Positions 1 to 56,176 of a stretch of DNA of 56,176 nt are shown in pieces. Positions within the stretch are counted from its first letter, which is position 1. Every line of letters begins with the position of its first letter. A model generated the notes under the pieces. The model did not search any database and was not told where the DNA came from. It worked only from the letters and a program-made list of their open reading frames with translations. The DNA comes from Candidatus Cryptoclostridium obscurum (lineage in GTDB: Bacteria > Bacillota > Dehalobacteriia > UBA7702): contig CAJFVQ010000053.1 of NCBI GenBank assembly GCA_904420535.1, positions 1 through 56,176 of the forward strand, in the 5' to 3' direction. Both the position numbers and the translations under genes were made by a program.

Positions 1-350
1 GATATTCGACAGGCATGCGAATTTAAAGTACAAGTATGGCAACAGGCAATTCTGGTGCAAAGGATATTATGTCGATACGGTGGGACGAAATAAGAAAGCA
101 ATCGCAGAATATATCCGTAATCAACTACAAGAAGACATAGCATCAGACCAGATGACGCTCAAGGAATACATAGACCCGTTTACGGGTGACAAGAATACCA
201 AGGCATAAAAACAGGCCGCTTTAGCGGCGGCCTGTGGAAACTATGCGGTTGGCAAATCGTTCAATGAGCCTTTAGGCTCAGCCTGTATTATGCCCTTTTA
301 GGGCTTGGTCATGCCACCCGTTGTCACGGGTGGTCATGACTATCACTTTA
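1..350 (+). mobile_element. Right part of an IS200/IS605-family element
   Basis: Downstream of tnpA lie four short inverted repeats: 211-235 (arms ACAGGCCGC / GCGGCCTGT), 265-280 (TGAGCC-TTTA-GGCTCA), 292-304 (GCCC/GGGC) and 314-333 (CCACCCG-TTGTCA-CGGGTGG). IS200/IS605 elements have no terminal inverted repeats. They end in subterminal hairpins recognised by TnpA, and the last hairpin is the best candidate for that site. The 3' boundary near 340-360 is inferred. The element lies immediately downstream of the convergent uppP-like gene. Confidence 0.7.
2..208 (+). CDS. tnpA: IS200/IS605-type transposase TnpA, C-terminal part
   Basis: The open frame from the window edge to TAA at 206-208 encodes 68 residues that read like the C-terminus of IS200-type TnpA. 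It has a KYGNRQFWCKGYYVDTVG stretch followed by IAEYIRNQ and a short acidic tail. In this family TnpA is a small Y1 (HUH) single-strand transposase, and the tyrosine of the IxxYIxxQ helix is the expected nucleophile; it is present here. The HUH motif lies upstream of the window, so intactness of the gene cannot be judged. The palindrome-rich sequence that follows fits the right end of such an element. Identification rests on recognised family motifs, not on a search. Confidence 0.85.
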   Translation: MFDRHANLKYKYGNRQFWCKGYYVDTVGRNKKAIAEYIRNQLQEDIASDQMTLKEYIDPFTGDKNTKA

Positions 351-366
351 TGAAATGGAAATCAGA

Positions 367-1140
367 TTACATTCCCAAAAGCAGAGCCCCTGCCGTTAAA
401 AGAATGACTACCGCGCAGTAGATTGCAAAACGATGGTATTTTCTTTTCTCAATTAGTGTTTTCGTCAGATGGATGCCGACAAAGCCTGTTAAACCGGCAG
501 CCATTGCGGCAATACCTTCCGGAATTCCCACGGTAAATGTTCCTGTTAAAAATAAGGTATCATACCAGTTCCCCAACGTCATTCCCAATAAAATGGGTAC
601 CATGATAATGTAAGTGAATTTTATTGCTGACTGTTTGCTCACGCCGCGGCTCATGACCAGGAAAAGGATAATTGCCGGAAAAGACATCCCGGGAAGGAGA
701 CAAAGCATTCCCAACAATCCGATGATGAAAGACTCAGGAATAGAAAGATCAATGGCACGTTTTTTTCCATGGTAATTACCGGTAAACCAAATAACCGCTG
801 CTGTTACGGCAAGAAATGCGACTGAGAGCCAAGGATATACCATCAAACCTTGGGAAATGTTGTGGAAAAAGATTCCCACTACCACGCCTGCCAAGGCGGC
901 GCAAAGTGCAATAAAGGTATAGCGCTGCCTGGGGTGGCGTATCAGTCGCCATAGATCTTTATAAAAATAGATGACAATCGCCAAAAGTAATGCGACGTCA
1001 ATTAAGGTGAGCAATGCGGCGCTGGCATTAAAATCGCCCCAAAAGTATTGAATGATTGATAAATGGCCAAACCATGAGAGGGGAGTTAAATGAAAAAAAC
1101 CACTCAAGGCACCAAAAATGATTGTTTGAAATAAGTTCAT
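367..1140 (-). CDS. UppP/BacA-family membrane protein with degenerate active site
   Basis: A 257-residue polytopic membrane protein with the overall plan of undecaprenyl-diphosphate phosphatase (E. coli UppP is 273 aa): an N-terminal re-entrant motif, a second PG.S motif around residues 148-156, and about seven hydrophobic segments. In active UppP the first motif reads EGLTEFLPVSSTGH and the second PGFSRSG. Here they read SGFFHLTPLSWFGH and PGMSFPA, so both catalytic glutamates and the catalytic arginine are missing. The fold may be kept for lipid binding or transport, or for another phosphatase chemistry. It stands alone on the minus strand between an IS element and ylzJ/tepA. The family call is firm; the enzyme activity is doubtful. 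Confidence 0.75.
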   Translation of the reverse strand: MNLFQTIIFGALSGFFHLTPLSWFGHLSIIQYFWGDFNASAALLTLIDVALLLAIVIYFYKDLWRLIRHPRQRYTFIALCAALAGVVVGIFFHNISQGLMVYPWLSVAFLAVTAAVIWFTGNYHGKKRAIDLSIPESFIIGLLGMLCLLPGMSFPAIILFLVMSRGVSKQSAIKFTYIIMVPILLGMTLGNWYDTLFLTGTFTVGIPEGIAAMAAGLTGFVGIHLTKTLIEKRKYHRFAIYCAVVILLTAGALLLGM

Positions 1141-1323
1141 ATGTACTCCCTTTGATTGAGGAACATTTTAACAGTTATGGAGGATTGAAGAATCAACACC
1201 TCCATAAAAAAACCACCTTCGATTATAACATGAAAAGCTGCAAATTTCTACAAAGTTTTATCAGAATTTTACACTTCGTTATAAAATCCGGTGATTTTGT
1301 GAAAAAATGTTTTGATTTAACAA

Positions 1324-1539
1324 TTATGAAAAGGGGCCAATATCAACGATATTACCCGGCTGCAACCTATGGTCCAAAAAATCTTTGGGGTTGGAACTGA
1401 TGATACGAACAATACACATTTTTCCTTGTCCTACAGGATAACCCATGATTTTTCTATTTTTATATGTTACTTCCTGAAGATTTTTTATTTTATCGCTGTT
1501 CGCCATTACAATATCTTCAGGCATGATGGTCCATAACAT
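1324..1539 (-). CDS. ylzJ: YlzJ-like small protein
   Basis: A 71-residue protein beginning [14 protein letters not shown], which matches the conserved start of the Firmicute YlzJ family (hydrophobic stretch, MMP, then D/E-x-V). Function is unknown in the family. It has no signal peptide or membrane segment. Its start overlaps the 3' end of tepA by 23 bases, so the two are almost certainly co-transcribed and translationally coupled, as in Bacillus where ylzJ follows tepA just before spoIIIE. The pair is inverted here relative to the translocase gene. The family call comes from the N-terminal motif together with the gene order. Confidence 0.75.
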
Positions 1540-2287
1540 TTCCGTTCACCGCCTTGTGATCGATTGGTTGGCTTTGTTCATGAAGGTCAATGAGCTCCCG
1601 CAGTTTTGCCATTGCGTCTCCCAGCCCTCCTACCGCATCAATGAGTCCCTCGTTTACTGCATCTTTGCCAATGACGATGGTCCCAATGTCTTGGGCCAAT
1701 TCTCCTGTCTTCATCATCAGTTCTCTTAGATTTGCTTCACTGATGGAAGAGTTATTTACAATGAAATGAATTACTCGGTCCTGCATCTTTTGGAAATAAT
1801 TAAAGCTTTGTTGGACGCCGATAATTAGACCCGTCAAGCGGATGGGATGCAGCGTCATCGTAGCGGTAGGGGCGATAAAGGAATACTGCGCAGCGACGGC
1901 AATGGGAGCACCGATGCTATGTCCACCGCCTAAGACCAAGGAAACTGTAGGTTTCGACATGGTACTGATCATTTCTGCGATAGCGAGTCCCGCTTCAACA
2001 TCGCCACCGACAGTATTTAAAAGAAACAAGACGCCTTTGATATCATCGGCCTGCTCCGCCGCGACTAACTGAGGCATAATGTGCTCATAGCGGGTTGTTT
2101 TGTTCTGAGGTGCCATAACCATATGACCCTCAATTTGGCCGATGATATTAATGACATGAATGTCACTTTTAAAATCCGGAAGAGAAATCTGTCCTAATTC
2201 TGTAATGGTTCGTAATTCCGTATCTTTATCATTTGAACTGTCGTTTTTTTCTTCTTCGACATCATTTTTCTGTTCTTTTTTCCACAT
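1517..2287 (-). CDS. tepA: TepA, ClpP-fold translocation-enhancing protease
   Basis: A 256-residue ClpP/crotonase-fold protein with a charged, low-complexity N-terminus (residues 1-25) followed by the protease core. The nucleophile elbow is GGGHSIGAP, giving Ser124, and the histidine motif is MTLHPIRL, giving His147, so two members of the catalytic triad are clear. TepA-like proteins are cytoplasmic serine peptidases proposed to degrade signal peptides or assist secretion in Bacillus. The family is also described as ClpP-like germination or sporulation proteins. It is encoded upstream of ylzJ, which it overlaps, and divergently from ftsK across about 190 bases. Assignment is by motif and conserved context. 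Confidence 0.85.
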
Positions 2288-2481
2288 AATTTAGCAATGA
2301 CCTCCCGATGTTTTGTTTTTATTATTCCGTAGAATGGAAAAAAAATACCCAAAACAGGCAGGGAAAAAATGAGAAACATAGAATTTAAATTAAGTTAGGT
2401 ATTTTTTGAGTTCTGTTCTTAAATTTTTGCAGCAATTTTTAGTTTATGAAATTATGAAAAAACTGTTTTAGAGGTTTTGTG

Positions 2482-5187
2482 ATGACAAAAACAACAAAAA
2501 CATTAAAATCGAAACAGGCCAATGGCTCTGTGGCGGCAAAAAGAAAAAAATCACCGTCCAAAGGGAAAAGCACTAAAACATCGGTGAAAGGAAAAGACAG
2601 TACGGCTAAAACACGTGATCCCATCAGCCGAGAGGTTGCGACGATTCTTTATTGTGGATTTGCCCTTGTTCTGTTTGTCATTTTTCTGATGTTTTCCCCA
2701 ACGGAAACTCCAAGCGGTGCGGGTTTTTTATGTTTTTACATTTCCAAAGCTTTTGCCATGCTTTTTGGCAAAGGTCGCTTTGTCCTTGTCTTTTTCCTTT
2801 TTTATTTGGCTTTTTTGAAGTGGAACCGCCAAAAAGAAGATTTTCCTTTTGGTCGCTGCCTTGTCGCCTCCACGGTGTTGTTTTTGGCGCTGACGACATT
2901 TTTCAATATTGATCAGACACTCCTTGCTTTTGGGGACTTTATGTCTCTGGCTGCCAGTGGAAATATGGGAGGCATTGTTGGTGGAATCATCTCTTACGGT
3001 ATGCTTTTGGCTTGTGGAGAAACTGTTTCTGTGATCATTCTTCTGCTGGTGATTTTAGTTTCTTTCGTAGCTGTTACAGGGCTGTCTTTGTTTGCTTTGA
3101 TCGCCCGAATCCGCAATGCTTCGGGAGAGGTGATTTCTAAGAAAAAGCAAGAATACAGCGATAAGAAAGCCCGGATGGAACAGGCAAAACTTGCCGTTGA
3201 AAACAATCAGTCCGATGGACGGGAAGAAGAAATTCTCGATTATAGCGCTGATAAAAACACTTCCAAAACGCTTTCGCAAAAGAAAATTGCCGATTCTCAG
3301 AAACCGGGATTATTCCGCCGTTTGGCACAATTATTTGCCGGAAAAACCGTCAAGGAAAAGCAAAGGACTGCAGGTAGCAGAAATACCGAAGACGCAGATA
3401 AACTGTTGGATGTAGATTTTGAGGGAAATTTATATGAATATGCTACCGACCCCGTTGCCGTGGATTCTTTCTATACCCATTTGTCCGGGGGAGAGCCCCC
3501 CCTGCCAATAAAGGAAGATGCACTGGAAAAACATAATGGCCGCATTATGGACGATGACGAAGAGGAACTGGATCATAGTCTTGCAACTTTTGAAACCATT
3601 GATCCTGATTTCTTGGACGAAGGAGCCGAGGAATCCCTGGTTGCCGTTGGAGAAGAACCCTCGCTTTCATTTTCTGAGGAGCCTCCTGCGGAAGCAGATC
3701 ATGAAGAAGCCTCGAAATCAGATGCAGCGGTAAATGAAACTCCAGAATATCACTTACCGTCAACTTCATTATTGCCGAAAGTTACCGCATCGGATCGGGG
3801 GAATTTAGCTCAAGCCGCCAACAGCAGTGTGGCAAAGTTGGAGCGAACTTTGGCCAGTTTCGGTGTGAAGGCCAGGGTGACCGATGTGACCTTTGGACCG
3901 TCTTTAACTCGCTTTGAAGTGCAACCTGGTCCCGGTGTGAAAGTAAGTAAGATTGTGAATCTTGCCGACGATATTGCCCTGCAACTGGCCGCCGCCGATG
4001 TACGCATGGAAGCCCCGGTGCCCGGAAAAGGGGTGATCGGAATCGAAGTACCTCGCCGTGAAAAGGTCATGGTTCAATTCCGCGATATTATTGAAAACTC
4101 CGATTTCTTTTCTCGTCCTTCAAAATTATCCTGCGCTTTTGGGAAGGATATTACAGGGCGGCCCGTCATAGGTGATTTGGCAGAGATGCCTCATTTGCTC
4201 ATCGCCGGTACCACAGGTTCCGGGAAAAGTGTTTGTGTTAACAGCATTATTTGCAGCATACTGTTTAAGGCTACACCCGATGAAGTGAAATTCATTATGA
4301 TCGATCCCAAACAGGTGGAATTCGTCATTTATGAAGGGCTTCCTCATTTGATTACACCGGTGGTAACGGATCCCAAGAAAGCCGCTGGTTCTCTAAAATG
4401 GGTTTTACGGGAAATGGAAAATCGCTACACGTTATTAAATCAAAATCGCGTTCGCAATATTGAAGGATACAATGCTTTGGTGGGGGACGACGGCGAAAAA
4501 ATGCCTCAAATCGTCGTATTTATCGATGAATTGGCCGATTTGATGATGGTTGCGGCCAAAGATGTGGAAGACGCCATCTGCCGTTTGGCCCAAAAAGCTC
4601 GAGCGGCAGGGATTCATTTGGTGGTGGCCACCCAGCGTCCTTCAGTAGATGTCATCACCGGATTAATCAAAGCCAATATGCCCTCCCGAATCGCTCTTTC
4701 TGTCTCATCGCAGACAGATTCTCGCACCATTCTCGACATGGGCGGTGCGGAAAAACTTATGGGAAAAGGCGATATGCTTTATGCACCTGTGGGGATGGCG
4801 AAGCCGTTACGCGTTCAAGGAGCCTTTTTGGATGAGAAATTGATCGCCCCCATCGTGGAACACTGCAAGCGTCTCAGTTCTCCCGATTATGTGGAAGGTG
4901 TGGCGCAAGCGGTGGAATCCTCACGCAAACAGGAGGATGAAGGCGATGTGCTCTTTTATGAAGCGGCCAAAGCTGTGATCAATGCAGGACAGGCCTCCAC
5001 TTCTATGCTGCAGCGGCGATTCCGCATCGGCTATAACCGCGCGGCGAGACTCATCGAGGAATTGCAGACCAAAGGCGTGGTAGGGCCTGCTGACGGTGCT
5101 CGCCCTCGGGCGGTTCTGATTTCCATGGAATATTTGGAAACGCAATTTGCTCCCCCTGAAGAGCAACAGGACGCATTGGATATTTAA
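2482..5187 (+). CDS. ftsK: DNA translocase FtsK/SpoIIIE
   Basis: About 901 residues. The N-terminus is lysine-rich, then come about four membrane helices (roughly residues 50-200), a variable acidic linker, and the motor domain. Walker A GTTGSGKS lies near residue 577, Walker [10 protein letters not shown] near 678, and the C-terminal winged-helix gamma domain covers the last 70 residues ([19 protein letters not shown]). It pumps chromosomal DNA through the division or sporulation septum. Two starts are possible, GTG at 2479 or ATG at 2482; I prefer ATG because GAGG at 2471-2474 is then seven bases away. It heads the conserved run leading to recA. Whether it serves vegetative division or sporulation cannot be told from this window. 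Confidence 0.95.
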
Positions 5188-5233
5188 AAAATATGAATGA
5201 TTCTTTGCATGTACTTATTTTGGAGGTGACTCG

Positions 5234-5662
5234 ATGGGAAGAATCGGAATGCGCTTTCAACAAGCCAGAATGGAACAAGGGTTTACTCTGGGTGAAGCTG
5301 CCGATGCACTGAACATTGATGTACGTTATATTTATGCGTTGGAAGATGAGGATTACGATGAATTTCCCGGTAAAACTTTCATTGTGGGATATGCCAAATC
5401 CTACGCGCGGTTTTTGGGATTAAATCCCAAGCGGATCGCCGATGAGATCAGCGCGGAGATAGGGTATGAGGAATATGTACCCATGCAAGACGGTTTGGAA
5501 ACACAGCTTCTCAATCCGGAAGAGCGCATTGATGCCCGGCGTAAGCATTGGGAAGAGGAAAACCGTCATTCCAGAAATAACCGCCGTTATATGTTCGGCA
5601 TTATCATTGTTACGTTAGTCCTGGCTTTGGTAGCGTTTCTCGGTACCAGAACTTGGATATAA
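5234..5662 (+). CDS. RodZ/YmfM-like HTH membrane protein
   Basis: A 142-residue protein with an N-terminal Xre-type helix-turn-helix (residues 8-60, pattern GEAADALNIDVRYIYALEDEDY...FPGKTFIVGYAKSYARFLGL) typical of RodZ. A charged linker follows, then one transmembrane segment near residues 119-138, with only a few residues after it. RodZ links MreB filaments to cell-wall synthesis. This version is short because it lacks the periplasmic domain of longer RodZ proteins, as in Bacillus YmfM. The start at 5234 has a good TTGGAGGTGA site. Position between the translocase and pgsA matches Firmicute synteny; rimO follows after nine bases. Confidence 0.85.
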   Translation: MGRIGMRFQQARMEQGFTLGEAADALNIDVRYIYALEDEDYDEFPGKTFIVGYAKSYARFLGLNPKRIADEISAEIGYEEYVPMQDGLETQLLNPEERIDARRKHWEEENRHSRNNRRYMFGIIIVTLVLALVAFLGTRTWI

Positions 5663-5671
5663 GGAGTTCCC

Positions 5672-6994
5672 ATGAATTATCATGTTGCATTATGCAGCTT
5701 GGGCTGCGCTAAAAATCTGGTAGACAGTGAGCGCATCCTGGCGATTTTAAAAGATCAATCCTTTCTTCTTACTGATGATTTTGAACAGGCTGACGTGATT
5801 GTGATCAACACGTGCGGATTTATTGAGTCAGCCAAAAAAGAAAGCATTGACACGATCCTTGAATATGCGGCCTTGAAACAAAAGAACTGTAAAGTTTTGG
5901 TGGTGACGGGGTGCCTTGTGCAAAAATATAAAAGTGATTTGGCACGAGAAATCCCGGAAGTGGATCTCTGGCTGGGTACTTTGGATTTTGAAACCATTGG
6001 GCAGCGCCTCACGGCAATGTTGCATTGTTGCTATCGTGAACCTGTCGGAGCGGATGTGTCTTATCGTCGCTGTCTTACGACTCCCCATCATTGGGCTTAC
6101 GTCAAAATTGCTGAGGGGTGTAATAATCATTGTACTTTTTGCACCATTCCTCAGCTAAGGGGGCCTTATGTCAGCCGTTCTATGGAGGAAATCTTGGCGG
6201 AAGTGCGAGGACTCACTCAAAACGGTGTCAAGGAAATTATTCTGCTTGCCCAGGACACCACTGTTTACGGCAAAGATCTCTATGGGCGGCCTATGTTAAA
6301 GGAACTGTTGGAATCACTGGTAAAAGAAAATATCATGTGGATCCGAGTTCTTTATAGTTATCCTGCTCGCATTGACGAAGCATTGCTTCGTTTGATCGCC
6401 CAGGAAGAAAAAATTTGTACGTATCTCGATATTCCCATGCAGCATTCGGAAGACCGTATTCTGAATGCGATGGGACGTCCGGAACGGCGCGAGGGATTAA
6501 TGGAGTTACTCTCTCAAATTCACTCTATTGACGAAGATTTTGTAATACGAAGTACTTTTATTGTGGGATTTCCTGGCGAGACGGAAGAAAATTTTCAGAA
6601 ATTATGTGAATTTTTGGAGTATGCGGCTCTTGACTGGGTTGGAATTTTCCCGTATTCTCAAGAGGAAGATACTCCCGCTGCGGAAATGGAGCACCAAGTG
6701 CCTGAAGACGTGAAGATGGCCCGTTATGACTATGCTATGTCTCTTTTGTCCCGTTGCTCGGCCAACCATTTAGAAAAATGGGTTGGAAAGACGGTGACGG
6801 TCCTAGTAGAAGGGGAGACCGGCGACAATGATTCTCATTGCTATTACGGTCGCACTTCTTTTCAAGCGCCCGATGTGGACGGTATGATTTATCTGAAACC
6901 CAAGGAAAAGGGCGATATTTTGTTGCCGGGTGATGTTGTGCAGGCAATTGTCACTGCAACGGATGTATATGATTTAATGGGGGAAATTTTATGA
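5672..6994 (+). CDS. rimO: Ribosomal protein S12 methylthiotransferase RimO
   Basis: A 440-residue radical-SAM methylthiotransferase with all three parts of the family. The N-terminal UPF0004 domain carries three cluster cysteines (SLGCAKNLVDSE, INTCGF, VTGCLV). The radical SAM core has the C-x3-C-x2-C triad CNNHCTFC at residues 150-157. A C-terminal TRAM domain starts near residue 375. It adds a methylthio group to the conserved aspartate of ribosomal protein S12 using two 4Fe-4S clusters. The LGCAKNLVDSE start and the CTIPQLRG segment favour RimO over MiaB. The stop codon overlaps the pgsA start by four bases (ATGA), indicating coupling. Confidence 0.93.
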   Translation: MNYHVALCSLGCAKNLVDSERILAILKDQSFLLTDDFEQADVIVINTCGFIESAKKESIDTILEYAALKQKNCKVLVVTGCLVQKYKSDLAREIPEVDLWLGTLDFETIGQRLTAMLHCCYREPVGADVSYRRCLTTPHHWAYVKIAEGCNNHCTFCTIPQLRGPYVSRSMEEILAEVRGLTQNGVKEIILLAQDTTVYGKDLYGRPMLKELLESLVKENIMWIRVLYSYPARIDEALLRLIAQEEKICTYLDIPMQHSEDRILNAMGRPERREGLMELLSQIHSIDEDFVIRSTFIVGFPGETEENFQKLCEFLEYAALDWVGIFPYSQEEDTPAAEMEHQVPEDVKMARYDYAMSLLSRCSANHLEKWVGKTVTVLVEGETGDNDSHCYYGRTSFQAPDVDGMIYLKPKEKGDILLPGDVVQAIVTATDVYDLMGEIL

Positions 6995-7566
6995 AAAAGT
7001 TAGAAGAAATGAAAATGCCATTTGGACTCAATTTGCCCAATACCATTACCTTGATTCGGATTTGCATGATCCCTTTGGTTATGCTTTTCCTACTCTTGCC
7101 TATTCCAGGCGGAAATATGATCGCAACCATTCTTTTCGTACTGGCTGCCGCCACCGATGGTTTGGACGGTCATTATGCCCGGTCTTTGGGGCTGGTGACG
7201 ACTTTAGGTAAATTTCTCGATCCATTGGCCGATAAATTATTAATTATCGCGACATTGGTCTGTCTCCATTCCATGGAAATGGTGGGCGCCGTTGCCGTGA
7301 TTCTGATCATTGCCAGAGAATTGATGGTAACGGGGCTACGTGCCATTGCCGCAGATCACGGCGTTGTAATTGCCGCATCCTATTTCGGCAAATTAAAAAC
7401 AGTGAGCCAAATTGTCGCTGTTACTTATGTGATGCTTTCCACAACATTGACATTTTTCCCGCTTTGGCTCGGTACGTTGTTGATCTGGATTTCCGTGGCT
7501 TTTACGGTACTGTCGGGAAGCGACTATTTTATGGGATGCATCAGAAAAGGGATGTTTCAAGGATGA
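6991..7566 (+). CDS. pgsA: CDP-diacylglycerol-glycerol-3-phosphate 3-phosphatidyltransferase
   Basis: A 191-residue integral membrane enzyme making phosphatidylglycerol phosphate from CDP-diacylglycerol and glycerol-3-phosphate. The CDP-alcohol phosphatidyltransferase signature D-G-x2-A-R-x8-G-x3-D-x3-D is intact in DGHYARSLGLVTTLGKFLD and the following PLADK. Several hydrophobic helices flank it. The N-terminal extension before LPNTITLIRI holds further Met codons, so the exact start is slightly uncertain, but ATG 6991 is coupled to the rimO stop. The end overlaps the cinA start as ATGA. Gene order rodZ-pgsA-cinA-recA is the Firmicute norm. Confidence 0.93.
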   Translation: MKKLEEMKMPFGLNLPNTITLIRICMIPLVMLFLLLPIPGGNMIATILFVLAAATDGLDGHYARSLGLVTTLGKFLDPLADKLLIIATLVCLHSMEMVGAVAVILIIARELMVTGLRAIAADHGVVIAASYFGKLKTVSQIVAVTYVMLSTTLTFFPLWLGTLLIWISVAFTVLSGSDYFMGCIRKGMFQG

Positions 7567-8039
7567 GCCAGGTAAAACGAATCGCAGACTACCTCATCAA
7601 ACATGGTCTTACTGTGGCTACAGCAGAATCCTGCACCGGTGGTATGGTTGCGGCAGGTTTCACGGATTTACCCGGAATCTCAGCTTGCTTTGGTTGCGGC
7701 GTAGTAACTTATAGCAACGAGGCGAAGGAGAAACTTTTAGGAGTGTCCCATGAGACGCTGGTTACCTACGGCGCTGTTAGCGCGGAAACCGCAGCGGAAA
7801 TGGCAGAAGGCCTTGAAAAGCTTTCAGGTGCCGATTTTGCCGTTTCGATTACCGGCATTGCCGGCCCCGGCGGTGGAAGCGAGGAGAAACCGGTGGGACT
7901 CGTTTATTTTGGCTTAAAACATCACGGTCAGATCGCAGTGGATCGTTGCGTCTTTCGGGGAGACCGGATAGAAATTCGTAGGCAAAGCAGAGATCACGCC
8001 TATGAAATGATTCTCGCTGCCATGGAGGGAAAAGATTGA
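7563..8039 (+). CDS. cinA: CinA C-terminal-type nicotinamide-nucleotide amidase
   Basis: A 158-residue protein equal to the C-terminal domain of CinA alone. It carries the signatures TAESCTGG near residue 20 and GIAGPGGGSEEKPVGLVYFG near residue 100. This domain deamidates nicotinamide mononucleotide to nicotinic acid mononucleotide (PncC activity). The N-terminal molybdopterin-binding-like half found in Bacillus CinA is absent, so this is the short form. The ATG at 7563 shares bases with the pgsA stop. An in-frame upstream extension exists but lies inside pgsA and is not needed. It is followed one base later by thpR. Confidence 0.92.
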   Translation: MSQVKRIADYLIKHGLTVATAESCTGGMVAAGFTDLPGISACFGCGVVTYSNEAKEKLLGVSHETLVTYGAVSAETAAEMAEGLEKLSGADFAVSITGIAGPGGGSEEKPVGLVYFGLKHHGQIAVDRCVFRGDRIEIRRQSRDHAYEMILAAMEGKD

Positions 8040-8040
8040 T

Positions 8041-8595
8041 ATGCGAAGTTTTTTGGCTATTCAATTGTCGGAGGAAATACGGGCTCGTATCACTGATTTT
8101 ATAAAGTCCCTTCCCCGCACCCGGGGTGTAAAATTGGTACCTGCTGAGAATCTCCATATCACCTTGGAATTTTTGGGGGAAATTGACGGAAAAAAGCAAC
8201 ATGAAATATCTTTAGAAATGCGCAGAATTGCCGAAACCGTGGAATCTTTTCCCTTGCGGATTAAAGGTACCGGCGCTTTCCCTAAGAAGCATACGCCCCG
8301 TGTTTTATGGTTGGGGATGGACCGTCAGCCTGCCTTGATGGCCTTGGCAGAACAGGTAAAAACATCCGTCGCAGTGGGTGACGGAAAACCTTTTTCTCCC
8401 CATCTCACCATCGGACGGGTAAAGTTCGAAGACATTGATCTGGAAGTTTTTTTGAAACAATTTTTCGCAGAACCTTCAATCATGATGGGAGAAATGGAGG
8501 TTACTTCTTTTTCCCTGATGAAGAGCGATCTATCGTACGGTACACCGATTTATACGGAATTGGAACGTTTTTCCTTTACCGCTGGAAATAAATAA
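8041..8595 (+). CDS. thpR: RNA 2',3'-cyclic phosphodiesterase ThpR
   Basis: A 184-residue member of the 2H (LigT) phosphoesterase family. Both H-x-T-x motifs are visible: HITL in [12 protein letters not shown] near residue 38 and HLTI in [12 protein letters not shown] near residue 120. They are spaced as expected for the two-fold symmetric active site. The enzyme opens 2',3'-cyclic phosphates on RNA; its cellular role in bacteria is unclear. It starts one base after the cinA stop, so it belongs to the same transcription unit and precedes recA. Length is typical for the family. Confidence 0.9.
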
Positions 8596-8614
8596 CGAAA
8601 GAATGGAGAAAACT

Positions 8615-9688
8615 ATGATGATGGATAAAGACCGAAATAAAGGCAAAGACCAAGATAAAAATAACAAAGAGGAAGCTTTGGCTGCTGCTATGGCGCAGAT
8701 TGAGAAACAATTTGGGAAAGGTTCCATCATGCGGCTGGGTGATGCTGCCAAGATGAATATTGATGTGATACCCACAGGAATTCTTTCCCTGGATATCGCT
8801 TTGGGGGTCGGCGGAGTCCCTCGGGGTAGAATTATTGAAATCTATGGTCCTGAATCCTCTGGGAAAACCACGGTAGCTCTGCATATTGTGGCAGAAGCCC
8901 AGAAAATGGGCGGTACTGCCGCTTTTATCGATGCGGAACATGCTTTGGATCCTCAGTACGCGTCGAAACTGGGCGTTGATATTAACGAACTTTTAATTTC
9001 ACAACCAGATATGGGTGAGCAGGCCCTGGAAATTGCTGAAGCTTTGGTTCGCAGCAATTCCGTGGATATCATCGTCATTGACTCTGTTGCGGCGTTAGTG
9101 CCCCGTGCCGAGTTGGAAGGTGAGATGGGCGACAGTCATATGGGGGTTCACGCCCGCTTGATGTCTCAAGCGCTGCGAAAACTTACCGCCATTATTGGCA
9201 AGACCCAAACTACGGCAATTTTTATCAACCAGATCCGCGATAAAATCGGTGTAATCTACGGCAACCCCGAAACTACCACCGGCGGCAGAGCTTTGAAATT
9301 TTACTCTTCCCTACGCATTGATATCCGCAAAGGGGAACCCATTAAGGTTGGTTCTGATATTGTAGGTAATCGCACCAAAGCCAAGATTGTAAAAAATAAA
9401 GTAGCACCTCCTTTTAAAGTAGCGGAATTCGATATTGTTTACGGCGAAGGCGCGTCAAAAACAGGCAGTCTTTTGGATGTTGCCGTTAGCTTGGATTTAA
9501 TCAAAAAAAGCGGTGCCTGGTTCTCTTATAAAGAAGAACGTATTGGCCAAGGCCGCGAAAATGCCAAACAGTACTTAAAAGATCATCCTGAGATGTATCG
9601 CGAAATTGAAGAACAGGTCATGGCGCAAGTGAAGAACCAAGATTTATCTTCGTTTGGCGATGACGATGATACGGTTCATGAAGGATGA
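8615..9688 (+). CDS. recA: Recombinase RecA
   Basis: RecA recombinase, about 357 residues. The Walker A motif GPESSGKTT lies near residue 70 and the MAW-type and loop L2 segments ([22 protein letters not shown]) are intact. The acidic C-terminal tail ends DDDDTVHEG. RecA forms filaments on single-stranded DNA for recombination and SOS induction. I chose ATG 8615 because GGAG at 8605-8608 sits six bases upstream; an earlier in-frame ATG at 8603 has no good ribosome site and would overlap that element. The stop overlaps the recX start (ATGA). No clear LexA box was seen upstream, and recA follows thpR after 19 bases. Confidence 0.97.
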
Positions 9689-10161
9689 AGAATCATCACG
9701 GGAGACTGCCAAATCCGGTCAAATACAGCCTTTGGCTTTTGGGATACAAAGGACGAAGTGTTAAAGATATGACGATGGCACTGAAAAAGCGTGGATTCGA
9801 AGAATCTGTGATTACAGATACAATCGACACTTTGCTTGACTGGGGATATCTTAACGACAGTCAATTTAAGGAAGAGTTGATCGAACGCCGCAAACGCAAT
9901 AATGTGAAAGGCCGCGCTTTTGTCCGCCGCGAGCTGGAACAATCGGGAATTTGTGATCTTGACGATCTCGATGACCTTTATACCGATGAAGAAGAGCAAC
10001 AGATCATTTCGGAACTTTTGGAAAAATGGGGGCGATCTGCTCCCCTGAATCAAGATAATCGCGGAAAATATTTTATGCGTTTGGCCAACCGGGGGTTTTC
10101 CCGCAGCAATATTTTTGCTGCAATAGAAAAACATTGTGACGATACGGAAAGATTATCTTGA
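9685..10161 (+). CDS. recX: Regulatory protein RecX
   Basis: A 158-residue protein with the three-helix repeats of RecX. The pattern [46 protein letters not shown] is the most recognisable part. RecX binds RecA filaments and limits their growth. The start overlaps the recA stop by four bases, which is the usual genetic arrangement. A somewhat divergent C-terminal third is rich in acidic residues. A consensus -35 box (TTGACA, 10158-10163) overlaps the stop codon, suggesting that a new transcription unit begins here. Confidence 0.88.
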
Positions 10162-10186
10162 CATTATTGTGAAAACTTATTAAACT
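10158..10186 (+). promoter_or_regulatory. Candidate sigma-A promoter for rny
   Basis: TTGACA at 10158-10163, a 17-base spacer, then TAAACT at 10181-10186. The -35 box is perfect and the -10 box matches four of six positions. It would give rny a leader of roughly 240 bases. That leader contains a tandem 11-bp repeat (ATTGATATATA at 10242-10252 and 10253-10263) and ends in a terminator-like hairpin. Confidence 0.5.
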
Positions 10187-10381
10187 ATAAATAGTATTTT
10201 TTCAGCTGATTTTCAGCTTTCGTGATATAGGGAAATATTCCATTGATATATAATTGATATATATTGGTATATGTTGACCATTGGATTCATAAACATGTTA
10301 TAAGCAATATATGAGGGATAAGAAGGGAAACCCCTGTCTCGATTTATGAAAATAGTATCACATTTAAGGCCGAAACAGCGA

Positions 10382-10415
10382 AAAAGTCAAGTTTATCTTG
10401 ACTTTTACTTTTTTT
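10382..10415 (+). terminator. Terminator-like hairpin just upstream of rny
   Basis: A perfect 10-bp stem, AAAAGTCAAG (10382-10391) and CTTGACTTTT (10397-10406), with loop TTTAT and a T-rich run to 10415. It ends three bases before the rny ribosome-binding site (GGAGGTG, 10418-10424). It may terminate the recX unit or act as an attenuator of rny. Confidence 0.55.
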
Positions 10416-10436
10416 ATGGAGGTGTAGAATTATAGT

Positions 10437-11987
10437 ATGTTTGCGAATAATTGGCTGTTATTTGTCATCGGCATTGTTATTGCAGCCGTAATTGCCTTTT
10501 TTATCGGTTACATTGTCAGAAAAAAAATTGCGGAGGCAAAGATCTCTTCCGCGGAAGAAGCATCAAAAAAGATTTTGGAAGATGCTTATAAAGAAGCAGA
10601 TTCAAAGAAAAGAGAAGCGTTGGTAGAAGCCAAAGAGGAAGTCCTCAAAATGAAAAATGAGGGCGAAAAAGAGGTTAAGGAAAGAAGAAACGAAGTGAAC
10701 CGTATGGAACGCCGTTTGCTTCAAAAGGAAGAAAATCTCGATAAAAAACTTGAAAACGTTGAGCATAAAGAAAACAAATTAAATCGCAAAGAACGTGAGA
10801 TCGACGCGCAGCTGGAAAATATTGAAAAACTCCAACAGGAACAACAGGCAGAATTGGAACGTATCAGCGGTCTTTCCACGGAAGAAGCAAAACAGGTTTT
10901 ACTCAGTGATGTGGAAGAAAAAGTCAGATATGATGCTGCGTTAATGACGAAAGAAATCGAAACGGAGGCCAAAGAAAACGCTGAAAAAAATGCCCGTGAA
11001 ATTGTGGCCCAAGCCATCCAGCGGGTGGCGGCCGATCATGTTTCGGAAACTACCGTCTCCGTGGTAGCCTTACCCAACGATGAGATGAAGGGACGTATCA
11101 TCGGACGTGAGGGAAGAAACATTCGTACCCTGGAAACGCTGACAGGCATTGATTTGATTATAGACGATACACCGGAAGCCGTCATTATCTCGGGCTTTGA
11201 TCCGGTACGCCGGGAAATTGCCCGCATTGCTTTGGAAAAACTGATTCAAGATGGTCGAATTCATCCTGCCCGTATTGAAGAAATGGTAGAAAAGGCCCAG
11301 CGTGAAGTTGATCAGAGAATTAAGGAGGAAGGGGAGCAAGCCACCTTCAGCGTGGGGGTTCACGGTTTGCATCCTGAGCTGATTAAATTGCTGGGGCGTC
11401 TTCGTTATCGTACCAGTTATGGTCAAAACGTTTTGAAACACTCAGTGGAAGTTGCCCAGCTTTCCGGTGTGATGGCCAGTGAATTGGGGCTGGATTCCAC
11501 CATGGCAAAACGTGCTGGTCTCCTCCATGATTTAGGAAAAGCCGTTGACCGTGAAATGGAAGGTCAGCATGCATTTTTGGGAGCGGATATGGCGAAAAAA
11601 TATGGTGAGAGCAAAGTGATTGTCAATGCCATTGCCGCACACCATGGGGATACGGATCCCCTGACGATCGAGGCCGTTTTGGTTCAGGCAGCTGATGCCA
11701 TTTCGGCGGCGCGTCCCGGCGCACGGCGGGAAACTTTGGAAACATATATCAAACGTTTGGAACAGCTGGAAGAAATTGCCGATTCCTTTAGCGGCGTAGA
11801 AAAGAGTTTTGCCATTCAAGCCGGTCGAGAAGTCCGTATTATGGTAAAACCCGATAAGATTGATGACGTTATGGCATATAGTTTGGCTCGGGATATCGTG
11901 AAACGCATTTCCACGGAAATGGAATATCCCGGTCAAATCAAAGTGGTTGTAATCCGCGAAACGAGAGCGGTAGATTACGCAAAATAA
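10437..11987 (+). CDS. rny: Ribonuclease Y
   Basis: A 516-residue endoribonuclease that initiates mRNA decay at the membrane. The order of domains is complete: one N-terminal transmembrane helix (residues 5-27), a long charged coiled coil (about 30-160), a KH domain ([19 protein letters not shown], near residue 220), and an HD domain with LLHDLGK near residue 364 and the downstream AAHHGD motif. The GGAGGTG site lies 12 bases before ATG 10437, slightly far. The gene is followed by an unknown gene and ymdB, as in Bacillus where rny and ymdB are adjacent. Confidence 0.96.
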
Positions 11988-11996
11988 TCAGAAAAC

Positions 11997-12026
11997 GGGA
12001 CCGGCAGAATTATTTTGCCGGTCTTG
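11997..12026 (+). terminator. Weak terminator-like hairpin after rny
   Basis: Arms GACCGGCA (11999-12006) and TGCCGGTC (12016-12023) form a perfect 8-bp stem directly after the rny stop. The downstream tract TTGACC is poor in T, so termination may be inefficient. Confidence 0.45.
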
Positions 12027-12207
12027 ACCATTGATGACACGCTTTCTTCCACTATTGTCGTGTTGCATAAGATGTCTGAGAGTAAGAATATTGTATAGAC
12101 AGTCTCTCGGTTAAATATGATCGGCCAAAATATCATATGTTATTTTATAGATTTACAGTTCGGATTTTGGCGTCATAATTAGCGATTGTACGAAAGGATG
12201 TGATTTT

Positions 12208-12750
12208 ATGAGGTATCAAAACAACGAGGAATTGGCAGATTATGTCAATCTTTTCGTCTCCATTTTGATATGTTTTCCAGAAGTGGGAACCATTAAATTT
12301 GATAAAGACAGTCAGGACCTCTTTTTTACCTTCATTCTGAAAAAAATCGGCACATCCGAGCGCAAAGCATTGGATTTTGGTCTGGTAAGAATCGATATGG
12401 CTTTGGCCCAATATCACCGTATGAAAAAAACGACACCTTATCGTTACCAAGTCAATGTTCATTCCTTGGGAGACCATGCGGTGATTGAAGTGAAACGGGA
12501 TATACAGACCATAACGAGGGAAGAAATTTCTTTTCTGGTGGAACTCTATCGCACTGAATTCAATGAACATCTGGTAATGGAATGCGTTGAACATGAGGAT
12601 CCGCTTGGCGGTGACTGGTATGAGCATGGCAATGTAGTGGAATCCGTTGTGGAAACCAAGCGAATTACGTTTGATGAGAAAAGTATTGGCAATCGTATTG
12701 TTGTATGCCGTGAGGCGGGGAAAGTTTTAGTTTTCAGCAATCCTCAATGA
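12208..12750 (+). CDS. Conserved-looking protein of unknown function
   Basis: A 180-residue soluble protein I do not recognise. It has no signal peptide or membrane helix. The sequence alternates hydrophobic and charged residues as in an alpha/beta fold, with a short Trp/Tyr-containing segment GGDWYEHGNVVESV near residue 135 and a C-terminal strand-rich end. A ribosome site (AAAGGATGTG) precedes ATG 12208. It lies between rny and ymdB on the same strand with gaps of 220 and 31 bases, so it may share regulation with ymdB. Codon use resembles its neighbours. No function is proposed. Confidence 0.8.
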   Translation: MRYQNNEELADYVNLFVSILICFPEVGTIKFDKDSQDLFFTFILKKIGTSERKALDFGLVRIDMALAQYHRMKKTTPYRYQVNVHSLGDHAVIEVKRDIQTITREEISFLVELYRTEFNEHLVMECVEHEDPLGGDWYEHGNVVESVVETKRITFDEKSIGNRIVVCREAGKVLVFSNPQ

Positions 12751-12781
12751 AATATTTTACTTTTATTGAAAGGAACAATCC

Positions 12782-13570
12782 ATGCGCATCTTGTTTTTAG
12801 GCGATATTGTGGGACGTCCGGGGCGTTCTGTTCTGGAAAATAATCTTCGTCGGATTCAGGACGAAGAGAAAATTGATTTTACAATTGCTAATGGAGAAAA
12901 TTCTTCCGGCGGGTTCGGTATGAATAAAAAAGGGTATGATGCCATGATCATGAGCGGCATTGATGTTTTTACCATGGGAAATCATACATTTGATAATAAA
13001 CGGATTGTTGATTTCATTGATGATGCCGATATTGTACGCCCTCTTAATCTAACAATGAGCGCTCCGGGGAAAGGAATTCGTTCTTACCCTTTGCCAGATG
13101 GAAGAAAAATTACCATCATTAACCTTTTGGGCCGCGTTTACAGTCATCTTAACGTTGACTGCCCTTTTAAAACCATGGAATCGGTTCTGAAAGATCACTC
13201 TTTGAAAGAAGAAATCTTGTTTGTGGATATTCATGCCGATGCTACTTCGGAAAAGGTTTGCTTGGGACATTTTCTCGACGGTCGTGTTTCTGTTGTGGCT
13301 GGAACCCACACGCACATCCAAACGGCTGACGAACGGATTTTATCTAGAGGAACTGCTTATATTACCGATGTCGGAATGACAGGGGCATACGATTCCAGCT
13401 TAGGTATGGACAAAGAAGCTGCGATCTCTCGTTTTACCAGCGTTCTTGGGGGAAAAATGGTACCCGCATTGGGAGAACGGCAGATCAACGGAATTATTGT
13501 TGAAATTAATGACCAAAATAAAGCCATTTCCATGCACCGTATTTTTCAGGTTTATCCGGAAGAAATTTAA
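12782..13570 (+). CDS. ymdB: YmdB-type metallophosphoesterase
   Basis: A 262-residue calcineurin-like phosphoesterase of the YmdB/TIGR00282 family. Metal-binding motifs appear in order: FLGDIVGRPGR (residues 5-15), NGENSSGG (near 40), GNHTFDN (near 68) and GTHTHIQTAD (near 178). Bacillus YmdB hydrolyses 2',3'-cAMP and affects biofilm formation and sporulation timing. The length is typical and the metal ligands look intact. The ribosome site GAAAGGA lies eight bases before the ATG. Position next to rny follows the common Firmicute order; the spoVS gene that often comes next is not present. Confidence 0.92.
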   Translation: MRILFLGDIVGRPGRSVLENNLRRIQDEEKIDFTIANGENSSGGFGMNKKGYDAMIMSGIDVFTMGNHTFDNKRIVDFIDDADIVRPLNLTMSAPGKGIRSYPLPDGRKITIINLLGRVYSHLNVDCPFKTMESVLKDHSLKEEILFVDIHADATSEKVCLGHFLDGRVSVVAGTHTHIQTADERILSRGTAYITDVGMTGAYDSSLGMDKEAAISRFTSVLGGKMVPALGERQINGIIVEINDQNKAISMHRIFQVYPEEI

Positions 13571-13737
13571 ATGGAACGGTATGTTTTGGTTTTGTGAATC
13601 ATAGAATGATTTCAGAAACCGGTTTGGTTTTTTGAAGCGGTAGTAAAATTTTTTTTGATTTTTGGGAAAAATGGGAAGGAATATCAAAAAAGAGAGAGAA
13701 AGTATTTATTGAGTTGTATCAAAAGGGGGTGTCTGCT

Positions 13738-13830
13738 ATGGTAATTGGCAAGATGATTTGCTATAACGCAGAGAAAAACCTTGTTTTGGTGCGGACAAAT
13801 ATGGAGAAATTGAATGAATTTTATGAATAA
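13738..13830 (+). CDS. Possible 30-residue leader or small protein
   Basis: An ATG with a strong site (AAAAGGGGGTG, six bases away) opens a 30-codon frame encoding a small peptide rich in Asn, Lys, Val and Leu. It stops inside the dipeptidase coding region, overlapping that start (ATG 13814) by 17 bases in another frame. No homologue is recognised. Because the overlap and the terminator-like hairpin that follows could couple its translation to dipeptidase expression, it may be a leader peptide. It could equally be an unrelated small protein. Confidence 0.45.
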   Translation: MVIGKMICYNAEKNLVLVRTNMEKLNEFYE

Positions 13831-14773
13831 AAGGAGCCTGCTTGTTCCAGGCTCTTTTCCTTTGCGCGCAGACAGTCATTGCGATACTGTCATTGCTGAA
13901 AAAAACGGTTGTCGCAGTCATATTGATTTTGAATGTATGGAGCAATATTGCGATCTCCAATTTTTCGCATTGTATCTGGAAGAAGAAGGAGATACGGCTT
14001 TGGCAGTAGAAGAGAATGAAGCCGCCTATGAGTGCTATTCTTCTCTGCTGAAGAAATATGAAACCAAGCTGATTCCCGTGCTTACCGGGGCAGATCTGAA
14101 AAATATCGGCAATGGAAGGGTTGGTTCCCTTCTGGCAATAGAAAACAGCGAACCGTTGGCGGAGGATTCGGAAGCGTTATTTCGCCTTTACAAAAAAGGA
14201 TATCGCTCCTTTGGTATTACCTGGAGCAATGAAAACTCCTTGGGCGGCGGTGTTAACACCGATGTAGGACTGAAACCCTTGGGACGGAAGGTACTCCGTG
14301 CCATGAACGCTTTGCCGGTCATCGTCGATTTGGCTCATATGAATGAGCAGACCTTTTTTGACGCGATGGAAATTCTGGAGCGGCCGCCCATTGTGACCCA
14401 TGCTTGCTGTCGCAAACTTTATGACCACAAACGCAATCTCACTGACGAACAATTGAGGTATTTGGCGGAAGCCAGAGGTATGTTGGGGATTACCTTCGCC
14501 CGCGGATTTTTGGATATAAATGGCGGAAGTATTGATCGCATTGTAGATCATGTGATCCATGCTGCAAATATCATGGGGATTAATCATGTCTGTTTTGGTT
14601 CTGATTTTGACGGGACAGATTTACCCCTTGATATGACAGGACAACAAGATTTGGAACAGCTCCGCCGCCAAATGTTAGAGAGGAATTTTTCTTCCCAAGA
14701 GGCTGATGCTGTTTTAGGTGAGAATCTCGTGAGCTACGTGTGGGAGCGATTGGAGGGAAGCGATGCGCTTTGA
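13814..14773 (+). CDS. Membrane dipeptidase family M19 peptidase
   Basis: A 319-residue zinc dipeptidase of the renal-dipeptidase (M19) amidohydrolase family. Recognised segments are DSHCDT near residue 20 (the usual DGHxD metal motif in modified form), DLAHMNEQTFFDAM, PPIVTHACCRKLYDHKRNLTDEQ and GSDFDG. It likely cleaves small dipeptides, possibly cell-wall or D-amino-acid-containing ones. ATG 13814 has GGAG seven bases upstream. The first 18 codons overlap a terminator-like hairpin, so a later TTG at 13862 is an alternative, though it has no visible ribosome site. The 3' end overlaps the PHP gene by 11 bases. Confidence 0.88.
   Translation: MNFMNKRSLLVPGSFPLRADSHCDTVIAEKNGCRSHIDFECMEQYCDLQFFALYLEEEGDTALAVEENEAAYECYSSLLKKYETKLIPVLTGADLKNIGNGRVGSLLAIENSEPLAEDSEALFRLYKKGYRSFGITWSNENSLGGGVNTDVGLKPLGRKVLRAMNALPVIVDLAHMNEQTFFDAMEILERPPIVTHACCRKLYDHKRNLTDEQLRYLAEARGMLGITFARGFLDINGGSIDRIVDHVIHAANIMGINHVCFGSDFDGTDLPLDMTGQQDLEQLRRQMLERNFSSQEADAVLGENLVSYVWERLEGSDAL
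13834..13859 (+). terminator. Terminator-like hairpin inside the dipeptidase start region
   Basis: GAGCCTG and CAGGCTC form a 7-bp stem around a short loop, followed by TTTTCC. It sits four bases after the small-ORF stop and within codons 8-15 of the dipeptidase reading frame, an unusual place for an intrinsic terminator. Confidence 0.5.
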
Positions 14774-15608
14774 TTTTCATGTCCATAGCATTCATTCCGA
14801 CGGTACCCTTTCTGTTCGGGAATTGGCTGCCCTCAGCGTTGAAAAAGGTATTGATGGTTTTGCTTTGACAGATCACGATACCATTGAGGGATGGTATCAG
14901 ATACCTGTTGCAGAAAAAGAATATGGGATTACGATTCTACCTGCAGTGGAAATTAGCACAGAATGGCAGAATCGAGATGTTCATATTCTTGGTTTTGGTA
15001 TCCCTATACATTCCCAAAGTTTCCAAAAATTTTTAAAAATCTTATGCGATGAGAGGATAACAAGGGTTCGCAAAATCATTCAAAAGGTGAATGACCTCGG
15101 TATGTTCCTTTCTTTTGAAGAAGTCAAACGTCAAAGCAACGGTTCTTTGGGGCGCCCTCATGTGGCTGCGGCCATGGCGGAGAAGGGGTATGTAAAAGAT
15201 GTTGGTGAAGCTTTTGCCAAATATTTGAATCGGGGGAAGAAATGTTATGTCCCGCGATCCCATGTCTCTCCCATGGAGGCTGTAGACGAAGTCGTTCAAT
15301 CGGGAGGTGCGGCGGTTTTGGCCCACCCTGGGATTGATCAAGCTTATCAAGTTTTAGAAGATTTGGTGGATCATGGTCTCAAAGGAATTGAGGTCTACCA
15401 CAGTTCACATCATCCGGGCATGGAGACAAAATTTATCCGCATGGCAAAAGAGTTCGGACTTTTTGTTTCCGCAGGTTCCGATTTTCATCGTTTGGAAGAC
15501 GATTCCCACGGAATGCTCGGTACGAAAACACTGGATTGGGAACATATGGGGTCTTATTATCGGCATCTCATTATGGAACGAAAGAAGGATATGGGTGCAA
15601 ATGTTTAA
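14763..15608 (+). CDS. PHP-domain phosphoesterase
   Basis: A 281-residue protein of the PHP family close to YciV/RNase AM-type enzymes. The start reads RFDFHVHSIHSDGT, giving the first H-x-H metal motif, followed by LTDHDTIEGW, AVEISTEW and, near the C-terminus, GSDFHRLE. Members hydrolyse 3',5'-nucleoside bisphosphates or trim short RNA 5' ends. GGAGG lies five bases before ATG 14763 and inside the dipeptidase gene, so the genes are coupled. The stop overlaps the cobS start by eight bases. The precise substrate is not evident. Confidence 0.87.
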   Translation: MRFDFHVHSIHSDGTLSVRELAALSVEKGIDGFALTDHDTIEGWYQIPVAEKEYGITILPAVEISTEWQNRDVHILGFGIPIHSQSFQKFLKILCDERITRVRKIIQKVNDLGMFLSFEEVKRQSNGSLGRPHVAAAMAEKGYVKDVGEAFAKYLNRGKKCYVPRSHVSPMEAVDEVVQSGGAAVLAHPGIDQAYQVLEDLVDHGLKGIEVYHSSHHPGMETKFIRMAKEFGLFVSAGSDFHRLEDDSHGMLGTKTLDWEHMGSYYRHLIMERKKDMGANV

Positions 15609-16356
15609 AGAATTTCGGATTGCCGTTTCATTCTTGACACGGCTTCCTTTGAAATATAAAGGTGAATGGGATGAGAAAGGTTTCTCCCGTTCGGCAATTT
15701 ATTTCCCTGTGGTCGGTTTGATTGTGGGAGTTTTAACTGCTTTGGTCATATGGCTGGTAGGAAAGACAGGGTATTATCATATTGCGGCTTTTCTGGGTCT
15801 GCTTACTTCTATTGTCATCAGCGGCGGGTTGCATCTTGATGGTTTTATGGATATGTGTGACGGCATTCTTGCCTCCCGCGGCCCTGAGCGCGCTTTGGAA
15901 ATTATGAAAGACAGTCGGGTCGGTTCTTTTTCCGTCATCGGAGTGTGTCTTCTTCTATTGGGTAAGTTTTTGCTTTACGATACTTTAGCTTCTCTGCCCA
16001 TGATGGTTGCGGCAATTGTGACGGGATTGACTTTTTTCCGTTTTGTCTGCTTGTGCTGTCTGCTGTTTTTTCCCTGTGCCAGAAAAGAAGGTCTTGCTGT
16101 GATGATCCAAAAATACGTATCGAAACCTTGGGTCTTTGTCGGTGTCTTTGTCCTCGCTTTGGAAGTAATCGTTTTGGGCGGGTGGCAATATTTGGTACCT
16201 GCCATGGCATTGTCTCTTCTTTTGATGATGCTTTTAACTCAGCGGATCAATACATTTCTCGGCGGAATTACCGGTGATATTCAAGGCGCTATGGGAGAAT
16301 TGAGTGAATTTTTATATTTGGCACTCGTAATTATTTTTTATTCCATCTTTTCCTAA
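15601..16356 (+). CDS. cobS: Adenosylcobinamide-GDP ribazoletransferase (cobalamin synthase)
   Basis: A 251-residue polytopic membrane enzyme joining adenosylcobinamide-GDP with alpha-ribazole in the last steps of cobalamin synthesis. It has the typical N-terminus FRIAVSFLTRLPL and the acidic metal motif GGLHLDGFMDMCDG around residue 80, with GDIQGAMGE near the end. I chose ATG 15601, which gives the normal length; a longer frame from 15373 lies inside the PHP gene. No other cob genes are adjacent. A corrinoid route fits an organism whose acetyl-CoA pathway uses the corrinoid protein AcsCD. No cobalamin riboswitch was seen upstream. Confidence 0.92.
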   Translation: MFKEFRIAVSFLTRLPLKYKGEWDEKGFSRSAIYFPVVGLIVGVLTALVIWLVGKTGYYHIAAFLGLLTSIVISGGLHLDGFMDMCDGILASRGPERALEIMKDSRVGSFSVIGVCLLLLGKFLLYDTLASLPMMVAAIVTGLTFFRFVCLCCLLFFPCARKEGLAVMIQKYVSKPWVFVGVFVLALEVIVLGGWQYLVPAMALSLLLMMLLTQRINTFLGGITGDIQGAMGELSEFLYLALVIIFYSIFS

Positions 16357-16384
16357 AAAAGTGTGAAATAATTCTGAATTTTAC

Positions 16385-16413
16385 TGGAAATGTGGAATCA
16401 TTTGTGCTATCAT
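16385..16413 (+). promoter_or_regulatory. Candidate promoter upstream of codY
   Basis: TGGAAA (16385-16390), a 17-base spacer and TATCAT (16408-16413), with an extended TG one base before the -10. The -35 is weak. It lies 177 bases before codY; the rest of the 16357-16589 gap shows no other clear signal. Confidence 0.35.
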
Positions 16414-16589
16414 ATAAACTAACCAGTTCGCAGGCATTTTTGTGTCGAACTTCCTTAAGAAGAGCCTTATGAAAATGATCAAAAAATCAGTAGGGGTTAA
16501 AGTTTTTTGATTAGATAAGAAAAAGAGGATGAGTTCTTTGCCGGATGAAAATGCATCGCGACATCAAATGAAAAAGGAAGTGTGGCTGT

Positions 16590-17369
16590 ATGAGAGAATT
16601 ATTAGAAAAAATGAGAATGCTGAATCAGTTGATTCAGAGACAAGCGGCAGAGTTATTGGATTTTGACGATGTGGCAAAGGTGATTGCCCATAATATCGGC
16701 GCCAATACCTATATCATAAGTCAAGAAGGACACTTGCTGGGGTATTCTCTGGATAAGGTCAAAATTTGCGATATTATGATTGAACTGCTGAATGAGGGGA
16801 GGGTTTTTCCGCAAGCATATAATGAAGAATTGAATGAAGCGGAAGAAACGAAAGTTAATATTCCTCGTAACGGAAAATGCGCTTTCCGCCCTGGCCATAT
16901 CTGCCATATGGGAAATAAGTTTACAACTATCATTCCTATTATTGGCAGTGGAGAGCGTCTTGGTACCATGGTATTGTCCAAGCTTAGTGAATTTCATGAT
17001 GCGGATTTGATCTTGGCGGAATACTGTGCCACTGTTGTGGGAATTGAAATTGTTCGTTCCCAGGCGGAACAAGCGGAGTCAACGGCTCGTCAGAGAGATG
17101 CAGTTACCGTTGCGATGCACGCACTTTCTTATTCTGAGATGGAAGCGGTGGAACAAATTTTTCAAGAATTAGAAGAAGGTGAGGGGCTTCTTGTTGCCAG
17201 TAAAATCGCAAAACAAGTGGGAATTACTCGTTCGGTGATTGTCAATGCTTTGCGCAAGCTGGAAAGTGCCGGAGTGATCGAAGTGCGCTCTTTAGGCATG
17301 AAGGGGACCCATATTAAAGTCATGAATGACTATTTAATGGATGAACTTAATAAACTTCGACAAAAATAG
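16590..17369 (+). CDS. codY: GTP-sensing pleiotropic repressor CodY
   Basis: A 259-residue protein of exactly CodY length. The N-terminal GAF domain (residues 1-155) binds branched-chain amino acids, starting MRELLEKMRMLNQLIQRQ. The C-terminal winged helix-turn-helix (about 200-245) reads VASKIAKQVGITRSVIVNALRKLESAGVIEVRSLGMKGTHI, almost invariant in the family. CodY represses stationary-phase and nutrient-acquisition genes when GTP and isoleucine are plentiful. It is not next to xerC-hslVU as in Bacillus but after cobS, and is followed by a Nudix-like gene. Presence of CodY supports a Firmicute host. Confidence 0.96.
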   Translation: MRELLEKMRMLNQLIQRQAAELLDFDDVAKVIAHNIGANTYIISQEGHLLGYSLDKVKICDIMIELLNEGRVFPQAYNEELNEAEETKVNIPRNGKCAFRPGHICHMGNKFTTIIPIIGSGERLGTMVLSKLSEFHDADLILAEYCATVVGIEIVRSQAEQAESTARQRDAVTVAMHALSYSEMEAVEQIFQELEEGEGLLVASKIAKQVGITRSVIVNALRKLESAGVIEVRSLGMKGTHIKVMNDYLMDELNKLRQK

Positions 17370-17406
17370 TCTTTGCCTGCAAAAGGGCAAGAAGGGGGTA
17401 ATGCAA

Positions 17407-17820
17407 ATGCTTTTTAGAGAGTGTGCTGGTGGTATTATTTTTTGCGGGGATAAGGTATTCCTGCTTCAAAACGAAAAAGGAGAATGGGTATTCCCAAAAG
17501 GTGTGATTAAACATGGGAAAACTTCTGCCGGGGTTGCCGTGGAAAGGGCCCAAATTGAAGCAGGAATCGACGCTGAGATTTTAAGCGCCGTTGGTGAAAC
17601 AAGTTATGAATTTTACTCAATTACACGTAATGCCCCGGTTTGCAATCGTATTGTTTGGTTTTTGATGAAAGCGGAAACCCTTGATTATAAAATTAATGAA
17701 GACGATAAGAAGATCAAAAAAGGCGGCTACTATAACATTATCGAAGCATTTGATAAAGTCACTTACAGCCAAGATAAATCATTGCTGAATATTGCATACA
17801 GAAAGCTCAAGGAGCTGTAA
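17407..17820 (+). CDS. Nudix-fold protein with degenerate Nudix box
   Basis: A 137-residue Nudix-fold protein. The context is typical (GGIIFCGDKVFLLQNEKGEW, then FPKG), but the box reads G-VIKHG-K-TSAGVAV-ER-AQIE-AGI where the consensus is G-x5-E-x7-RE-U-x-EE-x-GU. The first Glu is Lys, RE is swapped to ER, and only one Glu of the EE pair remains. Metal-dependent hydrolysis may therefore be lost, leaving a ligand-sensing fold, or the substrate site may use other residues. I chose ATG 17407, seven bases after GAAGGGGGT; upstream in-frame ATGs at 17401 and 17341 fit less well. It follows codY by 37 bases and is probably co-transcribed. Confidence 0.8.
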   Translation: MLFRECAGGIIFCGDKVFLLQNEKGEWVFPKGVIKHGKTSAGVAVERAQIEAGIDAEILSAVGETSYEFYSITRNAPVCNRIVWFLMKAETLDYKINEDDKKIKKGGYYNIIEAFDKVTYSQDKSLLNIAYRKLKEL

Positions 17821-17827
17821 TTGCTTC

Positions 17828-17856
17828 TTGACAACCGTTTGAACTTTTGGTATACT
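17828..17856 (+). promoter_or_regulatory. Strong sigma-A promoter for the tRNA pair
   Basis: TTGACA (17828-17833), exactly 17 bases, and TATACT (17851-17856) give a near-consensus promoter about 65 bases before tRNA-Pro, directly after the Nudix gene stop. Confidence 0.8.
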
Positions 17857-17922
17857 ATCATTCGTTGAAATGATCAGGTGGTGCTTGGTACTGGGCATCA
17901 GGCGGAGTACGGGCATTATACG

Positions 17923-17999
17923 CGGGACGTAGCGCAGTTTGGTAGCGCACCTGATTTGGGATCAGGAGGTCGCAGGTTCGAATCCTGTCGTCCCGACCA
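17923..17999 (+). tRNA. tRNA-Pro (anticodon TGG)
   Basis: A full 77-base cloverleaf can be folded. Acceptor arms CGGGACG and CGTCCCG pair completely. The anticodon stem CCTGA/TCAGG frames loop TTTGGGA with anticodon TGG at 17957-17959, the T loop is TTCGAAT, and CCA is encoded. It reads CCN proline codons. It is transcribed with the following tRNA-Gln from the near-consensus promoter at 17828. Confidence 0.95.
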
Positions 18000-18040
18000 A
18001 CGCTTGATTCCCGCGGCAGAGTCATGGATACAAATGATAA

Positions 18041-18115
18041 AGGGGTGTCGCCAAGCGGCAAGGCAACGGTTTCTGGGTCCGTCATTCGTTGGTTCGAATC
18101 CAGCCACCCCTGCCA
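18041..18115 (+). tRNA. tRNA-Gln (anticodon CTG)
   Basis: A 75-base cloverleaf with acceptor arms AGGGGTG/CACCCCT, D arm GCC...GGC, T arm GTTGG/CCAGC with TTCGAAT, discriminator G and encoded CCA. The anticodon loop TTCTGGG gives CTG, decoding CAG. The last anticodon-stem pair (31-39) is T-T rather than a Watson-Crick pair. It is likely the minor Gln isoacceptor, with a TTG tRNA elsewhere. Confidence 0.9.
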
Positions 18116-18117
18116 GA

Positions 18118-18152
18118 AAAAAGCGGTTTGTGGATTCAAACCGCTTTTTCCT
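18118..18152 (+). terminator. Intrinsic terminator of the tRNA operon
   Basis: Arms AAAAAGCGGTTTG (18118-18130) and CAAACCGCTTTTT (18137-18149) form a perfect 13-bp stem with a 6-base loop and a T run, immediately after tRNA-Gln. Confidence 0.9.
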
Positions 18153-18247
18153 TTACCAAGCGTTTTTGCCCCATTGTAAGGGTCTCGATAAAAACGATAG
18201 GAAAACCCATTGAGGAAATTCTCATATGAGTAAAGGAGGAAAAGAAC

Positions 18248-18415
18248 ATGGCGGAAACAAAAAACAAAGATTCTTATGTGTGCACATACTATAAGGGGAA
18301 AGAGGTCAAGGCCAAAGACGGCGGGGAATGTTATAATTATGAACCCCGGAACCACGATGCTTATACTTGTGCTGGCAGAGCTTGCGGACTTTGCTATTAC
18401 GCAAAAAAGAAATAA
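18248..18415 (+). CDS. Small cysteine-rich protein, unknown function
   Basis: A 55-residue frame with an ideal ribosome site (AAAGGAGGAAAA) before ATG 18248. The peptide has five cysteines in a C-x14-C-x12-C-x4-C-x2-C pattern, with the last three close together in TCAGRACGLC, and is rich in Tyr and Lys. The spacing suggests a small zinc or iron-sulfur binding domain. It lies between the tRNA terminator and its own terminator at 18459, so it is a single-gene unit. I do not recognise the family; the strong translation signal and terminator make it a real gene. Confidence 0.7.
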   Translation: MAETKNKDSYVCTYYKGKEVKAKDGGECYNYEPRNHDAYTCAGRACGLCYYAKKK

Positions 18416-18458
18416 TTTTGATTCCGATTCTTTCAGAATTTTGGGGATTTTTAGTTTT

Positions 18459-18489
18459 ATCGCCTCGATATTTCGAGGCGATTTTTTTG
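18459..18489 (+). terminator. Intrinsic terminator after the Cys-rich small gene
   Basis: ATCGCCTCGA and TCGAGGCGAT pair perfectly over a short loop (18459-18482), followed by TTTTTTTG. Confidence 0.9.
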
Positions 18490-18640
18490 TGTTCCTTTGA
18501 TTTCGAAACGGGTGAAGTCGCACATGATTATGAAAAAAAGATAAGGTACAATAAATTTCGCAAAATAGAAAGAGACATGGTTTGCAGAACTCTGGTAGAA
18601 TGAAGTTGCGACACAAGCATTCGAAAGGAGAGAGCAAACC

Positions 18641-19210
18641 ATATCCGAGAAGATTGTACATCTTAACGAGGAGGTAATCAAGGGTCAGCTCAAGGAACTT
18701 GTGCGAGTAGCGTAGAGGAGACCCTCAATGAACTGCTGGAAGCTGACCCAGGCTGTGCGATACGAGCGCAATGAACAGCGCCAGGGATACCGGAGTGGCC
18801 ACTACAGCCGGAACCTTACTACCGCCTCCGAGGATGTTACGCTCAAAGTTTCAAAACTCAATTCGAGACTGCCATCATCGAGATGTACCTGGCCGGCGTC
18901 TCCGTCCGGCGCGTAGAGGATATTACCGAGGCACTGTGGGGCAGCAAGGTGTCTCCTGCCACCGTCAGTGAGATGAATAAGAAGGCGTATGTCCACATTG
19001 AGGATTGGCGCAACCGTCCTCTGCAAGGTGGGCGATATCCGTATGTCTATGTGGACGGGATCTATTGGTTCCGCAGCCGTGACTTGGATGGAGTCAAACT
19101 CATCGTTGGGGACAAGTGCCTGGGTATGTTGGAGGCTGTAGGAGAAGTCTTCTCAGGAGAGCAAGATAGCCGCCAGAGAAAAAGCGAAATCCGTGTAAAG
19201 TGGAAGACAA
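18641..19210 (+). pseudogene. Decayed IS256-type (mutator) transposase
   Basis: Pieces of an IS256-family transposase appear in different frames: SEKIVHLNEEVIKGQLKELV (from 18644), then LTQAVRYERNEQRQGYRSGH in the frame around 18742-18800, then MYLAGVSVRRVEDITEALWG with SPATVSEMNKKAYVHIEDWR from 18883. The expected start codon is ATA (18641-18643), although a good ribosome site (GAAAGGAGAGAG) remains. The middle catalytic part between VDGIYWF and LIVGDKCLGMLEA is deleted, and the reading frame is lost after GEVF. It is clearly non-functional. The flanking segment 18560-18640 likely holds the old left end. It lies between the tRNA/Cys-rich region and the acs operon. Confidence 0.85.
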
Positions 19211-19281
19211 AATTGTATTTGTGCGTTCAGGGAAGGTATATACGCCATTTGACCCTGACCATAGAGTTAACCACTTTTTAA

Positions 19282-19594
19282 ATGTGCAGCCATGTTTGTT
19301 CTGAAGCAAAAGTTATTAATAAATAGTGAGCTATCAGGGCACCGTGCCATTTTAGATTTTCATCGGTAAAATTTGACATTGGGTATGTTGCGGATGAGAT
19401 GGGGGATATTAAGATCGTATTTCAAGGGGATCGGGAAAGTATATTATTTGAATGCAAGGTCGCTGTTCGATGATTTTATGAAAGACTTTTATTTAGGACA
19501 TAGAAATATAAAATTGTCAAGACGGAATATAAAATTTTTATCCGGATTCTATTGAATTTTTTGTTCATAATAGGCAATTATCAAATTTTTTTAA
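19282..19594. other. Non-coding stretch upstream of the acs operon
   Basis: No convincing gene. One short open stretch (about 19345-19476) would encode VKFDIGYVADEMGDIKIVFQGDRE-like residues, but it has no start or ribosome site and may be debris from the IS decay. The AT content rises sharply from 19480 towards the promoter. Confidence 0.4.
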
Positions 19595-19623
19595 TTGAAT
19601 CTTTTGAACAGAACGTTTATAAT
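19595..19623 (+). promoter_or_regulatory. Sigma-A promoter of the acs/CODH operon
   Basis: TTGAAT (19595-19600), exactly 17 bases, and TATAAT (19618-19623). The -10 is perfect and the -35 matches four positions. The leader to cooC is about 125 bases and AT-rich. A second TATAAT at 19718-19723 lacks a good -35. Confidence 0.65.
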
Positions 19624-19755
19624 AAAGTTGCGCGATTTATACAACTAAACCAAATAACAAAACAATAAAACTTACAGAAAACAATATCTTTCTCTATATA
19701 AATTCTTTGTAAGATTTTATAATGATATTGGAAATACGGATATAAGGAGGCTGCT

Positions 19756-20529
19756 ATGAAATTTGCCGTATCAGGAAAAGGTGGAGTTGGTAAAACAACT
19801 CTCTCAGCAAACCTTGCATTCCGTATGCGTGATAAAGGCTACCAAGTCTTTGCCATTGATGCGGATCCCGATTTGAGTTTGGGAACTGTATTGGGAATTC
19901 CCGAAAAAGAAATTGAAAATTTAAAGCCCATCGTTGAAATGCGCGAGTTGATTACTGACCGTACCCAAGGCGATGGCTCCTATTATGTTTTGAACCCTGA
20001 AGTTGATGATATCTTGGATACATATTCCATTGATGTGGATGATCATATCAAATTCCTCAAGATGGGCGCTGTCAAGCGGGAGGGATGCTACTGCCTGGAA
20101 AACACTTTCCTGAATGCCCTAATAAATTCCATTGTAATTAAGCGTAAAGAAGCTGTATTATTAGACATGGGGGCAGGAATTGAACATTTGACTCGTGGGA
20201 CATCCCGTGGCGTCGATTGTTTAATCATTGTGGTGGAACCTTCAGTTGTCAGCACCGACACCGCAAAAGTGACCAGAGGTCTTGCCGAAAATATTGGAAT
20301 TAAAAACATTTATTATGTTGGCAATAAGATTCGCAGACCGGAAGAAATCAAATTCCTGGAATCGAGATTGCCCAAAGAAAATATTTTAGGCACCATTAGT
20401 TATAATGACTACCTTTTGGATCAAGCTATGGGAATCGAGTTGGATCCCGATAGCGAAAATGCAAAATTATTTCATAGAGAAATCGATGCGATTTTTGACA
20501 GCATCGAAAAAAGACATGGAGATTCTTAA
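19756..20529 (+). CDS. cooC: CooC-type nickel-insertion ATPase
   Basis: A 257-residue MinD/SIMIBI-class P-loop ATPase. The deviant Walker A motif is GKGGVGKTT (residues 7-15), followed by AIDADPDLSLG and the C-x-C motif GCYC (Cys111, Cys113). In Carboxydothermus CooC1 the equivalent cysteines bind nickel at the dimer interface. It is thought to load nickel into CODH or ACS with ATP hydrolysis. As first gene of the operon, 91 bases ahead of acsA, its client is probably the CODH. AAGGAGG lies upstream of ATG 19756. A UUCG-loop hairpin lies between it and acsA. Confidence 0.92.
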   Translation: MKFAVSGKGGVGKTTLSANLAFRMRDKGYQVFAIDADPDLSLGTVLGIPEKEIENLKPIVEMRELITDRTQGDGSYYVLNPEVDDILDTYSIDVDDHIKFLKMGAVKREGCYCLENTFLNALINSIVIKRKEAVLLDMGAGIEHLTRGTSRGVDCLIIVVEPSVVSTDTAKVTRGLAENIGIKNIYYVGNKIRRPEEIKFLESRLPKENILGTISYNDYLLDQAMGIELDPDSENAKLFHREIDAIFDSIEKRHGDS

Positions 20530-20541
20530 TTTCTCCATCGT

Positions 20542-20565
20542 TCCATAGGGGTTCGCCCCATTGGT
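20542..20565 (+). other. Intercistronic hairpin cooC-acsA
   Basis: GGGG-TTCG-CCCC (20548-20559) with partial flanking pairing. There is no T run, so it is more likely an mRNA-processing or stability element than a terminator. Confidence 0.45.
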
Positions 20566-20620
20566 TAAGGCTACAATGTTACAAAGTTACTATAAATTAA
20601 TTTTACCAAGGAGGTAAACC

Positions 20621-22648
20621 ATGCCCAGATTCAGAGATACGGACTTAAGCTTATCCCCATCAGTGCCTCGTAAGGAACGGGTAAAAGATCCGAAGAACAT
20701 TATGCGTTCTGTGGATCCGGCCGCATTGGAAATGTTGGCCAAGTACAAAGATCAGGGTATCATTACCGGTTTTGACCGTTATGCTGCCCAACAACCTCAA
20801 TGCGCTTTTGGTTATGAAGGCGTATGCTGCAGAATTTGCATCCAAGGTCCCTGCCGTGTAAAAGGTACGGAAGGTCCTGGCAGCAAAGGTATCTGCGGCG
20901 CTCATGGTTACACCATTGTTGCACGTAACATTGCTAGATTGGCTGCCGGCGGTGCATCCGCTCACTCCGACCACGGTCGTGAAATCGTGTATGCATTGCT
21001 TCACACTGCCAAAGGTGAACTTGCCGATTATTCTGTGAAAGACGAAAAGAAACTCCGTCGTGTTGCAGCGAATATTGGCATCAGTGCTGAAGGTAAATCC
21101 GTTAATGAATTGGCGGAAGAAGTCGCTTTGGCTGCTTTGAATGATTTCGGAAACATTACTTCCGAACCCTGCCGCTGGTTGACTTCTTACATCACCGAAG
21201 GCCGCAAAAAGAAATTTGATGATTGCAATATCTATCCCACTTCAATTGACAGAGCTGTCGTAGGGATGTTGCATGAAACCCACATGGGCGTTGATGCCGA
21301 TCCTGTAAATATTGTCTTCAATGCTCTGAGAGTTTCCCTTGCTGACTTTACCGGCATGCACATTTCTACCGACATTTCCGATATCCTGTTCGGCACCCCC
21401 GAACCATGCGTATCTGAAGCAAATCTCGGCGTTATGAAAGCCGATAAAGTTAACATCATCGTTCATGGCCATAATCCTCTCTTGAGCCAGACCGTCGTTG
21501 ATGTTGCAAATGAAATGGAAGAAGAAGCGAAAGCTGCTGGCGCTGCCGGTATCCAAATCTCTGGTATTTGCTGTACCGGTAATGAAGTTCTCATGCGTTC
21601 TGGCATTCCTATTGCCACAAACTTCTCCTCCCAGGAATTGGCCATTATGACCGGTGCTTGCGATTTAATGGTTGTTGACGTACAGTGCATCATGCCCTCC
21701 ATCCGTGCTGTTGCCGAATGCTTCAACACTACCATTGTTACCACCATGGCAAATTCCAAAATCCCTGGTTCTCACCATGTGGCTTTTGATGAAGATCATG
21801 CAGTTGCCAGCGCCAAGGAAATCATCCGTTTGGCGATTGATACTTTCAAAGAAAGAAAAGGCAAAGAAGTCTTCATTCCTCAGCATAAAAACAAAGTGGT
21901 TGCCGGTTTCAGCTTTGAATCCATGATGGAAATTTTCGGCGGCCTCAATGCTGAAGTTCCCATGCAAGCTTTAATTGATGAAATCGAAGCAGGCAGACTT
22001 AAAGGTGTTGCCATGTTCTGCGGTTGCAACAATTTGGAATCTATTCATGACCAAAACCACTTGACCATCGTTGGTAATATGTTGAAAAACGATGTTTTTG
22101 TGATTGCAACAGGCTGTTCTGCACAGGCTATGGCTAAGGCTGGTTATATGGATCCTGCGAAAGTTGATGAATTCTGCGGTGAAAACCTCGCTGCTTTCAT
22201 TCATAAACTGGAAGAAGCCAACAAAGATAAACTCTCTGCAGGACTTCCCCCCGCTTTCCATATGGGTTCCTGTGTTGACAATTCCCGTTGCCACGATTTT
22301 ATCCGTGTAATGGCTGACACCATGGGTGTCGATACTCCTAAAATTCCTTTCGTAGCAACTGCTCCTGAAGCAATGAGTGAAAAAGCTATCTCCATCGGTA
22401 GCGGTTTGGTCACCAATGGTATTCCTACCCATGTTGGAACCATGCCTCCCGTAGAAGGTAGCCCCCTCGTTTATGATATCGTTTGCCGCATTGCTTCCGA
22501 CGTTTACGGCGGTTATCTGATTCTCGAAACCGATCCTGAAAAAGCTTCGGAAAAATTGCTTGCTGCTCTCGAATATCGTACTTGGAAACTCGGTGTTCAT
22601 AAAGCCGTTGCGGAACGTTATGAATCAGCCTTGACCAAGAACTATTAA
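20621..22648 (+). CDS. acsA: Carbon monoxide dehydrogenase catalytic subunit
   Basis: A 675-residue nickel-iron CODH of the ACS-associated type, making CO from CO2 with reduced ferredoxin for the acetyl-CoA pathway. Cluster ligands match the Moorella enzyme: D-cluster Cys61 and Cys69; B-cluster Cys70, 73, 78 and 92; C-cluster candidates His282/284 (HGHNP), Cys318 (ICCTGNE), Cys356, Cys469 (FCGCNN), Cys499 and Cys551. Length is typical. AAGGAGG precedes the ATG. It lies 26 bases upstream of acsB, with which it forms the bifunctional complex. Codon use is strongly biased, as expected for a highly expressed gene. Confidence 0.97.
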   Translation: MPRFRDTDLSLSPSVPRKERVKDPKNIMRSVDPAALEMLAKYKDQGIITGFDRYAAQQPQCAFGYEGVCCRICIQGPCRVKGTEGPGSKGICGAHGYTIVARNIARLAAGGASAHSDHGREIVYALLHTAKGELADYSVKDEKKLRRVAANIGISAEGKSVNELAEEVALAALNDFGNITSEPCRWLTSYITEGRKKKFDDCNIYPTSIDRAVVGMLHETHMGVDADPVNIVFNALRVSLADFTGMHISTDISDILFGTPEPCVSEANLGVMKADKVNIIVHGHNPLLSQTVVDVANEMEEEAKAAGAAGIQISGICCTGNEVLMRSGIPIATNFSSQELAIMTGACDLMVVDVQCIMPSIRAVAECFNTTIVTTMANSKIPGSHHVAFDEDHAVASAKEIIRLAIDTFKERKGKEVFIPQHKNKVVAGFSFESMMEIFGGLNAEVPMQALIDEIEAGRLKGVAMFCGCNNLESIHDQNHLTIVGNMLKNDVFVIATGCSAQAMAKAGYMDPAKVDEFCGENLAAFIHKLEEANKDKLSAGLPPAFHMGSCVDNSRCHDFIRVMADTMGVDTPKIPFVATAPEAMSEKAISIGSGLVTNGIPTHVGTMPPVEGSPLVYDIVCRIASDVYGGYLILETDPEKASEKLLAALEYRTWKLGVHKAVAERYESALTKNY

Positions 22649-22674
22649 TAGTAAGGAACGAAAGGAGGAATATC

Positions 22675-24858
22675 ATGTCTTTTGATGAAATTTATGAAGG
22701 TGCTGTCGAAGAAGGTAAGGAACCAAAGAAATTATTTAAACAAGTATACGATGGTGCAATTATCGCAACCAGCTATGCTGAAATCCTTTTGACTCAGGCC
22801 ATTAAAAAACATGGTGGAGATAAAGAAGTACGTTACCCTGATACTGCTTACTATCTCCCCGTAATCCGTGCATTAAGCGGTGAAGATGTAACCACTATTG
22901 GTCAATTACCCGCTATTTTGAATAAAAAACGTGCTCAAATCTATGAAGAGCTTACTTTTGAAAATGCACGTCTTGCCGGTGAAGCTACTTTGTACGCTGC
23001 CGAAATCATTGAAGCACTCCAATACATTGATACCGATCAACCCTACGAAGAACCTTGGCTCGGTTTCATTTCCGACCCCGTTGTTCGTAAATATGGGATC
23101 AAAATGGTTGACTGGACCATCCCCGGTGAAGCTGTTATCATCGGTCGTGCCAAAGACTCCAAAGCTGCTGCTAAAATTGTCAGCAAGTTGATGGGTCAAG
23201 GTATGATGATCTTCTTGAGTGATGAAATTATCGAACAGTTGTATGAAGAAAACGTCAAACTCGGTCTTGACTATATCGCATATCCTCTCGGTAACTTCAC
23301 TCAGGTTGTTCACGCTGCCAACTATGCTCTTCGTGCCGGTATGATGTTTGGTAACATCACCCCCGGTGAAACTGATGCTCAGAGAGATTATCAGAGAAGA
23401 AGAATTATGGCATTCGTCATTCATCTCGGTGAAAGAGACGATGTTAAAACAGCTGCGGAATTTGGCTGCATCTATTGCGGCTTCCCTGTCGTTACCGACC
23501 AGGTACTGGGAGAAGGCGAAGAACTTAACGACTGGTATGTTTCCGAACCTGATTACGATAAAATCGTAAAATTGGCAATGGAAATTCGTGGCGTTAAACT
23601 CACCAATATTGATATTGATATCCCCATTAACCAAGGTCCCGCTTTTGAAGGCGAAACAATCCGCAAAGGCGATATGTACTACGAAATGGGGAATAACAAG
23701 AGCGAAGCTTTCGAACTTGTTCGTATGGTTGATGCCGACCATATTGAAGACGGTAAAATCGAAGTTGTCGGTCCTGAAACCGATGAATTCAACGAAGGGG
23801 ACAAAATTCCCATCGGTTTGGTCGTCGATATCTACGGCCGTAAAATGCAAGAAGACTTTGAAAGCGTTCTTGAACGTCGCGTTCATTATTTCATCAACTA
23901 TGGTGAAGGTTTGTGGCATGTTAACCAGCGTGACACCGTATGGATGCGTATTAGTAAAGAAGCTATTGCCAAAGGCTTCAAATTCCATGATTATGGCGAA
24001 ATCCTTATTGCGAAATATAAATCTGAATTCCCCGCCATTGTGGACCGCGTTCAGGTAACCATTTATACTGATGCCGCGAAAGTTTCTGAAATGCATCAAG
24101 AAGCAAAAGCTATTTACAAACGTCGTGATGAACGTTTGAAAGAATTGAAGGACGAAAAAGTCGATACCTTCTATAGCTGCTTGCTCTGCCAGTCTTTCGC
24201 TCCCAACCATGTTTGCATCTTGACTCCCGAACGTGTTGGCCTTTGCGGTGCTGTTTCCTGGTTGGATGCGAAAGCTGCTTATGAAATCGATCCCACCGGT
24301 GCTAACCAGCCTGTTATCAAAGGTGAAGCGATCGATCCCGTGAAAGGGATGTGGCAGTCTTGCAATGATTACTTCTACAAAGAATCTCATCAGACTCTGG
24401 AAGAAGTTAACCTTTACACTATGATGGACAGACCCATGACTTCTTGTGGTTGCTTTGAATCCATTATGGCTGTTATTCCCGAAGCTAACGGTATTGCCAT
24501 TGCTACCCGTAATCATTCCGGTATGACTCCTTGTGGTATGACTTTCTCCACCTTGGCCGGTTCCTGCGGCGGTGGTGTTCAGACCCCTGGTTTCATGGGT
24601 ATTGGCCGTGCTTATCTCACCAGCGGTAAATTCCTGCCCGCCGATGGTGGCCGTGCACGTATCGTATGGATGCCTACTGAATTGAAGGACGAAATTCGTG
24701 ATGAATTCAACAGACTTTGCGAAGAAGATGGCCTTGGTCCTAACTTCATCGACAAAATTGCTGATGAAACTATTGGCGAAACTTCCGAAGAAATTCTGCC
24801 TTGGCTCGAAGAACAGGGACATCCTGCTCTGACCATGGATTTCATCATGGGTGAATAA
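22675..24858 (+). CDS. acsB: Acetyl-CoA synthase (CODH/ACS alpha subunit)
   Basis: A 727-residue acetyl-CoA synthase that condenses CO, a corrinoid-bound methyl group and CoA. The A-cluster ligands are all present: Cys502, 505, 514 and 524 for the 4Fe-4S cube, with Cys505 expected to bridge, and Cys591-Gly-Cys593 for the distal nickel. They sit four residues earlier than in the Moorella protein. The N-terminal CODH-interacting domain is retained, unlike the short archaeal CdhC, so a gas tunnel with AcsA is likely. AAAGGAGGAATATC precedes the ATG. A strong hairpin without T run follows before acsC. Confidence 0.97.
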   Translation: MSFDEIYEGAVEEGKEPKKLFKQVYDGAIIATSYAEILLTQAIKKHGGDKEVRYPDTAYYLPVIRALSGEDVTTIGQLPAILNKKRAQIYEELTFENARLAGEATLYAAEIIEALQYIDTDQPYEEPWLGFISDPVVRKYGIKMVDWTIPGEAVIIGRAKDSKAAAKIVSKLMGQGMMIFLSDEIIEQLYEENVKLGLDYIAYPLGNFTQVVHAANYALRAGMMFGNITPGETDAQRDYQRRRIMAFVIHLGERDDVKTAAEFGCIYCGFPVVTDQVLGEGEELNDWYVSEPDYDKIVKLAMEIRGVKLTNIDIDIPINQGPAFEGETIRKGDMYYEMGNNKSEAFELVRMVDADHIEDGKIEVVGPETDEFNEGDKIPIGLVVDIYGRKMQEDFESVLERRVHYFINYGEGLWHVNQRDTVWMRISKEAIAKGFKFHDYGEILIAKYKSEFPAIVDRVQVTIYTDAAKVSEMHQEAKAIYKRRDERLKELKDEKVDTFYSCLLCQSFAPNHVCILTPERVGLCGAVSWLDAKAAYEIDPTGANQPVIKGEAIDPVKGMWQSCNDYFYKESHQTLEEVNLYTMMDRPMTSCGCFESIMAVIPEANGIAIATRNHSGMTPCGMTFSTLAGSCGGGVQTPGFMGIGRAYLTSGKFLPADGGRARIVWMPTELKDEIRDEFNRLCEEDGLGPNFIDKIADETIGETSEEILPWLEEQGHPALTMDFIMGE

Positions 24859-24898
24859 TCCTACAATTTAATGTAAATTATTATATGATCCCTGCTCC

Positions 24899-24923
24899 AG
24901 CGGGAGGCAAAATGCCTCCCGCT
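24899..24923 (+). other. Strong intercistronic stem-loop acsB-acsC
   Basis: A perfect 11-bp stem, AGCGGGAGGCA and TGCCTCCCGCT, around loop AAA. No T run follows, so it is not a standard terminator. It may protect the acsAB transcript end or mark an RNase processing site. Confidence 0.7.
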
Positions 24924-24967
24924 AGAGTAATGATAGAAAACAATTTTTGAAAGGAGTTGTGTATTGA

Positions 24968-26293
24968 ATGGGATTGACAGGTTTGGCTATTTACAAAAAC
25001 TTGCCTAAGAAAAACTGTAACGAATGCGGTGTACCTACTTGCTTAGCATTCGCAATGGCTTTGGCAGCAGGGAAGGCATCTTTGGATGCTTGTCCTTATG
25101 TTTCCGACGAAGCAAGAGAAGCTTTGGATGCTGCTTCTGCTCCCCCCATCAAATTGGTGAAAGTTGGTACTGGTGACAAAGAGGTAGAATTGGGTGATGA
25201 AACTGAATTGTTCCGTCATGACAAAACCTTCTTCCATCCTACCGGTGTTGGTTTCTATGTAGATGATAACGCCGCCGATTTGGATGCTAAAATTGATGAA
25301 ATCGCTGACTTACAGTTTGACCGTGTTGGCCAACATTACACTGTAAACTTTGTCGCTGTGAAAAATACTTCCGGTGATGCTGCTACTTTTGCTGCCGCTG
25401 CTGAAAAAGCCGCTGCAAAAATGGCTGTTATTTTGATGGCGGACGATGCTGCTGCCCAGAGCGCTGCATTGGACAAAATCGCTGCTGAAAAACCCTTGGT
25501 ATATGCTGCTACCGAAGCAAACTATGAAGCTATGGTAGAAGTTGCCAAAAAATATGAAGTTCCTTTGGCTGTTTACGCAGAAGGCCTTGAAGCCCTCGAC
25601 GCTTTGGTAGAAAAAATCGTTGCGTTGGGTTACAAAGAACTGGTTCTCGATCCCGGTAGCCGCGAAACCGCTCAGGTTATCGCTGACATGACCCAGATCA
25701 GAAGACTGGCTGTTAAAAAACGCCATCGTCCCTTTGGTTATCCCACCATCGCTTTTACCTCCGAAGAAGATCCTTTGGAAGAAGAATTGCAGGCAGTTGC
25801 TTACACTGCAAAATATGCCAGCATCGTGGTGATGAAAGACATGAGCAAAGCTCGCGTTATTGGCTTGCTCTCCTGGAGACAGAACGTCTTTACCGATCCT
25901 CAGAAACCTGTGGCCGTTGTTCCTAACCTCTATGAAATCGGTGCTGTAACTCCTGATTCTCCCGTATACGTAACTACCAGCTTCTCTCTCTCTTACTACA
26001 GCGTAGAAGGCGAAGTAGAAGCCAGCCGTATTCCTTCTTATATTATTGCGATCGATACCGACGGTACCTCCGTTCTTACTGCTTGGGCTGCCGGCAAATT
26101 TGGCGGTGAACATATTGCGGCAGCGATCAAAGAATACGATCTCGAAAGCAAAGTCAACCACAAAAAGATCGTTATTCCTGGTTTCGTAGCTGTTATCGCT
26201 GCTAAATTGAAAGAAGAAAGCGGTTGGGAAGTTATCGTTGGGCCCAAAGAAGCCAGCGGTATCTCCGGTTTTGCCAAAGCTAACTTTGCATAA
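24968..26293 (+). CDS. acsC: Corrinoid/iron-sulfur protein large subunit
   Basis: A 441-residue large (gamma) subunit of the corrinoid iron-sulfur protein, carrying the methyl group from AcsE to AcsB. The N-terminal 4Fe-4S domain has Cys17, 20, 25 and 42 in NCNECGVPTC...ACPY. The cluster mediates reductive activation of cobalt. A TIM-barrel middle and C-terminal cobalamin-binding domain follow (PGFVAVIAAKLKEESGWEV near the end). AAAGGAG lies 11 bases before ATG 24968. Downstream is acsV, which repairs the inactive Co(II) form. Alanine-rich segments around residues 130-175 are a little unusual. Confidence 0.95.
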   Translation: MGLTGLAIYKNLPKKNCNECGVPTCLAFAMALAAGKASLDACPYVSDEAREALDAASAPPIKLVKVGTGDKEVELGDETELFRHDKTFFHPTGVGFYVDDNAADLDAKIDEIADLQFDRVGQHYTVNFVAVKNTSGDAATFAAAAEKAAAKMAVILMADDAAAQSAALDKIAAEKPLVYAATEANYEAMVEVAKKYEVPLAVYAEGLEALDALVEKIVALGYKELVLDPGSRETAQVIADMTQIRRLAVKKRHRPFGYPTIAFTSEEDPLEEELQAVAYTAKYASIVVMKDMSKARVIGLLSWRQNVFTDPQKPVAVVPNLYEIGAVTPDSPVYVTTSFSLSYYSVEGEVEASRIPSYIIAIDTDGTSVLTAWAAGKFGGEHIAAAIKEYDLESKVNHKKIVIPGFVAVIAAKLKEESGWEVIVGPKEASGISGFAKANFA

Positions 26294-26323
26294 TCATAAT
26301 TAAGTTTCGAAACAGGTGATTTT

Positions 26324-28225
26324 GTGGACAAAATTCAAGTTACAATTATGCCAGAAAACCTCCAAGTTGAGGTCGAAAAAGGCAGCACCCTGTTGGAAGC
26401 TGCCCAAGCTGCGGGGATTTCCGTCAAAAGCTCTTGTGGTGGTCAAGGTACCTGCGGCAGATGTGCTGTAAAAATTTTGGAAGGTAACGTGACTGGTGGC
26501 GAAGGCAATCTCTCCCGAGCTAAAAGGGAAGAAGGTTTGATTCTTGCTTGTACCGCTACGGTGGACAACGGTCCCGTTACTGTAGAAATCCCGGAAGCAT
26601 CTCGCCTCCACGAGCATCAAGTTCTTCTTGATGATGATGAAGAAGGTCTTATCAGAGAAAGTCAACTGGACGAAGAAGGCACAGACGATGCTCCCATGGT
26701 TAAAAAGTTCCAGCTTACTTTGGCGGAACCTAACATGACCGAAAACGCCAGCGATTTTAGCAGACTTTCCACGGAGTTGAAGGGTAATTTGGATGTCGAA
26801 GAAATCACGATTTCTTATGAGGCTTTAAAAACCCTGCCCAATAAAGTAAGAGAACAGGACTGGAAAGTGACTGTTACTTGCTTGTTGAAAGATGATTCTG
26901 CCGAAGTGATCCGTGTGGAAGCAGGCCATGTCGATACACCTCCTTATGGGATAGCCCTTGATATCGGTACGACCACCGTTGTCGTTGCCCTGGTTGATTT
27001 GGCATCCGGTAAGATTGTAGCCCAGTCGGGTACCTTTAATCGTCAAGCCACGATGGGTGATGATGTTATTTCGCGTATCGTTTACACGGAAGAAGAAAAA
27101 GACGGTTTGGAAAAAATCCAAAAGGTCGTAATCGACTGTATTAATGAACTTCTTGATGAAGTTTACGAAAAGCAAAACATTGCTGCTGAAGATGTATCGG
27201 TAATGATGGTTGCGGCAAATACTACAATGATTCATCTTTTCTTGGGTATCGAACCGATGTATATTCGTCGGGAGCCTTATATCCCCGGCGCAGCACAGTA
27301 TCCCGTTGTTAAAGCCAAAGATCTTGGGATCAATATCATTCCCGATGGTGAAATTACTTCCTTCCCTGCAGTGGCTAGTTATGTCGGTGGCGATATCGTT
27401 TCCGGTGCCATGTTGACAGGCATTGAAAAGCAGGAAGAAATTTGGCTCTTTATTGATATCGGTACCAATGGTGAAATGGTATTGGGAAACAATGAATGGT
27501 TGATGTGTTGTGCCTGTTCTGCTGGTCCTTCTTTTGAAGGCGGCGGCATTACCTTTGGTATGCGTGCAATGGACGGTGCGATCGAAAAGATTAACATCGA
27601 CAAAGATAATGATTACCGTGTCTCTTATGCCACAGTCGGCAACGCCTCTCCCGTTGGGATTTGCGGTTCCGGTCTGATTGACTGTCTCTCAAAATTGCGT
27701 AAAGCTGGTGTCATTGATCGCCAGGGCAAAATGCAAAAAGTCGATACTTGGCGTATGAGAGAAGGGGATGATGGCCCTGAATTTGTATTGGCTTCTGCCT
27801 CGGAATCCGGTATTGATCAGGATATCATCATTTCAGAAGCGGATATTCAAAATCTCATTCGCGCAAAAGGTGCTGTTTATGCAGGTATCCGTGTGATGCT
27901 TAACAAGATGCAATTGCCTATTGAAGTCATTAGTAAGATCCTCATTGGCGGTGGATTTGGGAATTATCTCAATTTGAATGATTCCATTCGAATTGGTCTT
28001 CTTCCGGATATGCCGGCAGAGTGTTATGAGTTCATTGGCAACAGCTCTCTGAAAGGTGCTTATAAAGCATTGCTTTCCAGAAATGCTTTCAAGCATTGCA
28101 TTGAACTCGGTAAGAGTTTGACCTATTTGGAATTGTCTGATGGAAATGAATTCTACGATGAGTATGTTCAGGCAATGTTTTTGCCCCATACGGATATGAG
28201 TCTCTTCCCCTCTGTGGAAGACTGA
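26324..28225 (+). CDS. acsV: Reductive activator of corrinoid protein (AcsV/RACo type)
   Basis: A 633-residue protein with an N-terminal 2Fe-2S ferredoxin domain (Cys38, 44, 47 and 76), a linker, and a C-terminal ASKHA-fold ATPase domain (GIALDIGTTTVVVALVDLASG near residue 210, LFIDIGTNGEMVLG near 375, GICGSGLIDCL near 445). In Carboxydothermus the homologue RACo uses ATP to drive electrons onto Co(II) of the corrinoid protein, restoring the Co(I) state. The position directly after acsC fits. The start is GTG 26324 with only a modest ribosome site (CAGGTGA), so translation may depend on coupling with acsC, 30 bases upstream. Confidence 0.93.
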   Translation: MDKIQVTIMPENLQVEVEKGSTLLEAAQAAGISVKSSCGGQGTCGRCAVKILEGNVTGGEGNLSRAKREEGLILACTATVDNGPVTVEIPEASRLHEHQVLLDDDEEGLIRESQLDEEGTDDAPMVKKFQLTLAEPNMTENASDFSRLSTELKGNLDVEEITISYEALKTLPNKVREQDWKVTVTCLLKDDSAEVIRVEAGHVDTPPYGIALDIGTTTVVVALVDLASGKIVAQSGTFNRQATMGDDVISRIVYTEEEKDGLEKIQKVVIDCINELLDEVYEKQNIAAEDVSVMMVAANTTMIHLFLGIEPMYIRREPYIPGAAQYPVVKAKDLGINIIPDGEITSFPAVASYVGGDIVSGAMLTGIEKQEEIWLFIDIGTNGEMVLGNNEWLMCCACSAGPSFEGGGITFGMRAMDGAIEKINIDKDNDYRVSYATVGNASPVGICGSGLIDCLSKLRKAGVIDRQGKMQKVDTWRMREGDDGPEFVLASASESGIDQDIIISEADIQNLIRAKGAVYAGIRVMLNKMQLPIEVISKILIGGGFGNYLNLNDSIRIGLLPDMPAECYEFIGNSSLKGAYKALLSRNAFKHCIELGKSLTYLELSDGNEFYDEYVQAMFLPHTDMSLFPSVED

Positions 28226-28261
28226 GTTGACGATCTAAGGTAGAAAGGAACGTTTTAAGTT

Positions 28262-29014
28262 ATGGCAAAGCACATCGCATTGGTTGGCAAAGGCGGCGTT
28301 GGTAAAACCACATTGACGACGATGATCTGCCGTTATCTTGCGGAAAATAAAAAAGGCAGTATTTTCGCGGTAGACGCTGACCCTAACGCTAATCTCAATG
28401 AAGCATTGGGCTTAGAATATGCAACATCAATCTCCGAAGTGATTGAAGAAATGAAACGTCCCGGTACAGTTCCCCAAGGCATGACCAAAGAGATGTTTAT
28501 TGAGACAAGAATTATGCAGTCTTTGGTAGAAAGTGATGATATTGATCTGTTGATTATGGGAGGCCCTCAAGGACCGGGGTGTTATTGCTACGCCAATGAT
28601 CTTCTACGGAAAAATATTGAAGATTTGGAAAAAAATTATGACTATCTTGTTATTGACAGTGAAGCTGGTATGGAACATATCAGCCGCCGTACGATCCAAG
28701 ATGTTGATGTCATGTTTATTGTGAGCGATGCCTCTGTTCGCGGGATTCGTACAGTAACCCGAATCAAAGATCTCGTGAATTCTCTGAAATCCAAAGTCCG
28801 CAAATTGTATCTTGTTGTTACGAAGGCATCGGAAGAATTGATTACGGAATTAAAACCCGAGATCGATAAAACCGGGGTCGAATTAATCGGATATATTCCT
28901 TTTGACGAGGAAGTCCAGGCATTTGACGCGCAAGGTCGCGCACTCTATGATTTGCCGGGAGATTCGGCTTTGGTAAAATCCTCTTTTTCCATTATGGATA
29001 AAATTAATCTCTGA
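28262..29014 (+). CDS. acsF: Second CooC/AcsF-type P-loop ATPase
   Basis: A 250-residue MinD-like ATPase with GKGGVGKTT (residues 10-18), VDADPNANL and the nickel-type C-x-C motif GCYC (Cys107, Cys109). It is clearly distinct from the first ATPase at 19756, so two paralogues serve one operon. AcsF in Moorella and CooC proteins in Carboxydothermus mature ACS and CODH. Because this copy lies among the methyl-branch genes (acsV before, acsD after), it may load the acetyl-CoA synthase A-cluster. Which paralogue serves which enzyme is inference. AAAGGAACG precedes the ATG. Confidence 0.88.
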   Translation: MAKHIALVGKGGVGKTTLTTMICRYLAENKKGSIFAVDADPNANLNEALGLEYATSISEVIEEMKRPGTVPQGMTKEMFIETRIMQSLVESDDIDLLIMGGPQGPGCYCYANDLLRKNIEDLEKNYDYLVIDSEAGMEHISRRTIQDVDVMFIVSDASVRGIRTVTRIKDLVNSLKSKVRKLYLVVTKASEELITELKPEIDKTGVELIGYIPFDEEVQAFDAQGRALYDLPGDSALVKSSFSIMDKINL

Positions 29015-29041
29015 TTCTTATATTTTGAAAGGAGCGTAAAA

Positions 29042-30001
29042 ATGGCTGTACAGATTTTGAAAGAAAGATATTCCAGCCAAGTTGGTGCTGTTAAACTCGG
29101 TGCCACTGCTGAAGAAGGCGGCACTCGTGGCGTCTCTTACATGGTAGGCGGCGAAGGAGCTCTTCCTTTCCAACATTATGAAGGTGAAATCCCCAATCGT
29201 CCCATCGTTGCGATGGAAGTTTGTTCCATGGATCCTAACTGGAATGAAAATTTGAAAAAAGCTCTTGACGTTGATCTCAGCGATCCTGTTGCATGGGCAA
29301 AATATAACAAAGAATGCGGCGCTGACGCCATCTATCTGAAATTGGATTCCGCTGATCCTGACAACGGTGGCGACTCCCCTGAAAAGTGTGCTGAAATCGT
29401 GAAAGCGGTTTTGGATGCTGTTGATCTTCCCATGATTGTTGCCGGTTGCGGCAATGCCGAAGTGGATGAAGAAGTTCTCATGAAAGTTGCTGAAGTTGCC
29501 AAAGGTGAAAACCTCCTCATCGGCGAAGCTGATACTGAACATTACAAAACTTTGGTTGCTGCCTGTGTTGGTAATGGTCACAGCGTTATCGCAAAATCTC
29601 CCTTGGACATCAATATCTGCAAACAGCTCAACATTTTGATCACCGAAATGAACATGCCTGCAGATAAAATCGTTATCGACCCCTTGGTATCCAGCGTTGG
29701 TTATGGTATTGAATATGCCTATTCCATCATGGAACGTGGTCGCATGGGTGCTCTCCAAGGCGATAAAATGCTTTCCATGCCTATCATTGCTGCCGTCGGT
29801 TTTGAATCCTGGCGTCAGAAAGAAGCTTGGGGCGCTACTGAAGATTTCCCCAATTGGGGCGAACAGGCTGATCGTGGTCCCGCATGGGAAGCTACCACTG
29901 CTGCTGCCTGCCTCCAAGCCGGTACCGATATTCTCTTGATGAGACATCCTGTTGCTGTAAAAGCTGTCAAAAAACATATCGATGCTTTGATGGCTAAATA
30001 A
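29042..30001 (+). CDS. acsD: Corrinoid/iron-sulfur protein small subunit
   Basis: A 319-residue TIM-barrel protein that pairs with AcsC to hold the corrinoid. Typical segments are KLGATAEEGGTRGVSYMVGGE near the start, MEVCSMDPNW near 60, and DPLVSSVGYGIEYAYSIMERGR near 215. It contains no iron-sulfur cluster. GAAAGGAGCG precedes ATG 29042. It follows acsF by 27 bases and is followed by a small hairpin and acsE. The length and architecture match the bacterial small subunit rather than the archaeal CdhD fusion. Confidence 0.95.
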   Translation: MAVQILKERYSSQVGAVKLGATAEEGGTRGVSYMVGGEGALPFQHYEGEIPNRPIVAMEVCSMDPNWNENLKKALDVDLSDPVAWAKYNKECGADAIYLKLDSADPDNGGDSPEKCAEIVKAVLDAVDLPMIVAGCGNAEVDEEVLMKVAEVAKGENLLIGEADTEHYKTLVAACVGNGHSVIAKSPLDINICKQLNILITEMNMPADKIVIDPLVSSVGYGIEYAYSIMERGRMGALQGDKMLSMPIIAAVGFESWRQKEAWGATEDFPNWGEQADRGPAWEATTAAACLQAGTDILLMRHPVAVKAVKKHIDALMAK

Positions 30002-30021
30002 GGATTCTGGTTCAGAATTCC
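30002..30021 (+). other. Small intercistronic hairpin acsD-acsE
   Basis: ATTCTG (30004-30009) and CAGAAT (30013-30018) around loop GTT, with partial outer pairing and no T run. It is the third U-tract-less hairpin in the operon. Confidence 0.35.
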
Positions 30022-30049
30022 ATTTTAATAACTGAATGGAGGTTATTTC

Positions 30050-30868
30050 ATGAAAATTATTGGTGAAAGATGTAACGGTATGTTTCTCGACATCCGCGAA
30101 GCAATCCAGAAAAAAGATCCCAAAGCTTTGATCGAATGGACCAAACTCCAGGAAGAAAAAGGTGCTGACTGGATTGATTTGAATGCTGGTCCCGCTTGCG
30201 CTAACGAAGCAGAACGTGTGGAAGCCATGAAATGGATGGTTAGTGTTGTAAAAGATGTTACCAAACTTCCCTTGGCTCTTGACTCCACCAACTATGACGC
30301 CATCGAAGAAGGCTTGAAACTCATCGATGATGAAAGACAACGCCGCGATTCTTTGATCAACTCCGTTCCTGCTGAACAGGAAAAAATGGATAGAGTTTTC
30401 CCCATGGCTGCTGAATATGGCTGCAAAGTTGTTTGCTTGACCATGACCGAAAAAGGTGTTCCTCAGGAAGCCGACAGCCGTGTTGCTCTTGCCATGGAAT
30501 TGATTGCCAATGCTGATGCTTATGGCGTTCCCAGCGACGATCTCTATATCGATCCTTTGATCCTTCCCTGCAACGTTGCACAATTCCATTGCCCCGAAGT
30601 TTTGAAAGCTCTTGCTCAAATCAAAACTTTGGCTGATCCTGCTCCTCATACTGTTTTGGGGCTCTCTAATGTTTCTCAGAAATCCCCTGACCGTTCCTTG
30701 TTGAACAGAACTTATATGGCAATGGGTTCTGCCGTTGGTTTGGATTCTGTGATTGCTGACCCCTGCGACGAAGAATTGATGAAAGTCGCTGCCTCCACCG
30801 AAGTTCTTTTGAACCAGAAAATTTATGCCGACTCCTATGTCAAAGTTTTCTGCGAAAAGAATCTCTAA
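30050..30868 (+). CDS. acsE: Methyltetrahydrofolate:corrinoid/iron-sulfur protein methyltransferase
   Basis: A 272-residue pterin-binding TIM barrel (MeTr) moving the methyl group from methyl-tetrahydrofolate to the corrinoid protein AcsCD. Recognised segments are MKIIGERCNG at the start, GADWIDLNAGPA near residue 40, LALDSTNYDAIEEGL near 75 and GLSNVSQKSPDRSLLNRTY near 205. The Asp and Asn residues contacting the pterin appear conserved. It is about ten residues longer than the Moorella protein. GGAGGTTA precedes ATG 30050. It is the last gene of the operon; a strong terminator follows within ten bases. Confidence 0.95.
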   Translation: MKIIGERCNGMFLDIREAIQKKDPKALIEWTKLQEEKGADWIDLNAGPACANEAERVEAMKWMVSVVKDVTKLPLALDSTNYDAIEEGLKLIDDERQRRDSLINSVPAEQEKMDRVFPMAAEYGCKVVCLTMTEKGVPQEADSRVALAMELIANADAYGVPSDDLYIDPLILPCNVAQFHCPEVLKALAQIKTLADPAPHTVLGLSNVSQKSPDRSLLNRTYMAMGSAVGLDSVIADPCDEELMKVAASTEVLLNQKIYADSYVKVFCEKNL

Positions 30869-30876
30869 GAAACAGC

Positions 30877-30910
30877 AAAAGGCCTTGGGTTTTACCCAGG
30901 GCCTTTTTTC
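30877..30910 (+). terminator. Intrinsic terminator of the acs operon
   Basis: AAAAGGCC-TTGGGT pairs with ACCC-AGGGCC over loop TTT, followed by TTTTTT. This is a strong stem and U-tract, directly after acsE. Confidence 0.92.
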
Positions 30911-30958
30911 TATTGCATCAGATTATAAAATTACTAGCATCGACACCAAGTCATAATT

Positions 30959-30990
30959 TCCAGAAACTTCTATGTCCAGAAACTTCTATG
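30959..30990. repeat. Tandem 16-bp direct repeat
   Basis: TCCAGAAACTTCTATG occurs twice head to tail (30959-30974 and 30975-30990) in the gap between two terminators. Function is unknown; it may be a replication-slippage duplication or a binding site. Confidence 0.85.
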
Positions 30991-31071
30991 GTGGTTAAAT
31001 GTCTGTGACATTTTCTCGATTTCAAATTCGAAGATAATTATGTGCTCTGTAAAGAGATGGCGTTATGAAAT

Positions 31072-31104
31072 AAAAAGACAAGCAATTATTTTGCTTGTCT
31101 TTTT
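31072..31104. terminator. Bidirectional intrinsic terminator
   Basis: AAAAAGACAAGCAA (31072-31085) and TTGCTTGTCTTTTT (31091-31104) form a perfect 14-bp stem flanked by A and T runs, so it can stop transcription of the amidase on the minus strand as well as read-through from the plus strand. Confidence 0.9.
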
Positions 31105-31116
31105 TATTACGTGTTT

Positions 31117-32466
31117 TTATGATTTCCCATAGTATGAGAGTATGCCTTTTACCATGGCTTTGGCCGCATTTTCTTGAACTGTGGCATCGGCCAATAATTG
31201 TTCTTCTGTAGGGTTACTGATGAACATCAGCTCTACAAGAATCGATGGCATTGTTGATTTTTTTAATACAGTGTAGCTTGCGGTATTTACGCCACGGTCA
31301 GTCCGATTTAAGTCTGAGATTAGATTCTCTTGGACTGTAGTGGCCAAAGCCCTTCGATTATTTGCCAAGTTGCTGTCAATGGGATCCGAATTTGTTCCTG
31401 CATAATAATAGGTCTCAATTCCATTGACCGAAGCGGTGACATAGGAATTACAGTGAATAGAAATGAAAAGATCTGCGTCTTCATTATTTGCAAATTCTGC
31501 TCGATCGGTCAAGGTTAGTACGCCGGTATCTCTGGCTCGGGTCATTGTTACGTTGGCACCTTCGTATTCTAAATGGGCTTTTAAATACTGCGCCACCGAT
31601 AATGTGACGTCCTTTTCTTTGATTCCGGTGGGACCGATGGCACCTTCATCCAATGAAGTAGCAGTGTCGCTTTTATAACTGCCATGCCCCGGATCAATCA
31701 CAATTTTTATCCCGGAAAGGCGCTCCACATGATTGATTAGATCTACTAAGTCGGAACGGATATAACCGCTTACACCATTGACGGTAACCTGGTACCAAAG
31801 AACGCCGTTGCTGTCGCTTGCTTGACCTTCTACGGTCATGACGGTGCCTGCACTTACTGTGGTTACTCTGTCATAATTTGTGCCAGGACCACTTCGTATA
31901 TTGGCATTGGTATTGGCTCTTATTTGGGTATCTGTCACGATATCTACCGGATCACTGGTGTCGATAAGGTTTTTTTTCGGTATTTTTAAGGAGTCGCCAT
32001 GAAGATAACCGATCGCATCGCTCCCGTAAACAGTTACCCGATACCAATCTCCATCATATCCGGTGAGGGCGACTTCTGTATTAATAGATAAGAGAGAGAT
32101 TCCTTCACTTTCTAAATTCATTTCACTGCGGACAGTAGCACCGGGAAAAGTAGCAATACTTGCTGCTGTTTCTGTTGCAGTGATATAGTCTCTGTGGACG
32201 TAGCCATAGACATTATCTTCAAAAGGAACTCTGTACCAATTATTTTCTATGGCAACTGGATATAATACGGTTCCTTGCGGTAATGTGACGAGTGCATCGG
32301 AATATGTATCAGGAGCTTCGCGCACTGGAAAATCATCCCTGGGGGTTTCCACACTATAAGGTAGCATTTCTGCTGACAATGATTCTTCTGAAAAAAGGCA
32401 AAAAGCGCCAAAAACCATGAAAAAAATGAGAAACAAAAAAGCAGCATGCTTTGGAAATTTCTTCAT
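31117..32466 (-). CDS. N-acetylmuramoyl-L-alanine amidase with SH3 domains
   Basis: A 449-residue exported cell-wall hydrolase. It starts with a signal peptide (MKKFPKHAAFLFLIFFMVFG, cleavage near residue 30). Three bacterial SH3-like repeats follow (about 38-100, 105-165 and 183-245; the third contains ANIRSGPGTNYDRVTTV). An Amidase_3 zinc domain covers 255-449. Zinc ligands are visible in VIDPGHG, the Glu of GIKEKDVTLS, and SIHCNS; the catalytic Glu is in ILVELMFISN. It cleaves the lactyl-peptide bond in peptidoglycan, and the SH3 repeats should bind the wall. It is a single-gene unit with a bidirectional terminator at its 3' end. Confidence 0.93.
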   Translation of the reverse strand: MKKFPKHAAFLFLIFFMVFGAFCLFSEESLSAEMLPYSVETPRDDFPVREAPDTYSDALVTLPQGTVLYPVAIENNWYRVPFEDNVYGYVHRDYITATETAASIATFPGATVRSEMNLESEGISLLSINTEVALTGYDGDWYRVTVYGSDAIGYLHGDSLKIPKKNLIDTSDPVDIVTDTQIRANTNANIRSGPGTNYDRVTTVSAGTVMTVEGQASDSNGVLWYQVTVNGVSGYIRSDLVDLINHVERLSGIKIVIDPGHGSYKSDTATSLDEGAIGPTGIKEKDVTLSVAQYLKAHLEYEGANVTMTRARDTGVLTLTDRAEFANNEDADLFISIHCNSYVTASVNGIETYYYAGTNSDPIDSNLANNRRALATTVQENLISDLNRTDRGVNTASYTVLKKSTMPSILVELMFISNPTEEQLLADATVQENAAKAMVKGILSYYGKS

Positions 32467-32527
32467 AAGTTTTCTCCTAAACAGAGTTTTTTTTATTATA
32501 TCATATTATCAAAAAAAAACAAAGTAT

Positions 32528-32580
32528 TCCCTGGAAAAAACACAAGAAAAGAGAGGCGAAAAACCTCTCTTTTCCAGGGA
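32528..32580. terminator. Nested long hairpin, terminator of the 103-aa gene
   Basis: Inner arms AAAAGAGAGG and CCTCTCTTTT (32547-32556, 32564-32573) lie inside outer arms TCCCTGGAAAA and TTTTCCAGGGA (32528-32538, 32570-32580). On the minus strand it follows the small Cys-rich gene and can act as terminator. Confidence 0.8.
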
Positions 32581-32586
32581 TTAAGA

Positions 32587-32898
32587 CTATTTCTCTAGTT
32601 TTAAGGTAACATCGGCAGGCAATGCCATATTTGAGGCGACTTCCACGGTCTTTAAGATTGCCATAGGCACTGCACATGCTCCATGGGGACAGGTTTTGCG
32701 GCAAGCTTCGTAAACTGTACCGGTGCCTACCTTATCAAAACAAGCCATCATACCATCAATTTCACCGATGGTATCTCCTAGGCCGTCGTAATGAGGGCAT
32801 TCCGAATCTATAATGATTGAAATTTTGCCGTTGCACTCCTTTGTTTCAATCACTGTTTTCATACCGCATACGCCGGCTTCAAGATATCCTTTGGCCAT
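32587..32898 (-). CDS. Small cysteine-containing protein, unknown function
   Basis: A 103-residue soluble protein with six cysteines, including ECPHYDG near residue 34 and CRKTCPHGAC near 66-75, which suggest metal or iron-sulfur binding. The C-terminal VPMAILKTVEVASNMALPADVTLKLE looks like a conserved helix-strand ending. I recall similar short proteins in acetogens and methanogens but cannot name the family with certainty. The start at 32898 has AAGGAAGGG about eight bases upstream on the minus strand. It stands alone between the MerR gene and the amidase with its own terminator. Confidence 0.7.
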   Translation of the reverse strand: MAKGYLEAGVCGMKTVIETKECNGKISIIIDSECPHYDGLGDTIGEIDGMMACFDKVGTGTVYEACRKTCPHGACAVPMAILKTVEVASNMALPADVTLKLEK

Positions 32899-33043
32899 TT
32901 TTTACCCTTCCTTTCTTGTTCTGGATCTCTTTGTCTATTTCTTTTCTTTCATTATACCACCTTCCATACGAAATAAAAATGTTTTTTCTTTTTGAGATTT
33001 TTGCGAGATGAAGCAAAAAGGAATGAAACTATGCCTAAAATCC

Positions 33044-33853
33044 TTATTGAACTTGTATTTTTATTTGGAAAACTTGGTTTTTGAGGTCTTTGGATGCGAT
33101 TTCATCGATGAGTCGTTCTTCATAAGCATTGCCGACAACTTTGAGCCGATGTTCTGAAATATACTTCATCATTTTATGATAAATTGGTTTCGTATCATAA
33201 AAGTCACCTGTGCCGACGGCGGTAAGATAGTTCCCTTGTGGCATAAAGCTGTTCGCATAAATGGATTCACCGACATAGCAGATAATATGTCCGACCACAT
33301 CGGTTTCAGAAGACATTAGATTTTGATTTTGTACTAAAAAACCTTCTGGATACCCAATCGATACATTGTGTTTTTTTGATTTCATACTAAATTGCAACCA
33401 TTCACTATCCGAAAGATTTGTTTTTTCTTTATTAATAGGATCGCTGATAAATAAAGGTTGTTCTTTTTGCCAAATTAGTTGAATCTTTGAAACATCAGAT
33501 TCTTTTGCTTGAATTAATCTCTGTACTTTCATGTTCAGCATATCCTGAAACCCTTGAAGACGAGCGATTTTTGAAGAGATGGTTTCATCTTGCTGCTTCA
33601 AAAGGCGGATGGCGCTGTCAGGAGTCCGGCTCTCCATGAATTTTTTAATCTGGTTAAGGGGTGTTCCGAGCTCTTTTAAAATATTGATTACGAAAATGAT
33701 ATAAATCTGTTCGTGCGAATAATATCGGTATCCATTTTCCCCAATCAATTCCGGAGAGAATAAACCAATGTTATCATAAAAAATAAGGGTCTTCCGGCTG
33801 ATTTCACATATTTTGGAGAATTCACTGATCATGAGATAATCTTTATGTTTCAT
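33044..33853 (-). CDS. MerR-family regulator with GyrI-like effector domain
   Basis: About 269 residues from ATG 33853. The N-terminal MerR helix-turn-helix with wing (MISEFSKICEISRKTLIFYDNIGLFSPE, residues 8-35; GYRYYSHEQI) is followed by a dimerising coiled coil and a C-terminal effector domain like BmrR/GyrI that binds small hydrophobic drugs. Upstream in-frame codons exist but lie in the promoter; AGAGGAAA before 33853 is the better site. It is divergent from an ABC exporter, and the operator between them has MerR geometry. It probably activates the exporter when a toxic compound binds and controls its own expression. Confidence 0.9.
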   Translation of the reverse strand: MKHKDYLMISEFSKICEISRKTLIFYDNIGLFSPELIGENGYRYYSHEQIYIIFVINILKELGTPLNQIKKFMESRTPDSAIRLLKQQDETISSKIARLQGFQDMLNMKVQRLIQAKESDVSKIQLIWQKEQPLFISDPINKEKTNLSDSEWLQFSMKSKKHNVSIGYPEGFLVQNQNLMSSETDVVGHIICYVGESIYANSFMPQGNYLTAVGTGDFYDTKPIYHKMMKYISEHRLKVVGNAYEERLIDEIASKDLKNQVFQIKIQVQ

Positions 33854-33870
33854 AATTTTTATTTTTCCTC

Positions 33871-33901
33871 TTGACTGTATAGTTACTATACAGAGTATAC
33901 T
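33871..33901 (+). promoter_or_regulatory. MerR-type promoter of the ABC exporter
   Basis: TTGACT (33871-33876), a 19-base spacer, and TATACT (33896-33901). The long spacer is the mark of MerR-activated promoters, which are under-twisted until the activator acts. A perfect dyad, CTGTATAGTTACTATACAG (33875-33893), fills the spacer. Confidence 0.85.
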
Positions 33902-33922
33902 GTGCAATGTCGCGACTGTCAA
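33894..33922 (-). promoter_or_regulatory. Divergent promoter of the MerR gene
   Basis: Read on the minus strand, TTGACA (33922-33917), 17 bases, and TATACT (33899-33894). Its -10 overlaps the -10 of the exporter promoter through the palindrome AGTATACT, and the operator dyad lies over its start site, so the regulator can repress itself. Confidence 0.75.
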
Positions 33923-33987
33923 GGAAAAGGATAAAGGCTTAGAGGTTTCTTTTTGCCTTGTCCAAAATAATTGAGGAGGTAGATTTC

Positions 33988-35733
33988 ATGAATAAGTTAC
34001 TGCGGTTTATGAAACCCCACAAAGGACTACTGATAGCGGCAATCTTATGTGTCATTGTCAATAACTTTTCTGTTCTGTATCTTCCAACGATTGTGGCAAA
34101 AATTATTGACGATGGTGCACTCTCTGGTGATGTGACGCAAATTTATAAACTGGGGATTCTCATGCTGACAGTAGCGATGATTGGTGGCATTGTTTATTTC
34201 TTTTCTGTCACCTTAGCATCCAAAGCGGTAGCGCGATTTGCTCGAGATATTCGGCGCGCTGCCTTCGTCAAAGTGCAAGATTATTCTCTTAACGATTTAC
34301 AAAAATTTGGGACGGCATCTGTGGTAATCCGTTGTACAAACGATATTTCAGTCATTCAAAGGTCAATGCTGATGGTAATCTTGCAGATGCTCCCGGCACC
34401 TATTATGGCAATTGTTGGGGTAGTTCTTGCTTTACAAACAGAACCTTTTATGGGGTTGTTGATCGCTGGAATTATCGTGATTGTTTTTTTGATCGCTTTC
34501 GGAATCGGTGGGAGGGTGATCCCTCTTTTCCGTTTGCTTCAAGTGAAGATGGACCATATGACGCGTGTCCTCCGTGAGATATTCACCGGTGTGAGAGTCA
34601 TCCGCGCTTTTAATCGGGAACAGTATGAAAATGGACGTTTTGGAATTGCTGCATCAGAATATTGCGATATTTCTGTACGTACCGGCAGAATCTTTGCAAT
34701 TCTGCTTCCCACATTAACTTTGTTGACGAATCTGGGGATTGTTGTGATTCTTTGGTTTGGCGGTATGGAAACATCGCGCGGAGCCATGGAAATTGGTCAA
34801 ATATTTGCCCTGATTGAGTATTTAACAATCATTCTTTTTACCGGTATCATGGCAATCTTGGTATATGTTGAACTTCCGCGCGCTTTTTCCTGTGCAGAAC
34901 GTCTTAACGAAGTGCTGGAACATGCACCGGAAATCAAAGACAAAGAAACAACCCATTTCCCCCAGACAAATCTTCGTGCCCATTTAGAATTCCGCAATGT
35001 TACCTTCCAATATCCGGGTGCAGAAGAGGCAGTCCTCCGTGATATTTCCTTCCTCTCGAGGCCGGGTGAAATTACCGCTATCATCGGAGGTACGGGTTCC
35101 GGTAAATCTACGATCGCTAATTTGATACCGAGATTTTTTGATATTCAGGGTGGTGAAATTTTAGTCGACGGTATTGATGTTCGAGATTATCCTCAGAAGG
35201 AACTAAGGGATAAAATCGGTTTTATTCCTCAAAAGGCATTTATGTTTTGGGGAACCATTGGAAGCAATATCAGATACGGCAAGGAAGATGCAACAGACGC
35301 GGAAGTGAAACATGCAGCCACTGTGGCGCAGGCTCATTCATTTATCTCAGAAAAAACCGATCAATACCGCTCTTTTGTTGCACAAGCAGGGATGAATTTG
35401 TCCGGCGGTCAGAAACAGCGTGTGGCCATTGCCCGGGCTTTGGTGAGAAAACCTGAAATTTATGTGTTTGACGATAGTTTTTCTGCGTTAGATTTTAAGA
35501 CGGATGCAATGCTTCGATCTGCGCTCCGCAATGAGGTGACAGATGCTACCGTGATTATAGTGGCACAGCGTGTAAGCACAATTATGGATGCAGATCAGAT
35601 CATTGTGTTGGATAAAGGACGTGCAGTCGGTATCGGTACGCACCGGGAGTTGATGGAGAATTGCTCTGTTTACCAACAGATCGCAGCTTCACAGCTTAGT
35701 GAAACGGAACTTGCAGGAGGCGAGATGAAATGA
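33988..35733 (+). CDS. ABC exporter half-transporter, degenerate-site subunit
   Basis: A 581-residue type-I ABC exporter with six membrane helices (1-320) and an ATPase domain. Walker A GGTGSGKS is near residue 366 and the signature LSGGQ near 471. The Walker B end reads VFDDS rather than DE, and the switch histidine is Gln (VAQRVST). Heterodimeric exporters such as TM287/288 and BmrCD carry one such inactive ATP site, so this is the degenerate partner. GAGGAGGT lies seven bases before ATG 33988; an upstream TTG frame is less likely. It overlaps the next half-transporter as ATGA and is controlled by the MerR promoter. Confidence 0.92.
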   Translation: MNKLLRFMKPHKGLLIAAILCVIVNNFSVLYLPTIVAKIIDDGALSGDVTQIYKLGILMLTVAMIGGIVYFFSVTLASKAVARFARDIRRAAFVKVQDYSLNDLQKFGTASVVIRCTNDISVIQRSMLMVILQMLPAPIMAIVGVVLALQTEPFMGLLIAGIIVIVFLIAFGIGGRVIPLFRLLQVKMDHMTRVLREIFTGVRVIRAFNREQYENGRFGIAASEYCDISVRTGRIFAILLPTLTLLTNLGIVVILWFGGMETSRGAMEIGQIFALIEYLTIILFTGIMAILVYVELPRAFSCAERLNEVLEHAPEIKDKETTHFPQTNLRAHLEFRNVTFQYPGAEEAVLRDISFLSRPGEITAIIGGTGSGKSTIANLIPRFFDIQGGEILVDGIDVRDYPQKELRDKIGFIPQKAFMFWGTIGSNIRYGKEDATDAEVKHAATVAQAHSFISEKTDQYRSFVAQAGMNLSGGQKQRVAIARALVRKPEIYVFDDSFSALDFKTDAMLRSALRNEVTDATVIIVAQRVSTIMDADQIIVLDKGRAVGIGTHRELMENCSVYQQIAASQLSETELAGGEMK

Positions 35734-37505
35734 AAGGAACTGCTTTGAAACGACTAATGGGATACCTTTTTAGCAGACAGCGCGGTAAAATAACGATTGT
35801 CTTGGTTTCTAACGTGATTAGTTCCCTTACAACACTGGCGGCTCCTATGGTATTGGCGGAAGCCATTGACCATATTGCCGATGGGATTCACATTGCAATA
35901 ACAGAAGGAAGTTCTTTTCAAATTAATTTACAAACAATGGGACTGTTCATTGCTGCTCTTCTGGCATTGTATTTATTAAACTTTGCATTTAAATATTTAG
36001 AGCAGTATCTCATGGCTTTTATTGCCGAAACGGTTTGCCTCCACATGCGGAAAGATTTAAGCAATAAAATGGGTCGAATGCCCTTGCGTTTTTATGATAG
36101 TACGGAAAAGGGAGAAATTTTAAGTCGCGCTACAAATGATATTGAAAAAATTGGCGAAGTATTGCGGGAAGGTTTGGGGCAGTTAATAACATCGCTCATT
36201 ACCATGATTGGCTCTATTGTTATGATGATCTATATTAGTCCCGTGTTCACGGTTATTTCTGTCATTACGATTGGCGTGGCAACAGGAGTAACTGCCTTGA
36301 TCACAAAACGTTCCAGAAAGAATTTTTACGAGAATCAGGTGGCACTTGGCCGCGTTAACGCAAATATTGAAGAAGCTTTTACGGGCCAGCTCGTCATTAA
36401 AGCGTTCAGCCGTGAAAAAATGGCAATTAAGGAATTTGATCAATTAAATAATACAATGTGCGAAGCAAGTCATAAATCTCAGGTGTCGATGTTTGTAGTT
36501 TCTCCCGCGGTTCGTTTGATCAATAGTATAGGATATACTGTTATTGCCGTATTAGGCGGGATCTCCATTTTGCAAGGGCGGCTTTCCATCGGTACGGTGC
36601 AGGCATACATTCAGTATTTGGATAGAGCGGGCGAACCACTAATCGAATGTGCTTTTATTTGGAATATGATGCAATCTGCAATCGCATCTGGTGAGAGAAT
36701 TTTTGAAATTATTGATATGGATGAAGAACCTGTTGAAAGTGAGCCCCGGGAAAAAATTGAAAATCTGAAAGGAGATGTAACATTTCAGCATGTCCGCTTT
36801 GGTTACTCCAAAGGGAATCCTTTGATGCAGGACGTTAATATTCGTGTAAAATCCGGAGACAAAGTTGCGATTGTGGGGCCAACAGGGGCGGGCAAAACCA
36901 CATTAGTAAATTTGTTAATGCGTTTTTATGATATACAAGGTGGCAAAATTACCATAGATGGTGTAGATATCCGATCTTTGCGACGAGCTGATCTCCGTAA
37001 AATGTTTGGCATGGTTTTGCAGGATGCATGGCTTTTTGGCGGCTCTATTCGAGAAAACATTGCATACGGAAAATCTGATGCTACAGAGGAAAAAATTATA
37101 AAGGCCTCTAAAGCTGCGAGGATGGATCATTTTATCCGCACGATGCCGGAAGGGTATGATACTGTTTTGGAAGAAGATGGAACCAATCTTTCTCAAGGAC
37201 AACGCCAACTTCTTACGATTGCAAGAGTTATTTTGGCAAATCCTTCTCTTTTGATTTTGGATGAGGCAACGTCCAGTGTAGATACTCGTACAGAATTGGA
37301 AATACAAAAAGCAATGGATCACTTGATGCGGGGCAGAACTGGTTTTATCATTGCTCACAGGCTTTCCACCATCCGAGATGCCGATCTAATTCTCGTTATG
37401 AATCATGGCACCATCATTGAACAAGGAACCCATACGGAGCTTTTGGCAAAAAAGGGTTTTTATGAGAATCTCTATCAAAGCCAATTTGCGTATGGAAATA
37501 TTTAA
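35730..37505 (+). CDS. ABC exporter half-transporter, consensus-site subunit
   Basis: A 591-residue partner of the preceding protein, with six membrane helices and an ATPase domain. Walker A GPTGAGKT is near residue 383, Walker B LILDEATSSVD near 511 with the catalytic Glu, and the switch histidine in IAHRLST. The signature is LSQGQ rather than LSGGQ. In a heterodimer this signature would face the degenerate Walker site of the first subunit, so the composite pattern is consistent: one active and one inactive site. The likely substrate is a drug or peptide. The start overlaps the upstream stop by four bases. Confidence 0.93.
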   Translation: MKGTALKRLMGYLFSRQRGKITIVLVSNVISSLTTLAAPMVLAEAIDHIADGIHIAITEGSSFQINLQTMGLFIAALLALYLLNFAFKYLEQYLMAFIAETVCLHMRKDLSNKMGRMPLRFYDSTEKGEILSRATNDIEKIGEVLREGLGQLITSLITMIGSIVMMIYISPVFTVISVITIGVATGVTALITKRSRKNFYENQVALGRVNANIEEAFTGQLVIKAFSREKMAIKEFDQLNNTMCEASHKSQVSMFVVSPAVRLINSIGYTVIAVLGGISILQGRLSIGTVQAYIQYLDRAGEPLIECAFIWNMMQSAIASGERIFEIIDMDEEPVESEPREKIENLKGDVTFQHVRFGYSKGNPLMQDVNIRVKSGDKVAIVGPTGAGKTTLVNLLMRFYDIQGGKITIDGVDIRSLRRADLRKMFGMVLQDAWLFGGSIRENIAYGKSDATEEKIIKASKAARMDHFIRTMPEGYDTVLEEDGTNLSQGQRQLLTIARVILANPSLLILDEATSSVDTRTELEIQKAMDHLMRGRTGFIIAHRLSTIRDADLILVMNHGTIIEQGTHTELLAKKGFYENLYQSQFAYGNI

Positions 37506-37529
37506 AAGATCATAATCAGGAGGTTTTAT

Positions 37530-37681
37530 TTGTCCCAAAATACTGCAGCGGCTGTTTTCTTTCTTAATTTTTAGGGATTTTATTCGATGATATGCCCATC
37601 GTAATGCGTCTGACAGCGATTGGTAAAATACGGCTTGGTCTTTTTTCGGAAACACCATATTATTTTCAAAAAATCGCATAA
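37530..37681 (+). pseudogene. Possible frameshifted small gene
   Basis: AGGAGGT (37518-37524) is five bases before TTG 37530, which opens a 14-codon frame (SQNTAAAVFFLNF) ending in TAG. In another frame the next 37 codons read LGILFDDMPIVMRLTAIGKI and on to YYFQKIA, ending at TAA 37679-37681. The good ribosome site and protein-like second frame suggest a small gene broken by one frameshift. No family is recognised, and chance is possible. Confidence 0.3.
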
Positions 37682-37713
37682 GATATAACCAGGATTTTTG
37701 AAAGAGGTAACAT

Positions 37714-38205
37714 ATGAAAAGCTGTTGTATGATTGCGGGAGAGTCTGCTTCTTGCCATGATCACCTTGCTTCATTGGATCATATTCTGGATCGACTCATT
37801 GATGACTTTGGCATTGATTGTTTTTTTGTGGGGATGGAGCGCGGCATGGAGCAACTCTGCGCCGAGGTCTTATTGGAAAAGAAAAAAACAAATTCCATTG
37901 ATATTAATTGCGTTTTAACCCATGAAGAGCAGAGTTCTTTTTGGAAGGAGGATGATCGAGACCGTTTTTTTTCGATCATGGAGCGTTGTGATCAAGAGTT
38001 GTTGCTTCGTCCAATGACCCAAGGTTTGGCTCGTTTTTATCGCGACATGGTGATGATGGATCTCTGTGACTTTGTTTTTCTATTAGGAAGCAACCAAGAG
38101 CTTTGCCATTGGGCAAGGAGGCACGAACGTCCTGTATTGGTTTTCGATACAGAGAAAGGAACGCTTTGTCCCGATCTTCGTCTTTACCGTCCGGGGATTC
38201 ACTGA
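37714..38205 (+). CDS. SLOG/YpsA-like (DUF1273-type) protein
   Basis: A 163-residue protein with a Rossmann-like SLOG fold related to YpsA. Features are an early strand-turn (CCMIAGESASC), a middle IDCFFVGMERGMEQLCAEVLL, a strand INCVLTHEEQSSFW, and FYRDMVMMDLCDFVFLL where family members carry a nucleotide-binding region. SLOG proteins bind nucleotides or modified nucleotides, and many act in stress or signalling. It lies 209 bases after the ABC exporter and may be read with it. It is cysteine-rich (seven Cys), which is unusual for the family. AGAGGTAA precedes the ATG. Confidence 0.65.
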   Translation: MKSCCMIAGESASCHDHLASLDHILDRLIDDFGIDCFFVGMERGMEQLCAEVLLEKKKTNSIDINCVLTHEEQSSFWKEDDRDRFFSIMERCDQELLLRPMTQGLARFYRDMVMMDLCDFVFLLGSNQELCHWARRHERPVLVFDTEKGTLCPDLRLYRPGIH

Positions 38206-38238
38206 TTTTTGAATTCAGTGAGTCCCCGGATTAATTTT
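38190..38238 (+). terminator. Intrinsic terminator after the SLOG-like gene
   Basis: TCCGGGGATTCACTGA (38190-38205) pairs with TCAGTGAGTCCCCGGA (38215-38230) with one G-U pair, then TTAATTTTTA. The left arm includes the stop codon of the gene. Confidence 0.8.
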
Positions 38239-38640
38239 TAAGGAAAAAGGGGGCCTCGGAGAATCAAAAAGATTTCTCAATGGTTGAGTTTTACCGAATA
38301 AATTAGGTATTGCCGGGTTTTACAAAATATTTGTCTCATGATCAAACATATTTCAGAGAATCTTTTAATTTTTGATAGTTTTTATTTCATTATTATGATA
38401 TAATTATCTATTATCTTCTACAAAGGTGCCAAAGAGTATGGGCTTTCATTTGCCCTTCGATGAAATTGTGATGATTGATGTTTTGAAGATATTTGGCAGT
38501 ATTCTCCATGGATAAAGAGTTTTTACAGTAGAAGCGGTTTTTAGAGATCATGATTCATTTTGCAATTTAAAATTGACAAATGAAATAAAGAGTCTCTCAT
38601 TTTGATGATAATTTCTGATATTTTAGGATCATGGAGGTGT
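38239..38640. other. Intergenic stretch before the Lrp-type gene
   Basis: About 400 AT-rich bases without a supported gene. A TTGACA at 38573-38578 lacks a good -10 at normal spacing, and a TATAAT at 38399-38404 lacks a -35. No RNA element was recognised. Confidence 0.4.
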
Positions 38641-38646
38641 ATGAAA

Positions 38647-39144
38647 GTGGAGCAATTAAAATTGGAGATTTTGAACATTCTTGAAAACAATAGTCGTGTA
38701 CCTAAAAAATCTATAGCAAGTATGCTGGGTGTGTCTTTAGAAGAGGTGACAAAAGCCATTGAGGAGCTGGAACAAGATCATGTTATTCTGAAATATACCA
38801 CAATCATCAACTGGGAAAAAGCCCAAAGCGAAAATACGGTTCATGCCCGCATTGATGTGCAGGTCCAACCCCAGCGAGAAGTGGGATTTGATGAAATTGC
38901 CAAACGGATTTGTCGTTTCCCTGAAGTAAAGTCTTTAATGCTCGTCTCCGGTAAGTTTGATTTTGCCGTTATGGTGGAGGCCAAAACGATGATGGATGTC
39001 TCGAACTTTGTTTCCGGCAAATTATCTACCATTGACGGGGTAAAGAGTACATGGACAAACTTTGTATTGAAGTATTATAAAACCAACGAAGTAATTCTTG
39101 ATGAAGATTCTTTCGTTGACAATCGGCAGGTGATTATTCCATGA
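38647..39144 (+). CDS. Lrp/AsnC-family transcriptional regulator
   Basis: About 165 residues from GTG 38647. It has an N-terminal helix-turn-helix (KLEILNILENNSRVPKKSIASMLGVSLEEVTKAIEELEQDHVI) and a C-terminal RAM/ligand-binding domain (from about residue 70). Such regulators sense amino acids and control amino-acid metabolism. ATG 38641 is also in frame but lies one base from GGAGGTG (38633-38639), so GTG at seven bases is better placed. The stop overlaps the aminotransferase start (ATGA), so it probably regulates that gene and itself. Confidence 0.88.
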   Translation: MEQLKLEILNILENNSRVPKKSIASMLGVSLEEVTKAIEELEQDHVILKYTTIINWEKAQSENTVHARIDVQVQPQREVGFDEIAKRICRFPEVKSLMLVSGKFDFAVMVEAKTMMDVSNFVSGKLSTIDGVKSTWTNFVLKYYKTNEVILDEDSFVDNRQVIIP

Positions 39145-40307
39145 CATTTCAACCAAATGACTATATTTCTCCTTCTATTAAAGCCATTCCCCCTTCGGGA
39201 ATTCGTAAATTTTTTGATCTTTGCGCAGGTTCCAAGGATATTATTTCGCTTGGGGTAGGGGAGCCGGATTTTGTTTCCCCTTGGACCATCCGAGAAGCCT
39301 GTGTCTATTCTCTGGGCAAAGGATATACCATGTATACTTCTAATTACGGGATGCCGGAATTGCGCAAAGAAATTGTTCGTTATCTCTATGAGCGCTGCGG
39401 TGTGGAATACAATGAAAATACTGATATCATCGTTACTGTAGGGGCTAGCGAAGCCATTGATATGGCTTTGCGCACTTTGTTGACGCCAGGCGATGAAGTC
39501 CTGATCCCGGAACCATGTTACGTTTCTTACCAAGCATGTACTTTAATGTCTGGCGGTGTGCCCGTGTCAGTACCTTTGAGTGCGGAAAATAAATTCAAAT
39601 TGACACCAGAAGATTTGGAAAAGCATATTACGCCCAAAAGTAAAGTTTTGATTCTAAGCTTTCCCAACAATCCCACCGGCGCAATTATGGACCGCGAAGA
39701 GCTGACGGCTTTGGCCAATGTTGCGATCAAACACGATCTCATTGTCATTAGTGACGAAATCTATTGTGAGCTTACTTATGAGAAAGAGCCCATTTCAGTC
39801 GCGTCTCTGCCGGGAATGAAAGAGCGTACCATTTTAGTCAATGGCGTTTCAAAATCTTTTGCCATGACCGGTTGGCGCATCGGCTATGTGGCCTGCGCTC
39901 CCGAATTTATTAGCGCTATGGTGAAAATCCATCAGTATACAATTCTATGCGCTCCCATTATGGGGCAGATGGCAGCCATTGAAGCATTCCAAAATGGTTT
40001 GCCAGAAGTGGAAAAAATGCGTACGGAATATAATTACCGTCGTCGTTATATTGTGGAAAAAGCGGCGGAAATCGGTTTGGATATGGTAACGCCGGAAGGC
40101 ACTTTCTATGTATTCCCTTCCATTAAAAAATTTGGTATGTCCTCTGAGGAGTTTGCCGGCCGTCTTCTCCAAGAAAAGAAAGTTGCCGTTGTGCCCGGCA
40201 ATGCTTTTGGCGCCTGCGGAGAAGGTTTTATTCGCTGTTCCTATGCGACTTCTTTTCAACAGATTATTGAAGCATTGAAACGAATTGACGCCTTTGTCAA
40301 TGGATAA
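39141..40307 (+). CDS. PLP-dependent aminotransferase class I/II
   Basis: A 388-residue fold-type I aminotransferase. The PLP lysine is Lys238 in GVSKSFAMTGWRIGY. Other landmarks are VGASEAIDMALRTLLTPGDEVL, FPNNPTGA near residue 175, and the C-terminal arginine region of EGFIRCSYA. It resembles the PatA/aspartate-type aminotransferases that are often paired with an Lrp regulator in Firmicutes. The substrate is not determined; aromatic or aspartate donors are likely. The start is translationally coupled to the upstream regulator. Confidence 0.9.
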   Translation: MTFQPNDYISPSIKAIPPSGIRKFFDLCAGSKDIISLGVGEPDFVSPWTIREACVYSLGKGYTMYTSNYGMPELRKEIVRYLYERCGVEYNENTDIIVTVGASEAIDMALRTLLTPGDEVLIPEPCYVSYQACTLMSGGVPVSVPLSAENKFKLTPEDLEKHITPKSKVLILSFPNNPTGAIMDREELTALANVAIKHDLIVISDEIYCELTYEKEPISVASLPGMKERTILVNGVSKSFAMTGWRIGYVACAPEFISAMVKIHQYTILCAPIMGQMAAIEAFQNGLPEVEKMRTEYNYRRRYIVEKAAEIGLDMVTPEGTFYVFPSIKKFGMSSEEFAGRLLQEKKVAVVPGNAFGACGEGFIRCSYATSFQQIIEALKRIDAFVNG

Positions 40308-40334
40308 TTATCTTTAAAATATTTGGGTGATATT

Positions 40335-41675
40335 ATGAAAATTATAGTGGTAGGAGCTGGGAAAGTCGGTTTTGTCCTGGCCCATATGCTTTCCTTAGAA
40401 GACCATGACGTAGTAGTTTTGGATCGAAAAGAGGAACGTATTGCTACTGTGGATGAACGCCTTGACGTAGAAGCTGTTTTAGGCAGCTGTACTTCTACAG
40501 CAGTATTAAAAGAGGCTGGCATTGAAGAAGCTGATATGCTGCTTGCCGTAACTGAGAGAGATGAGTTGAATATTGTGGCTTGTTTTATTGCCAAATCTTT
40601 TGGTGTGAAAACAACAGTCGCCAGGGTGCGCTCTCCTGAATTTGTGGATATTGATCAAGAGACAACCAAAAAAGCTTTGGGAATTGATTTGATTATCAAT
40701 CCCGAACGGGTTGCTGCTCATCAGATTGCAAAAACAGTGGATTATCCCGATGCATTGAACGTGGAATTCTATGGCGATGGGCGTGTGGTTTTGCTGGAAT
40801 TTCGTATTGGGGAAACTTCCTCTGTCGCAAATAGACAATTAAAGGATATCAAAACAGATCATTCTTATTTGATTGTGGGTATTGTCCGTGACGGTAATAT
40901 GATCATTCCCGGTGGGGAAGATTACATCAAAGAAAATGATTTTCTCTTTTTGATTACCACTGTGAATAAAATGGATGAAGTGGAGCAGACTTTTGGTCAA
41001 AGCCGCAAAAAGGCTCAAAATATCATTATTGTCGGCGGCGATACTATCAGTTACTATCTGGCTTCGGAGTTGGAAGCAAAAGGATTGAATATTAAAATAT
41101 TTGAAGAAGACTTTGAGCAATGTAAAATCTTGTCAGAGCGTCTGAACGACGCGCTCATTATCCATGGAGATGCCACGGATCTCCAGTTGCTTCGCGATGA
41201 GAACGTGGAGGAGTCTGATCTATTTGCTGCCATTACTGATGATGACCATTTCAATGTTCTCAGCGCGGTTTTGGCAAAACAGCTTGGTGCTCCCAGAACA
41301 GTGGCTCAACTAAAAATGTCCGATTATATTCCATTGGTGGAAAAGATCGGGATCGATCAAAGTATCAGCCCACGCATTCTGGCAGCAGGCGCCATCATGA
41401 AATATGTTCGTCTCAGTAATATCGTTTCCGTCACTTTAATTGGCGATGCCAACGCGCAAGTTTTGGAAATTGAGGCTCCTCAAAAATCCCATCATATCAA
41501 CGTCCCCCTGATGGAACTTGAATTCCCGAAGAATGCGATTCTGGGTACGATCATCCGTGGAGATGATATTATCATTCCGAAAGGAAGCGATGTGATTCTC
41601 CCTGGCGATCGCATGATTATTTTTACTTTGCCTGAAGCTAGTCGCGCGGCAGAAAAATTTTTCCAAAATAATTAA
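40335..41675 (+). CDS. trkA: Trk potassium uptake regulator TrkA
   Basis: A 446-residue cytoplasmic K+ uptake regulator with two tandem RCK units, each with a TrkA_N nucleotide-binding fold (MKIIVVGAGKVG at 1-12; NIIIVGGDTISYYLASELEAKG near 228) and a TrkA_C domain. It binds NAD(H) and gates the TrkH channel. GGGTGA lies shortly before ATG 40335; the longer frame from TTG 40323 is less likely. The partner gene trkH follows after 23 bases. The second nucleotide motif has GGDTIS instead of GxGxxG, a known relaxed form. Confidence 0.94.
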   Translation: MKIIVVGAGKVGFVLAHMLSLEDHDVVVLDRKEERIATVDERLDVEAVLGSCTSTAVLKEAGIEEADMLLAVTERDELNIVACFIAKSFGVKTTVARVRSPEFVDIDQETTKKALGIDLIINPERVAAHQIAKTVDYPDALNVEFYGDGRVVLLEFRIGETSSVANRQLKDIKTDHSYLIVGIVRDGNMIIPGGEDYIKENDFLFLITTVNKMDEVEQTFGQSRKKAQNIIIVGGDTISYYLASELEAKGLNIKIFEEDFEQCKILSERLNDALIIHGDATDLQLLRDENVEESDLFAAITDDDHFNVLSAVLAKQLGAPRTVAQLKMSDYIPLVEKIGIDQSISPRILAAGAIMKYVRLSNIVSVTLIGDANAQVLEIEAPQKSHHINVPLMELEFPKNAILGTIIRGDDIIIPKGSDVILPGDRMIIFTLPEASRAAEKFFQNN

Positions 41676-41698
41676 AACGGGTGGCATGTTGATAAGCT

Positions 41699-43147
41699 AT
41701 GATTAGATTTGGTACTGTTTTTAATTCTTTAGGGAAAATATTGCTCCTCGTTGATATCGGATTGATGTTTCCGTTGTTGTGGTCTATCGCCACCGGCGGC
41801 GAGGATCTCTTTTCCTTTATTTTGACAGCTCTCATTTATGGTGTTCTTGGCGGCGGACTTGTATTTTTCGCTAAAAATGACGGCAATATCCGTGCGAAGG
41901 AAGGTTATTTGATCGTTAGCCTCACCTGGATTGTTGTGTCTCTCATCGGTGCATTGCCGTTTTTTCTTTCCGGAACGTTTACAGATTACAGCTCCGCTTT
42001 TTTTGAAACAATGTCAGGGTTTACTTCCACTGGCGGGACTGCTATGGCCGATATTGAAGCGGCTTCTCAGGAACTTTTGTTATGGCGTGCTTTGACTCAG
42101 TGGTTGGGCGGTCTTGGGGTTGTCGTTCTATTTGTCGCTGTGCTTACCCAAGTGGATACTGGCGGCTCTAGTATGCTGCGAGCAGAATTGTCCGGTCCGT
42201 TGAATGAGAAAGTTGCGTCCCATATTCAAGATATGGCTATTATTTTATGGCTGATCTATACCGTTCTTACTGCGATCTTAACGGTTTTGTTGATGCTGGG
42301 CGATATGAGCTTTTTTGACGCTATTTGCCATGCTTTTGCTACTATGGCAACAGGGGGATATTCCACATATAACGATAGTGTGGCTCATTTTAACAGTCCT
42401 TATATTGAATGGGTGATTACGCTTTTTATGTTTATTGCCGGAATGAACTATCCTTTAATGTATAAAGTGTTTGTAAAGCGTAAATTTTCTCTGTTGCGAA
42501 AAAATGAGGAATTCCGGCTTTATTTTATCGTAGTGCTAGCCGCGATATTATTGGTATTTCTTGATTTAATGATTAACCGTGGCGGCAACCTGTCAACAAA
42601 CCTTCGTGGCGCCGCGTTTCAAGTTGTTTCTCAAATAACAACGACAGGATTTGTCACGGAAAATTTTGATTTATGGCCTACAGCAGCTCATGTCACCATC
42701 CTTTGCCTGATGATGGTGGGGGCCTGCTATTCCTCGACTTCCGGTTCGATTAAAATCGGTAGTTATGTAATCTTTTATAAATCATTGAAAAGTCAAACTT
42801 TCCGTTTGCTCCATCCCCGGGCTATGACGCAGACTAAAGTCAACGGCAAAGTTGTTGATGAAAAAACAATTTTGCGTGTTCTTATATTTATGTTACTATT
42901 TTATTTACTGGCTGCCGTTGGATCCATTCTTTTGGCCTTTACTGGCGTCGTTTTTGATGAAGCCATTGCTGCCTGCATGTCAGCGATCTCCAATACGGGG
43001 CCTGCATTGGGTTCCCTGGGGGCGGTTGGCAATTATTCCGAGGTTCCCGCTGCAGGCAAATGGATTTTAAGCATTCTGATGTTGGCTGGACGTTTGGAAT
43101 TGTATACATTCTTTATTATTTTTGTGCCGGCTTTTTGGCGGCGATGA
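41699..43147 (+). CDS. trkH: TrkH-family potassium transporter
   Basis: A 482-residue polytopic membrane protein of the TrkH/KtrB family, the K+-conducting partner of TrkA. Selectivity-filter repeats are visible (TMSGFTSTGGTAM near residue 108, TMATGGYSTYND near 220, TTTGFVTENFDLW near 315, and SNTGPALGSLG near 430), each with the key glycine. The ribosome site is weak (GTGGCA), so coupling to trkA is likely. It provides potassium uptake and turgor control. The next gene, DnaD-like, starts ten bases downstream. Confidence 0.94.
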   Translation: MIRFGTVFNSLGKILLLVDIGLMFPLLWSIATGGEDLFSFILTALIYGVLGGGLVFFAKNDGNIRAKEGYLIVSLTWIVVSLIGALPFFLSGTFTDYSSAFFETMSGFTSTGGTAMADIEAASQELLLWRALTQWLGGLGVVVLFVAVLTQVDTGGSSMLRAELSGPLNEKVASHIQDMAIILWLIYTVLTAILTVLLMLGDMSFFDAICHAFATMATGGYSTYNDSVAHFNSPYIEWVITLFMFIAGMNYPLMYKVFVKRKFSLLRKNEEFRLYFIVVLAAILLVFLDLMINRGGNLSTNLRGAAFQVVSQITTTGFVTENFDLWPTAAHVTILCLMMVGACYSSTSGSIKIGSYVIFYKSLKSQTFRLLHPRAMTQTKVNGKVVDEKTILRVLIFMLLFYLLAAVGSILLAFTGVVFDEAIAACMSAISNTGPALGSLGAVGNYSEVPAAGKWILSILMLAGRLELYTFFIIFVPAFWRR

Positions 43148-43157
43148 AAGGTGAAAT

Positions 43158-43889
43158 ATGAGACGACGGGATTATGAAACCATTGCTTTTGATATGATTT
43201 GTGATATGACGGCAGTTCCCAATATTTTGCTGGAATATTATAGAGACTTTCAATTGAGTGAGAAGGATGTGATGTTCCTTTTAAATATGATCCGTGTTCA
43301 CAGTAGCGGAGTTGCTTTGACCTTTGACTCTCTGGTTGAACATACACAATTTCAAAGTTCTGAGATTGAAACGATCTTGCCCCCCTTGGTGGAACGGGGG
43401 TTTTTATCCATGGATGAAAACGAGGGCATCCATATGAACGGGCTTTTTGATAAATTCCGGGAAGTATGGGGTTGGCGTAAAGCCAAGGATCTCGGTAAGA
43501 AAAAAGCAAGAAAAGAACAGCTGAGAGGTGATGAAGTTTTCGCTACAATTTATCAGAAATTTCAGGAAGAAATGGGGCGTCCATTATCACCGGTGGAAGG
43601 GGAGCAAATCAAGGATTGGTATTACGGAATGTCTCTCAGTGGCGAATTGATTTACGAGGCATTGAAACGAGCAGTTCTCATTGATAAAAGAAATTTTCAA
43701 TATATCAATAAGATTTTGTTGGATTGGCATAGAAAAGGTTATAGCAGTAAAGAAGATTTAAAAAAAGAAGACGCCGCCCATGATAAGATTGAACGCAAGG
43801 GGAACGGGAAGCATTCAAAAGCAGTTTCCCAAAATTATCGTGGTGATCAAGAAAGTATTTCTTTCAATGATATCTTTGAGGTGAAATAA
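43158..43889 (+). CDS. DnaD-domain replication protein
   Basis: A 243-residue protein with an N-terminal winged-helix region (MRRRDYETIAFDMICDM..., residues 1-100) and a C-terminal DnaD/DnaB_2 domain (VFATIYQKFQEEMGRPLSPVEGEQIKDWYYGMSLSGELIYEAL, near residue 128) with the YxxxI-type motif (FQYINKILLDWHRKG). DnaD-type proteins help load the helicase at origins or on phage replicons. Its pairing with the adjacent DnaI-like ATPase one base downstream supports a chromosomal helicase-loading role. A basic linker precedes the C-terminal FEVK end. Confidence 0.9.
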   Translation: MRRRDYETIAFDMICDMTAVPNILLEYYRDFQLSEKDVMFLLNMIRVHSSGVALTFDSLVEHTQFQSSEIETILPPLVERGFLSMDENEGIHMNGLFDKFREVWGWRKAKDLGKKKARKEQLRGDEVFATIYQKFQEEMGRPLSPVEGEQIKDWYYGMSLSGELIYEALKRAVLIDKRNFQYINKILLDWHRKGYSSKEDLKKEDAAHDKIERKGNGKHSKAVSQNYRGDQESISFNDIFEVK

Positions 43890-43890
43890 G

Positions 43891-44703
43891 ATGGAACATA
43901 TCGGTGATGTCCTGAAACAACAGTGGCAAAATATAAATGGCGGCGGTAAAAGCGGTTACCATTGCGATCTCTGTCATGATACCGGTTACATTTTTGAAGG
44001 GGATGTGGCGATTCGATGCCAATGCCGCAAAGAAGAAGATCTGATTCGTAAGCAAAAACGAGCGGGAATCACGCCTCATTTGCGGCATATGACCTTTGCT
44101 CATTTCGATTACTCCCTATTTTCTGATGAAAAACAAGGCAGCAATGGACTTACCTTTCGGGAAAACGTTCATCGCATTGTGGCCGCTGCGGAGTCTTTTG
44201 TTGAGGATATTGCCAATGGTCGCACTGTCAGTGGTTTGTTGCTCCAGGGCTATGTAGGAAGAGGAAAGACTTATCTTGCCGCTTCGATTGCCAATGCTCT
44301 GGTGGAACGTGACGTGGATGTGCGCTTCATAGTCGTTCCTGATTTTTTGGATGAATTGCGCGCGACCTTTGATACCTCATCTATGGGAAGTGAGTCGGAA
44401 TTAATGAATCTGATAAAAACAGCGCCGGTGCTGATCCTCGATGATTTGGGAGCTCATAACTATACAGATTGGTCCATTAAAACATTATTTGCCATTTTGA
44501 ATTATCGTATCAATTACGAGCTTCCCATCGTCGTAACAACAAATTTGTCAGTGGAATCCATGGACGAACTGTTGGGAACGCGCATCACTTCCCGGTTGGT
44601 GGAGGCTTGCCGCTTTTTCCAAATGAATGAGACCAATGACATCCGTATGGTGAAACGTCATAGAGAACAGATAAGAGCACGGAGACAACATGAAAGCGAT
44701 TAA
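43891..44703 (+). CDS. DnaI/DnaC-like helicase-loader ATPase
   Basis: A 270-residue AAA+ ATPase. The N-terminal zinc-ribbon (CDLCHDTGYI...CQCRKEE, residues 29-50) is typical of DnaI-like loaders. Walker A GYVGRGKT is near residue 113, Walker B APVLILDDLGAH near 180, sensor-1 PIVVTTNLS near 215 and an arginine-finger region near 232. It loads the replicative helicase together with the DnaD-type protein encoded one base upstream. The ATG follows a good GAGGTGAAATAAG site. The end overlaps the nitrilase gene by 14 bases. Confidence 0.9.
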   Translation: MEHIGDVLKQQWQNINGGGKSGYHCDLCHDTGYIFEGDVAIRCQCRKEEDLIRKQKRAGITPHLRHMTFAHFDYSLFSDEKQGSNGLTFRENVHRIVAAAESFVEDIANGRTVSGLLLQGYVGRGKTYLAASIANALVERDVDVRFIVVPDFLDELRATFDTSSMGSESELMNLIKTAPVLILDDLGAHNYTDWSIKTLFAILNYRINYELPIVVTTNLSVESMDELLGTRITSRLVEACRFFQMNETNDIRMVKRHREQIRARRQHESD

Positions 44704-45499
44704 ATTTGCAATGGTACAAATGGATATTATCCATGGTGATATCGACGCCAATGAGAATCACGTTACCACATTGTTGGATGACGTGGAAAAACACGGTGCT
44801 GACCTTGTCGTTTTTCCGGAACTCTGGAATACTGGTTATGATCTGGAACGGTTGGATTTCCTCCGTTGCCGCAGCGAACAGAGCATGAAGTTTTTGCGAC
44901 AGCAGGCCAAAGATCGCCACATAATGATCGTTGGTGGCAGTATTCCCGAAAAAAAAGATGGCGTTTTTTATAATATGTGTCCTGTTATTACAGAACTTGG
45001 CACCGTTGCGGGAAAATATCGTAAGGCTCATTTATTTCCTCTGGCATTGCATGAGCATCGCTATTTTTCTCCGGGCAGTGAGTGGGGAATTGTAGAAACC
45101 GAAAAATTTACTTTGGGAACGATGCTTTGCTATGATTTACGCTTTCCTGAATTATGCCGTAACCTGGCACTACGGGGAGCGAATTTGATTGTCGTTCCTG
45201 CGCAGTGGCCTGCAGCCAGGGAGAATCATTGGCGCGTATTGCTTCAGGCAAGAGCCATTGAGAATCAAGCGTTTCTCTTGGGAGTGAATCGTATCGGCAG
45301 GGACGATAACGGTCTGATTTATCACGGTCATTCCATGGCAGTGGCTCCCGATGGTACGATTTTGGCAGAAGGCCAGGACCGAGAAGAAATCCTTTACGGT
45401 GAAATTGATTTTTCTAAGGTGACAGAGGTTTCCCACAAAATTCCTGTATTTGCTGACCGAAAGAATATTCTGGATGAAATCGACAACAGTTATTTGTAA
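44690..45499 (+). CDS. Nitrilase-superfamily carbon-nitrogen hydrolase
   Basis: A 269-residue amidase with the Glu-Lys-Cys triad: Glu44 (FPELWNTGY), Lys112 (KYRKAHLF) and Cys147 (TMLCYDLRFPEL). The pattern resembles omega-amidase/YafV-type enzymes hydrolysing 2-oxoglutaramate or similar amides, or metabolite-repair deaminated-glutathione amidases. The overlap with the helicase-loader gene by 14 bases shows coupled translation despite unrelated function. A terminator follows the stop by ten bases. Confidence 0.9.
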   Translation: MKAIKFAMVQMDIIHGDIDANENHVTTLLDDVEKHGADLVVFPELWNTGYDLERLDFLRCRSEQSMKFLRQQAKDRHIMIVGGSIPEKKDGVFYNMCPVITELGTVAGKYRKAHLFPLALHEHRYFSPGSEWGIVETEKFTLGTMLCYDLRFPELCRNLALRGANLIVVPAQWPAARENHWRVLLQARAIENQAFLLGVNRIGRDDNGLIYHGHSMAVAPDGTILAEGQDREEILYGEIDFSKVTEVSHKIPVFADRKNILDEIDNSYL

Positions 45500-45509
45500 A
45501 TAAATGCAG

Positions 45510-45536
45510 AAGCAGCCGTTTTGCGGCTGCTTTCAT
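45510..45536 (+). terminator. Intrinsic terminator after the nitrilase gene
   Basis: AAGCAGCCG (45510-45518) and CGGCTGCTT (45524-45532) form a 9-bp stem with a short loop, followed by TTC. Confidence 0.8.
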
Positions 45537-45573
45537 CATTGGGAGCATCTGGCCTGGTTTGTTTCTATTTTGC

Positions 45574-45890
45574 ATGTTTCTTTACGGTTGCTTTACGAAT
45601 GTGCATGGCTGCGCTATTTTGGTAGCGCTAAGACTCCCAGTTAATTTTTGCGCCCCTTTGTTCGGCATTCCGCTACCGCCGGCCCTATTGCTTATATTGG
45701 CTTTTTCCTGGGCATCTATGAAAAAATGTTGGTATTGATCCTTTCCTCTTTGATTCTGGGAGTTAGCCATATCGGTATTCATTGTGATCACTGGTGGGAG
45801 TTTCGTGATTCCTCATCGACAAATACAGAACAATTCCTTTTTTCTTTTCGGAAAAAATGTTACAATGGATCTAGTAATTATAATATATAA
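45574..45890 (+). pseudogene. Possible frameshifted small membrane protein
   Basis: From ATG 45574 one frame reads GCAILVALRLPVNFCAPLFG to about 45660. A second frame continues with AGPIAYIGFFLGIYEKMLVL, then LILSSLILGVSHIGI and CDHWWEFRDSS, ending at TAA. Together they look like a small two-helix membrane protein cut by one frameshift. No clear ribosome site is seen and the family is not recognised. The remainder of the 45500-45919 gap has only a terminator and an AT-rich leader to the mutase gene. Confidence 0.35.
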
Positions 45891-45919
45891 AATATAAATG
45901 ATATAAATGGAGAATTGTT

Positions 45920-47422
45920 ATGGACTATCGTAATTTAACTTTTGGTACGGCTGGGATCCGCGGTCTCATGGGAGATGGGGAAGGCGAACTAAATCGGGAT
46001 GCCATTGCCGCGATTGGAGAATCCTTGGCCCAGGTTATGGAGGATATGGCATTGGAAGGTGCCGTTGTAATTTGTCGTGACAGCCGCAACCACGGTAAGG
46101 AATTTGCGGAATTGACTGCTGAAATTTTAGCTGATTACGGGCATAATGTTTATCTTGGAGATGAACCGTTGCCGACGCCTTTTTTGTCCTATGCCATTCG
46201 TGCTTTGAAAGCTGCGGCAGGTGTTAATATTACGGCTTCCCATAATCCCAAAGAATATAACGGTTTCAAAGCCTACGGTGCCGACGGCGCTCAAATCAAT
46301 AATGATTATGCAGAAAAAATTCAGGCAAAGCTGAGAACTTTTTCGCATCAAAAACGAAATCTCGGCGGCAAGGTTTTGTCGATCCCCGATGAAATCCGCG
46401 AAAAGTATCTTAATACTATTCTGGGAAATTTAGACCTTGACCATGTGAATTTCCATGATTTAAGGGCCGTTTACAGTCCTCTCCACGGAAGCGCCGGCAA
46501 CTTCATGAGAACTTTGGCGGAGCGAGCGTTTTTGCCGCTGATTTTTGCGGAAGATCAAATGGCGCCCAACGGCGATTTCCCTTTGGCACCAAAGCCAAAC
46601 CCGGAGAACCCGGAAGTTTTTGAACGTTTCAAAACGGCCTCTCCCGATGCCGGATTAATTCTCATCAACGATCCTGACGGCGATCGTCTTGGTGTGATGG
46701 TAAAAACGGCTGGTGGTTATAGATTGTTGTCCGGCAATGAGGTCGGACTCTTACTTCTCTATTATCTGATTACAGTGGAAAGTGAAAATGCAAAAGAAAA
46801 ATATGTGGTAAAATCTCTCGTGTCATCTTCTCTTGCTGAGACTATTTGTTCCCATTATGGTGTGGAGATGCGTAACGTCTTAGTGGGATTCCGCTATATT
46901 GCTTCGGAGATTGAGAAGGATGAATCAGGCTTTCTTTTCGGTTTTGAAGAGAGCGGCGGTTATCTTGCTCATAGCCATGCCCGAGATAAAGACGGTTTGG
47001 AAGCTGCCTGTCTGATGTTAAAGGCCGCTGCTCATTATCGGAATGAAGGACGCAACCTGGTGCAGGTACTCCATGAGATTTACGATACCTTCGGTTATGT
47101 CATTGACGTAACTTTTAGTCTGAATCTCTCTTTACAACATTGTGCCGATGTGATGTCTTATATGCGGCAACAAGGTCTCAATACCATTTGTGGAGAACAT
47201 GTGACTTCCTTTACGGATCTGTTGAAGGAAAAAAACACAAAAAAAGCGAATATCATCGTGATCAAGACATCGAACTTTCGTGTGATCCTGCGACCTTCGG
47301 GAACAGAACCGAAAATGAAAGTCTATATTTCCGCCCAAGGCGATGGTGTGGCGTCGGCAAAACAAAAAGCAGAAAATGTGTATGAGGAGATTCTTCATCA
47401 ATTTGAGTTAGTGTTACAATAA
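45920..47422 (+). CDS. Phosphoglucomutase/phosphomannomutase family protein
   Basis: A 500-residue alpha-D-phosphohexomutase. The phosphoserine loop is TASHNPKEYNG with Ser107, the metal loop DPDGDR is near residue 250, the sugar loop FGFEESGGYL is near 340, and the phosphate loop RPSGTEPK is near 457. It interconverts sugar 1- and 6-phosphates for cell-envelope or glycogen synthesis. Length and motifs match the bacterial PGM/PMM group; the exact sugar specificity is not evident. GGAGAA precedes the ATG. No operon partners are seen. Confidence 0.92.
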   Translation: MDYRNLTFGTAGIRGLMGDGEGELNRDAIAAIGESLAQVMEDMALEGAVVICRDSRNHGKEFAELTAEILADYGHNVYLGDEPLPTPFLSYAIRALKAAAGVNITASHNPKEYNGFKAYGADGAQINNDYAEKIQAKLRTFSHQKRNLGGKVLSIPDEIREKYLNTILGNLDLDHVNFHDLRAVYSPLHGSAGNFMRTLAERAFLPLIFAEDQMAPNGDFPLAPKPNPENPEVFERFKTASPDAGLILINDPDGDRLGVMVKTAGGYRLLSGNEVGLLLLYYLITVESENAKEKYVVKSLVSSSLAETICSHYGVEMRNVLVGFRYIASEIEKDESGFLFGFEESGGYLAHSHARDKDGLEAACLMLKAAAHYRNEGRNLVQVLHEIYDTFGYVIDVTFSLNLSLQHCADVMSYMRQQGLNTICGEHVTSFTDLLKEKNTKKANIIVIKTSNFRVILRPSGTEPKMKVYISAQGDGVASAKQKAENVYEEILHQFELVLQ

Positions 47423-47539
47423 TCGTCTTTTGCGCGGAAATTACGTTTCATGGCCGGAAATTGGATCCCTTTCGCTATAAAATGGTGGATATTTTGTTTT
47501 TATTTTTTAAAAAACTTACTGGTAAGTGAAAGATTAATA

Positions 47540-47548
47540 TGATATAAT
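47540..47548 (+). promoter_or_regulatory. Extended -10 promoter candidate for paaK
   Basis: TG-A-TATAAT (47540-47548) forms a perfect extended -10 about 95 bases before paaK. No good -35 is visible, which is common for extended -10 promoters. Confidence 0.4.
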
Positions 47549-47643
47549 TTGAATGAATATGCAGAGATGAAAAATATTTGCTTGCATGAGGAAGATTCCT
47601 CCGCGAATAAAGTGTTTGTTATGGAAAAGAAAGGATTGATTTT

Positions 47644-48945
47644 ATGGAGCGTTATTTTCAGCCCGAGATAGAATGCGCCTCTCGGGAACAGATCAGAGCT
47701 TGGCAAGATGAACGTCTTGTGAAGACAGTGGCTCACGTTTATAAAAACGTGCCTTATTACAGAAATATGATGAAGGAAAAGGGTGTGGAGCCCGGTGACA
47801 TTCAGTCCGTTGATGATTTGCATAAACTTCCCTTCCTGACCAAAGATGATTTGCGCGATGCATATCCCTATGGACTTTTGGCCGTTCCCTTGGCAGATGC
47901 CGTGCGCATACAATCTACCAGTGGTACGACGGGGCGTCGGGTAGTTGCTTTTTACACACAACACGATATTGATCTTTGGGACGAATGCTGTGCCCGTGCC
48001 ATTGTTGCGGCTGGCGGAACCAAGGAAGACGTTGTTCATGTATGCTATGGTTATGGCCTTTTTACAGGCGGACCTGGACTCAATGGCGGCTCCCATAAAG
48101 TCGGTTCTCTGACTTTGCCGATGTCTTCGGGGAATACAGAACGTCAAATTCAGTTTATGATTGACTTGGAATCGACCATACTCTGTTGTACGCCCTCTTA
48201 CGCCGCTTATCTTGGCGAAACCGTTCATGAAATGGGTCTGCGGGATAAAATCAAACTGAAGGCCGGTATTTTTGGAGCGGAAGCTTGGAGCGAAGAAATG
48301 CGCCGTGATATTGAAAAAACTTTGGGGATTAAGGCTTACGACATTTACGGATTGACGGAAATCAGCGGTCCCGGCGTTTCCTTTGAATGCAGCGAACAAA
48401 CGGGTATGCATATTAACGAAGACCATTTTATTGCAGAGATTATCAATCCCGAGACCGGGGAAGTGTTGCCCGAGGGTGAAAAAGGAGAATTGGTATTTAC
48501 CAGTATTACGAAAGAAGCCTTCCCGTTGTTGCGCTATCGTACTCGTGATATTTGCGTCCTAACTCGGAAAGAATGTTCCTGCGGCCGTACTCATGTAAAA
48601 ATGTCTAAACCCATGGGGCGCAGTGATGATATGCTGATTATCAAAGGGGTAAATGTGTTCCCCTCCCAGATTGAAACGGTTCTGTTAAATAAAGGATATC
48701 AGGCAAATTATCAGATTATTGTTGATCGTGTCAATAACAGTGATACTTTGGATGTGCAAGTGGAAATGACGCCGGAGATGTTCTCCGATTCTGTCACCGA
48801 AGTTTCTGCCAAGGAAAAAGAATTGGTCAACGCTTTAAAGGCCATGCTTGGCATTTACGCTAAGGTACAATTGGTAGCTCCCAAAACTATTGCTCGCAGT
48901 GAAGGGAAAGCCGTTCGTATTATTGATAAGCGCAAATTATATTGA
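47644..48945 (+). CDS. paaK: Phenylacetate-CoA ligase
   Basis: A 433-residue AMP-forming acyl-CoA ligase of the PaaK group. Motifs: the AMP loop STSGTTGRR near residue 97, GLTEISGPGVSFEC near 237, the YRTRD hinge near 298, and C-terminal KGVNVFPSQIE near 335 and EGKAVRIIDKR. The N-terminus has the typical YFQPEIECASREQIRAWQDERL. It makes phenylacetyl-CoA or another aryl-CoA, often with indolepyruvate oxidoreductase in amino-acid fermentation. It is paired with an ACT-domain gene after 24 bases, a common arrangement. Confidence 0.93.
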   Translation: MERYFQPEIECASREQIRAWQDERLVKTVAHVYKNVPYYRNMMKEKGVEPGDIQSVDDLHKLPFLTKDDLRDAYPYGLLAVPLADAVRIQSTSGTTGRRVVAFYTQHDIDLWDECCARAIVAAGGTKEDVVHVCYGYGLFTGGPGLNGGSHKVGSLTLPMSSGNTERQIQFMIDLESTILCCTPSYAAYLGETVHEMGLRDKIKLKAGIFGAEAWSEEMRRDIEKTLGIKAYDIYGLTEISGPGVSFECSEQTGMHINEDHFIAEIINPETGEVLPEGEKGELVFTSITKEAFPLLRYRTRDICVLTRKECSCGRTHVKMSKPMGRSDDMLIIKGVNVFPSQIETVLLNKGYQANYQIIVDRVNNSDTLDVQVEMTPEMFSDSVTEVSAKEKELVNALKAMLGIYAKVQLVAPKTIARSEGKAVRIIDKRKLY

Positions 48946-48969
48946 TTGTGATTGAAAGGAGCGATCACC

Positions 48970-49401
48970 ATGACCGTAAAACAAATTTCTGTTTTTGTGG
49001 AAAATAAACCCGGCCGCCTTGCTGAATTTATTGATATTCTATCGGAACACAAAATTGATATGCGTGCGATGTCCATTGCGGAAACGCAGGATTTTGGTAT
49101 TTTGCGTATCATTGTGGACAATCCGGAAAAAGCGGCGGAAGTGATTCAAAATGCTCATTATGTATTTTCTGTCACTCCTGTTTTGGCTGTGGCGATTCCT
49201 GATGAGCCGGGGAGCTTGTCTGAGATCCTCCACACTTTGGCTAATCATGACATCAGTTTGGAATATACATATGCTTTTATTACCAGACAAGAGAAAGTGG
49301 CTTATATGGTATTCCGTGTGGCTGATAATGATAAGGCGACAAAAGTACTAACTGATCATAATATTAAACTTGCGACACAGGAAGAACTATTTCAAATATA
49401 A
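48970..49401 (+). CDS. ACT-domain protein
   Basis: A 143-residue protein made of two ACT domains (residues 4-68 and 72-140), with the typical ENKPGRLAEFIDILSEHKIDMRAMSIAE and DEPGSLSEILHTLANHDISLEY patterns. ACT domains bind amino acids and regulate enzymes. Paired with PaaK-type ligases, such proteins probably sense aromatic amino acids. I chose ATG 48970 because AAAGGAG lies eight bases upstream; a longer frame from 48952 starts inside that site. A strong terminator follows. Confidence 0.92.
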   Translation: MTVKQISVFVENKPGRLAEFIDILSEHKIDMRAMSIAETQDFGILRIIVDNPEKAAEVIQNAHYVFSVTPVLAVAIPDEPGSLSEILHTLANHDISLEYTYAFITRQEKVAYMVFRVADNDKATKVLTDHNIKLATQEELFQI

Positions 49402-49419
49402 AATTTTTATAAATTTTTT

Positions 49420-49456
49420 CTACGGCTGCGGATTCATCACGCAGCCGTAGTTTTTC
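49420..49456 (+). terminator. Intrinsic terminator of paaK-ACT unit
   Basis: CTACGGCTGCG (49420-49430) and CGCAGCCGTAG (49440-49450) form a perfect 11-bp stem, followed by TTTTT. Confidence 0.93.
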
Positions 49457-49554
49457 CTGCTATCCGCAATGATTTTGCATGTTTGCATATACAAAATAAT
49501 GTAGAATTTTAATGGAAATATACACTCTGAAAGATAAATACGACGAAAAAAAAC

Positions 49555-49582
49555 TTGATTTATTCAAAAATTGTGATAAAAT
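49555..49582 (+). promoter_or_regulatory. Promoter of the SLH-3D gene
   Basis: TTGATT (49555-49560), 16 bases, and TAAAAT (49577-49582). The leader of about 160 bases contains an inverted repeat, TATCAGC...GCTGATA (about 49653-49682), with a long loop. No known riboswitch was recognised. The rest of the 49402-49751 gap is AT-rich and otherwise featureless. Confidence 0.55.
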
Positions 49583-49751
49583 GTATAAATGTATCTATCC
49601 GAGACCATCGATAAGACGTCTATTCTGGATCATAATTGCATAAGATTCTAATATCAGCTATGAATTCCCGATACGCTGATAACGGATTACGATTCAATGA
49701 AAGACGAAAAACAGAATGTGATGATCAATTTATCATGGAAAGCGAGGTACA

Positions 49752-50768
49752 ATGAGGTATAAAAATTACACAAAAATCTTCCGAAAGAGTGTTGTCGTTT
49801 GCTTGATGGCAGTAGTATCGGTAACCTTGGCAGGTCATGGTGTTAAAGCCGCGACTTTTTCCGATACGCAAAACCATTGGGCAAAGTATTCCATTGATTA
49901 TGTGGTGGATCGTGGGTATTTTAATGGCATGTCGGACACGCTGTTTAGCCCAGAAGAAGGAACCACCCGCGGTATGTTCGCGACAGTATTGGCCCGTCAT
50001 AGTGGTGAAAATCTCACCAATTACGGAGATGCGCCCTTTGCCGATGTGTCTTCTGATGCTTATTACGATTCTGCCGTAGCTTGGGCATTTACCAATGGGA
50101 TCTCAGACGGAACAAGCGATTCTACCTTTAGTCCCAATGAATACCTTACTAGGGAACAGGCCTGCACAATGCTTGCAAGATATTGTGAACAGTATGGTAT
50201 TGCTTTGGCGGAAAGAAATCAGGTGCAAACTTACCGTGATGATTCTTCTATTAGCCTCTGGGCCAAAGATAGCATTTACGAAATGCAGAAAAGCGGTGTG
50301 ATGATTGGCAGTGACAATGTCTTTTCACCTCAGAAAAATATTTCCAGAGCAGAAGTTGCTGTTTTACTAGCTAGGCTCGATGGGAATTTCTTTGAAAACT
50401 ACCAAGATGAATCGGAGGAAGAGGAACCGGTGGAAGATGGTCAGATTGGCGCCTTGGTTGATACCTTCCGTTCTACGTTCTACTGTGACGGAGAGTGCTG
50501 CAACGGTGAATGGTCCGGCCAAACTGCGATCGGTGCAATCCCCACTCCGGGACGAACCATTGCTGTGGATTCTTCCGTTATTCCTTTGGGAACTTGGGTT
50601 TATGTTGATTATGTTGACGCCCGACTGGATCAGTACGACGGTGTTTACCGTGCGGAAGATACCGGCGGGGCGATCAAGGGAAATCGTATTGATATGCTGG
50701 TAGGAAGTCATTCAGAGGCGTTAAATGCCGGCGTAGGAAATTGTAATATTTATTATTATAATAAATAA
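49752..50768 (+). CDS. SLH-domain protein with C-terminal 3D domain
   Basis: A 338-residue exported surface protein. It has a signal peptide (SVVVCLMAVVSVTLAGHGVKA, cleavage near residue 34), then three SLH repeats (about 35-90, 95-155 and 160-215; the first two contain SDTQNHWAKYSIDYVVDRGY and FADVSSDAYYDSAVAWAFTNG). These bind cell-wall polymers. An acidic linker leads to a 3D domain (240-338), with the three aspartates in AVDSSVIPLGTWVYVDYVD, EDTGGAIKGNRID. 3D domains are related to lytic transglycosylases (MltA/YabE). It probably acts at the envelope. A terminator follows at 50869. Confidence 0.9.
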   Translation: MRYKNYTKIFRKSVVVCLMAVVSVTLAGHGVKAATFSDTQNHWAKYSIDYVVDRGYFNGMSDTLFSPEEGTTRGMFATVLARHSGENLTNYGDAPFADVSSDAYYDSAVAWAFTNGISDGTSDSTFSPNEYLTREQACTMLARYCEQYGIALAERNQVQTYRDDSSISLWAKDSIYEMQKSGVMIGSDNVFSPQKNISRAEVAVLLARLDGNFFENYQDESEEEEPVEDGQIGALVDTFRSTFYCDGECCNGEWSGQTAIGAIPTPGRTIAVDSSVIPLGTWVYVDYVDARLDQYDGVYRAEDTGGAIKGNRIDMLVGSHSEALNAGVGNCNIYYYNK

Positions 50769-50868
50769 GACAGAGATAATGGCAAGATGAGTTCGGATAT
50801 TAAGAGGCGATGGGAGAAGTCTTATCGCGCTCAATAGAAAATGAAAAAACAATAGAGAATTATTTGTT

Positions 50869-50898
50869 AAAAAGAGAGGTATTTACCTCTCTTTTTGT
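50869..50898 (+). terminator. Intrinsic terminator after SLH-3D gene
   Basis: AAAAAGAGAGGT (50869-50880) and ACCTCTCTTTTT (50885-50896) form a perfect 12-bp stem. Confidence 0.9.
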
Positions 50899-50929
50899 CT
50901 TTTAATTAATAGAGATAGGAATCTTTTGG

Positions 50930-50958
50930 TTTACAGAAAAGACATCCTATATTATAAT
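50930..50958 (+). promoter_or_regulatory. Promoter of the NuoE/NuoF/NfnB-like operon
   Basis: TTTACA (50930-50935), exactly 17 bases, and TATAAT (50953-50958), about 90 bases before the first gene. Confidence 0.75.
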
Positions 50959-51048
50959 AAAACTAAGTATCATTTTTTAGAATATAGTTCCGGGAGGATT
51001 CCGTCGGCATATTATAGGGCAATCCCTTGGACAAATAGGAGAGAGTTT

Positions 51049-51579
51049 ATGAAAGAATGTAAATGCGGGGGAAAATCTGGCGAAATAAGAACGGATCTTA
51101 GTGAATTAGAGCCAATTTTAACAAAATACCGCAATATACCAGGCAGTTTGATAACAGTATTGCAACAGACCCAGGGAATCTACGGTTATTTGCCCCAAGA
51201 AGCAATCGTTGCTATTAGTAAAGCATTAAAAATCAAAATTGCGAAAATTATGGGGGTTATTACGTTTTATGCCCAGTTCCGGCTGAATCCCATCGGCAAG
51301 CACCTGATCATGGTATGCCAAGGTACCGCATGCCATGTTAATGGTTCGGAAAAAGTTGCAGAAGCACTGGCGGAGGAATTATCCATTCAACCAGGGGAGA
51401 CTACCCCAGATAAGATGTTTACATTGGAAAATGTGGCTTGCTTGGGATGTTGTTCTATGGCCCCTGTAATGATGATCCAGAGTCAGGGAAATAATGAAGT
51501 CTATGGCCCTTTGACGCCGAAAAGCGCCAGGAAAGTCATTCGTGATATTCAGGCAGCGGAAAGGGGTGAGGCGGAATGA
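51049..51579 (+). CDS. NuoE/HydC-like 2Fe-2S subunit
   Basis: A 176-residue thioredoxin-fold 2Fe-2S subunit, as in NuoE, HydC and HndA. Cluster cysteines are in CQGTACHVNG and CLGCCSMAP. An N-terminal CKCGGKSG segment adds two cysteines. I chose ATG 51049, which follows AGGAGAGAG; a longer frame from 50926 overlaps the promoter. It passes electrons from the flavin subunit encoded next, whose start overlaps its stop (ATGA). The operon resembles the Sporomusa-type transhydrogenase, where the small subunit has this role. Confidence 0.92.
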   Translation: MKECKCGGKSGEIRTDLSELEPILTKYRNIPGSLITVLQQTQGIYGYLPQEAIVAISKALKIKIAKIMGVITFYAQFRLNPIGKHLIMVCQGTACHVNGSEKVAEALAEELSIQPGETTPDKMFTLENVACLGCCSMAPVMMIQSQGNNEVYGPLTPKSARKVIRDIQAAERGEAE

Positions 51580-53324
51580 GAGTTACCGTTGGTATGGGTA
51601 GTTGCGGCATTGCCGCTGGTGCCCAAAAAACATGGAATGTTTTGGAACACTGTTTCAAGGAACAAGGTATTTCCCTTTCCGTGGAGCAGGTAGGATGTAT
51701 TGGCATGTGTTTCAACGAACCCATTGTGGAAGTTATCACAGATACGGATCATTTCTATTATGGCAAGGTCAATGGAGAAATGGCGGCGGAGATCGTAGAA
51801 AAGCACATTAAGGGCGGAGTACCAGTAGAGGAATACTTGATTCCCGAAGAGGAAATGGAATTCCTAACAAAACAGACTCGGGTCGCCTTGCGGAATTGTG
51901 GTATCATTGATCCGGAAAAAATTGAAGAATACATCGGTCGCGGCGGTTACCAAGGATTAGAAAAAGTATTGACGACCATGACCCCCCAGGAAGTGATTGA
52001 AGAAATCAAAATTTCGGGTTTGCGAGGACGCGGTGGAGCGGGATTTCCCACCTGGTTTAAATGGAACGCCGCCCATGAAAGTCCGGGAGAAGAAAAATAT
52101 GTGATTTGTAATGCTGATGAAGGAGATCCCGGTGCCTTTATGGACCGCAGCCTTTTGGAGGGTGATCCCCACGCAGTCATGGAGGGAATGATGATCGCCG
52201 CTTATGCCATTGGTGCAAATCACGGTGTGTTTTATGTCCGGGCGGAATATCCTTTGGCTATTCAACGTTTGGAAAAAGCTATGGCTCAAGCCAGAGAAAA
52301 AGGATATCTAGGGCAAAATATCTTAGGCTCAGACTTTTCTTTTGATTTGGAAGTTAAGGCAGGAGCAGGTGCTTTCGTTTGCGGCGAGGAAACTGCTCTC
52401 ATCGCATCCTTGGAGGGGGAACGCGGTATGCCTCGACTGAAGCCACCGTTTCCAGCTCAGAGAGGGTATTGGCAGAAACCCAGCAATATCAATAATGTAG
52501 AAACCTATGGAAATGTGCCCTGGATTATACGGGAAGGCGGTAAAGCTTTTGCCGCGATGGGAACGGATAAGAGCAAAGGAACCAAGGTATTTGCTCTGGC
52601 CGGTAAAGTGAAACATGGCGGATTGGTAGAAGTTCCTATGGGGATGACTATTCGTGAAATCATTTTTGATATCGGCGGCGGAATTAAGGACAATCGGGAG
52701 ATTAAAGGTGTCCAGATGGGAGGTCCCTCCGGTGGATGTATCCCAAAAGACCTTCTGGATACGCCGGTGGATTACGAGAGCATTACCAAAGCCGGTGCCA
52801 TTATGGGGTCCGGCGGTATGATTGTCATGGATGAAACCACTTGTATGGTAGATATGGCTCGTTTCTTCATGAATTTTACCCAGGAAGAAAGTTGTGGGAA
52901 ATGTGTCCACTGCCGTATTGGCACCAAGCGAATGCTTGAAATCTTAGATCGTATCGTAGAAGGCAAAGGCCGGGAAGGCGATATTGAGTTACTGGAAGAG
53001 TTGGGGCAAGGGATCATTGACGGTTCTCTCTGCGGACTGGGCCAAAGCGCCCCAAATCCTGCTTTATCTACCATTGCTCAATTTCGCGAAGAATATAACG
53101 CCCATATTTATGAGAAAAAATGTCCTGCCCATAAATGTAAGCCACTCCTCACTTTCACCATTGATGAGGATAAATGTACAGGCTGCGGCGCATGCGCCAA
53201 AAAATGTCCGGTGGACGCCATCCGTGGTGAGAAGAAACAACCTCACGAAATTGACGCTTCGCTGTGTACCCGTTGCGGAAGCTGTGAAGCTACTTGTCGT
53301 TTCGATGCGGTGCACGTGGATTAA
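51576..53324 (+). CDS. NuoF/HydB-like NADH-binding flavoprotein
   Basis: A 582-residue multi-domain subunit. It has a thioredoxin-like N-terminus (1-95; GMGSCGIAAGA...VGCIGMC with 2Fe-2S cysteines), the NuoF core with NADH/FMN motifs GRGGAGFPTWFKW near residue 150 and CNADEGDPGAFMDRSLLEGDPHAV near 175, the N3 4Fe-4S motif SCGKCVHCRIG near 440, and a C-terminal two-cluster ferredoxin domain (CTGCGACAKKCPVDAI, CTRCGSCEATC). It oxidises or reduces NAD(H). The same architecture occurs in electron-bifurcating hydrogenase HydB and the Stn transhydrogenase. No hydrogenase or formate dehydrogenase gene follows in the window. Confidence 0.94.
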   Translation: MRVTVGMGSCGIAAGAQKTWNVLEHCFKEQGISLSVEQVGCIGMCFNEPIVEVITDTDHFYYGKVNGEMAAEIVEKHIKGGVPVEEYLIPEEEMEFLTKQTRVALRNCGIIDPEKIEEYIGRGGYQGLEKVLTTMTPQEVIEEIKISGLRGRGGAGFPTWFKWNAAHESPGEEKYVICNADEGDPGAFMDRSLLEGDPHAVMEGMMIAAYAIGANHGVFYVRAEYPLAIQRLEKAMAQAREKGYLGQNILGSDFSFDLEVKAGAGAFVCGEETALIASLEGERGMPRLKPPFPAQRGYWQKPSNINNVETYGNVPWIIREGGKAFAAMGTDKSKGTKVFALAGKVKHGGLVEVPMGMTIREIIFDIGGGIKDNREIKGVQMGGPSGGCIPKDLLDTPVDYESITKAGAIMGSGGMIVMDETTCMVDMARFFMNFTQEESCGKCVHCRIGTKRMLEILDRIVEGKGREGDIELLEELGQGIIDGSLCGLGQSAPNPALSTIAQFREEYNAHIYEKKCPAHKCKPLLTFTIDEDKCTGCGACAKKCPVDAIRGEKKQPHEIDASLCTRCGSCEATCRFDAVHVD

Positions 53325-53339
53325 GAGAGGAGATATGAC

Positions 53340-55442
53340 ATGAGTACATTTCAATTAACCATTGACGGAAAAGTCTGCTCCGCAAACCAGGGAGAAACGA
53401 TTTTGACAGTGGCAACACGCAACGGGATCGAAATCCCCACCCTTTGTTACCATCCTTCGGTAGCAATCTACGGGGCTTGCGGCATCTGTCTTGTAGAAGC
53501 AGATGGAAATCCGAAATTGCTTCGCGCTTGCGCCACAGAGGCGCGCGAAGGCATGGTAGTAAATACAAAAAGCCGCCGGGCGGAACAAGGCAGAAAATTG
53601 GCATTGGAGCTTCTTCTTTCAGATCATCGAGGAGATTGTCGCCCTCCTTGTGTAGAGGCGTGTCCTGCTCATACCGATTGTCAAGGATATGTGGGGTTGA
53701 TTGCCAACGGGGAATATAAAGAAGCGTTAAAAGTGTTAAAGGAAATTGTGCCTTTGCCGGCGTCCATTGGTCGCGTTTGTCCCCATCCTTGTGAGAGTGC
53801 CTGCCGTCGGAAACTGGTGGAACAGCCGTTGGCCATCGCTCAATTAAAAACTTTCATCGCTGATCTGGATCTGGCAGACGAAAATCCCTTTTTGGCGGAG
53901 AAAGCTCCGTCCAGCGGAAAGCGTGTCGCCGTGATTGGCGGCGGTCCCGCCGGACTTACCGTTTCCCATTACCTTGCGCGGTACGGCCATGATGTTGAAA
54001 TCTTTGAGGCCATGCCCAAAGCCGGGGGAATGCTCCGTTACGGGATCCCTCAATATCGTTTGCCTAAAGAGGTTTTGGATCAGGAGATTGCTTTGATCGA
54101 AGCCATGGGGGTGCGAATTCATTGCGATACTCGCATTGGTAAGGATATTTTGTTTGAAGATTTAGAAAAACAATACGACGCGGTTTACATTGGCATCGGT
54201 GCATGGAAAAGTGCACCTATGCGCTGCAAAGGTGAAGAAAGTCAGGGGGTACTGGGCGGTATTGATTTTCTGATCGACGTGGCGCAGCGAAAACCTGTTG
54301 CTATGGGGCGTCGTGTCGCCGTGGTTGGCGGCGGCAATACGGCCATGGACGCTTGCCGTACCGCCATGCGTTTGGGGGCAGAAAAAGTTTATGTACTGTA
54401 TCGCCGTACCAGGGCAGAAATGCCTGCGGAAGAAATTGAAATTGTGGAAGCGATGGAAGAAGGCGTGGAATTTAAATTCCTTGTCGCTCCTACGGAGGTT
54501 TTATCCAAAGACGGCAAAGTCACAGGCATAAAACTTCAGAAAATGGAATTGGGAGAAGCCGATGCTTCCGGACGCCGGAGACCCGTTCCTATAGAAGGCG
54601 CCATTGAAACATTGGAATTGGATACGGTCATAGCGGCTATTGGTCAAAAAGTCGTTACTGACGGCATTCCCGTGGCTTTGACTGATTGGAATACCATTGC
54701 CGCTGATGAGCACACCTTTCTCACCGATCGCAAAGGGGTTTTTGCCGGCGGTGACAGCATCAACGATGGTCCGGGAATCGCCATTTCTGCCATTGCCCAT
54801 GCCCGTCAGGGAGCAGATATTATTGACAGTTATTTGAAAGGCGATATGGTGCCATACTCAAAACCTTATATTGTAACGCGTCAGGATCTGACAGAAGAAG
54901 ATTTTTTAGATCGCGCTAAAATTCCCAGAGCGATTATGGCGCATTTATCTCCGGAAGAGCGAAAGCGGAATTTCAAAGAAGTGAATTTCGGTTTTACCGA
55001 AGAACAGGCAAAGGAGGAAGCCTCCCGCTGCTTGGAATGCGGTTGTGCCGATTATTTCCAATGCAAACTGATCCATTACGGACAACAATATCATGTAGAT
55101 CCCCAAAGATTTTCCGCAGAACCTCGGAGACGGAAATCAGTTGCCGTGAATGACTATATTGAGTATTGCGCCGAAAAATGCATTCTTTGTGGCCAATGCG
55201 TCCGTGTCTGTGAAGAAGTTGCAGGAAAAGGGGTACTTGGTTTAGTTCATCGCGGTTTTGAGACTCTTGTAAATACTGAGTTCTGTAAAACACTTGAGCT
55301 CACGGAATGTCTTTCTTGCGGACGCTGCGTTGACCTTTGTCCCACCGGAGCGCTGATGGAAACCTGGGTTGGGAAGAAACGCGTTCCACTAAAAGAAAAC
55401 AATATTTATCCATCGGTTTTCCCAAAATGCGCGGATCGCTGA
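53340..55442 (+). CDS. NfnB/GltD-like flavoprotein with NuoG-type ends
   Basis: A 700-residue fusion. The N-terminal 2Fe-2S domain (Cys36, 47, 50 and 64) and a NuoG-like His-Cys region (DHRGDC) come first. A GltD-like 4Fe-4S segment (about 100-160) and a two-nucleotide flavoprotein core follow, with FAD at VIGGGPAGLTVSHY near residue 198 and NADPH at VVGGGNTAMDACRTAMRLGA near 325, the latter as in NfnB. A C-terminal ferredoxin domain holds CILCGQCVRVCEE and CLSCGRCVDLCPTGAL. With the two upstream genes it matches the subunit plan of the Sporomusa-type Nfn (Stn) transhydrogenase, so it probably binds NADPH and the bifurcating flavin. That assignment is inference. Confidence 0.88.
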   Translation: MSTFQLTIDGKVCSANQGETILTVATRNGIEIPTLCYHPSVAIYGACGICLVEADGNPKLLRACATEAREGMVVNTKSRRAEQGRKLALELLLSDHRGDCRPPCVEACPAHTDCQGYVGLIANGEYKEALKVLKEIVPLPASIGRVCPHPCESACRRKLVEQPLAIAQLKTFIADLDLADENPFLAEKAPSSGKRVAVIGGGPAGLTVSHYLARYGHDVEIFEAMPKAGGMLRYGIPQYRLPKEVLDQEIALIEAMGVRIHCDTRIGKDILFEDLEKQYDAVYIGIGAWKSAPMRCKGEESQGVLGGIDFLIDVAQRKPVAMGRRVAVVGGGNTAMDACRTAMRLGAEKVYVLYRRTRAEMPAEEIEIVEAMEEGVEFKFLVAPTEVLSKDGKVTGIKLQKMELGEADASGRRRPVPIEGAIETLELDTVIAAIGQKVVTDGIPVALTDWNTIAADEHTFLTDRKGVFAGGDSINDGPGIAISAIAHARQGADIIDSYLKGDMVPYSKPYIVTRQDLTEEDFLDRAKIPRAIMAHLSPEERKRNFKEVNFGFTEEQAKEEASRCLECGCADYFQCKLIHYGQQYHVDPQRFSAEPRRRKSVAVNDYIEYCAEKCILCGQCVRVCEEVAGKGVLGLVHRGFETLVNTEFCKTLELTECLSCGRCVDLCPTGALMETWVGKKRVPLKENNIYPSVFPKCADR

Positions 55443-55613
55443 TCTTAATGACCATGGGAAAATTTTCAAAATTAGACAAAACAGACAGAAGGGTAAATCC
55501 AATGTTATTGCTATTGGTGTGACATGGTCAACCGTTACACCATCGGTTTCCCTAAATTAATTATGATTGATTCAAATTTGTACATAATATTGCTGAATTT
55601 TGATTCAGTTCTT

Positions 55614-55648
55614 AAAATCCCATTCTCTTAAGAGAATGGGATTTTTTG
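55614..55648. terminator. Bidirectional intrinsic terminator
   Basis: AAAATCCCATTCTCTT (55614-55629) and AAGAGAATGGGATTTT (55630-55645) form a perfect 16-bp palindrome with flanking A and T runs. It lies between the operon and the convergent sigma-54 regulator. The upstream stretch 55443-55610 contains nothing else recognisable. Confidence 0.9.
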
Positions 55649-55666
55649 ATGCAAAAGATATTTTGT

Positions 55667-56176
55667 TCATTGTGATGGACGAAGGAAACCAAACTTTTTT
55701 ATACGATAATAAAGTGCTTCTCTATGGATTCCTAAGATTTTTGCTGCTCTGGAAATGTTCCAATTGGTCTCTTCCAATGTTTTTTTTACTAAATGGCGTT
55801 CTGTTTCCGCAAGGACTTCATTAAGTGTTCGCTGTTTAGGTTCTGATTGAGAAGATTCAAATGTATTGCTATTGCAATGGCTTTGATTTACTGCATTTTG
55901 GATATAATGTGGCAGATCTTGTTGGTGGATAATAGCTCTTCCTCGAGACAGAAAATTCATTGCATATTCGATCGCATTATCCAATTCCCTAACATTTCCG
56001 GGCCACTGATAGTTTAGAAAAAGTTGTTCAACGTCATCATCGATAGAGTGTATTTGCAGATTGTATTCACTGTTGTACCGATTAATAAAAAAACGAGTTA
56101 ATTCCAGAACATCTTTGTCCCGCTTGGCAAGAGGGGGAATCTCCAAGGTTAAAACGGCCAAACGGAAATATAAATC
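55667..56176 (-). CDS. Sigma-54-dependent activator, C-terminal part
   Basis: The visible 169 residues are the end of a sigma-54 enhancer-binding protein. The frame continues beyond the window edge (DLYFRLAVLTLEIPPL). It contains the C-terminal part of the AAA+ domain (NYQWPGNVRELDNAIEYAMNF) and a Fis-type helix-turn-helix (LVKKTLEETNWNISRAAKILGIHREALYYRIKKFG) that ends the protein. The usual LRER box reads LAKRDKD, a mild change. It activates sigma-54 promoters in response to an N-terminal signal domain outside the window. The target is unknown; it converges on the transhydrogenase-like operon. Confidence 0.93.
   Translation of the reverse strand, partial: DLYFRLAVLTLEIPPLAKRDKDVLELTRFFINRYNSEYNLQIHSIDDDVEQLFLNYQWPGNVRELDNAIEYAMNFLSRGRAIIHQQDLPHYIQNAVNQSHCNSNTFESSQSEPKQRTLNEVLAETERHLVKKTLEETNWNISRAAKILGIHREALYYRIKKFGFLRPSQ

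Follow-up and report, generated by a model that had tools for sequence, protein, structure and literature searches.

Gene neighbourhood

The locus lies on contig 53, one of the 101 contigs of a 2.1-Mb genome, and this contig, 56,176 nt in all, is the window of our analysis. Here ymdB is followed, after a leader of 243 nt, by a gene of 319 codons for a protein of the M19 membrane-dipeptidase family, whose end is overlapped by a PHP-domain gene (Table 1). The N-terminal HxD metal motif of the M19 family is present, with H22 and D24 invariant across 19 aligned dipeptidase proteins, and we take these two residues to be metal ligands. The leader and the first codons of the dipeptidase gene contain a small reading frame and a terminator-like hairpin, to which the rest of this analysis is devoted. 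A scan of positions 13500-14100 placed none of 4227 Rfam families above its own cut-off (the gathering score). Further upstream, a gene of 180 amino acids (12208-12750) sits between ymdB and an RNase Y-like gene; it has no Pfam or NCBIfam match above cut-off, and relatives at 36-46% identity occur in two of the related genomes described below (G001 and G003).

Table 1. Features of the dipeptidase leader and its neighbours, with positions in the window
Feature	Position	Strand	Basis and remarks
ymdB (TIGR00282)	12782..13570	+	Pfam YmdB, E 1.4e-95; NCBIfam TIGR00282; upstream gene
Small-frame ribosome site AAGGGGGTG	13723..13731	+	Sequence
Small leader frame, 30 codons, MVIGKMICYNAEKNLVLVRTNMEKLNEFYE	13738..13830	+	ATG 13738, TAA 13828-13830
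Dipeptidase ribosome site GGAG	13803..13806	+	Sequence; within the small frame
M19 membrane-dipeptidase-family gene, 319 codons	13814..14773	+	Pfam PF01244, E 1.5e-67; ATG 13814
Alternative dipeptidase ATG 13823, in start/stop overlap ATGAATAA	13823..13830	+	Sequence; -8 spacing
Terminator-like stem-loop GAGCCTG-CTTGTTC-CAGGCTC	13834..13854	+	Sequence, folding; 7 bp, 7-nt loop
T-rich tail TTTTCCTTT	13855..13863	+	Encodes part of S-F-P-L; F and P codons identical in 4/4 genomes
PHP-domain gene, downstream	14763..15608	+	Pfam; overlaps dipeptidase end; gene order same in relatives

The small leader frame

An earlier note on this DNA had described a frame of 30 codons overlapping the dipeptidase start by 17 bases in another frame. 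That description holds: the dipeptidase ATG lies in the +1 frame relative to the small frame, the overlap is 17 nt, and the small frame overruns both the dipeptidase ribosome site and the dipeptidase start. The same note called the ribosome site of the small frame strong, which overstates it; we regard the site as fair, the longest exact match to AAGGAGGTGA that was scored being 4 nt. Longer in-frame starts are available at TTG 13714 and GTG 13729.

How often would such a frame arise by chance? We shuffled the leaders of the four family genomes (defined below) with dinucleotides preserved, keeping the stretch from the dipeptidase start to the hairpin intact. Under a lax rule (at least 20 codons, a start at ATG, GTG or TTG, a 4-nt SD match and an end within 12 nt of the stem), 365 (window species), 245 (G001), 286 (G002) and 271 (G003) frames per 4000 shuffled leaders qualified, or 6-9%. 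Under a strict rule (ATG, 20-40 codons, the observed frame), the values were 3.0, 1.0, 1.7 and 1.9% of 5000 shuffles for the same genomes in the same order, with the criteria of both rules chosen after the data had been seen and the stop of the frame sitting in the unshuffled part. Because the rules are post hoc and the genomes related, we read these figures as moderate support for a small frame exceeding chance in the four leaders.

Two identities for the small frame were considered and rejected. The window frame has a weak Pfam match to Gin (E 0.053, below cut-off) that the frames of the three relatives do not share. The other was a SpoVS remnant; spoVS was found in none of the four family genomes and in one of seven genomes searched, and the small frame bears no evident likeness to SpoVS. 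In another relative, G005, spoVS adjoins the dipeptidase gene.

The hairpin and its T-rich tail

The claim of a terminator-like hairpin with a T run inside the dipeptidase coding region, just past the small stop, is likewise borne out: 3 nt separate the small-frame stop from the stem in the window species, and stem and T-rich tail fall in dipeptidase codons 7-17. The stem can be extended outwards to 11 bp by one G-U and three A-U pairs. The element has the form of an intrinsic terminator, a GC-rich stem followed by a T run, with five GC pairs among its 7 bp and T at seven of the next nine bases, the T run being interrupted by CC. Positions 13820-13866 fold at -15.0 kcal/mol against -7.7 (sd 2.1) in dinucleotide shuffles, 3.4 sd below the shuffle mean, and one of 200 shuffles was as stable. 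A comparable stem and T tail was present within the first 60 nt of 2 of the 292 predicted CDSs on 20 contig stretches and the window, these two being the dipeptidase gene itself and one short frame. A search for the exact stem pattern gave a single match in each of three family genomes, including that of the window, and two in the fourth, this place always being among the matches.

We scored the hairpin with a formula in which positive values mark a likely terminator. The best extension in each of the four family genomes gave the marginal scores -3.7, 0.4, 2.2 and -8, so that termination would be partial at most. An antiterminator was considered and rejected as a general feature. RNAalifold predicted that the T tail pairs with an upstream GGGAAAA; judged by duplex energy, pairing with the tail went beyond shuffles only in G001 (14/500) and G002 (11/500) and was ordinary in the window species (229/500) and G003 (171/500), and no pairing with the left arm was found in any of the four.

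Layout across the family

By family we mean four genomes of two genera, that of the window and three of a sister genus (G001, G002 and G003), whose dipeptidases are 44-46% identical to the one in the window. A scan of the GTDB genome collection with a single protein found no relative, and a profile scan of the same collection with four proteins found the same three relatives and none further. Each of the three carries GAGCCTG, a 7-nt loop, CAGGCTC and then NTTTCCTTT within the dipeptidase frame, together with a small frame of 25 codons in the same relative frame as that of the window. The small-frame stop precedes the stem by 3 nt in the window species and in G003, and by 6 nt in G001 and G002. 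In all four genomes an SD-like site precedes the small frame, at long spacing in G002, and GGAG or GGGAG stands inside the small frame before the dipeptidase ATG. Overlaps with the first dipeptidase ATG are 17, 17, 11 and 11 nt, and the spacings from the small-frame stop to the second dipeptidase ATG are -8, +1, +4 and +4. Judged by layout alone, all four genomes have the overlapping or close stop and start, with a ribosome site, of a coupled pair; judged by reading frames only, all four have a frame ending at the putative terminator, as in attenuators of the pyrE/pyrBI type.

Conservation of the small ORF, which the earlier note took to bear on its proposal, extends to frame and position in all four genomes and stops short of the peptide, in which Met1 is the sole invariant residue; comparison of the four peptides by eye found no conserved arrest peptide or common codon run. 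A dipeptidase start downstream of the hairpin, which that note had counted against its own idea, is an option in the window species, at a remote TTG (13862). Between hairpin and HCDT motif the three relatives contain no ATG, GTG or TTG at all, so there the gene would be reachable only by transcripts that cross the hairpin. With four genomes only, three of them from one genus, the independent events behind this layout are few.

Selection beyond the protein

The four aligned dipeptidase genes share 101 invariant residues, 18 of which have a single codon throughout. Six invariant residues are encoded by the stem and tail (S8, L9, G13, S14, F15 and P16), and the loop residues vary. The same codon is used in all four genomes for five of these six residues, against 11 of 93 elsewhere in the gene with Met and Trp left out (p 3e-4), and for residues with four- or six-fold degenerate codons the counts are 4 of 5 against 3 of 46 (p 7e-4). 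In the tail, F is TTT and P is CCT in every genome. The sole exception, TCA for TCT in G003, adds a pair and lengthens the stem of that genome. Pairwise codon identity with the window species gave p values of 0.002, 0.012 and 0.067, the last for G003.

We also drew 5000 synonymous recodings with local codon use for each genome, and a hairpin as stable as the natural one appeared in 68 (window species), 158 (G001), 883 (G002) and 45 (G003) of them. The G002 hairpin, taken alone, is unconvincing, since it is not unusual against such recodings. Taken across the four sequences, the comparison indicates that the hairpin and its T-rich tail are kept by selection beyond the protein, and that the sequence of the small peptide is irrelevant to the putative device.

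An AlphaFold2 model of the dipeptidase, based on an input of 19 proteins (four from the family, 15 from the 26 outside loci described in the next section), has a mean pLDDT of 89.5, falling to 44 for residues 1-10 and below 50 for residues 5-14, and its confident fold starts at about the RADSHCDT motif. The hairpin-encoded N-terminal stretch is thus predicted to be disordered, which makes it unlikely that the extension is maintained for the fold of the enzyme.

Distant relatives and the origin of the hairpin

A search for the dipeptidase in 61 genomes gave matches in 58, and loci were fetched from 30 of these, the four family genomes and 26 of the other 54. Within a region reaching from 120 nt upstream to 50 nt downstream of the position equivalent to dipeptidase codon 18, a terminator-like stem and T tail was found in the gap before the dipeptidase gene in 8 of the 26 outside loci, against an expectation from shuffles of 0.38 over all 30 loci together. 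A looser stem rule gave 10 of 26 and missed the stem in the window, whose full extension swallows the tail; we prefer the rule that gave eight. Seven of the eight stems lie upstream of every listed in-frame start, or of an in-frame stop, and the position of the eighth (L011) is uncertain, a more distant in-frame start being present. In all four family genomes, the hairpin lies 3' of the dipeptidase start. With the outside stems before the gene and the family stems after its start, we infer that the dipeptidase coding sequence seems to have captured what was once an ordinary boundary terminator. A fuller version of this history would add that the first 17 residues exist mainly because the captured terminator must be translated, and that the small frame serves solely to park ribosomes and so places read-through under the control of translation, in a phylum considered to be without tight coupling between ribosome and RNA polymerase; this full version we consider doubtful.

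A possible mechanism

What might such a leader do? We tentatively favour, as a reading that is quite possible if short of probable, a leader through which translation governs whether transcription enters the dipeptidase gene and its operon, in the manner of the pyrE attenuator. The hairpin would fold behind RNA polymerase, and part of the transcripts would end there. A small-frame ribosome reaching its stop in time would cover four to seven of the seven left-arm bases; with the left arm covered the hairpin would not form and transcription would run on, and the same ribosome would be delivered to the dipeptidase start. The ribosome footprint reaches about 15 nt downstream of the first P-site base, and on this figure a ribosome with the stop codon in its A site covers the whole seven-base left arm in the window species and in G003; in G001 and G002 it covers four of the seven bases. 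Initiation at the first dipeptidase ATG would leave a ribosome just short of the hairpin in all four genomes, so the small frame would be what carries ribosomes far enough.

The earlier note had suggested coupled translation or ribosome-position-dependent attenuation. A device that responds to ribosome position predicts the same layout in all four genomes, a non-conserved peptide and synonymous conservation of the hairpin and tail, all of which are found; attenuation and coupling are inseparable by sequence, and the suggestion is best described as plausible and partly supported.

Several known systems offer points of comparison. At rph-pyrE, the attenuator is located before pyrE and the peptide sequence is not the signal; the upstream frame there is a full gene, whereas the frame here, at 25-30 codons, runs past the start of the next gene, among whose codons the terminator-like hairpin is placed. 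The pyrL frame reads through its terminator, and a UTP-dependent pause is needed there; the frame here ends before the hairpin. Leader peptides that sense amino acids or drugs (trp, his, BmrB and similar) also have a small frame ahead of a terminator, as is seen here ahead of a terminator-like element, but no conserved peptide, common codon run or general antiterminator pairing was found in our leaders. The closest working analogy would be attenuation at rph-pyrE and pyrL-pyrBI. One study in E. coli links a stop nearer to the attenuator loop to proper pyrE regulation and read-through (PMC2784333), and the small frame similarly stops close to a terminator loop. Its shortness recalls the pyrL-pyrBI leader of E. 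coli, in which the advancing ribosome is reported to inhibit the terminator hairpin (PMC5021804). More generally, a survey of 3' ends in E. coli describes it as a general phenomenon that they occur within genes as well as behind small upstream frames (PMC7815308). In a literature search on leader-ORF attenuation, coupling, pyrE, runaway transcription, the ymdB/spoVS/dipeptidase neighbourhood, intragenic terminators and small frames with terminators, this leader appeared in no title or beginning of an abstract.

Alternative explanations

Would the ribosome arrive in time? As a proxy for coupled or runaway transcription, the distance from stop to stem did not classify this genome: stems lying 0-11 nt after stops number 12 of 61 here and 10 of 19 in an E. 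coli control, which itself departed from expectation. One source classes Bacillota among the species with runaway transcription (PMC13323073), and a review places B. subtilis terminators a few nucleotides after stop codons, within reach of masking by a coupled ribosome (PMC7858274); the ribosome may therefore come too late. A runaway polymerase that ignores ribosomes, with terminators near stops, would suit a partial terminator that works independently of translation, left at an old boundary between rny-ymdB and the dipeptidase operon when the dipeptidase start moved upstream, and setting a low dipeptidase level by steady read-through, with the small frame incidental. The terminator-like stems before the dipeptidase in distant loci, well above the shuffled expectation, speak for such an origin and the weak terminator scores suit partial read-through; yet small frames in the same register in all four genomes, each with a ribosome site and ending 3-6 nt before the stem, would be left unexplained, as would a start kept upstream of the terminator. 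On balance, we rate the translation-independent terminator as somewhat unlikely. Translational coupling with no transcription stop, in which small-frame ribosomes re-initiate or hold the dipeptidase ribosome site open and the hairpin places or pauses ribosomes, is in our view unlikely. The leader does share with coupled pairs, as portrayed in a review, overlapping frames and a second ribosome site inside the first frame, and its overlaps and spacings fit the statements there that short distances are most efficient and that overlapping pairs are enriched in -8 spacings (PMC12548453). It departs from them in an upstream frame without a conserved peptide and in a conserved terminator-like hairpin directly after it; the same review associates structure right after the upstream stop with less coupling (PMC12548453), and coupling alone would leave the conservation of the T-rich tail unexplained.

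The remaining alternatives do without an RNA attenuator. The inverted repeat GAGCCTG-N7-CAGGCTC is perfect and has no second copy in three of the four genomes, and a DNA operator for a local regulator would likewise conserve synonymous sites; because a conserved T-rich tail flanks just one of its sides and the location just past the small stop points to RNA, we consider an operator very unlikely. Less likely again is that the dipeptidase needs the N-terminal peptide S-L-x-x-x-G-S-F-P, with the hairpin and small frame as chance by-products. The invariance of all six residues in four proteins would follow from such a need, and the G002 hairpin is ordinary for that peptide, but the predicted disorder extends over residues 5-14, the loop residues vary, and codons are conserved, not residues alone. 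That a programmed +1 frameshift, aided by the hairpin, joins the small frame to the dipeptidase in a fused protein is hardly credible: the dipeptidase is indeed +1 to the small frame in all four genomes with the hairpin 3-6 nt past the stop, but the small peptide is not conserved and there is no common slippery codon before the stop (GAA TAA, CGA TGA, CGC TGA and TTA TGA).

Were the translation-gated attenuator to prove correct, the locus would represent an intragenic terminator, gated by translation, that four species of an uncultured Firmicute family have conserved, and would offer a natural test of ribosome control over intrinsic termination in lineages assigned to the runaway-transcription class. 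It would also be a case in which an RNA signal, and not protein function, has shaped an extension of a protein. For annotators, the start of the dipeptidase gene would be placed before the terminator-like element and not after it.

Other structured elements

A second hairpin, with a purine-rich, GGGAAAAGAGGA-like loop, lies between ymdB and the small frame. It is found in the window species, G001 and G003 and, weakly, in G002, with differing stems and similar loops, and is noted at 13648-13692 of the window and after ymdB in loci L039 and L041. The leader motif GGGAAAAGAGGAWTTTC, at no more than two mismatches, has 13 matches in the G001 genome against 1 for the reversed control pattern, and little or no excess in the other three family genomes. 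In a distant relative (L016 in genome G032, about 2423-2380 on the minus strand), the dipeptidase gene has a structured start of another kind: it begins where a strong hairpin ends, with AGGAGG exposed in the loop and a T run after the hairpin.
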